Source: a virus. From it: DNA of 32,890 nt. Where the stretch lies: the IMG/VR virus record IMGVR_UViG_3300025769_000461, positions 1 to 32,890 of that record. One strand, 5' to 3'. Made by a program: the position numbers and the translations under genes. Position 1 is the stretch's first letter, and every line of letters begins with the position of its first letter. The notes below the pieces were generated by a model. That model worked only from the letters and a program-made list of their open reading frames with translations. It was not told the origin of the DNA and did no database searches. This document shows, one piece after another, positions 1 through 32,890 of this stretch.

Positions 1-1
1 A

Positions 2-100
2 AAGGCTAATGACGGCATGGTTGAACATGTCAGAGATTGGCGCATTGCCAAGGTTGACCTATCAACCAAGCCAAACTTTACCGCAGCCATTAACGCGTAA
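2..100 (+). CDS. C-terminal fragment of an unidentified protein
   Basis: An open frame enters from the left edge and ends at TAA 98-100, giving 32 residues ending KPNFTAAINA. No start is visible, so the gene begins outside the window. It is followed after 30 bases by a gene on the same strand with a good GGAGG site, consistent with one early operon. The fragment is too short to assign a family. It could be a chance frame, but its position at the head of a compact run of same-strand genes favours a real 3' end. Confidence 0.5.
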   Translation, partial: KANDGMVEHVRDWRIAKVDLSTKPNFTAAINA

Positions 101-130
101 CAGCACAACAAAACCTTGGAGGGTTAAACC

Positions 131-667
131 ATGCAATACAAATACAATGATATAAAAGAAGTCTTGACCGATTGGTTGGACGAAACAAAAAACCATCAAG
201 GCGCAGACTTTGCCGATTATGTGAACAAGTTAGTTAATGATGGCGAGTTGCATCACGAAGTCTATAACACAGACTATTTTATCATCGGCACATATCAAGC
301 AACTCAATGGATGGGCAGCGAAGCTTTCCACATCATTGGCCTAATAAAAGACTATGAACAAGACAATTTTGGCGAAGTCTTAACAGACTTATCTTGCCCA
401 GAACGTGTTGTGAATATGTATGCCTACATCGTAGGCGAGGAAGTTATCAGCGACTTTATCAACAACGAGTGGGACGCTGGTGAACACGAAGAAGAACCAG
501 AAGCAGAACAGCCGGAACTTGTCGAAGGTGTGCATTACTTAAAAGCAGAACGCGAGGCCAACAGTGATTGGATGCTAAAGATTACAACACCGCGCAAAGA
601 TTGGCCATCAAACTGGAAAGACCTTTTGTTGATGGTTGACGGCGCTTTGATAAAGCAGGGAGGCTAA
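131..667 (+). CDS. Hypothetical early phage protein, 178 aa
   Basis: The ATG follows TTGGAGGG at a normal distance, and the frame is open for 178 codons. The protein is acidic, with an EHEEEPEAEQPE linker near residues 118-129 that separates an N-terminal domain from a short C-terminal segment rich in Trp and Lys. No catalytic motif, signal peptide or membrane segment is evident. It is the first complete gene of a run of small same-strand genes and stops 2 bases before the next start. I do not recognise the family. Role in early takeover or regulation is only a guess from position. Confidence 0.75.
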   Translation: MQYKYNDIKEVLTDWLDETKNHQGADFADYVNKLVNDGELHHEVYNTDYFIIGTYQATQWMGSEAFHIIGLIKDYEQDNFGEVLTDLSCPERVVNMYAYIVGEEVISDFINNEWDAGEHEEEPEAEQPELVEGVHYLKAEREANSDWMLKITTPRKDWPSNWKDLLLMVDGALIKQGG

Positions 668-669
668 CA

Positions 670-879
670 ATGTTCATGCAATCAGAAGCTTTTGAAGCAG
701 ATTACTACAAGGGTTGGCTTATCCTAACAGATAAGACCATCACCAAAAATTATTGCATCCAGTTAAAAGACACCAAGACAGGCCGCAACATAACCCGCAA
801 GCATTTCAAGCAATCAATAGACCTTGTGGGATTTGATAAGGCCTGCAGCACGTTCAAGAAATTATCAGTGGAGGCATAG
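670..879 (+). CDS. Hypothetical small protein, 69 aa
   Basis: The start is supported by GGGAGG at 658-663, which lies within the end of the previous gene. The protein is mixed and slightly basic, with a predicted beta-rich N-terminal half (YKGWLILTDKTITKNYCIQL) and a helical C-terminus. It has no membrane segment or recognisable motif. It is tightly packed between neighbours in the early cluster, which supports it being a real gene. Function unknown. Confidence 0.65.
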   Translation: MFMQSEAFEADYYKGWLILTDKTITKNYCIQLKDTKTGRNITRKHFKQSIDLVGFDKACSTFKKLSVEA

Positions 880-882
880 ACA

Positions 883-1050
883 ATGGCTAACAAGCTAATA
901 ATAGGCCTTGGCCTTTTCATGGTCTTATTTGCATCAAGCATGCAAGACCCACCACACAACCAAATGTCAGACGCAGCATTTGCCTTGCAGATATGCCTGC
1001 TAATAGCTGGCATGGGGCTGGCTGTTTATGGCGCAAGACGCAGCAAGTAA
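883..1050 (+). CDS. Small two-TM membrane protein, 55 aa
   Basis: The ATG lies 4 bases after the previous stop and is preceded by GTGGAGG at 869-875. The 55 residues form two hydrophobic segments, about 5-19 (LIIGLGLFMVLFASS) and 32-50 (AFALQICLLIAGMGLAVYG), separated by a short polar loop with QDPPHNQ, and end in a basic ARRSK tail. This is a helical hairpin of the inner membrane. Such proteins in early phage regions can be inhibitors or exclusion factors, but nothing here shows which. Holin function is unlikely, because the lysis genes lie elsewhere. Confidence 0.65.
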   Translation: MANKLIIGLGLFMVLFASSMQDPPHNQMSDAAFALQICLLIAGMGLAVYGARRSK

Positions 1051-1135
1051 AACAAAGGCAACAACCAATACCATTGACGGCCAAAGGGCTGTCAGTGGCC
1101 TTTAAATCGCTATTAAACCTATGGAGGGCTAAACA

Positions 1136-1423
1136 ATGAAAAACGTGGACGGGCTAAGCGCCTTTGCATTTACCAGCAGCTTTATCGGCAGTGTGCTAGG
1201 CGGGGCAGTCGCAACAAGCCAAGAACCATTTACCGCGCATTGGACTGGTAAGGTCTTGGACATAATGACCGACAACGACAGCAGCATTGACTACGTTTGC
1301 AAGCTGTCACTATCAGAGAAAGGCAAGCCGACAATGTGGGTTTGTGATGGAATGATAGACGAAAAAGCCATGTATGCCTTGATAGGCTATGCAACATATC
1401 ACGACATTGAATTGGAGAAATAG
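1136..1423 (+). CDS. Hypothetical early protein, 95 aa
   Basis: A strong TGGAGGGC site at 1122-1129 precedes the ATG. The N-terminal 26 residues are Ala/Gly/Ser rich and hydrophobic (FAFTSSFIGSVLGGAVATS), perhaps a weak membrane or signal-like segment, although the N-terminus lacks basic residues. The rest is a compact domain with two Cys (about residues 55 and 70). Upstream lies 85 bases without a gene. The next gene starts 3 bases after its stop. Family not recognised. Confidence 0.65.
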   Translation: MKNVDGLSAFAFTSSFIGSVLGGAVATSQEPFTAHWTGKVLDIMTDNDSSIDYVCKLSLSEKGKPTMWVCDGMIDEKAMYALIGYATYHDIELEK

Positions 1424-1426
1424 ACA

Positions 1427-1735
1427 ATGGCAAGTAATGCAATAATAGACTTCGATAGCAGAGAAATAACTTTTGAAGCTTTTGAAAAGATTTTCAAGCT
1501 AGACAAAACCTTCGTCGGCTCTGAAAACTACCTTGGATTAGCCTATTTCTGGGCTTATGGATACCGCCACTATTTGCGGGATTGCACCATGGCAAAGCGG
1601 AGAAAGATTCACAAAAAATGGTTGCAGGCTGGCCTAGACCTAACAGGCATCAGCGACCAGCATCTAAACATCATCAAGACGGTTCTTGATGGTGTGACAC
1701 TGCCAACAGGCATAACAGTAGAGAAAGGGGTTTAA
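1427..1735 (+). CDS. Hypothetical early protein, 102 aa
   Basis: The ATG is preceded by TTGGAGAAAT within the previous gene's end. The protein has an aromatic-rich centre (ENYLGLAYFWAYGYRHYL) followed by a basic stretch AKRRKIHKKW near residues 55-64, which could bind nucleic acid. No known motif is visible. It is followed directly by the next gene, whose ATG begins 2 bases after this stop. I cannot assign a function. Confidence 0.65.
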   Translation: MASNAIIDFDSREITFEAFEKIFKLDKTFVGSENYLGLAYFWAYGYRHYLRDCTMAKRRKIHKKWLQAGLDLTGISDQHLNIIKTVLDGVTLPTGITVEKGV

Positions 1736-1736
1736 A

Positions 1737-1961
1737 ATGTACCTAGTATTCCACCGCGTAAAATTCACCACCAACATAGCAGAGCAAACTAGCTATCAAG
1801 ATGACTGGCAATTGTGCGAGACAATCGAAGAAGCAAGGCGCCAAGTTGGTATCGTTCAAAACATACATGGAGAAAGCCTAGACTCATGGGGCATTGGCAA
1901 CATCATGGACGCATCCGAAGCCTTATGGCTTGATAAAAAACCTATGGGCTTGGAGGACTAG
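1737..1961 (+). CDS. Hypothetical early protein, 74 aa
   Basis: A GAGAAAGGGG sequence precedes the ATG at a suitable distance. The protein is soluble and acidic, with a beta-strand-like start (MYLVFHRVKF) and the stretch SWGIGNIMDASEALW near residues 50-64. No catalytic motif is seen. It sits between a gene of unknown function and an XRE regulator, with 3 bases to the latter's TTG start. Family not recognised. Confidence 0.65.
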   Translation: MYLVFHRVKFTTNIAEQTSYQDDWQLCETIEEARRQVGIVQNIHGESLDSWGIGNIMDASEALWLDKKPMGLED

Positions 1962-1964
1962 CCA

Positions 1965-2138
1965 TTGACACCGCAAGAACTGAGAGAAAGGCGCGAGTTT
2001 CTTGGCTATACGCAGCAATCATTTGCTGAAAGGCTAGGTCTGTCGCGTAGAACCATTCAAGCCTATGAACTAGGCGAAACAAGCATACCCAAGGTCTTGA
2101 AAATGGCCTTGGAAACAATCGAACTTGAGGAGAAATAA
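1965..2138 (+). CDS. XRE-type helix-turn-helix regulator, 57 aa (TTG start)
   Basis: This protein is a minimal Cro/CI-type DNA-binding domain. Residues 4-40 hold the pattern LRERREFLGYTQQSFAERLG followed by SRRTIQAYELGE, the classical helix-turn-helix with Gln/Gly/Ser in the expected places. There is no effector domain, so it resembles Cro-like repressors. The start is TTG 1965-1967, chosen because GGAGG at 1952-1956 lies 8 bases upstream and no ATG is available. It ends 20 bases before a cluster of ATGCTTAAC repeats, which are candidate operator sites for it. It may switch the downstream nuclease gene or the early operon. A second XRE protein lies at 4511-4720. Confidence 0.82.
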   Translation: MTPQELRERREFLGYTQQSFAERLGLSRRTIQAYELGETSIPKVLKMALETIELEEK

Positions 2139-2335
2139 ATAAAAGAGAAATGGGTGCTATGCTTAACAAGTTATGCTTAACAAGTTTGGCACCCTTTTCT
2201 TTTTGCAATAGGTTCTTGGGTTGCAAAACAAGTAATGCTTAACTTGTTATGCTTAACACCGCTAATGCGGATTATATAAAAATCCAAAAACCTGTCAACC
2301 ACAAACTTATAAAGCATTGAAAAGGAGGGTTTCAC
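2139..2335. promoter_or_regulatory. Repeat-rich control region with four ATGCTTAAC sites
   Basis: No gene fits in these 197 bases. ATGCTTAAC occurs four times in the same orientation, at 2159-2167, 2173-2181, 2235-2243 and 2249-2257, as two pairs each with a 14-base period. The third copy lies in a 20-base imperfect palindrome at 2228-2247 with arms ACAAGT/ACTTGT. The first pair is enclosed by GGGTGC and GCACCC (2152-2157, 2189-2194) followed by a T-rich tract, which could also act as a terminator for the upstream operon. ATTATATAAAA at 2271-2281 is a possible -10 element for the next gene, whose AAGGAGGG lies just before 2336. The likely role is an operator for an XRE regulator; this is inference. 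Confidence 0.6.
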
Positions 2336-3148
2336 ATGCAGATAATCACACGCAAAGAAGCAAAAGAGAAAGGGCTGTCGCGCTACTTTACAGGGGAACC
2401 ATGCAAGCGTGGGCATATTGATGAAAGGCGCACTAATAGCGGCGATTGTGTCGAGTGTTTTTATTTAAGATATTGGGGTGATAGGGAAAGACCCAAAAAA
2501 ATAAAGGTGCCGGAACATCTGCAGCAATATCTAATAACAAGAAAGCAAGCAATATTAACTGGGCAAAAAACTTATTTCACGGGGCAGCCCTGCAAGCGCA
2601 ATCATGTTGCTAGTAGGTTCGTATCAAGTTCAGACTGCGTTATGTGCAACAGAGAAAAATCCCCTTGGAAAGAATGTTGCAACAAGTATGCTTATCGCTC
2701 AACAAAAGAACATAGAGACAAGCAACAAAGTGAGTACAGAAAAACTAACGCAAAGAAAGCGGTGCAAAGGGCTTCTTTATGGGCAAAAAATAATAGAGAA
2801 AGACGCAAAGAAATAGCAGAAGAATACAGGCGGCGAAACCCAGACGTTGTAAAACAACGTTCCACGCTTAGTCGCGCAATGAGGCGTAGACAGACATTGA
2901 AAAACTTAACTAGCGAACATTTTACTCACATTTATAACGAGTCTGCAAGGTTAACGAAAGAAACAGGGATACAGTATCACGTTGACCACTACTACCCACT
3001 AAGGGGTAAAACAATCTGCGGCCTAAACGTACCTTGGAATCTACAAATCATTACGGCAGAAGAAAACCTAGCCAAAGGCAATAAGATGCCAGAGGAGTTT
3101 TATGGCCCTAATCACACAATGAGTCAGCCGCTATCATTAGCCATGTAG
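2336..3148 (+). CDS. HNH endonuclease with two N-terminal zinc knuckles
   Basis: The C-terminal domain (about 205-250) carries the HNH pattern: H215, D217, H218, P221-L222, then the loop NVPWNLQ (231-237), N244 and N249. This is typical of phage HNH nucleases that nick or cut double-stranded DNA with one metal ion. The N-terminus holds an internal duplication, [17 protein letters not shown] (4-27) and [17 protein letters not shown] (67-90), each giving a C-x3-H...C-x2-C zinc site (C23/H27/C38/C41 and C86/H90/C101/C104). A basic helical linker joins the parts (110-190). The start has an AAGGAGGG site. The 3' end overlaps the convergent nuclease gene by 41 bases. A free-standing homing endonuclease is the main alternative to a packaging-associated role. 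Confidence 0.85.
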
Positions 3149-3518
3149 AGAAAGGCACAATCATGGTGGCGTCTTTGCCGGCATAATCAGGGCTCACACT
3201 CGACAGATAGATAACACAGACCACAGGCTGCCGGTCATATTTGTAAATAAGAACAGGTTGGGTGCCAGTTGCTAACGCAGCGGTAACTACCTGTTCCCAC
3301 CATTCCCGCTTATAGTAAATAGAACCATGGCTGTTGTATCGCTTACACTCGATTGTCCATCCTGGAAAACCAATCAAGTCACCGTGGTCACTAGCCCTAT
3401 ACTGTTCCAAATCCCGCTTCACCTCAATGTCATAGCCCGTGAACTCTTGAATCCACTGGTTGATTTTAGTGGCACATTCTCTTTCAAAGCTGGCACCTTT
3501 ATTACGACTGTTTGTCAT
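3108..3518 (-). CDS. PD-(D/E)XK nuclease, Holliday-junction-resolvase-like
   Basis: Numbered from the ATG at 3518, the motif residues are E12 (GASFERE), D47 (HGDLIG) and E57-x-K59 (IECKR), the metal-binding core of the PD-(D/E)XK fold. The length (136 aa) and spacing fit small phage resolvase-like enzymes. A GTG at 3527 would add three residues, but the ATG forms an ATGA overlap with the stop of the upstream gene and has GGGGAG in front, so it is preferred. It is the last gene of the repressor operon and overlaps the HNH gene tail to tail. It could resolve branched DNA or act in defence; substrate is not determined. Confidence 0.78.
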
Positions 3519-4339
3519 CCTGTACACTCCCCGCCATCAGCTTGGCAAAAGTAATCTGTCTCATCAAACACCCAATCCTGTTGACGCTCAACAAACTCAA
3601 CTAAACTAGCCATATCTCTCTTGCGTTCAAAGCGATTGTCTAATCTTTTCTCTGCATCAATCCACCATTGCGCTAACTCTGGGTGTTCCCGCGCCATCAT
3701 AGCAAGAGTTGCCTCGCTTTTGAGAAAACAGAAATCACAGTTGCCCTTCATGGTTTTACCATTGTGCATAGGTAGTCTTAAATCAAAAGGTTGCTGCATC
3801 CAGAAATCCTCGACATCGCGCTTGGTCTTGCCAGCATCACCTAATGGATAAAACAATTCTACATTGCCATCCTCTTTTTTGTTAAGGCGGCGGGGTTCAT
3901 CCGCCCTAATACCAACAGCGTTTTTCCATCGCTTCCAACCCAATGACTTCAAATACTTCTGACCTGTTTGCATTTTCAACACACCAGTGCAAAAACGAAA
4001 CCTTGCGTTAGGCAGCCTGCCGTACTTGTCAATCAGCTTGTCAAATGGTTCACCGTTACGGCTGCAACTGTTATGATTTACAATCTTAAAGTAGTTTTTG
4101 TTATCGCCTACTATGTCATACTCAAGCCACACTATAGGCACGTTCCATTTTTCAGAAACCTCTTGCACAAAATCCAAGGTCTGCGGCATTTCTCTGCCAG
4201 TGTTTTGGAACGCAACAACCGCGCTGTCAGGCAGCCCATCGTTAGCTTCCAATATTTTATACAGCATATAAGCTGACGTTCTGCCCCCAGAAAAACTAAT
4301 TTGCACGTTACCTTCTGGCAGAAGAAACGGATTGGTCAA
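3515..4339 (-). CDS. PAPS-reductase-like / N-type ATP pyrophosphatase family protein
   Basis: The PP-loop SFSGGRTS at residues 15-22 identifies the adenine nucleotide alpha-hydrolase family that includes PAPS reductase and DndC. Six cysteines stand out: C92, C117 (RFCTG), C201 and C204 (GNCDFC), C265 and C272. These could hold an iron-sulfur cluster or zinc, more like DndC-type or phage CysH-like proteins than a classical CysH. The start is TTG, overlapping the previous stop as TTGA, with TGGAG upstream. It is embedded in the repressor operon between a zinc protein and a nuclease. Possible roles are sulfur metabolism, nucleic-acid thiolation or defence. The fold assignment is firm; the reaction is not. 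Confidence 0.82.
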   Translation of the reverse strand: MTNPFLLPEGNVQISFSGGRTSAYMLYKILEANDGLPDSAVVAFQNTGREMPQTLDFVQEVSEKWNVPIVWLEYDIVGDNKNYFKIVNHNSCSRNGEPFDKLIDKYGRLPNARFRFCTGVLKMQTGQKYLKSLGWKRWKNAVGIRADEPRRLNKKEDGNVELFYPLGDAGKTKRDVEDFWMQQPFDLRLPMHNGKTMKGNCDFCFLKSEATLAMMAREHPELAQWWIDAEKRLDNRFERKRDMASLVEFVERQQDWVFDETDYFCQADGGECTG

Positions 4340-4551
4340 TGTTCAAACTCCACATGGATGAGAAACTCGGCTGCATCTTCTTCATGCACCTCACCGTCAC
4401 CGTCACAGAACTCACAAGTCTGCATGATACCCTTGATAAAGCCGCCGTTGGAGTGGTCAATTACCTCGACCTCAACCTCATACTCGCCGGCACCTCCACA
4501 GTCAGGACAATTAACGTAGTCGCTGGGAGTGGTGTTGTTCGTAGAAGTCAT
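4336..4551 (-). CDS. DnaJ-type zinc-finger small protein, 71 aa
   Basis: Two CxxCxGxG-like motifs, NCPDCGGAGEYE (14-25) and TCEFCDGDGEVH (45-56), form one DnaJ-style cysteine-rich zinc site with a 20-residue acidic/beta insert between them. There is no J domain, so it is a lone zinc module as often found in phages. It overlaps the repressor gene by 41 bases and the PAPS-reductase-like gene by 4. Possible roles are a metal-binding adaptor or redox partner for the next gene product, which is inference from coupling only. Confidence 0.75.
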   Translation of the reverse strand: MTSTNNTTPSDYVNCPDCGGAGEYEVEVEVIDHSNGGFIKGIMQTCEFCDGDGEVHEEDAAEFLIHVEFEH

Positions 4552-4720
4552 TAGCTTTTACCTTTCCATCTGTTGCTAAAGAAATACGCCGCATGGTTTC
4601 AGGCGTAGGGAAACGCTGGTTAGATAGTATGCGTGACACAGCAGAGACAGACAAGCCAGACTTCTTGGCGAACCGTCTTATGCTAAGCCCTTGTTCTTTA
4701 ATGTAATCCTGTAAATACAT
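4511..4720 (-). CDS. XRE/Cro-type repressor, 69 aa
   Basis: Residues 2-45 form a complete helix-turn-helix domain, with IRRFAKKSGLSVSAVSRILS at about 14-33 as the helix pair. The protein has no cleavable C-terminal domain, so it is Cro-like or a short CI-like repressor. It heads a leftward four-gene operon and faces the recombination operon that starts rightward at 4825. Promoters for both directions overlap at 4721-4769. The predicted leftward start of transcription coincides with its ATG, so its message may be leaderless. It is the best candidate for the lysis-lysogeny switch protein. Confidence 0.85.
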   Translation of the reverse strand: MYLQDYIKEQGLSIRRFAKKSGLSVSAVSRILSNQRFPTPETMRRISLATDGKVKANDFYEQHHSQRLR

Positions 4721-4723
4721 AAA

Positions 4724-4742
4724 AACACCATATATCAGTGTT
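4724..4742. promoter_or_regulatory. Candidate operator, AACAC-N9-GTGTT
   Basis: A perfect inverted repeat, AACAC and GTGTT, is separated by CATATATCA. It covers the predicted leftward -10 region and ends on the first bases of the rightward -35 TTGACA. Its position directly before a small XRE repressor gene makes it the natural autoregulatory site. Arms of only 5 bases make the call moderate. Confidence 0.55.
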
Positions 4743-4755
4743 GACAGGTTGGCAA
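4727..4755 (-). promoter_or_regulatory. Leftward promoter for the repressor operon
   Basis: On the minus strand TTGCCA (4755-4750) and TATGGT (4732-4727) are separated by 17 bases. Transcription would start at about 4720, the A of the repressor ATG, giving a leaderless message as known for lambda cI from PRM. No Shine-Dalgarno sequence could be placed between this promoter and the ATG. The match to consensus is moderate. Confidence 0.45.
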
Positions 4756-4769
4756 TGGGTTGTTAAAAC
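4741..4769 (+). promoter_or_regulatory. Rightward early promoter for the recombination operon
   Basis: TTGACA at 4741-4746 is a consensus -35. TTAAAA at 4763-4768 (16-base spacer) or TAAAAC at 4764-4769 (17-base spacer) serves as -10. Transcription would start near 4775 and leave a leader of about 50 bases before the ATG at 4825. The -35 abuts the inverted repeat at 4724-4742, so a bound repressor would block it. Confidence 0.6.
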
Positions 4770-4824
4770 AGAGTTGAGAGGTGGCGGGATTCCGACTGCC
4801 GCTGCCTCTCACATGGAGGGTCAA

Positions 4825-5721
4825 ATGGAATACGAAATACCAGACTATCGGAAAGAGTTTGGCTGTTATCACAACAGCGCATCAGGTGGTACGCAATCCA
4901 CTTATGAAAACCTGTTCAAACTATACATCCGCAAAGAATATAAAATGCAGTTCCCTATGTCAGCCAAGCCAAGGGCAGGGCAGATAGTACAGCAGGGCTG
5001 CGACCATTACTTTGGGCTACATGATTACTCGCCGGTTAGAGGGCCGCAAGAAGGCATGACGCTAGGCGAGGCCGTAAGGCATGCAATGACAGAGTATATG
5101 CAGTACAAACCTATCACTTGGGATGGCGGCAAGGACATGGAAGTCTTTGAAGCTTGCAAAGAAGTAATCCCAGAGATGATAGGCCACGCAGTCAAAGGCA
5201 CCGAAGAATACTTTGGTAAGAATGTAGAACTTGTTGGTGAATACCAGCGGGTTTTTAAAGATGACAGGCTAGACATACCAACCATTATGTTCTTGGACTA
5301 TGCGGATGACACAAGGCAGATTGACCTAAAGTGCAGCTTGCCAATGGCTAACCCCTTAAAAAAAGATGGCACTAGAACCTGGCGTATACCTAAACCAAAG
5401 ACTGAACCTACCTGGAATCAGGTAGCTCAGCAGGCCGTGTATTGGAAAGGCACCGGCCTAGTGCCGGCCTTGTTGTTTGTTACAGGTGAGGGCTACAACC
5501 TATGCACACCTGATAACTGCGATATGCTGAAGCCTGACGCATTAGAAGATGCTTATGAAAGAATTGTGCAGCGTTGGTTGACAATACAAAACCTAATGAA
5601 AGCTGCGCATGGCAACTGGAAAACTTTATTTGGCATGGTTGCACCTGACTTTGCAGAGATAGCGCAGCGTCACGGGCCTGAGATACTTGAGATTGCTAAA
5701 CAAACTTGGAGGGTTGAATGA
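4825..5721 (+). CDS. RecB/Cas4-type PD-(D/E)XK exonuclease
   Basis: Numbered from the ATG at 4825, the nuclease core is H61, E139, D158 (IMFLDY), D167-x-K169 (IDLK) and the QxxxY motif Q202-Y206, the pattern of RecB-family nucleases. The product (298 aa) is expected to resect double-stranded ends 5' to 3' and feed the annealing protein encoded at 6047. The open frame extends back to a GTG at 4738, but this overlaps the promoter. GGAGGG at 4815-4820 directly precedes the ATG at 4825, so that start is preferred. Its stop overlaps the next ATG (ATGA). Together with the annealing and SSB-like proteins it forms a lambda Red-like recombination module. Confidence 0.85.
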   Translation: MEYEIPDYRKEFGCYHNSASGGTQSTYENLFKLYIRKEYKMQFPMSAKPRAGQIVQQGCDHYFGLHDYSPVRGPQEGMTLGEAVRHAMTEYMQYKPITWDGGKDMEVFEACKEVIPEMIGHAVKGTEEYFGKNVELVGEYQRVFKDDRLDIPTIMFLDYADDTRQIDLKCSLPMANPLKKDGTRTWRIPKPKTEPTWNQVAQQAVYWKGTGLVPALLFVTGEGYNLCTPDNCDMLKPDALEDAYERIVQRWLTIQNLMKAAHGNWKTLFGMVAPDFAEIAQRHGPEILEIAKQTWRVE

Positions 5722-5885
5722 GGACACCGACTAAACAGCAAATAATAGACGCACTTAAAGTGCCGGAGATTAACGATAAAACTGACTCGATGGGCAGGGT
5801 TGTAAGGAAAAACAACTACTCACAATCTGCCGTACTTAAAAAAGATATGGCTGGAAAACCTAAAGGGAAGGGTAAATATGACTGA
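5718..5885 (+). CDS. Small basic protein of unknown function, 55 aa
   Basis: The ATG overlaps the exonuclease stop (ATGA) with GGAGGG upstream at 5708-5713. The product begins MRTPTKQQIIDALKVPEIND and ends in a Lys/Gly tail (KPKGKGKYD). It contains no Cys and no membrane segment. Its stop overlaps the next gene by 8 bases. The coupling to exonuclease and annealing protein suggests an accessory DNA-binding role, but no family is recognised. Confidence 0.65.
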   Translation: MRTPTKQQIIDALKVPEINDKTDSMGRVVRKNNYSQSAVLKKDMAGKPKGKGKYD

Positions 5886-6054
5886 GGTAGAACAGGAACA
5901 TGCGCAAGCAATTGACTTCACACAAGAGAGATTGAAGCGCATAGAGAGAGATATGGCACACATGCAAAAAGAGTTAGACGAACTCAAGACTATGCTTGCG
6001 TCATTCATGAAAGCAATAACCGATTACAATGATGAGGTAGATGAAGATGAGTGA
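5878..6054 (+). CDS. Short coiled-coil protein, 58 aa
   Basis: The ATG follows AAAGGGAAGGG at a good distance. Residues 15-48 form a heptad-like amphipathic helix (RLKRIERDMAHMQKELDELK), which predicts a coiled-coil dimer, and the tail is acidic (NDEVDEDE). It overlaps both neighbours in the recombination operon. No enzyme motif is present. A scaffold or modulator of the recombination proteins is possible but unproven. Confidence 0.65.
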   Translation: MTEVEQEHAQAIDFTQERLKRIERDMAHMQKELDELKTMLASFMKAITDYNDEVDEDE

Positions 6055-6736
6055 TTTAACACAAGCTATGACGGTGGTGGCTGATTACTACAAAGACCAC
6101 GCCATCAAGCAAAAGGGTGGCAAGATGTATCTGCAAGTAGTGCATCGTGTCGAGGCGTTTCGCCGTGTACTTGGCGCTGAGTACGGTGTTGATACTAAAA
6201 TTATTGTGGATGATGGGCATCGTGTAGTGGTCAAAGCTATAATCACAAACAAGGATGGCATCACAGTTGGTTCTGGCATGGCCGAAGAAATAAGAGGGCA
6301 AGGCCATGTCAATACAACTTCTGCCTTGGAAAATGCAGAAACGTCTGCTATAGGAAGGGCTTTGGCAAGCCTTGGTTTGTCAGGCGGTGAGTACGCATCT
6401 GCTAATGAAATGGATGCAGTGCCACGCAAAGCAGAGAATATCAAACAGAATCAGGCGGTGGCTGTCGAGCAAGACCCTCCAAGTAAGGCTCCGGCCCCGC
6501 CTGAGCCACCCAAAGAAATGACCCGTGAAGAACTTGATGAGAAGCACGACAAAGGTGTCTGGCAAGACATGAAGTCTCGCTTGCGTCAAATGAAGCATGT
6601 CAATAATGTTCATACTCTTTTTGAGTCTATGAAGCCTAAGATACAAGAAATTAAACAACGTAATCCAGAGGCAGCGCAGCACATCGTTAAGCTGTTTCTT
6701 GATGCAGAAGATAAATTAACAACAGGAGAAGCATAA
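6047..6736 (+). CDS. ERF/Rad52-like single-strand annealing protein
   Basis: The conserved segment around residues 90-111 (TSALENAETSAIGRALASLG) is the hallmark of a phage single-strand annealing protein group related to ERF/Rad52. It promotes annealing of complementary single strands during recombination and concatemer formation. The C-terminal third is a Pro/Glu-rich linker (PPSKAPAPPEPPKEMTREEL) followed by helices. An in-frame ATG at 6041 exists, but GAGG at 6034-6037 lies 9 bases before the ATG at 6047 and only 3 before 6041, so 6047 is preferred. It is placed between an exonuclease and an SSB-like gene, as expected for a Red-like system. Confidence 0.82.
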   Translation: MSDLTQAMTVVADYYKDHAIKQKGGKMYLQVVHRVEAFRRVLGAEYGVDTKIIVDDGHRVVVKAIITNKDGITVGSGMAEEIRGQGHVNTTSALENAETSAIGRALASLGLSGGEYASANEMDAVPRKAENIKQNQAVAVEQDPPSKAPAPPEPPKEMTREELDEKHDKGVWQDMKSRLRQMKHVNNVHTLFESMKPKIQEIKQRNPEAAQHIVKLFLDAEDKLTTGEA

Positions 6737-7068
6737 TGGCCTTGAGAAAAATCACCACTATTCGCTGCTTTGCGAATGACCCAGATAAAAAAGCAACGCA
6801 TAGCAACTCAAACTGGAAGCCCTATGTGGGCAAGGAACCAGGTGATGTGGTTCTAAGCAAGGATACGCGCCACCAAATCTCTGTCTTTGCTAATGACGAT
6901 GGGTCTATTGATGTAAGCATTAGCGAACGCATTGCAGAGGATTACACAAGTGGCGAAAGCATTGCCGCAAACGTAAGACAGGGCGGCATGCGTAAGATTG
7001 CTGAATCAATGGAAGCACCAGCCGCGCCAAAGCAGCAGATTGTTCTTGATGATGAAGTCCCTTTCTAA
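6736..7068 (+). CDS. SSB-like protein with acidic C-terminal tip
   Basis: The last residues, QQIVLDDEVPF, match the acidic amphipathic tip of bacterial SSB proteins (DDDIPF in E. coli), which recruits exonucleases, helicases and primases. The preceding 85 residues have beta-strand character but are short for a complete OB fold, so this may be a reduced phage SSB or a protein mimicking the tip. Its start overlaps the annealing-protein stop (TAATG). Context with exonuclease and annealing protein supports an ssDNA-related function. Confidence 0.65.
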   Translation: MALRKITTIRCFANDPDKKATHSNSNWKPYVGKEPGDVVLSKDTRHQISVFANDDGSIDVSISERIAEDYTSGESIAANVRQGGMRKIAESMEAPAAPKQQIVLDDEVPF

Positions 7069-7363
7069 CTTGGAAACTGCCTTCCATGCCTTAGACCATT
7101 GCAAGGATGTACTCTTGGAACGGTCCAGGTATGGGGCGGTGGATGACAACTTCAAGCAAATCAGCAATATGGGGTCTATGATTACAGGCCACAAGATGAC
7201 TGAAGCACAGGTCTGTGCATTTATGGTTGCCTTAAAACTATCTAGGCTATCGGCAACAGACGAAAACGGATTGAACTGTAATCACGTTGACTCATTCATA
7301 GATATTATAGGTTACAGTGCGATTGCCTTGGAACTGCTAGACAATGGCAAGAAGAAAGGTTGA
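7049..7363 (+). CDS. DUF6378-like / MazG-like helical protein
   Basis: The spaced pattern R..YG...DNF..I (about residues 27-39 from 7049) with LKLSRL and D.FIDIIGYSAIALEL near the C-terminus matches small helical phage proteins of the DUF6378 type, which resemble MazG-like nucleotide-processing folds. The frame is open back to 6998, but that start would overlap the SSB-like gene by 71 bases; the adjacent ATGs at 7049 and 7052 are more likely. No strong ribosome site is seen, and translational coupling may substitute. Family naming is from memory of the pattern. Confidence 0.65.
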   Translation: MMKSLSNLETAFHALDHCKDVLLERSRYGAVDDNFKQISNMGSMITGHKMTEAQVCAFMVALKLSRLSATDENGLNCNHVDSFIDIIGYSAIALELLDNGKKKG

Positions 7364-7553
7364 TACACGACAAATGCTATGCAGCTTCTGCGGCAAAGAA
7401 CACTACATCAAAGATGGTGGGTGGGTTGTCGCTGGTGATAAAAGGATTTATTGCCACTTATTAGAGAGAAGCTGCCTAGTAACTAAATTAAAACAGGAGG
7501 GTCAAAGAAATGGGAAGCGTAATTCAATTTCCGAAATGTGGAACGAAATATAA
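7344..7553 (+). CDS. Small Cys-rich, probably zinc-binding protein, 69 aa
   Basis: The first 45 residues hold C13-x2-C16 (LCSFCGKEH) and C37-H38...C44, a plausible single zinc site. The ATG overlaps the previous gene by 20 bases, and the 3' end runs 44 bases into the next gene, which has its own strong ribosome site. The C-terminal 20 residues lie in this overlap and are low complexity. It fills an otherwise empty 146-base stretch, which supports it. Function unknown. Confidence 0.55.
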   Translation: MARRKVDTRQMLCSFCGKEHYIKDGGWVVAGDKRIYCHLLERSCLVTKLKQEGQRNGKRNSISEMWNEI

Positions 7554-7866
7554 TCCGGCAAACGGTAAATACTGGGATGTTTATTGCTGCGAACTGGAAG
7601 TAAAACAAATTGAAAAAATCGTGCATTACGTCAGCGGTTATAAACTACAATCGTTACGCAGGCATAACCGTAGAGTTGAATACGTTGATGCACGGCAGCT
7701 ATTCGTTCTCTTGTGTGTCAGGCACACATCATTTAGCTACCCAACAATAGGAAAGATATTAGCCCGTGACCACACTAGCGTTATGCACCTAGAGAAACGT
7801 AAAAAATCGACTCAACTGAAGGCAATGCTGAAGGAATCAAGGGTTATAATTAAATACTTGCTTTAA
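7510..7866 (+). CDS. DnaA domain IV-like DNA-binding protein
   Basis: The C-terminal half (about 58-105) resembles DnaA domain IV. VDARQLFVLLCVRH gives the first helices, and YPTIGKILARDHTSVMHLEK matches the DnaA signature in which RDHT contacts the DnaA box. The ATPase domain is absent, so the product cannot unwind an origin alone. It may bind DnaA-box-like sites in the phage origin or compete with host DnaA. AGGAGGG at 7496-7502 provides a strong start. It is the last gene of the rightward operon, and its stop shares TTAA with the convergent gene. Confidence 0.75.
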   Translation: MGSVIQFPKCGTKYNPANGKYWDVYCCELEVKQIEKIVHYVSGYKLQSLRRHNRRVEYVDARQLFVLLCVRHTSFSYPTIGKILARDHTSVMHLEKRKKSTQLKAMLKESRVIIKYLL

Positions 7867-8132
7867 CAATCCCATTTGCGTAGGGCTTTGTTGATACGAC
7901 TGTTCGGGTCACGCGCTGTCTTCTTACTGGTCAGCTTCTTCTTCATCCCTGTCATTCTTGCGCAAAAACTTTTGCGTCTTGCCGCGGCCTTTGGTGACTT
8001 CTTAGCCTGCGCTTTTGATACTGGTGCCTTCAGGTTCATGCCCTGCTTCTTTGCAGAGGCACGGCCTTTGGCGTTCAAACCGCCTTTTGGGTTCTTTCCT
8101 GCTTTGCGCTGCCATGCTGGTGACTTAGCCAT
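7863..8132 (-). CDS. DUF6321-like basic protein, 89 aa
   Basis: The sequence AWQRKAGKNPKGGLNAKGRA at the N-terminus and KSFCARMTGMKKKL later are typical of small, strongly basic phage proteins of the DUF6321 type found near structural or lysis genes. More than a quarter of residues are Lys/Arg, so nucleic-acid binding or packaging with the virion DNA is plausible. It is the last gene of the long late operon and overlaps the endolysin gene by 8 bases. Its function is not known. Confidence 0.75.
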   Translation of the reverse strand: MAKSPAWQRKAGKNPKGGLNAKGRASAKKQGMNLKAPVSKAQAKKSPKAAARRKSFCARMTGMKKKLTSKKTARDPNSRINKALRKWDC

Positions 8133-8580
8133 CTTTGTTCAACCCGTGGGTGTACCCGTCTTTCTTGTTGTATGTAAGCGACTCGCTGCGACCACCCTCA
8201 ACGTAGCTGCAATGTATCCAGCCAGAATTACCGCCAGTGTAGCACTCAAGAATAAGCTGGTCATAGTCTAGGTTGTCCTCAATCCACCTTGCTAAAGTAT
8301 AATTGTCTATACCTGGCACCTCAAAGTCTGCCGCCTCACCCTTGGCATGCTGGCTATCTAAACTACTGCCGATAGCAATACATAATTCTGGGCTGCGATA
8401 ACCACTTGATACCATGAATGGCCCAAACTCATCTCGGATTGGCTGCAATATTTTATCGCACAGAAGTTCCATAGCCTCTATATGGTGCACTTCCGGTACG
8501 TTCGGTATGCCTTTGCGTTCAGCGGTTTGAGATTTAACCATCTCCTCTAAGCTGAAGTTTGGCGATAAGGGGTAGGTCAT
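8125..8580 (-). CDS. Endolysin, peptidase M15 (D,D-carboxypeptidase-like) fold
   Basis: The motif SSLDSQHAKGEAADF (72-86) supplies zinc ligands H78 and D85, and GWIHCS (120-125) gives the third ligand H123; E112 in LILECY is a likely catalytic acid. This is the M15_3 arrangement found in phage lysins that cut peptide cross-links in peptidoglycan. There is no signal peptide, so export depends on a holin. The start overlaps the preceding small gene (ATGA). Length (151 aa) is normal for single-domain phage lysins of Gram-negative hosts. Confidence 0.9.
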   Translation of the reverse strand: MTYPLSPNFSLEEMVKSQTAERKGIPNVPEVHHIEAMELLCDKILQPIRDEFGPFMVSSGYRSPELCIAIGSSLDSQHAKGEAADFEVPGIDNYTLARWIEDNLDYDQLILECYTGGNSGWIHCSYVEGGRSESLTYNKKDGYTHGLNKDG

Positions 8581-8681
8581 TTTTTAGCCTTTTTTTTGAC
8601 TACCTTCTTTTTAACTGGTGATGCTTTTAGCTTCATCTTCTTTTTCCCTTTGGACAGATAAGCCTGCACATAAGGCATCAT
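8577..8681 (-). CDS. Very small Lys-rich protein, 34 aa
   Basis: An ATGA overlap at both ends (8678-8681 and 8577-8580) places this 34-codon frame exactly between two coupled genes. The sequence starts MMPYVQAYLSKGKKKMK and is nearly half Lys after residue 10. Perfect fit in the overlap chain is the main evidence; a longer competing frame on the same strand is less well positioned. It may be a DNA-associated or lysis accessory peptide; function unknown. Confidence 0.55.
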   Translation of the reverse strand: MMPYVQAYLSKGKKKMKLKASPVKKKVVKKKAKK

Positions 8682-8833
8682 TTCTTTTTCTTCTTTGCTG
8701 TCTTTGCCGATTGCTTAAAAGCTTTCGCTGTTGGCGCACCCTTGCTTCCAGGCTTGCGCATTTTTTCACCTGACCCAGCGGCAATGCGTTTCTTTTTAGC
8801 ATGAATATTTGCGTATAAACCCTTTCCTGGCAT
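8678..8833 (-). CDS. Small conserved basic phage protein, 51 aa
   Basis: The sequence MPGKGLYANIHAKKKRIAAG and the following EKMRKPGSKGAPTAKAF are a familiar small basic protein of marine and T7-like phages, usually left as hypothetical. The ATG overlaps the upstream stop (TAATG) and its own stop overlaps the next ATG (ATGA). The tail is a run of lysines. Role unknown; the high positive charge suggests binding to DNA or membrane phospholipid. Confidence 0.7.
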   Translation of the reverse strand: MPGKGLYANIHAKKKRIAAGSGEKMRKPGSKGAPTAKAFKQSAKTAKKKKK

Positions 8834-9210
8834 TATCTTTTCATCCCTTTCAATCCGCGTAATCCAAATGATGCAGCTATACTAGCATAAACTGCGTATT
8901 GAAACCAACTAGGTGTGTTTGACAAAGCATCAAAGCCACGCTCAACATAAGGCTGAGTGAACGGTATAAAACACATAGCAATTATGACTATAAAAAGTAT
9001 AGTCCATGCCTCATCTTTCCAGCTATTGTCACTAGCTTGGGCCATAATCTTTTCCCAGCCAGCCTCATGTGTGGCAGCAGTCACCATCACTTGCGCTTCT
9101 GCCTCGGCTTTTGCTTTAGCCACAACACCTTTAGCCTTTGTCTGTTCGACTTTGGATTCCATCCAAGAACCAGCTAATGAAGCAATAGGGCCAATCAATG
9201 CCTGTATCAT
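8833..9210 (-). CDS. Membrane protein, holin candidate, 125 aa
   Basis: An Ala/Lys/Glu-rich helix (about 16-60) precedes two membrane segments at 69-84 (WTILFIVIIAMCFIPF) and 101-117 (SWFQYAVYASIAASFG), with a basic C-terminus GLKGMKR. The N-terminal 15 residues are also weakly hydrophobic. Proteins of this design sit in lysis cassettes of marine podoviruses and are taken as holins or holin-like. It overlaps the upstream two-TM gene by 4 bases. Which of the local membrane proteins forms the lethal hole cannot be told from sequence. Confidence 0.7.
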   Translation of the reverse strand: MIQALIGPIASLAGSWMESKVEQTKAKGVVAKAKAEAEAQVMVTAATHEAGWEKIMAQASDNSWKDEAWTILFIVIIAMCFIPFTQPYVERGFDALSNTPSWFQYAVYASIAASFGLRGLKGMKR

Positions 9211-9404
9211 TTTGATTCACTCCCGCACCAAACTGCAAAAGCGCCTGTTGCTGCGCCAACAATTGTGCTAACAAACGCTGTTTGCTGGGTAGTCGCAGAT
9301 GTACCAAGGCCCATGAACCAATCGCACACGTTCCAAGCCATAAGGGTAAACGCCAACATCATCAAACGCGGGATTATTTTATATTCTGTAAGTGCTTTAG
9401 CCAT
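9207..9404 (-). CDS. Two-TM holin candidate, 65 aa
   Basis: Two membrane segments lie at about 11-31 (PRLMMLAFTLMAWNVCDWF) and 43-60 (AFVSTIVGAATGAFAVWC), joined by a short polar turn, with a basic N-terminus and short charged C-terminus. This is the class II holin topology. The gene overlaps its neighbours by 8 and 4 bases in the lysis block, two genes upstream of small basic proteins and the endolysin. It is the strongest holin candidate by topology. Confidence 0.72.
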   Translation of the reverse strand: MAKALTEYKIIPRLMMLAFTLMAWNVCDWFMGLGTSATTQQTAFVSTIVGAATGAFAVWCGSESK

Positions 9405-9816
9405 CTCTATGCCCTCTTACTGTCGCCAACGCCTTATTAAACGAATGAAGTTCCGCTTTAGGTTCATCAAAAAGCTTGGGCGACACGCGCTTAGACTTTT
9501 GTAGCACCTGTTGAACGGGCATGAACAACGCTTTGCGGTGTTGATAACCGATAAGGCATAAAATGTCATAGTCTGCCACACTCCCAAGAATTTTATTCTT
9601 TTGTCCATGACCAAACTGAAAGTGGTACACCGGAAGCCTAGCATCTTTTTCGCCAGATAACTTCGCAGTCTTAACTTGTATCCTGATATATTCATCTGAC
9701 TTCCACGCTATTAAGTCAACTCTATCTTGTTGGCACATGGATACTCGCCAGCCTAATGATAACACAACACCGGCCGCATAGTATTCCCCTATCAGGCCAG
9801 TGGTTGTCTCACTCAT
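9397..9816 (-). CDS. PD-(D/E)XK nuclease-like protein, 139 aa
   Basis: The N-terminal part fits the archaeal resolvase/restriction-like pattern: E11 in GLIGEYYAAG, D34 in DRVDLIAW, and Q47-V-K49 in IQVKTA, where Gln replaces the usual Glu of the (D/E)XK motif. The fold is convincing; activity is probable but not assured because of the Gln. It is placed within the lysis block, overlapping both neighbours by 4-8 bases, which is unusual for a nuclease. It might resolve or trim DNA late in infection. Confidence 0.72.
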   Translation of the reverse strand: MSETTTGLIGEYYAAGVVLSLGWRVSMCQQDRVDLIAWKSDEYIRIQVKTAKLSGEKDARLPVYHFQFGHGQKNKILGSVADYDILCLIGYQHRKALFMPVQQVLQKSKRVSPKLFDEPKAELHSFNKALATVRGHRDG

Positions 9817-10319
9817 GCAAAGCCAATTGCCGAGGCCGTTGAAATCATAACACCAATAAACAAACCGAGGACCACAACAACAAGCGCAATTATCGCCGCG
9901 CCGACTTTCATGTTTTCAATCATTTCCGCATGCCTTTCCATCTCCATTCTTCGCGCCCTGGCCCTTGCTTCCTTCTGTTCTTTTAAAGCTTGATTGTGAT
10001 GGTTTATAATTTCTTGCCAGGTGCTAGGTTGGTCTGCCGCCTTGGGCCATCGCATGTTTATCATGGTGGCGATTTGCTGCATTTCCTCATTCAGCCGCTT
10101 TGCCTCAAGAACAGCATCAATAGAACCCTTGAAGCTAACATCACCAACACCCGCCTGCTTGTTACGTTCCTCGTTTAGTTTCTTTTGTGCTGAAAACAAA
10201 GTGCCTATCTGGTCGCCCAGTTCAGCCACAGACTGCACATCATTCACCCGTGCCTTTATAAAGGCTATGGCATTTGACGCGGCTGTTACGGCCGCTATAG
10301 CTGTGGTGATAGGTTCCAT
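9813..10319 (-). CDS. Membrane-anchored coiled-coil protein, 168 aa
   Basis: The N-terminal 20 residues are Ala/Ile-rich (MEPITTAIAAVTAASNAIAF). A long polar helical region (40-135, rich in Glu, Lys and Arg) follows, and one strong membrane segment lies at about 139-160 (GAAIIALVVVVLGLFIGVMI). It lies between a nuclease and a Cys-containing small protein in the lysis block. Similar proteins occur in marine podovirus genomes without known function. A spanin-like or holin-regulating role is possible, but no lipobox or outer-membrane partner is seen. Confidence 0.7.
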   Translation of the reverse strand: MEPITTAIAAVTAASNAIAFIKARVNDVQSVAELGDQIGTLFSAQKKLNEERNKQAGVGDVSFKGSIDAVLEAKRLNEEMQQIATMINMRWPKAADQPSTWQEIINHHNQALKEQKEARARARRMEMERHAEMIENMKVGAAIIALVVVVLGLFIGVMISTASAIGFA

Positions 10320-10522
10320 TAAGAAAGCATACCTTTCCTGAGTGGCTTACACCTCCAACTTATAGGCATCAAACCGTGCGCCATCTCACCAATGTCACGG
10401 CTCATCACCATTGCCCGCTGTTCACATTGCTTTGTGTCAGGGTATGGGCCGCGCATGTCGTGAAACTCAATGCACTGCGTTGGGTCTAATATTGAACAAG
10501 CTAATACAATAGCTTTAAACAT
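10319..10522 (-). CDS. Small Cys-containing protein with hydrophobic N-terminus, 67 aa
   Basis: The first 12 residues (MFKAIVLACSIL) resemble a very short signal or lipoprotein-like segment, and C9, C17, C33 and C58 could form two disulfides in the periplasm. The pattern QCEQRAMVMSRDI then WRCKPLRKG is distinctive. It shares TAATG with the next gene and overlaps the upstream membrane gene by 8 bases. An extracytoplasmic partner in host lysis (spanin-like) is a reasonable guess, not shown. Confidence 0.65.
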   Translation of the reverse strand: MFKAIVLACSILDPTQCIEFHDMRGPYPDTKQCEQRAMVMSRDIGEMAHGLMPISWRCKPLRKGMLS

Positions 10523-10691
10523 CGCCCTGGATACGCTTTAATATTTTTTTGATGGTATCCGTCTCGTAAATTCTTATGCAAATCCAAACGCCTGTAAACA
10601 AGGCTACAACATCAGGAACCATTGCCATGTAGGCGGCAAAAGTCCCAGTGCCTGCAATTACGTCAACAATAACCTTGTTTTCTTCGTTCAT
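10515..10691 (-). CDS. Small membrane protein, possible holin, 58 aa
   Basis: The frame starts with ATG at 10691 and holds 58 codons. Hydrophobic stretches at 7-23 (VIVDVIAGTGTFAAYMA) and 25-41 (VPDVVALFTGVWICIRI) give one or two membrane passes, followed by a basic tail (KKILKRIQGDV). It overlaps the next gene by 8 bases, fitting the coupled chain. Size and charge layout fit a small class II or III holin or an antiholin of one of the two other candidates nearby. Confidence 0.65.
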   Translation of the reverse strand: MNEENKVIVDVIAGTGTFAAYMAMVPDVVALFTGVWICIRIYETDTIKKILKRIQGDV

Positions 10692-10698
10692 AAATCAC

Positions 10699-11058
10699 CT
10701 ATGCGTAAGGGCTGTCACCACAGCATGAAGGCCAAGCTGCCTTTAGTTCGGCAATAGTGGTTGCACTGTCACCGGCAGTCGGGGCGTCACGCAATGCTTG
10801 CTTTGATGCCACAATTGCAGTTGTGTCTGCGCTAGTTTCTTGCGCTTTCATAAAGTCTGTGTCCAACGCCTCTAACAATGGGGCGCGGGCCTCACGAACC
10901 TTGTCAGCAAAAATCTCTTTTGCTTTTGCCAAGTCTTCGCTAATTACTGTGCCTGATAGTGACCAAGCACCACGAAAATCACGGTTTGCTGGAACGGTAG
11001 CAGTTGAAGCGTCAATCTGATTACCGTCCTTATCTACAATGTAAGTTGCTACAGCCAT
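10699..11058 (-). CDS. Tail-fibre assembly chaperone-like protein, 119 aa
   Basis: The N-terminus reads like a short beta domain (FRGAWSLSGTVI). The C-terminal half KVREARAPLLEALDTDFMKA...KQALRDAP follows the helical pattern of phage tail assembly chaperone/XkdW-like domains, with a conserved R..LRD motif. Such proteins help trimerise fibres. Its position downstream of a group of fibre genes agrees. The family match is from the motif pattern only. Confidence 0.65.
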   Translation of the reverse strand: MAVATYIVDKDGNQIDASTATVPANRDFRGAWSLSGTVISEDLAKAKEIFADKVREARAPLLEALDTDFMKAQETSADTTAIVASKQALRDAPTAGDSATTIAELKAAWPSCCGDSPYA

Positions 11059-11067
11059 TAGTTTCTC

Positions 11068-11532
11068 CTATGCGGCTAAGTTTAGTTCATCAGATATGCG
11101 CCAAGAATTGCGCCATTCTCTAGTCTGCGGTAACTGTTCCTTGCGGCATATTACCATAGTCGGGCGATTGCCCTCATCCCAATTCTGCCAGACATGCTGT
11201 GGGCAGTCTTTCATTATGAGATATTCAATTGCTTCTTCTTCAGTCATTGCTTCAACAGGCTCTGTCTGATGCAGCAAGTAACCTCTTGTATGCTTCTTGA
11301 AGTCAGGCTGCGCCTCATCCTTTGCTAATTCGTGGTAGACCCATACAGGTGGCAGGATACCGCCCTGTAGCGCACACGCCATCCAGTTAGGGTCAGGTAC
11401 AAGTATCTTTGCACACTCGTCAACGCTATCCTCATAGACAACCCGATAGTCTGACTGCACACCTTCTAGGTTTTCCTTTGCCCAGCATAGGCGGTCAAAC
11501 AGGCGAGTGCCTTGAAACTCAGGTGTCTGCAT
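11068..11532 (-). CDS. Hypothetical protein of the fibre cluster, 154 aa
   Basis: The open frame extends to 11562, but the ATG at 11532 overlaps the previous stop as TAATG and starts MQTPEFQGTRLFDRL, so it is chosen. The protein is soluble, Trp- and Glu-rich, with PNWMACALQGGILPPVWVYH near the centre, and has no catalytic signature. Coupling to the fibre-like genes suggests a role in the adsorption apparatus or its assembly. Family not recognised. Confidence 0.65.
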   Translation of the reverse strand: MQTPEFQGTRLFDRLCWAKENLEGVQSDYRVVYEDSVDECAKILVPDPNWMACALQGGILPPVWVYHELAKDEAQPDFKKHTRGYLLHQTEPVEAMTEEEAIEYLIMKDCPQHVWQNWDEGNRPTMVICRKEQLPQTREWRNSWRISDELNLAA

Positions 11533-11921
11533 TATGCTAAGTCTCCAAATGTTGTATAGCACATGATTTTAGGGTCACGAGTAGTGCCGCCTGAGTCTAT
11601 ACATATAGCTGAACCGTTGCTTGCTGTGCTTTCATACGGCAAGACTATAAGTCTATTACCGGGAGTATTTGCATTATCATCATCAGTTTTGCCGCTTACT
11701 TGCAGACAATAATTAGCCGCATCAAAAGACGATACATAATTACATTGATTGTCCCCTGTAGTATTATCTGTGACGGTGCTTACATTGAAACTTGTATTAG
11801 CTGTGTCAGTGTCTTGATTGTAGTGTACCCAAGCCTTCGCACTACCATTAACAACGTAGTCTGTAGTAAGTGACCCTGCGGTTGAATGGGTCAGTGTATC
11901 CGCTGCGATTGTTCCAGCCAT
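11532..11921 (-). CDS. Fibre-like structural protein C (tandem paralogue), 129 aa
   Basis: The sequence has an N-terminal MAGTIAADTLTHSTAGSL segment, a core with GSAKAWVHYNQ and SFNVSTVTDNTTGD, and ends FGDLA. The same scheme is found in the two genes upstream. The (S)AKAW...S.NVS...D...G pattern is typical of beta-rich domains in marine phage fibres. It is a likely tail-fibre tip or accessory receptor-binding protein. Overlaps are 1 base on each side. Confidence 0.7.
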   Translation of the reverse strand: MAGTIAADTLTHSTAGSLTTDYVVNGSAKAWVHYNQDTDTANTSFNVSTVTDNTTGDNQCNYVSSFDAANYCLQVSGKTDDDNANTPGNRLIVLPYESTASNGSAICIDSGGTTRDPKIMCYTTFGDLA

Positions 11922-12349
11922 TATGCTAAATCTCCAAAAATAACAGCGTTCATGCTCTGACAGTCATCTTGTACGCCATCATCGTGGTCAACACTAAAAA
12001 GACGCTGTGCAGTTGCTGTGCGTGAACCAATCATCGAATTATGGTCATTTGCGTCTGATTGTACGGCGTAATCTGTCTGTTCATTACCCGCCTCTGCTAA
12101 TACAGAATATGTTGTTGTGTTCATTGCGCTTGTAATGTTGTTTTGATACCTACCTGGACCTAAATCTGATAGCGAACTTCCATTAAAACTGTCGGCATAA
12201 GCTATTGTGGCTACTGTTCCATCGAACTGACACCAAGCTTTCGCTAAGCCTTGCTGAAGATTAGTCGTAGCCGTGCCACCCTCGCCATACACGACTATGC
12301 TGCCAGCGGCGGTCTTACCTGTGAGATTGTCTACTAAGATTTCACTCAT
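11921..12349 (-). CDS. Fibre-like structural protein B (tandem paralogue), 142 aa
   Basis: The start at 12349 overlaps the previous stop (ATGA) and gives MSEILVDNLTGKTAAGSI; the longer frame to 12376 is rejected. The core LAKAWCQFDGTVATIAYADS and FNGSSLSDLG matches its neighbours, and it ends IFGDLA. The middle is the most divergent of the three paralogues, including a unique SVDHDDGVQDD segment. It is probably a virion surface protein that binds a host or fibre partner. Confidence 0.7.
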   Translation of the reverse strand: MSEILVDNLTGKTAAGSIVVYGEGGTATTNLQQGLAKAWCQFDGTVATIAYADSFNGSSLSDLGPGRYQNNITSAMNTTTYSVLAEAGNEQTDYAVQSDANDHNSMIGSRTATAQRLFSVDHDDGVQDDCQSMNAVIFGDLA

Positions 12350-12738
12350 GCTAAGTCTCCGTGAATTACCGTACAATTAGAAGCCATGTCAATGTAACTG
12401 TAGGTAGAACCACTACTGTTATAGACACTTTCAAAGAAACATAATGCGGTAGTATCATTATCACTAGCACCTGCGTCGCTTTCACCATTAGTACAAAACA
12501 CTCTAAATGTACCTGTCGTACAGTTTGTAGAATAGTTTGCATTACTCATACTATTTGTATGGTTCTGCTTGAATTTTCCTAAGGTAGTATCTGTAGCTGT
12601 ACTAACATTTACGCTATCATCTACAGTGTCATTATATTGGTCATATTTCATCCAACCTTTCGCCGCACTCTGCCCAGTCAGCGTAACTGGACTGCTGCCA
12701 TCGCTCGCTACAATTGTATCTGCTTTTAATGTACTCAT
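12346..12738 (-). CDS. Fibre-like structural protein A (tandem paralogue), 130 aa
   Basis: The ATG at 12738 overlaps the oxygenase stop (ATGA), so two extra upstream codons (GTG GAA) are not used. The N-terminus [20 protein letters not shown] is a standard opening of marine phage fibre proteins. The core SAAKGWMKYDQ and SVNVSTATDTTLG and the end IHGDLA repeat in the next two genes. Cys content is high (5). Likely part of the receptor-binding set. Confidence 0.72.
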   Translation of the reverse strand: MSTLKADTIVASDGSSPVTLTGQSAAKGWMKYDQYNDTVDDSVNVSTATDTTLGKFKQNHTNSMSNANYSTNCTTGTFRVFCTNGESDAGASDNDTTALCFFESVYNSSGSTYSYIDMASNCTVIHGDLA

Positions 12739-13286
12739 TTCCACCTCGGTCCTTCAAACCATGCTACTAGACTAACTCTTGTACCACTCTCAACAGGTTT
12801 AACTCTGTGTTGCAGATAAGAAGGAAAAACTAAAACTGTTCCTCGCTTATTAGATATAGCATAATCAGGGGTTTCTGTCTCTGCAAATTCAAACATCCCG
12901 CCTGTGTAGTCTTCGGGCCCACTAAGCTGTACAGTTACAGACAATTTTCTGTCATATGCTTTGTTTTCAGACCAGTGAATGTCATGGTGCCAATCATAAT
13001 GACCAGCCTCTGATGCGTGGTACTCTGTGTACTGCACATCACCAACATTTTTTACATCAAATCCGAAAGCGTTTCGATTAGCTTCTTCGACATAACTCCA
13101 CAACAAATTCTTAACTTCATTGTCGTGCGTCAGCCACTTCACTTTAGAACGCCGCACATCTTCATTAACTTCACTATCTGAAAATATAGTCGCGTTCATA
13201 TCAGGCAGTGCGTCCGCCTTTTCTTTGATTAGCGCTAACTGATTATCAGATAAAGCACCACTCCATAATTGCCAGTTCTGCCTCAT
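12735..13286 (-). CDS. 2OG-Fe(II) oxygenase, prolyl 4-hydroxylase-like
   Basis: The metal triad is H100-x-D102 (in DWHHDIHW) and H160 (LQHRVKP), and R170 binds the 2-oxoglutarate carboxylate. [19 protein letters not shown] is the conserved core strand of the P4Hc/PiuC subgroup. The enzyme is cytoplasmic, 183 aa, with no signal peptide. It uses 2-oxoglutarate and O2 to hydroxylate a substrate, in this subgroup usually a prolyl or similar residue. Its ATG overlaps the stop of the collagen-like fibre gene (ATGA), and its stop overlaps the next fibre-like gene. A fibre substrate is therefore likely by context but unproven. Confidence 0.88.
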
Positions 13287-16240
13287 ACTACCGTCCAGGT
13301 TTCTCCAGTGCCAACCGTTACAGTTACACCAGTATTGATTGTGATTGGGCCAGCCGACATTGCGTTTTTGTTATTTGTAACCGTGTAGTTTGTGGTCACT
13401 GTTTGACCATTTTCATAGAAGATTTGGTCAGAACCACCGCCTGTTGCACCAGCCGCTATGCCGGTTAATCCAGAGCCATCGCCAGTTACTGCCGTTGCAG
13501 CTAGTGTGCCTTGGACAGTTACGCCTGTAGCTGTCGTGTACATTCTACTGCTATTATTATAATAGAACCTCGCACCACTGTCCTTGTCAAACTTGCCCAT
13601 CATTTCATTGTTGTCGGCACGAAATTCAATGCCAGAACCGTTTGACTTTATGTAAAGTGAACCAGTGCCAGTTTCTTCAATTATGGAATTTGTGCCATCG
13701 TGGGAAATTTGTAAATCGCCGCCTGTTGCACTGCCAAAAGTTGCTTTGTCATTGTCAGCAAAGACGATATCGTTTCCGTTGGACTGCAAGTCACCGCCCA
13801 GCTGCGGAGTGGTGTCAACAACAATATTAGTTGCCCCATCGGGCCCTGTTGGGCCTGTAGGTCCAGTTAACCCCGTTGGGCCTGTAGGCCCAGTTGGGCC
13901 ATCTGCCCCTGTAGGACCTGTGGGGCCGGTAGGGCCGGTTGGACCCGCAACCGTTGAGTCTGCACCCGCAGGGCCAGTGGGGCCAGTTGGGCCAGTAGGT
14001 CCAGTTGCGCCGCGTAAATCTCCAGTGCTAAAGCCAAGGCCGTCATCAGAGGTGAAGGTAACTACACCAGTAGGCGCAGAGTAGCTACCCCCAGTAAAGC
14101 CGTCACCATCTGCACCGGCTGGGCCAGTAGGCCCAGTTGCGCCCGCAGGCCCAGTTGCGCCGGTAGGCCCAGTTGGGCCAGCAGCACCATCAGCACCACT
14201 AGGTCCTGTTGGGCCTGTAGGCCCAGTTGGGCCTGTTGCCCCTCTTAAATCACCTGTGCTAAACCCCAATCCATCGTTTGATGTGAATGTGACAACGCCA
14301 GTTGGCGCACTGTATGAACCACCGGTAAATCCGTCTCCTGTTGGCCCAGTTGCGCCCGCAGGCCCAGTCGGGCCTGTCGGACCTGTTAGACCAGTGGGGC
14401 CGGTTGGACCTGGTGGTCCCGCCACTGTACTGTCTGCGCCATCCGCACCGGCTGGACCAGTCGCGCCGGTAGGCCCTGTTGGGCCTGTTGCACCGGTTGG
14501 CCCAGGCGGCCCTGCAACTGTGCTATCTGCACCAGTTGGGCCTGTAGGCCCAGTAGGGCCAGTAAGACCGGTTGGGCCTGGAGGCCCTGCAACCGTGCTA
14601 TCCGCGCCTGTCGGTCCAGTTGGCCCTGTTGGGCCTGTAGGGCCTGGAGGCCCAGCTACTGTTGAATCTGCGCCAGTCGGGCCTGTAGCGCCAGTTGGGC
14701 CAGTCGGGCCGGTTGGACCAGGAGGCCCAGCTACTGTAGAGTCTGCACCAGTCGGCCCTGTGGGACCAATTGGTCCGGTAAGACCTATCGGTCCTGTTAG
14801 ACCAGTTGGGCCTGTGTCGCCAGTATCACCTTGTATTCCTTGTGGCCCAGTGGGGCCTGTTGGGCCAGTGGGGCCGGTTAATCCGGTAGGTCCGATGGGG
14901 CCAGTTGGACCCGTAGGGCCCGTATCGCCCTTATCACCAGTTCTGGCAAATGTGATTATAATATCTTCATTGGCTGAAAATGATGTGGCCGAACCGCTTA
15001 CATAAGAACAAGTAACCTTAAAATAACCTGTGGCCTCCGAAACGCTACTAATTGTAAGCAATGCAAAGTCATCTGCGTTTAGCCTGTTAGAAACTCTAAA
15101 GTGACCTTTGATTGTGCTTGTGCTGTCATCAATAGTTCGCAAAAATGACTGTATGTCTGTGCTATCATTGTCCGTATCATCAATGTACATTTGTGTCGCT
15201 GATGAAATATTTGTATTGTTAAACCTAATTTTACCGGTGCCAGGGTCAGAGTCTGTCGTGGTTGTGCTAAATGTGTAATCAAATGTAGCGCCGCCAAAGT
15301 TGCCATCAGGTCCTGTAGGGCCAGTAGAACCTGTCGGGCCTGTAGACCCCGTGTTTCCTTGGATTCCCTGCGGTCCAGTCGGCCCTGTGGGGCCTGTGGG
15401 GCCAACATTTCCCTGACTACCTTGTGGGCCAGTTGGTCCAGTTGGGCCTGTTGGGCCAGGCACAGTTGAGTCCGCACCTGTAGGTCCAGTTGGTCCAGTT
15501 GGGCCAGTCGGGCCAGTCGGGCCTGCTACAGTCGAGTCAGCCCCAGTTGGGCCAGTAGGTCCAGTTGGGCCAGTCGGGCCTGTATTGCCAGTAGGGCCTA
15601 TTGCGCCGGTAGGCCCAGTTGGGCCAATCGGACCGGCAGCGCCGGTTGTTCCTCGCGGCAAAACAAAGTCAAAAACTGCTATAGAACCTGTGCCGGAATT
15701 TGTAACTGACGCATCCACTCCAGCCGGTGCCGTTGACACAGAACCGACAGACAAACTACCAGCTTCAGGTGCGCCGGTTGTTTCGTTAAAGCCTAAAATA
15801 CCACCCTTTAAATCTGCGTTAGAAGGAAGTTCTATAGCGGTAGTGTCTGTTTCTTTTCTAACTAATGCGCGGCCGACTTTCTCATCAATTTGCTGCATAG
15901 CTAATGTTAATCTGTCTAGCGCGTTTTCATGCGTTTCGGCTGGAAAAGGGTCGTTAGCGGTATAATCTGTGGGCTGCGTAATACTCATATTGCGCTTTAA
16001 AAACACTTTTTCCGTGTTTGATGGCGCAGACACAAATGTAACTGTGCCTCCAGAAGTCAGGCCAGCGCCAGACACACTGTAATCAGTTGTCAGCGTCTGT
16101 ACTGTTTCAACACCAGTGGTGTTATTAACAACAATAACTTTGATATCAGCGTCTGCTAAAATCTCAAACGTGTAATCAAAGTCTACGATGATTCCATCGC
16201 CATCGTAACTATTTGTAGTTGTGGTTGTGCTTACTGACAT
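13283..16240 (-). CDS. Collagen-like tail fibre, 985 aa
   Basis: Residues 1-160 form a particle-attachment domain shared with the fibre gene upstream ([20 protein letters not shown] at 91-110). Four collagen-like blocks of Gly-X-Y triplets, mainly Gly-Pro-Thr, occupy about 199-314, 435-636, 668-713 and 745-803. Between them are a 120-residue beta insert (315-434) and two near-identical inserts of 31 residues (637-667 and 714-744). The tail (804-985) has the [19 protein letters not shown] repeat type and a terminal strand set ending [19 protein letters not shown], common in marine phage fibres. It is expected to trimerise and bind the host surface. A prolyl-hydroxylase-like gene follows with 4-base overlap. 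Confidence 0.9.
13832..14239 (-). repeat. Collagen-like blocks 3 and 4 with twin insert
   Basis: Two short blocks (residues 668-713 and 745-803) flank the second copy of a 31-residue insert (714-744). The first copy of that insert lies just before block 3 at 14240-14332. Together they form a block-insert-block duplication. Confidence 0.8.
14333..14938 (-). repeat. Collagen-like block 2 coding repeats
   Basis: About 67 triplets encode residues 435-636, the longest block. It contains five copies of an [13 protein letters not shown] unit spaced 22-31 residues apart, at 499, 524, 546, 571 and 602, each with Pro in the Y position. Confidence 0.85.
15299..15646 (-). repeat. Collagen-like block 1 coding repeats
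   Basis: About 39 Gly-X-Y codon triplets encode residues 199-314 of the fibre, mostly GPT, with two ADSTV interruptions. The DNA is a degenerate 9-base repeat rich in GGC/CCA, so recombination slippage is expected. Confidence 0.85.
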
Positions 16241-16252
16241 CTGTTATCCTAA

Positions 16253-17188
16253 TTAAGCAATAGTTAAGTTACCGTTAAGAGTTAGTGTAACGCCAGTTGC
16301 AATTACTAAACTAAAGAAACAACCAGCATTGTCCCCCGCCGCAATCGTAACATCAGTATCCAATTGTTGTTGGTGTACTCTAAATATATCTCCCTTGCCG
16401 CCGACCGCACCAATGGCACCATTTTCGCCCTGGAAGTAAGCGACCGTAGGTGAAGCAAGCGAAAAACCTAACTTTGCTTCTGTTATTGCGCCGTCTTCTA
16501 TTTTTGCCGTTGTCACAGCATCATCATCTATCTGCGCTGTGTCTACTGTGTTTAGCGTAGATAATGCGCCAAGGCCCAGTGTTGTTCTGGCTTGTGAAGC
16601 TGAAGTATCATCAAGCAATGTGTCTGAGAATGGTGTTGTTACAACAGTGCTGGTTGTACCAGATGCCAATGATATATCACCGTTAGCACCAAACGCCAGA
16701 TACTTGTTCGCCCTTAGTGACGCAATAGGCAACTCGCCAGAAAATGTGTCAGTCTCATCAAACTTGATGCCACGGTCTATCTGTTCTTGCTGTTGCTGCG
16801 CTATGAAAGTTAGCTTATCTAGCGCTTCTTCGTGGTCATTAGCAGGGAACGGGTCGTTAGGTGTGTAGTCTGTAAGCTGGGTTAGGCCCACAATACGCTT
16901 TATAACCACAGTCTCGCCTGTTTGCGGGCGGTAATCTGTCACGCTGTAGTTAGGGTCAGATGGGTTGCCAGTGTTATATTTGAACGTGACGTTGCCACCA
17001 TTCGGGTTTTCAACGCCATCAACAATATAGGCTGTATTCAAGGCCTCTACTGTTTCCGCGCCTGTTGCATCAACACGGCTAATTGTTGTTAGCTCGGCAG
17101 CATCAAATATCTTAAAGGTGTAAGCAAATACAGCGTTACTTCCGTCACCGCTGTAGCTAACCTTTGTTGTTGTACTGCTAACTGTCAT
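16253..17188 (-). CDS. Tail fibre / fibre adaptor protein, 311 aa
   Basis: Residues 1-150 are paralogous to the start of the collagen-like fibre: both open with a Thr/Ser-rich strand followed by GDG, share DYTPNDPFPANDHEEALDKL versus the corresponding fibre segment, and then a QQ-rich helix. This corresponds to the T7 gp17 N-terminal attachment region. The rest is a beta-rich domain with TTAKIEDGAITEAKLG repeats and a C-terminal strand set ending TLTLNGNLTIA. It may attach to the tail and carry the longer fibre. The ATG has AGGAG upstream. Confidence 0.82.
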   Translation of the reverse strand: MTVSSTTTKVSYSGDGSNAVFAYTFKIFDAAELTTISRVDATGAETVEALNTAYIVDGVENPNGGNVTFKYNTGNPSDPNYSVTDYRPQTGETVVIKRIVGLTQLTDYTPNDPFPANDHEEALDKLTFIAQQQQEQIDRGIKFDETDTFSGELPIASLRANKYLAFGANGDISLASGTTSTVVTTPFSDTLLDDTSASQARTTLGLGALSTLNTVDTAQIDDDAVTTAKIEDGAITEAKLGFSLASPTVAYFQGENGAIGAVGGKGDIFRVHQQQLDTDVTIAAGDNAGCFFSLVIATGVTLTLNGNLTIA

Positions 17189-17226
17189 TCTAAACTCCTG
17201 GCTTATATATACAGTATTCTGGCTGT

Positions 17227-20200
17227 TTACTCAATCTTAGCTTGTTCTGGTAAGCCTTCTACCATTTGATTAAGTATGTTCTTGATACCTATTGCGTTTT
17301 GGAACGGTAACAAAGAATTTAGTGCGCGTTGCTGACCGCGTGACCACTGGTAGTCTGGATTAAGTAATGCGCGACCACCACCTTGAAATACTTTGCCCAT
17401 AGTGTCTAATTGGTTAATGATTGGCGCACCGGACAAAAACCCTGTGGCAAGACCTGTGCTTCTCTTGTAAGAAAAGATTGGTTCATAACCAGTTGCCCAG
17501 GCCAAGGTGTCAGCCGCCGATGGAAATAAAGCTGCCCAAGAACTACGGGCAAATGCGTTCTCCCCTATTTTTTGTACGCTTAATCTTTCTTTTAGAAACT
17601 CGGCTTTATCCTCACGACCCAAAGCATTGACGTGCATTTGCGCTGTGTATGCCAAGCCACCATAGAATGTTGACCACATCATTGCTTGGTACGCAGCAAA
17701 ATCATTTCTTTTGATGTTGTGTAGAAATTGTTTGGAATGTGATACCAGCATAAACGCACGGAACTGAGTAAATATTTTACCCATAGTGCTGGTCATGTGG
17801 ATGTTCAAATTACCCACATCGTTTTGCTGGATGCTTTGCCTTGTCCATCTAGCAACAGCATATGCAAAAGCATCTCTGGCCTCAACATCGTCCCACTGTG
17901 TCATGTTAATTGCCAGTACCTTGCGACTGCGCAAAAACATTGATGGGTTTGTAACTGCATGTTGTTGAATTTGTTGGACAACTCTAGGCCACATCGCTTC
18001 GTCTAGGCCAAATGACTTCAACCTGGCTGCAACGTCTTGTTCAAGTGTCGTGTTACCCAGCTTTTTCATTCTGCGCTTTGGTATGCCTGACGCAATGTCT
18101 ACAAAAGATTGCACAGCAACTTTGGCCGCCGCCCTTTCTAACGCTACAGTAATCGGTGCAAGGCCAGACAAGTCTGCGGTAAGGCGTTTTAATTTATTCA
18201 TCCCGCCAATAGCCTTGTCTATAAAGTCTCCCTTACCAAGACCATACATATCTTCAACGCTGTATTTGTTCATCGCCTGTTGAATTTTGCGGTCTACCCC
18301 AGAACCAACAAATGCTTCAATATCTCTAGCCACAGGGTCTTCTAATTCTCCGCTGGCTGTGCGACGTATCATCGCCCTAAAGTCAGGCATAACTCTCATA
18401 AGTGCTGCTGTACCATCAATAGACACGGCGTTTCCAAGTTCTGATATCTGCGCAAAACCCACCTGGTTCATAACCCGAATAAAGTTGTAGTCCATTAGCA
18501 ACCGAATAACTTTGTTGCCTGTGCTTGACGGGTCGCCAATAAGGGGTGATGTTCTTCCTGATATTAAGGCATACAAAACATCTAGCTTCTCAATGTCCTT
18601 GTCAGCTTGCTTTCTTCCAGCAACACCTAGTTTTTTGCCTTCCTCAAGGATGTCTTTCTTAATTGCCTCAAAGTCTCCATCAGAGAATATACCCTTTTTA
18701 GCTAGTGCAACCTTACCCTGCATTGAGTTTATATAGCTGTTTACTACGGCTTCAGTGTCCCTTTCCATAAGGTCTTTAATGTGGAGTGTTCTGCCATTAA
18801 ACTCGTCGCTGGCACTCATATCAAACTTTAACCTACGCTTGGCCCTAGCTGGCACACCTTCTCTATCCATATCTAACTGGCTTAAAAGCCTATCAACTCT
18901 AGCCTCATCAAGCAGTTCTTCTTCAAGCAAAATGTCTCGCAACGCTTCTTTGTTTGATGTGCTAAAAATTCTAGCTAATCCAGCATCCATTCCGATTTCG
19001 TTTTTGACAATTTTGCCATACATGCCCTTGGCTATTGCTTCAGCAATGTCATCATCCATGCCCCGATTAGCCGAAAGCAAGCTATTCTTCAAAAGCTGTT
19101 GAACTCTCTGAGTGCCAAAATCTTCTTCTGCTTTAAGAAATCTATGCCCATCCCACAGGTGAGTAAAATAGGTTAAATCTTCTGGAATGTCATCAAAGCC
19201 TTTGACGTTAGCCCTCTTAGCTTCTTGCAGCATGTCCTTAAATAACAGGCTTGTGTTGCGCGCGGCGGCAATCACGTTTGCATCAGTTGATGTGCCAGGT
19301 GATTCAATCTCGTCAGCCACTAGCTTGCCAAACTCTCCGCGCCGTGACTCTAACTTTCTTGCACCATAACTCACGCCGTTAGCTGTTGCCCAGCCATCGT
19401 AAGCATCATCATACTTAACATAAAATTTATTTGACGTTACCTTAGTGCCTACCGTTTTGATTAGGTCTGCCGTTATCTCGCCAGGTTCAACAGCGTCCTC
19501 GCCTAATATCCCTGCAATTCTACGGCTAATACCAAGGGTGCTGCTTTTAAGTTGACCAACCATATCAAATCGCAGTTTGCCAAATGCTGCAAATGGTTCT
19601 GCATCTGCGTCATCTATGCGTTCCTGTATGCCTCTGCGTATATCCATTTCTTGAACCGAACGTGAGGCTGGGTTTTCTGCTGCGCCAACACCAGTGTCAA
19701 TGCCACGGTCAATCATAGCCTGATTTACATCAGCCGCCTGACTCTCCTCGGCATATCTCATAGTGTTTATTGCAGCTTTTTTATATCGGTCAGACGAGAC
19801 CTTGCCGAAGACACCAACTCCAGCACTAACTGCACCGCCTAGCAGAAAACCACCGCCAGCCGCATACAAAATATCATACGGGTCTTTCATGTTATTCTGA
19901 GACACAAGATAAGACTCGATAGCCGCTGCCGATACTGAACTAGCAGTCGCGTTTCTAAATACTCTGCCTAGTCTCGTTGCCTTGCCACCCCAAATCATTG
20001 GGGCCGCTATTCCCTCAGTCGCAATAGTAGCTGCAATAGCAGGCACGTCTGCCGTTGCCGCAGCAACTTGCAACGCAACACCACCCCATCCGTATTTGGC
20101 TATGGTCTCTTGGTTCTTAATAGACTCTTTTGCACGGTCGTGCATCTTCTGCAAATGAGGTAAGCTAACCGCATCAGCTACATAATCACGTCTGTCCTCT

Positions 20201-20439
20201 GGTATGCCGTCTGTGTACTGTTCAATTAGTTCTGGGGTAAGCCTAAAGCCCTCATCTGGTTCGTGAGACTCAAGGCCATTAAATATCCAAGACATAGTGT
20301 TTTCTTCAGCAAACGCTGCATCAACAGCTTGACCGAAAGTTACCTTCTCACGTTCTTCTTCGTATAGACGTTCAGCCGCCTGTTCCTCTAAAATGCTGAT
20401 AGGGCGGTCTACTTGTATTTGCCTTGGGTCAAGTGCCAC
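17227..20439 (-). CDS. Large internal virion protein (T7 gp16-like)
   Basis: It is the largest protein of the window and lies directly before the fibre genes, as gp16 does in T7. gp16-like proteins are ejected into the host and build the channel for DNA entry. A hydrophobic stretch near residues 190-220 (YAAGGGFLLGGAVSAGVGVF) and long helical regions agree. No clear transglycosylase active site is seen. The frame extends to a TTG at 20454, but the GTG at 20439 has AGAGGA nearby and is preferred; it yields about 1070 aa. It overlaps the gene before by 11 bases. Confidence 0.82.
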   Translation of the reverse strand: MALDPRQIQVDRPISILEEQAAERLYEEEREKVTFGQAVDAAFAEENTMSWIFNGLESHEPDEGFRLTPELIEQYTDGIPEDRRDYVADAVSLPHLQKMHDRAKESIKNQETIAKYGWGGVALQVAAATADVPAIAATIATEGIAAPMIWGGKATRLGRVFRNATASSVSAAAIESYLVSQNNMKDPYDILYAAGGGFLLGGAVSAGVGVFGKVSSDRYKKAAINTMRYAEESQAADVNQAMIDRGIDTGVGAAENPASRSVQEMDIRRGIQERIDDADAEPFAAFGKLRFDMVGQLKSSTLGISRRIAGILGEDAVEPGEITADLIKTVGTKVTSNKFYVKYDDAYDGWATANGVSYGARKLESRRGEFGKLVADEIESPGTSTDANVIAAARNTSLLFKDMLQEAKRANVKGFDDIPEDLTYFTHLWDGHRFLKAEEDFGTQRVQQLLKNSLLSANRGMDDDIAEAIAKGMYGKIVKNEIGMDAGLARIFSTSNKEALRDILLEEELLDEARVDRLLSQLDMDREGVPARAKRRLKFDMSASDEFNGRTLHIKDLMERDTEAVVNSYINSMQGKVALAKKGIFSDGDFEAIKKDILEEGKKLGVAGRKQADKDIEKLDVLYALISGRTSPLIGDPSSTGNKVIRLLMDYNFIRVMNQVGFAQISELGNAVSIDGTAALMRVMPDFRAMIRRTASGELEDPVARDIEAFVGSGVDRKIQQAMNKYSVEDMYGLGKGDFIDKAIGGMNKLKRLTADLSGLAPITVALERAAAKVAVQSFVDIASGIPKRRMKKLGNTTLEQDVAARLKSFGLDEAMWPRVVQQIQQHAVTNPSMFLRSRKVLAINMTQWDDVEARDAFAYAVARWTRQSIQQNDVGNLNIHMTSTMGKIFTQFRAFMLVSHSKQFLHNIKRNDFAAYQAMMWSTFYGGLAYTAQMHVNALGREDKAEFLKERLSVQKIGENAFARSSWAALFPSAADTLAWATGYEPIFSYKRSTGLATGFLSGAPIINQLDTMGKVFQGGGRALLNPDYQWSRGQQRALNSLLPFQNAIGIKNILNQMVEGLPEQAKIE

Positions 20440-22924
20440 TCTGCGTCCTCTCAAACTCTACAGATAGTTTTTGCAGTTCCGCAGCTTCATCAAGCAAAGA
20501 CTTTCGCTTGGCAATAGCAGCCTCTGCCGCAAAGTCACCTTGTTCTTTCCTAATTTTAGACAGGTTCATCCCAGTAAATTTGTTTGCTTCCCTGCGCAAT
20601 CTTTGTATTTCTTTTGTGCGTAGGGCAGCATCTGTCAAACCTCGTTTTTCTAGGTTCTCTTGGATTATTTTTTCATTCTTAGTTCCAGCGTCACCCGCCA
20701 GCAATCCTTCCAGGTCTTCTATTGTGTAAAGAGGTTCAGCATATTTAGTGGCAAAAACCCCGTTCTCAACAATAATCCACTCATCAGACCTTCCTGTTGT
20801 TGGTATCAACGCAATGTTGTCCAAATTCAGGTCTGTTATTTTACCCAAATCTCCGGCTGGCAAGGCCTGGTTTTTACCAAAAAAATCTTGCGCTGCTAAA
20901 TCTACCATTCGGCTAATATTTTTAGGGTAACTTTTGCGGCGAGGTATAAGTTGCCCACGCAAGTTTATATGTGTATCAGCAATACTTTTAGCAGCGGCCT
21001 TTACAGCGTCTTCAGGACTCATTGTACCCATGCTGATATAAATTTTACTTACGTCTTCAATCCGTTGTCTGATTAATGCGCGGTTATCTATTTTTTCTCC
21101 AGATATTTGGATTCCAAATATTGTTGTAACCGCTGCATCTTGTATAGCGTCCACTTCTTTCTTGACTGATGCGTATCTAGGTTCAATATTAACGCCACTA
21201 TTAAATGAACGTGTAACTCTATTTATGGCATCTCCAGTGTCCACGCCTATAGCTTCCAGTGATAACACAGAGTCGAAATAAGCACGGTTCTGGTCTGTCG
21301 TGTGGTCAGTAAGAACCCCCTCACCTCTAGCTTTAACCTGACGATAGGCTTCTAAGCCTTGTAAAACAGAAGCTGTATCTGGGCTTGGGTCGTATAACGC
21401 TTCATTTGCTGCGCCATCAATAATCCCTTTGATAGTCGGAGAGGTCATGTTGTTACGGGCAAGGAGGTCAAGCTGCATAGGTAAATCTAAGCCAGTTAAA
21501 GCCTCATTCATTATCTTTTCTTCTTCGTCGGCGCTATAAATGCCATTGTAGTTATCCAATGTGCCTCCAAGAAAAGCCTTAACGCCAGCATCATGTCGTA
21601 CTTGTTTTTGCTGTGCTGTTACAATATCCGCGCCTGTGACTGCGGCAGACTTCAATACAGTATTCGCAGACCTGCCAGTTGAACCAGCGTTTTCAATTAA
21701 AGACGGGTTGCCGCCAAATGATTCAGTGATAAGTGACCGCGCCGTGTCCGATAGAAGCTGCGCTTGCTGATAATTGCCCTCAGACAAGGCAACCTTAGCT
21801 TGCGCGTCCATACTCCTTGCAGTAGCAAGCACAGACTCGTTTGCGTCTTCAACATTTTCACTGGTGCTATACACATCTTGCGCCATAGCCAACGCGCCAT
21901 CTGCACCCTCAGACTCAAAGCCATCAAAAATAGATGCGGTGTTTGCTGCCCGAACCTCGTCCTGATAACCTTTCTGTATTTTAGTAACCTCAGTAATTAG
22001 CTTTGTTCTCTTGCCAATAGGCATATCTTCCGCGTTAAAAGAAAGTGTGTCTCCGTTTCGGCGTGTGATGGTAAAGTTCTCGCCCGCAGTGTACCCTTCT
22101 ATTACTTGCTGCGCCTCGGCTGAGGACAGGTCAGCCTCTAACAAAACTTCTGCCGTTTCTTCATACAGCTTTGTACCCAAGTTTGATTTTGCTGTTGCTA
22201 TGCTGCTTTTTGCTTTTGTTAACACAGAAGGGTTAAGGCTTTCGTCTTTTTTCAGTTCTTCATAAGCGGCGTTTAGTTCATCAATGGTTTGCGCAGACTC
22301 CATCCTAAGATTGAATGTGTCTACCTTTACATTTTGTGTGAAGGACTGTGGAGTATACTTTAGCTTTCTGTTTTCAACGGTTGCAGCATCAAACACCTTT
22401 ATAGCGTTTGCTTCTGCAAGCATGTATGGGGCAGAACCAGGCGCGGCAGTACGCATAGTTTGCCTATAGCTGTCTAAAGAAGCATTGTCAGTTTCAGTGC
22501 TTAACTGTGTTCCTCTGTTAAAAGCGTTTTTTTGTGCATTGAGAGAAGCTATAGAAAACTCGGAATTTATTTGAGACCTTACTAAACCTAACCTACGTTT
22601 GCTTAAACCTTTGTTTTCCAACCTTCCTAAATAGTCAGCTTTGTGTAAATCCATATTAACCTTGGCGTCACCAAAGGTTGTGCTTTGGTCTTCCATGCTT
22701 TTCTGCAAAGCAAACTCTTTTGCAAGCTCTGCCTCCTCTTGCAGTATTCTTCTGTCTTCTCGACCACGTTCTTGTTCTGCTAGTTTTGAAACCGTATCAC
22801 CAATTTGTTCGCCAAGCGCAGCCATAGCCCTGCCTGGTGCTTCAAAGTCAGCGCTGCTTGCCCGTGGCCCTAGTGAACCAGTAGCTAATCTTACCTGTTG
22901 TTCGTATACTGGAATCTTAGGCAT
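20429..22924 (-). CDS. Internal virion protein (T7 gp15-like), 831 aa
   Basis: The protein is long, almost wholly helical and soluble, with a start (MPKIPVYEQQVRLATGSLG) seen in many gp15-like proteins. GAGGTACTA precedes the ATG. Order gp14-like, gp15-like, gp16-like is as in T7, where gp15 forms the middle layer of the ejection channel in the periplasm. The call is by position, length and composition, since this family diverges rapidly. Confidence 0.78.
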   Translation of the reverse strand: MPKIPVYEQQVRLATGSLGPRASSADFEAPGRAMAALGEQIGDTVSKLAEQERGREDRRILQEEAELAKEFALQKSMEDQSTTFGDAKVNMDLHKADYLGRLENKGLSKRRLGLVRSQINSEFSIASLNAQKNAFNRGTQLSTETDNASLDSYRQTMRTAAPGSAPYMLAEANAIKVFDAATVENRKLKYTPQSFTQNVKVDTFNLRMESAQTIDELNAAYEELKKDESLNPSVLTKAKSSIATAKSNLGTKLYEETAEVLLEADLSSAEAQQVIEGYTAGENFTITRRNGDTLSFNAEDMPIGKRTKLITEVTKIQKGYQDEVRAANTASIFDGFESEGADGALAMAQDVYSTSENVEDANESVLATARSMDAQAKVALSEGNYQQAQLLSDTARSLITESFGGNPSLIENAGSTGRSANTVLKSAAVTGADIVTAQQKQVRHDAGVKAFLGGTLDNYNGIYSADEEEKIMNEALTGLDLPMQLDLLARNNMTSPTIKGIIDGAANEALYDPSPDTASVLQGLEAYRQVKARGEGVLTDHTTDQNRAYFDSVLSLEAIGVDTGDAINRVTRSFNSGVNIEPRYASVKKEVDAIQDAAVTTIFGIQISGEKIDNRALIRQRIEDVSKIYISMGTMSPEDAVKAAAKSIADTHINLRGQLIPRRKSYPKNISRMVDLAAQDFFGKNQALPAGDLGKITDLNLDNIALIPTTGRSDEWIIVENGVFATKYAEPLYTIEDLEGLLAGDAGTKNEKIIQENLEKRGLTDAALRTKEIQRLRREANKFTGMNLSKIRKEQGDFAAEAAIAKRKSLLDEAAELQKLSVEFERTQSGT

Positions 22925-22931
22925 TAGTACC

Positions 22932-23390
22932 TCACGCCATTAAAGTTCCGGCCGCCTTGCCAACGCCCGATAATAATGATTGATATGCTTGCGTCTTCAG
23001 TGCTGTAGCACGGGCTCGGCCTGAAGCACGGGAAAGCGCAGCCTCCGCTACTTTACCAGCTTCTTCCACATCGCCAGCGTATTGTATTTTTACAACGTCC
23101 ATGTTGGCATTATAATACGAGTCAAACAGTGCTTGTAACGGGCTGCCTGACATCTGCACACCGGCCTTTGCAGTGGCAACACGTTGGGTTGCTATAAGGC
23201 GGTCAGACTGTTGCCTGAAACTGGCTTCTTCATCGACCTTTGCGCGGCGCAAAAGGACAGCTTCATTTTCCGCAACCTTGGCATTGTACTCTGCCGTTTG
23301 CTGGGCAGCTTGGGCGGCAGCTTGGTTTCCTTTGAAACCCATAATCCCACCAAGCGCAGAGGCTCCGGCTGAAATCATTGTAAACGGCAT
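22932..23390 (-). CDS. Internal virion protein (T7 gp14-like), 152 aa
   Basis: The N-terminal ISAGASALGGIMGFKG is a short hydrophobic helix, and then a long Ala/Gln/Glu-rich helical region follows (GNQAAAQAAQQTAEYNAKVA). This is the typical form of gp14-like proteins, which insert into the outer membrane during DNA ejection. It shares TAATG with the GNAT-like gene before it. Length is similar to that of other short-tailed phages. Confidence 0.78.
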   Translation of the reverse strand: MPFTMISAGASALGGIMGFKGNQAAAQAAQQTAEYNAKVAENEAVLLRRAKVDEEASFRQQSDRLIATQRVATAKAGVQMSGSPLQALFDSYYNANMDVVKIQYAGDVEEAGKVAEAALSRASGRARATALKTQAYQSLLSGVGKAAGTLMA

Positions 23391-23812
23391 TACATCACCC
23401 TTGCCATGCGATAGTAATCACTACCGTCTGGCCCAAATTTAAGCATAATTCCTTCATTCTCAAATCCCATCCACTCAGCAAACTTGACAGCGCCTGGATT
23501 CCCTACATGAATACTTGCCTGTACACGGTGCAAATCTGTTGTTTCCAGTATACTATTAAATAGCGTCCTAGCATACCTAGCTAATGACAGCCTCCAACTC
23601 GGCGCATGTTTAGACAGAACAACCCAGCCTTCGCCAACGCCATCCCACATTTCGTGTATTCCGCCAACAGCTATAACTTCCTTGTTGCCCATAATCGCAT
23701 AGCCTACGACTTGGTTGCTGTTATTGAACGCAGCCCGCATGCTTTCTGGAAACTCAAAGTCAGTCTCAATGCTATTAACAAAACTTGAATCAAATGGAAC
23801 TATTCTAAGCAT
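23390..23812 (-). CDS. GNAT-fold protein in the T7 gp13 position, 140 aa
   Basis: The GNAT fold is suggested by EVIAVGGIHEMW (strand 4 region) and HVGNPGAVKFAEWMGFENEG, the usual C-terminal helix and strand. The acetyl-CoA pyrophosphate loop (R/QxxGxG/A) is not recognisable: the site reads SWRLSLARYARTL without Gly. It may therefore be a structural relative, as T7 gp13, which also has a GNAT-like fold, is required for virion assembly. It overlaps the gp12-like gene by 8 bases. Confidence 0.75.
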   Translation of the reverse strand: MLRIVPFDSSFVNSIETDFEFPESMRAAFNNSNQVVGYAIMGNKEVIAVGGIHEMWDGVGEGWVVLSKHAPSWRLSLARYARTLFNSILETTDLHRVQASIHVGNPGAVKFAEWMGFENEGIMLKFGPDGSDYYRMARVM

Positions 23813-25997
23813 CGAACGTGTTTGACCTTCTCATTATAGCAACGATTGTCATAGGCAATGGCTGGCTTTGCCTAATAACAACTTGCGCATCGTTCTCATA
23901 TCCAGATGGGAAAAATATCTCCTTGTCTCCATTAAACAATGGAACCGCTGTATCCATAGACATACTGCTATCTCTGAAGGGCAGTCTGTCTAAGTTATTC
24001 ACATCTGGCCCGAGTTCTGCCCCCACAGTGTCCAAGAACCTGGCAGTGATACCGTGTATACGCTTAATCTTGCCCTGTGCAATTCCGTCATTTGCGCCAG
24101 CCTCTAACCTTAATGTTTCCACAAGAGAGTTGTAAGACAGCCCGACATGCACCTTGCTTGCTTGGCGGTCTAACGTAATACTCCCGCTTGAAACAGTTTT
24201 ATCTGGGTGTGTGGAACCGTCTGCCAGTATCTGCACCGATTCACCTTCAAGGTGGTCAAGCCCAGTTATTGTTGTGGTAGCTGCGCCATCATATGTGATA
24301 CCGCTGTCTACATAAAAAGCATCGCCTACATCCTGGTTGAAATATATAGACTTCATATACACAATATGGCGCACGGTTGAACCATCTATTGTTCTCTTAA
24401 CAGACAGGTAAACCTGGTCTTCAGTGCCGCTTGGAATGGCTGTTATGCTTTCGACAACACCACTGCCGCCTAATGGGTGTTGGTGCCACCCTATAGTATT
24501 GTTTGCAGGGTCGTAACTCAGCCCAATTAGCGTGCCGTCACCTCTGACAAACCATAAGATAAGTTCCGGCTCTTGCTGCCAAACCATATCAGTTACCCCA
24601 CCTCTTGCAAGATGTTCCCCTAACACGGTTAAATCCCTGCCTACTAGGCCATCCGTATCTAAGCTAAAGGTAACTTCCTTTACTTTTTCCCCGCCCTTTT
24701 GAATCATAATTGTACTTGCGCCAGCCCGTAATGGCCTGACATCACCAGAACCAAAGGTAGTCTCTCTAAGTACATTTAAGTTAGTGGGCGTAACGGCCGT
24801 TGTGCCAGTGCCGCCTGACAAGGTAAACTCTGCGCTGCTAGTCATAATTTGCAAGAAACGCCCAGGAATCATGTGTTTGATAATATTAACTTGGTCAGAG
24901 GAGATTGTGACATTTACAGCATCATCGTCTTCTGTGCCAGGCGTATGGTTTTCAAAATCTGCCGTGACAGAACCAAATATTGATTGGGGCTTGCCTATTG
25001 TTCCAGCAAAGTAAAGCCTTTCCTCATAAAAGGCTACAGCCCGTGGCTGGCCCTGGTCGCCTCCGAAAGCCCCCAAAGACCATTTTGTTGTTGCATTAGC
25101 AGCACCAACAATATTGTGAGGCAATACAGATACACCACCATCATCTTCTTTTACCTTGGCTGTTACCACTGTCGCGGAATTAAACGATGTTATTTCTACA
25201 TGGCCAGTATCATCGTGCCTATACTCCCAGTCAACATTACCATAGGTTTCGGTCCCTGACGTATGCACAGGAGGCGTATTACCTGATGTTTGGCTTGAAC
25301 CAGTTACTTGCTTATAGACATGCCCGTTATAACGGACAAATTCATCGGCGTTATAACTTGTAGCCGCAGCCCACTCATCATATGTTACCTCAAGCACCTC
25401 GCGGAATCGCAATAAACGTCCAACGTCAGCGCTGGTAAACAAGGCTGCGGATGCTGTTATTGTTACGTTATTGCCTGTGTCAGAAGATGCGTAAAGAGTT
25501 GTGCTTGTGATGTTTTCATCAAGGTAGGGGCCATCAACAAAATCCATGTCCGTCAGCGTGAAGCTAGTAGCAGTCGTTCGCGTTAGCTTTGCGGGTTTAT
25601 GGTCTTTATGCGCAAGAAAAACTACGTCAGCAGATTGAACAAAATTGATTTCAAATATATCCGTAACACTATATGTCGTGGCAACTTCTACAGGGCTGCC
25701 ACCACTTTCCAACGGCGCACCATCTTGGAAAAACCTGATATAGTTAGCACCGAACTCAAGCACATATGCCTGCTCATCACTAAACTCAAAGGGTATTAGA
25801 CGTACTTTGCCACCACTTTTAGATGAACCCGCATAGTAAGTGCCAGGCCGTCTAGTAACCCCGCCTTGTGGAAACACCACCATGTTCTGCAAAGTTTGTG
25901 CGCCAGCACTGTATTTCTGTAGGTCTATTCTCCCCTCAAGACGAGGCGATAGTTCACCGGCTTGAAAGCTAGTTACAATTGATGAAACTCTAGCCAT
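23805..25997 (-). CDS. Tail tubular protein B (T7 gp12-like nozzle)
   Basis: The start MARVSSIVTSFQAGELSPRL is the typical gp12-like N-terminus, and the phrase NMVVFPQGGVTRRPGTYYAG is diagnostic. The rest is beta-rich over 730 residues, near the T7 length of about 794. The protein forms the hexameric nozzle below the adaptor and carries the fibres. It lies one base after the gp11-like stop region, so the pair is coupled. Confidence 0.92.
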   Translation of the reverse strand: MARVSSIVTSFQAGELSPRLEGRIDLQKYSAGAQTLQNMVVFPQGGVTRRPGTYYAGSSKSGGKVRLIPFEFSDEQAYVLEFGANYIRFFQDGAPLESGGSPVEVATTYSVTDIFEINFVQSADVVFLAHKDHKPAKLTRTTATSFTLTDMDFVDGPYLDENITSTTLYASSDTGNNVTITASAALFTSADVGRLLRFREVLEVTYDEWAAATSYNADEFVRYNGHVYKQVTGSSQTSGNTPPVHTSGTETYGNVDWEYRHDDTGHVEITSFNSATVVTAKVKEDDGGVSVLPHNIVGAANATTKWSLGAFGGDQGQPRAVAFYEERLYFAGTIGKPQSIFGSVTADFENHTPGTEDDDAVNVTISSDQVNIIKHMIPGRFLQIMTSSAEFTLSGGTGTTAVTPTNLNVLRETTFGSGDVRPLRAGASTIMIQKGGEKVKEVTFSLDTDGLVGRDLTVLGEHLARGGVTDMVWQQEPELILWFVRGDGTLIGLSYDPANNTIGWHQHPLGGSGVVESITAIPSGTEDQVYLSVKRTIDGSTVRHIVYMKSIYFNQDVGDAFYVDSGITYDGAATTTITGLDHLEGESVQILADGSTHPDKTVSSGSITLDRQASKVHVGLSYNSLVETLRLEAGANDGIAQGKIKRIHGITARFLDTVGAELGPDVNNLDRLPFRDSSMSMDTAVPLFNGDKEIFFPSGYENDAQVVIRQSQPLPMTIVAIMRRSNTFDA

Positions 25998-25998
25998 C

Positions 25999-26595
25999 TT
26001 AGAACCTTGAATTTATAAATGAGTCTGCAATGATTTTGTCAGGCACACCTTCGGCAGCGTCCATAGACCTGGCCTCTGCTAACCTTGCTTGATATAACTG
26101 AAACATTTGTTGCGCAACAGAATTACTGCCAGTGATGGCATACGCTACTTCTGATGCCAGCTTGTGTGCAACTGTGCTAGAAAGCAAACTGTCGTATTGT
26201 TCAGTGTCAGTTAGCCTGCTTACATAAATAATCTTACAAACGTCTTCGTCCGTTAGTATCTTGCGGCCTTCTACTTTGAACATATTTTGGGAATCGTATG
26301 CAGCAATGTGGTTGTCTACATTTGTATTCCAGAACGATAATACCCTCAAACAATAAGGATTAGTCGGTAATGTGTACTGGTACTTAAAACCAAAGTCTGG
26401 TGCCACGCTATCACGCGCCAAAGCTTTTCTAGTGATGGCTGCGTTCCAAGGGTGCGCTCTTAGCACTTGGTCACGCACAGTTTCAAACCTACGGTTACAT
26501 AACCTAGCTTCTTTTGAGTTTTCTGTCAGAGCCGTGATAGTTGCTGCGCCAAGCAAATCCATAGCTTCATTACAAATATCAACAACTGATGGCAT
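25999..26595 (-). CDS. Tail tubular protein A (T7 gp11-like adaptor)
   Basis: The protein is 198 aa, near T7 gp11 (196). The sequence SKEARLCNRRFETVRDQVLR and AHPWNAA is characteristic of the gp11 family, which forms a twelve-fold adaptor between portal and nozzle. It overlaps the nuclease gene upstream by 17 bases and leads directly to the gp12-like gene. Confidence 0.92.
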   Translation of the reverse strand: MPSVVDICNEAMDLLGAATITALTENSKEARLCNRRFETVRDQVLRAHPWNAAITRKALARDSVAPDFGFKYQYTLPTNPYCLRVLSFWNTNVDNHIAAYDSQNMFKVEGRKILTDEDVCKIIYVSRLTDTEQYDSLLSSTVAHKLASEVAYAITGSNSVAQQMFQLYQARLAEARSMDAAEGVPDKIIADSFINSRF

Positions 26596-26947
26596 GGTTC
26601 ACTAGCCTTTCAACTCTAATCAGTACGCCCTTGCTTAAATTCTTCTCGCCGCCAATGACAGGGCCGCGTTTTCTGTATGCTTCTCTTGCTATCGTTTTCA
26701 ACTTTTCTGTTGGTAATAATACCACAGTTTCGTCATCAAGTATAAACGCCCAATGCGTTGCTTGCGTTGTTGCCAACCCGCTAGGCTTGTTTCTACAAAA
26801 AAACTCCACAAACACATTACCAGTTCGTGAAGCTACAAAATCTCTTTTCACCTCTATAGTGTTTCCACTTAATATGCCTCCAAGCCATTGCTCAGCTATT
26901 TGGCCTACTTCTAAATCCCAGCGGAAGTCTCCGCACGGTTTCATCAT
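26579..26947 (-). CDS. PD-(D/E)XK nuclease-like protein in the capsid cluster, 122 aa
   Basis: From the ATG at 26947, the motif IEVKRD gives E32-x-K34, with TGNVFVEFF (42-50) after it and D11/E13 before it. This is the pattern of small phage PD-(D/E)XK proteins with EVKRD and TGN-(F/Y)-V-E. The frame opens 12 bases earlier at TTG, but GGAGGGTAAC lies directly before the ATG. It is inserted between major capsid and tail genes; role in packaging, DNA trimming or host DNA degradation is not known. Confidence 0.72.
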   Translation of the reverse strand: MMKPCGDFRWDLEVGQIAEQWLGGILSGNTIEVKRDFVASRTGNVFVEFFCRNKPSGLATTQATHWAFILDDETVVLLPTEKLKTIAREAYRKRGPVIGGEKNLSKGVLIRVERLVNHAISC

Positions 26948-26972
26948 GTTACCCTCCAATTAGGCAGTGAAT

Positions 26973-27000
26973 GGGGCAGCACAGAAACCCGTGCCACCCC
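26973..27000 (-). terminator. Hairpin after the major capsid gene
   Basis: GGGGTGGCAC and GTGCTGCCCC form a 10-bp stem (8 Watson-Crick plus 2 G-T pairs when read on the minus strand) with an 8-base loop. It starts 8 bases after the capsid stop. No T-run follows, so it may be a leaky terminator, processing site or attenuator rather than a strong rho-independent stop. It resembles the placing of Tphi after gene 10 in T7. Confidence 0.6.
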
Positions 27001-27007
27001 GTTAGTC

Positions 27008-27883
27008 TTAGTCTGGAGATTCGTCACAAAGGATTTTAACAACCTTTGCTTCTTCCATCCGAACCGCACCGATTGACATGCAGTAGTAGACCTGGGTCGC
27101 GTAACCCTTGTCAGCACGTTCGTCAATACGGGCAGAGATGTCTTTACCAATACCCAGAGTGATACCGTCTTCTGCCCATGCAAAACAATCACGAACATCG
27201 TCTGTCTCTGAACCATCAGAGGTTGCTAGACGGTTAGTCATGATAAACTTGAAGCCCATAAAGGTATCCAAGTCACCCTGCACCAACGCCTTAACAGTAT
27301 TGAAGTCTGATGACGTAACAGTCGTATCAGCCAACAAAGACTGGATTTGGCTTGGGCCACAAGCTAGGTAACGCTGGATTGATGGGTCAACATCACCAGC
27401 ATCCAACAACTGCTTGGCTTCACGAAGCTTTGCAAGTGTCAGGTTTGTATTACCTTGTGCAATTGTGTTGGTAATGGTAGCAGAACCGGCACCAGCAACA
27501 CCTGTTGCGGCAGTACCAAGTGCAGCAGTAATGATAACATCATCCATTGCACGGCCCATAGCAGCAGCAGATGCCATTGCATAAGCTGATGTTGGGTCAA
27601 TCAACATGCGAACCTTATCTTGGTCGTCAATTAGGTCTGCATATTCGTAGTCAGCCAAGGTTAGACGACGCCGTGAGTGTGGGGTGTCAATCTGTGGTGT
27701 GTCTTGGTGACGGGTTGTCCGAAGCTGGGCTGTAGCAACGCCAACTTGGTCGATGAAAGCATCTTTTCCGACAACAGTTTCTACGCGAACCGCATCACGC
27801 AGACGAGAACCCATCTGCTGTGATAGCATCTGCACGTTTGCAGAATACTGTTGTACAAATGCTGTGGTTACTTGTGTGGACAT
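27008..27883 (-). CDS. Major capsid protein, 291 aa
   Basis: The sequence shows the HK97-like capsid style: helical N-arm (FVQQYSANVQMLSQQMGSRL), RRRLTLADYEYADLIDDQDK, a DPTSAYAMASAAAMGRAMDD spine helix and the C-terminal domain with GFKFIMTNRL. The position after scaffold and the strong ribosome site AAAAGGAGGACAGT match high expression. A strong hairpin follows it. Length is somewhat less than T7 gp10A (345). Confidence 0.92.
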   Translation of the reverse strand: MSTQVTTAFVQQYSANVQMLSQQMGSRLRDAVRVETVVGKDAFIDQVGVATAQLRTTRHQDTPQIDTPHSRRRLTLADYEYADLIDDQDKVRMLIDPTSAYAMASAAAMGRAMDDVIITAALGTAATGVAGAGSATITNTIAQGNTNLTLAKLREAKQLLDAGDVDPSIQRYLACGPSQIQSLLADTTVTSSDFNTVKALVQGDLDTFMGFKFIMTNRLATSDGSETDDVRDCFAWAEDGITLGIGKDISARIDERADKGYATQVYYCMSIGAVRMEEAKVVKILCDESPD

Positions 27884-27899
27884 ACTGTCCTCCTTTTAG

Positions 27900-28145
27900 T
27901 TACACATTTACATTTGAACTTTGCGGTGTGCTACCCGTATCTCGGACACTCCTGGTCTTTTTGGCCGACTTAGGGCCATCGTCTTTCCGATTGTCGCCAG
28001 GACGAGTTGCCTCGCTACCCTGCATAACCCACTCATAATAATTTTCTGCGAGTGCGTTAGGATTCATTACATCTCGCTGAGAGCCAAACTCTACAGCAAT
28101 CCGTAAACAATCGAGGCGTACATTGAGTCTATCCAACTCATCCAT
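27900..28145 (-). CDS. Hypothetical protein between scaffold and capsid, 81 aa
   Basis: The ATG at 28145 (MDELDRLNVRLDCLRIAVEF) overlaps the scaffold stop by 8 bases and is chosen over the frame that begins at 28178. The N-half is helical; the last 30 residues are disordered and basic/polar (GDNRKDDGPKSAKKTRS). It may be a small capsid accessory or assembly protein. The family is not recognised. Confidence 0.7.
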   Translation of the reverse strand: MDELDRLNVRLDCLRIAVEFGSQRDVMNPNALAENYYEWVMQGSEATRPGDNRKDDGPKSAKKTRSVRDTGSTPQSSNVNV

Positions 28146-28971
28146 GCACCATGCCCCACAATTCTTGTACTCTTGCAACCGCCTGTTGACGGCCTACTAA
28201 ATTCTTTCTGTCCCAGTATGGTCCATTTCTGTCATTCATAATGGCGTCAATCTCAGCTTTTGCATCCGCTGGCGTCATTACATTTGACTGTGACATTTCT
28301 GCAACAGTGTCTTCACTGGTCACAGATTGCCTGAAATCAGCGATTTTTGCAAATGCTTTAATAAACTCAGGGTTATCCCCTAGTTTAGAACCATCTTGCA
28401 AAGTGATATCAAACATCTCTGGGTTGCCAAATTCCTGTGCAACCTTGGCGGCGGCTTCAACTTTCTGGTCAAAAGCGCGGCCCCACTCTTGCTTTAAAGA
28501 AGAAACCGTTGCTTCTCTAGCAGCTTCAGCCATCTCAACTGTTGCAGCTCCGGTCTTTTCCACTGTACTACGGTAATATTCAAGAACACCCTGCGCTTGG
28601 TCGGGTGTAAGGCGCAGTTTGTGCGCAATATCCGAGTATTCTTTAGCTACTTCTTCCGTAACTATAGAACCGTCAGCGGCTATCCCATAGTCTTGTGGTG
28701 TCTCTGGGCGGCCAAGGCGGTCATAAATTCTGTCTAAATCTTCCTCTGTAGGGTTGCTGGGCATTGGAATCTTATCGGTTCCAATCAATCTTTGCGCGTT
28801 TACATAGGAACGGGCTAGGTTCTCAACATCTTTTATAGGCGAAATGCTAGGATGGTCCCGTAGTTCTTCTGGTATCATGTTTAGAAACTCGTTACCAGAC
28901 CCGCCTGATGCAACCTCCGCAGGGGTCTCCATCTCTGGCTGGGCTACCTGTTCGGTGTTCTCTAGTGACAT
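28138..28971 (-). CDS. Scaffolding protein, 277 aa
   Basis: The protein is acidic and helical, with N-terminal disorder (EQVAQPEMETPAEVASGGSG). It has IPEELRDHPSISPIKDVENL and GRPETPQDYGI in the middle, the standard signature of gp9-like scaffolds. Location between portal and capsid fits. It guides procapsid assembly and leaves before maturation. GAGGAG precedes the ATG. Confidence 0.9.
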   Translation of the reverse strand: MSLENTEQVAQPEMETPAEVASGGSGNEFLNMIPEELRDHPSISPIKDVENLARSYVNAQRLIGTDKIPMPSNPTEEDLDRIYDRLGRPETPQDYGIAADGSIVTEEVAKEYSDIAHKLRLTPDQAQGVLEYYRSTVEKTGAATVEMAEAAREATVSSLKQEWGRAFDQKVEAAAKVAQEFGNPEMFDITLQDGSKLGDNPEFIKAFAKIADFRQSVTSEDTVAEMSQSNVMTPADAKAEIDAIMNDRNGPYWDRKNLVGRQQAVARVQELWGMVHG

Positions 28972-28973
28972 AA

Positions 28974-29177
28974 TTACTCCTCTTTCATCATATTGTGGAT
29001 ATGAAGGATAACAGCACGTTTTCCTTCTTCAAAAGCTGTGGCATTGGCATCGCCAGGCACATAGCTGGAAGCACGGTAATTACACCGCGCCTCTAAGTCC
29101 GACAGGACTTTTTTGCCGCCTTCGTCTTCAAAGGCTTCTTTATACATAAACTTTAGCTTTTCTATTTCTTTGTTCAC
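28974..29177 (-). CDS. Bbp19-like small structural protein, 67 aa
   Basis: The pattern of a helix with F.DEGGKKVLSDLEARC, then PGDANATAFEEGKRAVILHI matches Bbp19-type small proteins found next to portal genes in podoviruses. The start is GTG at 29177, overlapping the portal stop as GTGA. It is probably a minor head protein; its exact role is not known. Confidence 0.75.
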   Translation of the reverse strand: MNKEIEKLKFMYKEAFEDEGGKKVLSDLEARCNYRASSYVPGDANATAFEEGKRAVILHIHNMMKEE

Positions 29178-30763
29178 TTAGAAACCATCCTGACTGCCTG
29201 CGCTGCTTGTGCGCCGTCCGCAACATCGCGTGATAATTCTTCGCGTTCCATCATTGCTTGTTGTTGCTCTGCACGGTCTTGTCGCACCTGGTTCACTTCA
29301 CGTTGAGTTTTAAGTGTGGTCTTTGGAACTCCAAGTGCCTCAGTGATATGGCGAACCAACCCGTCAGGGTCAATGTGGTCGCCAACAGGTAGAGACTGCG
29401 CTAACGGCATCAGCACTTCTAAAGCCTTTAAGGTGTTGTTAAGACTACTAGATTTCTGGGCTCTAGCTAGAGGCGACACATACTCTATATCTACATCCCG
29501 CCCTTGCAATATCTCAGGCGCTGGCATTAATAAGTTTTCTCTAACCATTAAAGCAAACACCCTGTCTATTAGTGGCCGCAACATCTCGTTCATCAATCTG
29601 CCTAGCACAGGGCCTATTACCCTCATGCGTTCTTCTTGGCGTTGGATGACCTCTGTTGCTGTCATATTAGGTGAGCCACCAACAAGTAATTGGTCAACAA
29701 AGAAAGCAGAACGAATAGCTTGCCTTCGCTGGTCCTCCATAGACAGCCCAATAGGAATGTTAGCACCCGTATTTAATGGCGTAATTGTGTCCCTAGAACC
29801 AGCGCGATAGAAGTTTAGGCCACCAGGTTGCGTTCTAATAGGCAATAAAAAGCCGTCATCAGGAACCAACAAAGGCGGGTCTATCATTTTCTGAGAAGCT
29901 TGAATAATGGTTTTAGACATTAAATTCAACATCTTAACGTCTGGCAGCGCAACCATTGCAGGGCTTCTACCCATAACCTCGCCAGTAGCTTTCAAGAACC
30001 GAGGTACAACATAAGGCAGTTCTTCAAACCCACCTTCTGAAATAGCCATTTTAGTCTTCATGCAAATATACACAGACATAAACGGCATGTTCTTGTTGTC
30101 TGCTTTGCTAGGGTCTCTATCCACCCTTGGCGTAACGCAATGCAGAATATCAACAGTTTCATCTGGAGTTTTTTCATAAACACGTTTGATGTGTTCGCCA
30201 ACAGAATCAATACCAAATCGTTGAACAGCAGCTACAGCGCTAATAGAATATTTCCTAAATACCGTATCAACTATTCCATATTGGTCTTCTTGGACATAGA
30301 ACTCTGATATGTGCCTTGTGCTACACCGCAAATGACCCTTGTCCATCTCGACAAACATACAGCCTGTGCCAAACACAACCAGGTCAACGTACATTTCATG
30401 CACTTCTGTTTCAAAGTTAGACTGGTTAAAGGCCCTCATCATGCGGGCGCTAGTGTCTTGCAACCACTCGCGCACCTCATCATCGCGGTTTAACTCTGTA
30501 TCTTTGACGTCTAAGTGGAACCAGGGAGAAGCCCCACTTGTCAGCATACCATGCAAAGATGCAGACAAAAGGTCCACAGCTTGCAAAGCAGTTCCATCAA
30601 AGATTTGTTCCATACGCTTCTCGCCGCGAGAACGCTTCTTTACAATATCTGCCTTTCTTGGCAGCATGTAATCGCCTAACTCTTGGTAATGCGTATCCCA
30701 GTTATCTCGCCGCGCCTTGATGTAATCAAAACGCTTAACAAGTCCTTTAACGTAATCTTGCAT
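29174..30763 (-). CDS. Portal / head-tail connector (T7 gp8-like), 529 aa
   Basis: The length is near T7 gp8 (536). The segments YMLPRKADIVKKRSRGEKRM and QAVDLLSASLHGMLTSGASP are diagnostic of the podovirus head-tail connector family. It forms the twelve-fold channel for packaging and ejection. It lies between a proline-rich small gene and the Bbp19-like gene, and GGGGTAAAAC precedes its ATG. Confidence 0.93.
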   Translation of the reverse strand: MQDYVKGLVKRFDYIKARRDNWDTHYQELGDYMLPRKADIVKKRSRGEKRMEQIFDGTALQAVDLLSASLHGMLTSGASPWFHLDVKDTELNRDDEVREWLQDTSARMMRAFNQSNFETEVHEMYVDLVVFGTGCMFVEMDKGHLRCSTRHISEFYVQEDQYGIVDTVFRKYSISAVAAVQRFGIDSVGEHIKRVYEKTPDETVDILHCVTPRVDRDPSKADNKNMPFMSVYICMKTKMAISEGGFEELPYVVPRFLKATGEVMGRSPAMVALPDVKMLNLMSKTIIQASQKMIDPPLLVPDDGFLLPIRTQPGGLNFYRAGSRDTITPLNTGANIPIGLSMEDQRRQAIRSAFFVDQLLVGGSPNMTATEVIQRQEERMRVIGPVLGRLMNEMLRPLIDRVFALMVRENLLMPAPEILQGRDVDIEYVSPLARAQKSSSLNNTLKALEVLMPLAQSLPVGDHIDPDGLVRHITEALGVPKTTLKTQREVNQVRQDRAEQQQAMMEREELSRDVADGAQAAQAVRMVSK

Positions 30764-30766
30764 GTT

Positions 30767-30970
30767 TTACCCCATTAAAGTGGGCGGTTGTCCAGGTGCG
30801 GCTGAATCACCTAAAGCACCAGCAACAATGGTAGAGCCTCTACCCTTACGCCTGCGGCGCTGTGTCTGCACTTCTTCTTCCGCTAAAGTCGCAGCCTTTG
30901 CCTCATCTACAACTGGTGGCAATGGCGGTGGTGGTGGCGGTGGTGTTGATTTGGCGCGTAAAAAACCCAT
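30767..30970 (-). CDS. Proline-rich small protein, 67 aa
   Basis: The ATG at 30970 (MGFLRAKS) has AAGGAGACAATT upstream and is preferred to an in-frame start at 30991 overlapping TerL. A run of proline (TPPPPPPPLPP at 9-19) is followed by a basic RRRRKGRG segment. Similar proteins lie between TerL and portal in many podoviruses, with unknown role. It may bind DNA or portal during assembly. Confidence 0.7.
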   Translation of the reverse strand: MGFLRAKSTPPPPPPPLPPVVDEAKAATLAEEEVQTQRRRRKGRGSTIVAGALGDSAAPGQPPTLMG

Positions 30971-30980
30971 AATTGTCTCC

Positions 30981-32273
30981 TTATAATGCAAATGGATTGT
31001 ATTCGTTCATAGTTACCTGTTGCGGCGGTTTTGTGTAGTTAGACCTATTTTCAATGCCAATAGCAAGATACCTAAACGCATCGGCTGAATGTGATGTAAA
31101 ATCATGTCGCGGCTGGTCACGAAAAGTTTTCTTACGTTCATCATACTCTTGCCTGTATTGCCTTAACATTTCCAAGCCTTCAGTACACTTATCCCTATCA
31201 AAGTGGCACTTAGGTAATAGCATACGCGCAGCATTTATGCCATCAGCAACTTTCATCTTAGGAATGACGCGAAACTTAATGCCCAGAGTATACGCCGTTT
31301 CTAACCTGGACTTGCCTGACCCCAACTCCCTCACCTCAATGTCATGCGGCGCTAAATGGTCGCCGTAATTGTAGTCCTTCCTATTAAGAACATCTGCGTA
31401 ATGGTCTAAACCAACACCACTGTTCTCATAGTAATCAATTATATTAACAGCCCCGCCACGAAAAATCTGAGCAAACCAAATGGCTGTACTGTCATTAATG
31501 CCCAAGTCCCAAGCAGTATGCACAGGATAAGCAGGGTCATAAGGCACCCTTGTTATCCTACCATCATCCTCTGCATCTGCCAATAACTTGCCGTAATAAG
31601 CGCCAATAATGGCAGCAGTAAACGAACACTCATACTCCTGTTCATACTGTTCCGGCGTCATCTGCGATTTAGCGGCCTTCAACTCGTCAGGCTTTACCAA
31701 CCCACTCTCACTAGCCTTGACTATCTTATGATACCACTGGTCGGAACCCTCCTCCTGTTGTTTCCTAGCTGTTTCTAGCAAATCAAAAAAATGATTATGT
31801 CCCGCTGGGGTGCCTAAAAATACAGCCGCCCCCTCTCTGTCAGATAGTGCCGGCCTAACAACCTCCCCCCATACCCTCGGATTCTGCATCCCAAACTCAT
31901 CAAACGCACACATATCTAAATAAATGCCACGAAGGGAATCAGGATTTTCCGCAGACAACAGCATCAACCTACCACCATTAGGAAAGTCTACCCGTAGTTC
32001 AGTCTCATTAAACCTAACACCTGGTATGACGCCTGCATAATACTTCACATAATCCCAAGCAATCCTCTTGGCCTGCGTAAAAGTAGGTGCCACAAACGCA
32101 ACCCTTGGCCTCGGCAACTCACAGGTCAACGCCTTCTTGATAAGTTCATTAACAGCCCACACAGTCTTTCCAAAGCGCCTGTGCATCACCAACACATTCC
32201 AACGCTTCAGGTTATTGTGCATCTCTGCCTGCAAACCCCTCGGCTTGTACGGTATCTTAACTGGTTGTGCCAC
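30981..32273 (-). CDS. terL: Terminase large subunit, 430 aa
   Basis: The ATPase domain has the Walker A-like HRRFGKT (31-37) and Walker B with D125-E126 (LDMCAFDEFG). The RNase H-like nuclease domain holds D256 (AWDLGINDS), D311 (APHDIE) and D398 (SADAFRYL). It pumps DNA into the capsid and cuts concatemers. GTG at 32273 (MAQPVKIPYKP) follows GGGAG at the right distance; longer frames to 32309 lack a ribosome site. It overlaps the small subunit gene by 17 bases. Confidence 0.93.
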   Translation of the reverse strand: MAQPVKIPYKPRGLQAEMHNNLKRWNVLVMHRRFGKTVWAVNELIKKALTCELPRPRVAFVAPTFTQAKRIAWDYVKYYAGVIPGVRFNETELRVDFPNGGRLMLLSAENPDSLRGIYLDMCAFDEFGMQNPRVWGEVVRPALSDREGAAVFLGTPAGHNHFFDLLETARKQQEEGSDQWYHKIVKASESGLVKPDELKAAKSQMTPEQYEQEYECSFTAAIIGAYYGKLLADAEDDGRITRVPYDPAYPVHTAWDLGINDSTAIWFAQIFRGGAVNIIDYYENSGVGLDHYADVLNRKDYNYGDHLAPHDIEVRELGSGKSRLETAYTLGIKFRVIPKMKVADGINAARMLLPKCHFDRDKCTEGLEMLRQYRQEYDERKKTFRDQPRHDFTSHSADAFRYLAIGIENRSNYTKPPQQVTMNEYNPFAL

Positions 32274-32652
32274 TGTCACTCTCCCACAATATCCGCACAG
32301 TACCGTCACTAACCTCTACACCAGCACGGTTCTTGGCCTCGCCAAACTTCTCAGGCAATACCTTGCCCACCTTCCACCGTACATGATGCGCATAGTCCCG
32401 TAACACATTAGGATTGTAATCCTTCCTTCCATGCAAAGCGTCACCATACAATGTGTCTAACTCCTCTAGCGCCTTCTCAGCACTGTACTGCTGCGCCTCC
32501 TTAACAGCCGCCGCAAACTCCTCATCGCGCTTGCAACGCTGGTAGAACGCAGTCCTGGATACACCAGTGGCCTCGCATACGTCCACAATGCTATGCCCGT
32601 CTGCAATGCTTGATAAGATGATGTCGGTTCTCTGCCTTGTTAGCTTTGTCAT
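32257..32652 (-). CDS. terS: Terminase small subunit, 131 aa
   Basis: The N-terminal helix-turn-helix (SIVDVCEATGVSRTAFYQRC) recognises DNA at the packaging site. The rest is helical, with KVLPEKFGEAKNR, typical of TerS proteins. GAGGA precedes its ATG. It is the first gene of the late operon in the window, with repeats directly upstream. Confidence 0.88.
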   Translation of the reverse strand: MTKLTRQRTDIILSSIADGHSIVDVCEATGVSRTAFYQRCKRDEEFAAAVKEAQQYSAEKALEELDTLYGDALHGRKDYNPNVLRDYAHHVRWKVGKVLPEKFGEAKNRAGVEVSDGTVRILWESDSGTTS

Positions 32653-32890
32653 GGGTTCCTCTTAGGCTGTGTGTTGAATAGTAGTATTTAACATATATAA
32701 AGCCGGCCTCGCGCTGTCGGGGGTGGTGGGTGCCAAAACAGCCCCCCTATGCCTTGCGCAGCGCAGGCAATGCAGTGTGACATTTGTGCAACAGTGTGTG
32801 ACATATTTGCCACAGTTGGTTTTGTGTGATAGGCTCGGCAGCGTTGCAATGCAGCGCGGGTGACTCTGTGCTTTGTGCGTGTATTGAAAT
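32653..32890. promoter_or_regulatory. Non-coding region upstream of terS with direct repeats
   Basis: No gene is found. Two 20-base direct repeats, 32776-32795 and 32797-32816, match at 17 positions with a 21-base period (two DNA turns). GCAATGCAG also occurs twice (32767-32775, 32846-32854), and GCTGT/ACAGC arms (32713-32717, 32738-32742) could form a hairpin. AT-rich TTTATATATGTTAAATAC on the minus strand (near 32682-32699) could be a -10 region, but no clear -35 is seen. Candidate roles are late promoter control, pac/cos-like terminase binding, or origin. Confidence 0.5.

Follow-up and report, generated by a model that had tools for sequence, protein, structure and literature searches.

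NinC of a marine phage, a PP-loop enzyme in an exchangeable operon slot, is a candidate DNA-modifying enzyme

The ninC gene of phage lambda was sequenced four decades ago, and our literature search returned no report of a function for it. Members of the NinC family occur in lambda, in many other phages, and in integrative elements. Lambda NinC (Orf290) contains a PP-loop, the motif GIRADEPxR, and C-terminal cysteines, along with C111, C187, and C190, and its gene follows that of a small Cro-like regulator in an early operon that also encodes a junction endonuclease. These features recur in the DNA analyzed here, the 32,890 bases of marine phage record IMGVR_UViG_3300025769_000461 from IMG/VR, which may be a fragment and which we refer to in its entirety as the window. 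The window NinC is about 35% identical to lambda NinC over 77% of the protein, but the neighbors differ: lambda NinC is accompanied by NinB and NinG, whereas the window carries a zinc protein and an Hjc-like nuclease. Lambda deleted for the whole nin region continues to form plaques on laboratory hosts (PMC10695390).

Genes for phage "PAPS reductases" are frequently assigned to sulfur metabolism (e.g., PMC11318856), although a 2024 paper stated that they "deserve further investigation" and noted a kinship with DndC and SspD in general terms (PMC11437467). SspD, from the SspABCD phosphorothioation system, has its catalytic residues and three cysteines in common with the window enzyme, and DndC and BrxP belong to the same PP-loop superfamily. 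For DndC, a three-cysteine 4Fe-4S center and a cysteine dyad have been described, and IscS can replace DndA (PMC10853773). CmoY resembles the role we propose for NinC in that it is ATP-dependent and follows a methyltransferase in acting on phage DNA, ligating glycine to 5-carboxymethylcytosine, but it is an asparagine-synthetase homolog outside the NinC family (PMC12783734). Finally, and independently, a family of marine mobile elements has an accessory module in which methyltransferases occur together with PAPS-reductase-like genes and Mom-like ones (PMC12324425).

The four-gene leftward unit

Four overlapping leftward genes lie at positions 3108-4720, as a preliminary description of this DNA had placed them. 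Because the genes overlap by 41 bases (XRE/zinc), 4 bases (zinc/NinC), and 4-13 bases (NinC/nuclease), they are likely to form an operon, and since close homologs occur in many phages, the arrangement is not due to chance. The unit is situated in an early replication and recombination region that resembles the lambda cro-O-P-nin operon. A divergent early unit on the plus strand (4738..7068) encodes a PD-(D/E)XK-like protein, an ssDNA-annealing (Sak/ERF-like) protein, and an SSB, assigned by synteny with phage C72C1, in which the annealing protein and SSB are annotated. At the other end, an Endonuclease VII/HNH-like gene (2336..3148, plus strand; phrog_1035, 1.1e-23) converges on the operon and overlaps its 3' end. 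No DNA polymerase or primase was recognized across the 32.9 kb of the window. Its structural genes are podovirus-like, and at the DNA level only a short part of the tail-fiber region of a Puniceispirillum phage matches it closely among phage records.

The first gene of the unit (4511..4720, minus strand) encodes a 69-residue XRE/Cro-like regulator (HTH_3, E=2.5e-10), homologs of which stand first in the corresponding unit of 37 relatives. Just upstream is a promoter-like site, TTGCCA-17-TATGGT (4727..4755, minus strand), which is weak, such sites being no commoner than in shuffled sequences. The region of the divergent promoters was searched for operator repeats and offered no more than one imperfect inverted repeat (4775-4811). 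Another small HTH regulator is encoded on the opposite strand at 1965-2138, has homologs in 24 related loci, and may belong to a switch made of two regulators. The second gene (4336..4551, minus strand) encodes a 71-residue protein with a putative DnaJ-type zinc module (Pfam DnaJ_CXXCXGXG, E=4.9e-6, below the Pfam cut-off), comprising two CxxCxGxG motifs whose residues C15, C18, C46, and C49 are invariant in 19 homologs. We rejected this protein as a NinC partner, the zinc gene being common in units that lack NinC; in C72C1, the gene that precedes NinC encodes a 63-residue protein free of cysteines, and the R6L "chaperone" in the vicinity of NinC is not of the CxxCxGxG type.

The last gene (3108..3527, minus strand) encodes a PD-(D/E)XK nuclease (PDDEXK_15, 5.2e-14), as previously described, which can now be specified as Hjc-like and of the Holliday-junction-resolvase type (phrog_244, 4.6e-18). 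Its start is more likely the conserved ATG at 3518, which overlaps the NinC stop codon as ATGA. Residues E15, D50, E60, and K62, corresponding to an E-D-ExK site, are invariant in 35 homologs, and PHROGs annotates the family as a junction resolvase. The predicted structure (pLDDT 88.4) finds archaeal Hjc/Hje proteins in all of its top 24 Foldseek matches and aligns with 1gef in VIA-align over 104 residues at 2.9 A (Z 10.4). Although a PDB sequence search with the resolvase profile gave no match, the modeled fold and active site look like those of archaeal Hjc-type resolvases, and we designate the protein a predicted resolvase.

Several other genes of the window are worth recording. An additional PD-(D/E)XK endonuclease (PDDEXK_5, 5.7e-7) is encoded at 9397-9816, and among the structural genes, at 26579-26959, is a gene whose product by eye resembles a 127-residue "EVKRD" (PD-(D/E)XK-like) protein; in other phages (L213-L216, L223, L243) the gene for this protein lies directly downstream of the resolvase. 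The rightward early unit ends in a stand-alone DnaA C-terminal DNA-binding domain (7510-7866, 4.5e-13). Amid the tail-fiber genes, a 2OG-Fe(II) oxygenase gene (12735-13286, 7.6e-16) adjoins one for a long collagen-like GPTGPT repeat protein (13283-16240).

The NinC enzyme and its relatives

The third gene of the unit (3515..4339, minus strand) begins with a TTG that is part of the terminal TTGA of the zinc gene and encodes a predicted PP-loop ATP pyrophosphatase of the NinC family (phrog_424, E=4.8e-56, residues 9-273). The earlier label "PAPS-reductase-like" agrees with a PAPS_reduct match (1.6e-6) but is better narrowed to the family of lambda Orf290. The window protein displays an SFSGGRTS loop, C117, R145xDE, C201xxC204, and the C-terminal C265/C272 pair; the SFSGGRTS loop, C..K, GIRADE, and CxxC are all found in lambda NinC as well. 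When NinC proteins are compared with six SspDs, SGG..S, TG.E, C117, K122, R145.DE..R151, C201, and C204 are invariant or nearly so across both groups. C265 and C272 are conserved in 45/45 and 41/41 window-type sequences, respectively, that reach that far.

Profile comparisons place the enzyme more precisely. A window-type profile built from 51 homologs assigns 108 bits to lambda NinC and 52-67 bits to six true SspDs and does not match E. coli CysH. Conversely, with the PADLOC SspD profile the window protein reaches 71 bits (3e-20), lambda NinC 52, and CysH 14, as opposed to 307-456 for true SspDs; the window protein has no DndC profile match, and BrxP reaches only 25 bits. The protein also lacks the ECGLH C-terminus that holds the catalytic cysteine, E. 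coli CysH ending in ECGLHEG. Judged by these comparisons, the window enzyme is a relative of SspD but not an SspD, because its score with the SspD profile is so far below those of the real ones, and it is neither a DndC nor a CysH. The suggested kinship with PP-loop enzymes of DNA phosphorothioation is thus borne out by profiles and motifs, with SspD closer than DndC.

The AlphaFold model of NinC (pLDDT 89.8) has an N-type ATP pyrophosphatase fold. Its best matches among solved structures are APS/PAPS reductases (Z about 12.9), followed by the [4Fe-4S] tRNA thiolase NcsA and the sulfur transferase LarE (Z about 10.9); neither Foldseek nor VIA-align listed an SspD or DndC chain, which does not speak against that kinship. 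When the PDB was searched by sequence alone, the NinC protein and profile returned a chance-level retroviral integrase match, which we discarded as a zinc-binding coincidence, and weak CysH matches. The cysteines common to NinC and SspD fit an ATP-using sulfur transferase that may also carry a cluster.

The usual partners of such enzymes are missing from the window, as the preliminary description had stated. A PADLOC scan of its 47 proteins found no defense system and a lone SspD-like match, and within this possible fragment neither a desulfurase nor SspA, SspB, SspC, DndA, DndD, or DndE was found. A DUF4007/SspB search of the window also gave no match, but its controls gave none either, so this negative carries no weight.

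An exchangeable slot and fusions with methyltransferases

A resolvase homolog is present near NinC, on either side, in 41/84 NinC loci, which suggested a fixed pair. The reciprocal scan rejects this pairing, as only 12/80 resolvase loci contain NinC and 68/80 do not. What recurs is a frame of regulator, zinc protein, and resolvase in which NinC is an optional cassette. The gene set of the preliminary description is accordingly found in other phages as to its frame but not as to NinC, and its expectation that free variation of the neighbors would speak against a functional unit applies to NinC, which close relatives lack or have exchanged for another gene, whereas the frame is conserved. Among 53 resolvase-query loci in which regulator and resolvase are both visible, the space between them holds NinC in 8/53, an adenine-type methyltransferase (phrog_799, E about 1e-54) in 11/53, and neither NinC nor a recognized modification gene in 34/53. 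One locus of the NinC set (L007) has both NinC and the methyltransferase, and in C72C1 an annotated DNA methyltransferase lies between repressor and NinC.

The exchange can be followed at the level of DNA. Three groups of resolvases linked at 90% identity each include versions with NinC and with the methyltransferase. Locus L187 is 89% identical to the window as far as base 4332 and 93% identical from 3517 on, with NinC alone missing, and in L246 and L251 an identity of about 85% extends to base 4336, after which the phrog_799 DNA methyltransferase begins. As these alignments break at the borders of NinC, the cassette is swapped gene for gene, at the overlapping stop and start codons.

Elsewhere in the family, NinC is fused to DNA methyltransferases. 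A 479-residue NinC-Dam protein is encoded by a single ORF in six Vibrio phages with identical sequence, one of them deposited as "Dam methyltransferase with PAPS reductase domain." The single-ORF fusions comprise NinC-Dam (PF05869) and NinC-D12 (PF02086), and there are triple fusions, C5-NinC-Dam (L278, 968 residues) and C5-NinC-D12 (L315, 1099 residues). Examples of every type were confirmed with Pfam, and the fusions fall into five sequence groups, although most were retrieved with the Vibrio NinC-Dam fusion as query, so that the sampling is skewed. In a scan with a Dam query, 7/23 Dam ORFs were fused to NinC, some of them on contigs already counted. All fusions seen belong to the lambda-type branch of NinC; none occurred among 80 close homologs retrieved with lambda NinC or among 83 window-type NinC proteins. 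In the fusion loci, NinB, NinE to NinI, O, P, and Q were not fused to the methyltransferase domains tested. One C5-Dam double methyltransferase of the L441-L462 set lacks NinC, while its relatives carry C5-NinC-Dam, so NinC looks like a module insertable between C5 and Dam. Of a different kind are an 824-residue protein (L320:2579-5053) with NinC at the C-terminus of a RecE/exonuclease-VIII-type protein, which points to recombination, and a 787-residue ORF (L328:2501-4864) in which about 500 residues without a Pfam or PHROG match precede NinC.

Adjacency adds little to this picture. Genes for Mom-like proteins (phrog_1384, "Mom-like DNA modification protein," 1.2e-36; Pfam Mom above the cut-off for the phage copy and below it for the bacterial copy) lie near NinC in 6/83 phage loci and, within 3 kb, in 18/80 bacterial loci, the latter often carrying DUF3577 genes of integrative elements. 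At L135:6746-7354 and in similar bacterial loci with DUF3577, the Mom-like gene comes immediately after NinC or overlaps it. A methyltransferase or Mom gene is nevertheless found within 3 kb in 17/83 NinC loci versus 14/68 resolvase loci without NinC, so we rejected an enrichment of methyltransferases near NinC, and adjacency alone proves nothing. Full neighbor statistics were impeded by noisy greedy ORF calls in high-GC bacterial loci. The argument for DNA modification is therefore carried by the fusions and the slot exchange.

Candidate functions of NinC

On balance, we lean toward NinC being a DNA-modifying enzyme, probably a sulfur-adding one, that acts on the phage's own DNA and most likely counters restriction. 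DNA as the target is fairly likely, and the choice of sulfur as the added group probably holds by analogy with homologous enzymes. NinC would bind ATP through its N-type PP-loop and activate its target by adenylation, with sulfur probably delivered from a [4Fe-4S]-type site whose ligands would be C117, C201, and C204. C265 and C272 might serve as sulfur carriers, and an IscS-like cysteine desulfurase of the host could be the donor. The enzyme would act early in infection on phage DNA, as DNA methyltransferases and Mom do, and the modified DNA would most likely escape host restriction. We count in favor the homology with SspD, the fusions, the slot exchange, the Mom-like neighbors, and the precedent of CmoY; against it stand the lack of enrichment by adjacency, the restriction of the fusions to the lambda-type branch and their retrieval with a fusion query, the missing partner genes, and the dispensability of nin. 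The plaquing of nin-deleted lambda fits an accessory anti-restriction role but is no proof of one. The more specific proposal that NinC is a stand-alone DNA-sulfurating enzyme, which would dispense with Dnd/Ssp partners, borrow the host cysteine desulfurase, and work with or instead of DNA methyltransferases, we hold only tentatively, at somewhat less than an even chance.

NinC could also modify DNA without sulfur, as a PP-loop ligase that adenylates a modified base or carboxyl group, the product of a partner (methyltransferase or Mom-like enzyme), and attaches an amine to it. The fusions to three methyltransferase families and the Mom-like partners suit such a ligase, CmoY catalyzes a comparable joining in phage DNA (PMC12783734), and the NinC fold is common to many N-type ATP pyrophosphatases that do not handle sulfur. 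However, no role is known in such ligases for the three cysteines common to NinC and SspD, no methyltransferase able to make the handle was recognized in the window, and we consider this explanation unlikely. A part in recombination or replication, in which NinC would modify or handle intermediates together with the Holliday-junction resolvase, is less probable still. It would account for the resolvase adjoining NinC in the window, the lambda operon shared with NinB and NinG/Rap, the proximity to RusA in RHph_I1_23, and the RecE-type exonuclease fusion in L320, and part of the NinC neighborhood is equally well explained by an association with recombination genes. Yet the resolvase is no dedicated partner of NinC, because most resolvase loci lack it and methyltransferases occupy the same slot.

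Annotation practice assigns such genes to host metabolism (PMC11318856), and the PAPS_reduct match, together with the CysH/APS reductase folds that head the PDB matches, is what one would expect of an auxiliary PAPS/APS reductase (CysH) raising the cysteine supply, or of an RNA-thiolating enzyme. The NinC profile misses E. coli CysH, the ECGLH C-terminus is absent, and the fusion partners are DNA methyltransferases; sequence and fusions thus make CysH-type sulfate assimilation unlikely, and we give the metabolic and RNA-thiolating roles taken together little credence. The preliminary description had instead proposed an exclusion or restriction module, expressed in lysogens against other phages, on the grounds that an XRE regulator comes first in the unit and a nuclease adjoins a relative of DndC and SspD. 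This we find hardly probable at all: lysogenic exclusion is unsupported because no Phage_integrase was found in the window, a possible fragment, or in the complete relatives C72C1 and CRP-821, and PADLOC found no system beyond the SspD-like match. The phage may still be lysogenic in some other mode. In addition, the gene set is not fixed, the nuclease looks like a resolvase, and the unit lies in the early region.

We rate the NinC family and its general kinship with DndC and SspD as already known. What appears to be new are the methyltransferase fusions and slot exchange, of which we found no report in the open literature (subscription journals lay outside the search), and a candidate PP-loop enzyme of DNA modification that stands apart from its customary partners. 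Fusion with three methyltransferase families, combined with gene-exact exchange, provides a concrete candidate function for lambda ninC. If NinC modifies DNA, the annotation of many phage genomes would change. If the added group is sulfur, NinC would represent a minimal route to DNA thiolation, relevant to restriction and to phosphorothioate-sensing defenses, and if stand-alone sulfuration holds, phage DNA doubly marked with sulfur and methyl groups would be widespread and so far overlooked.
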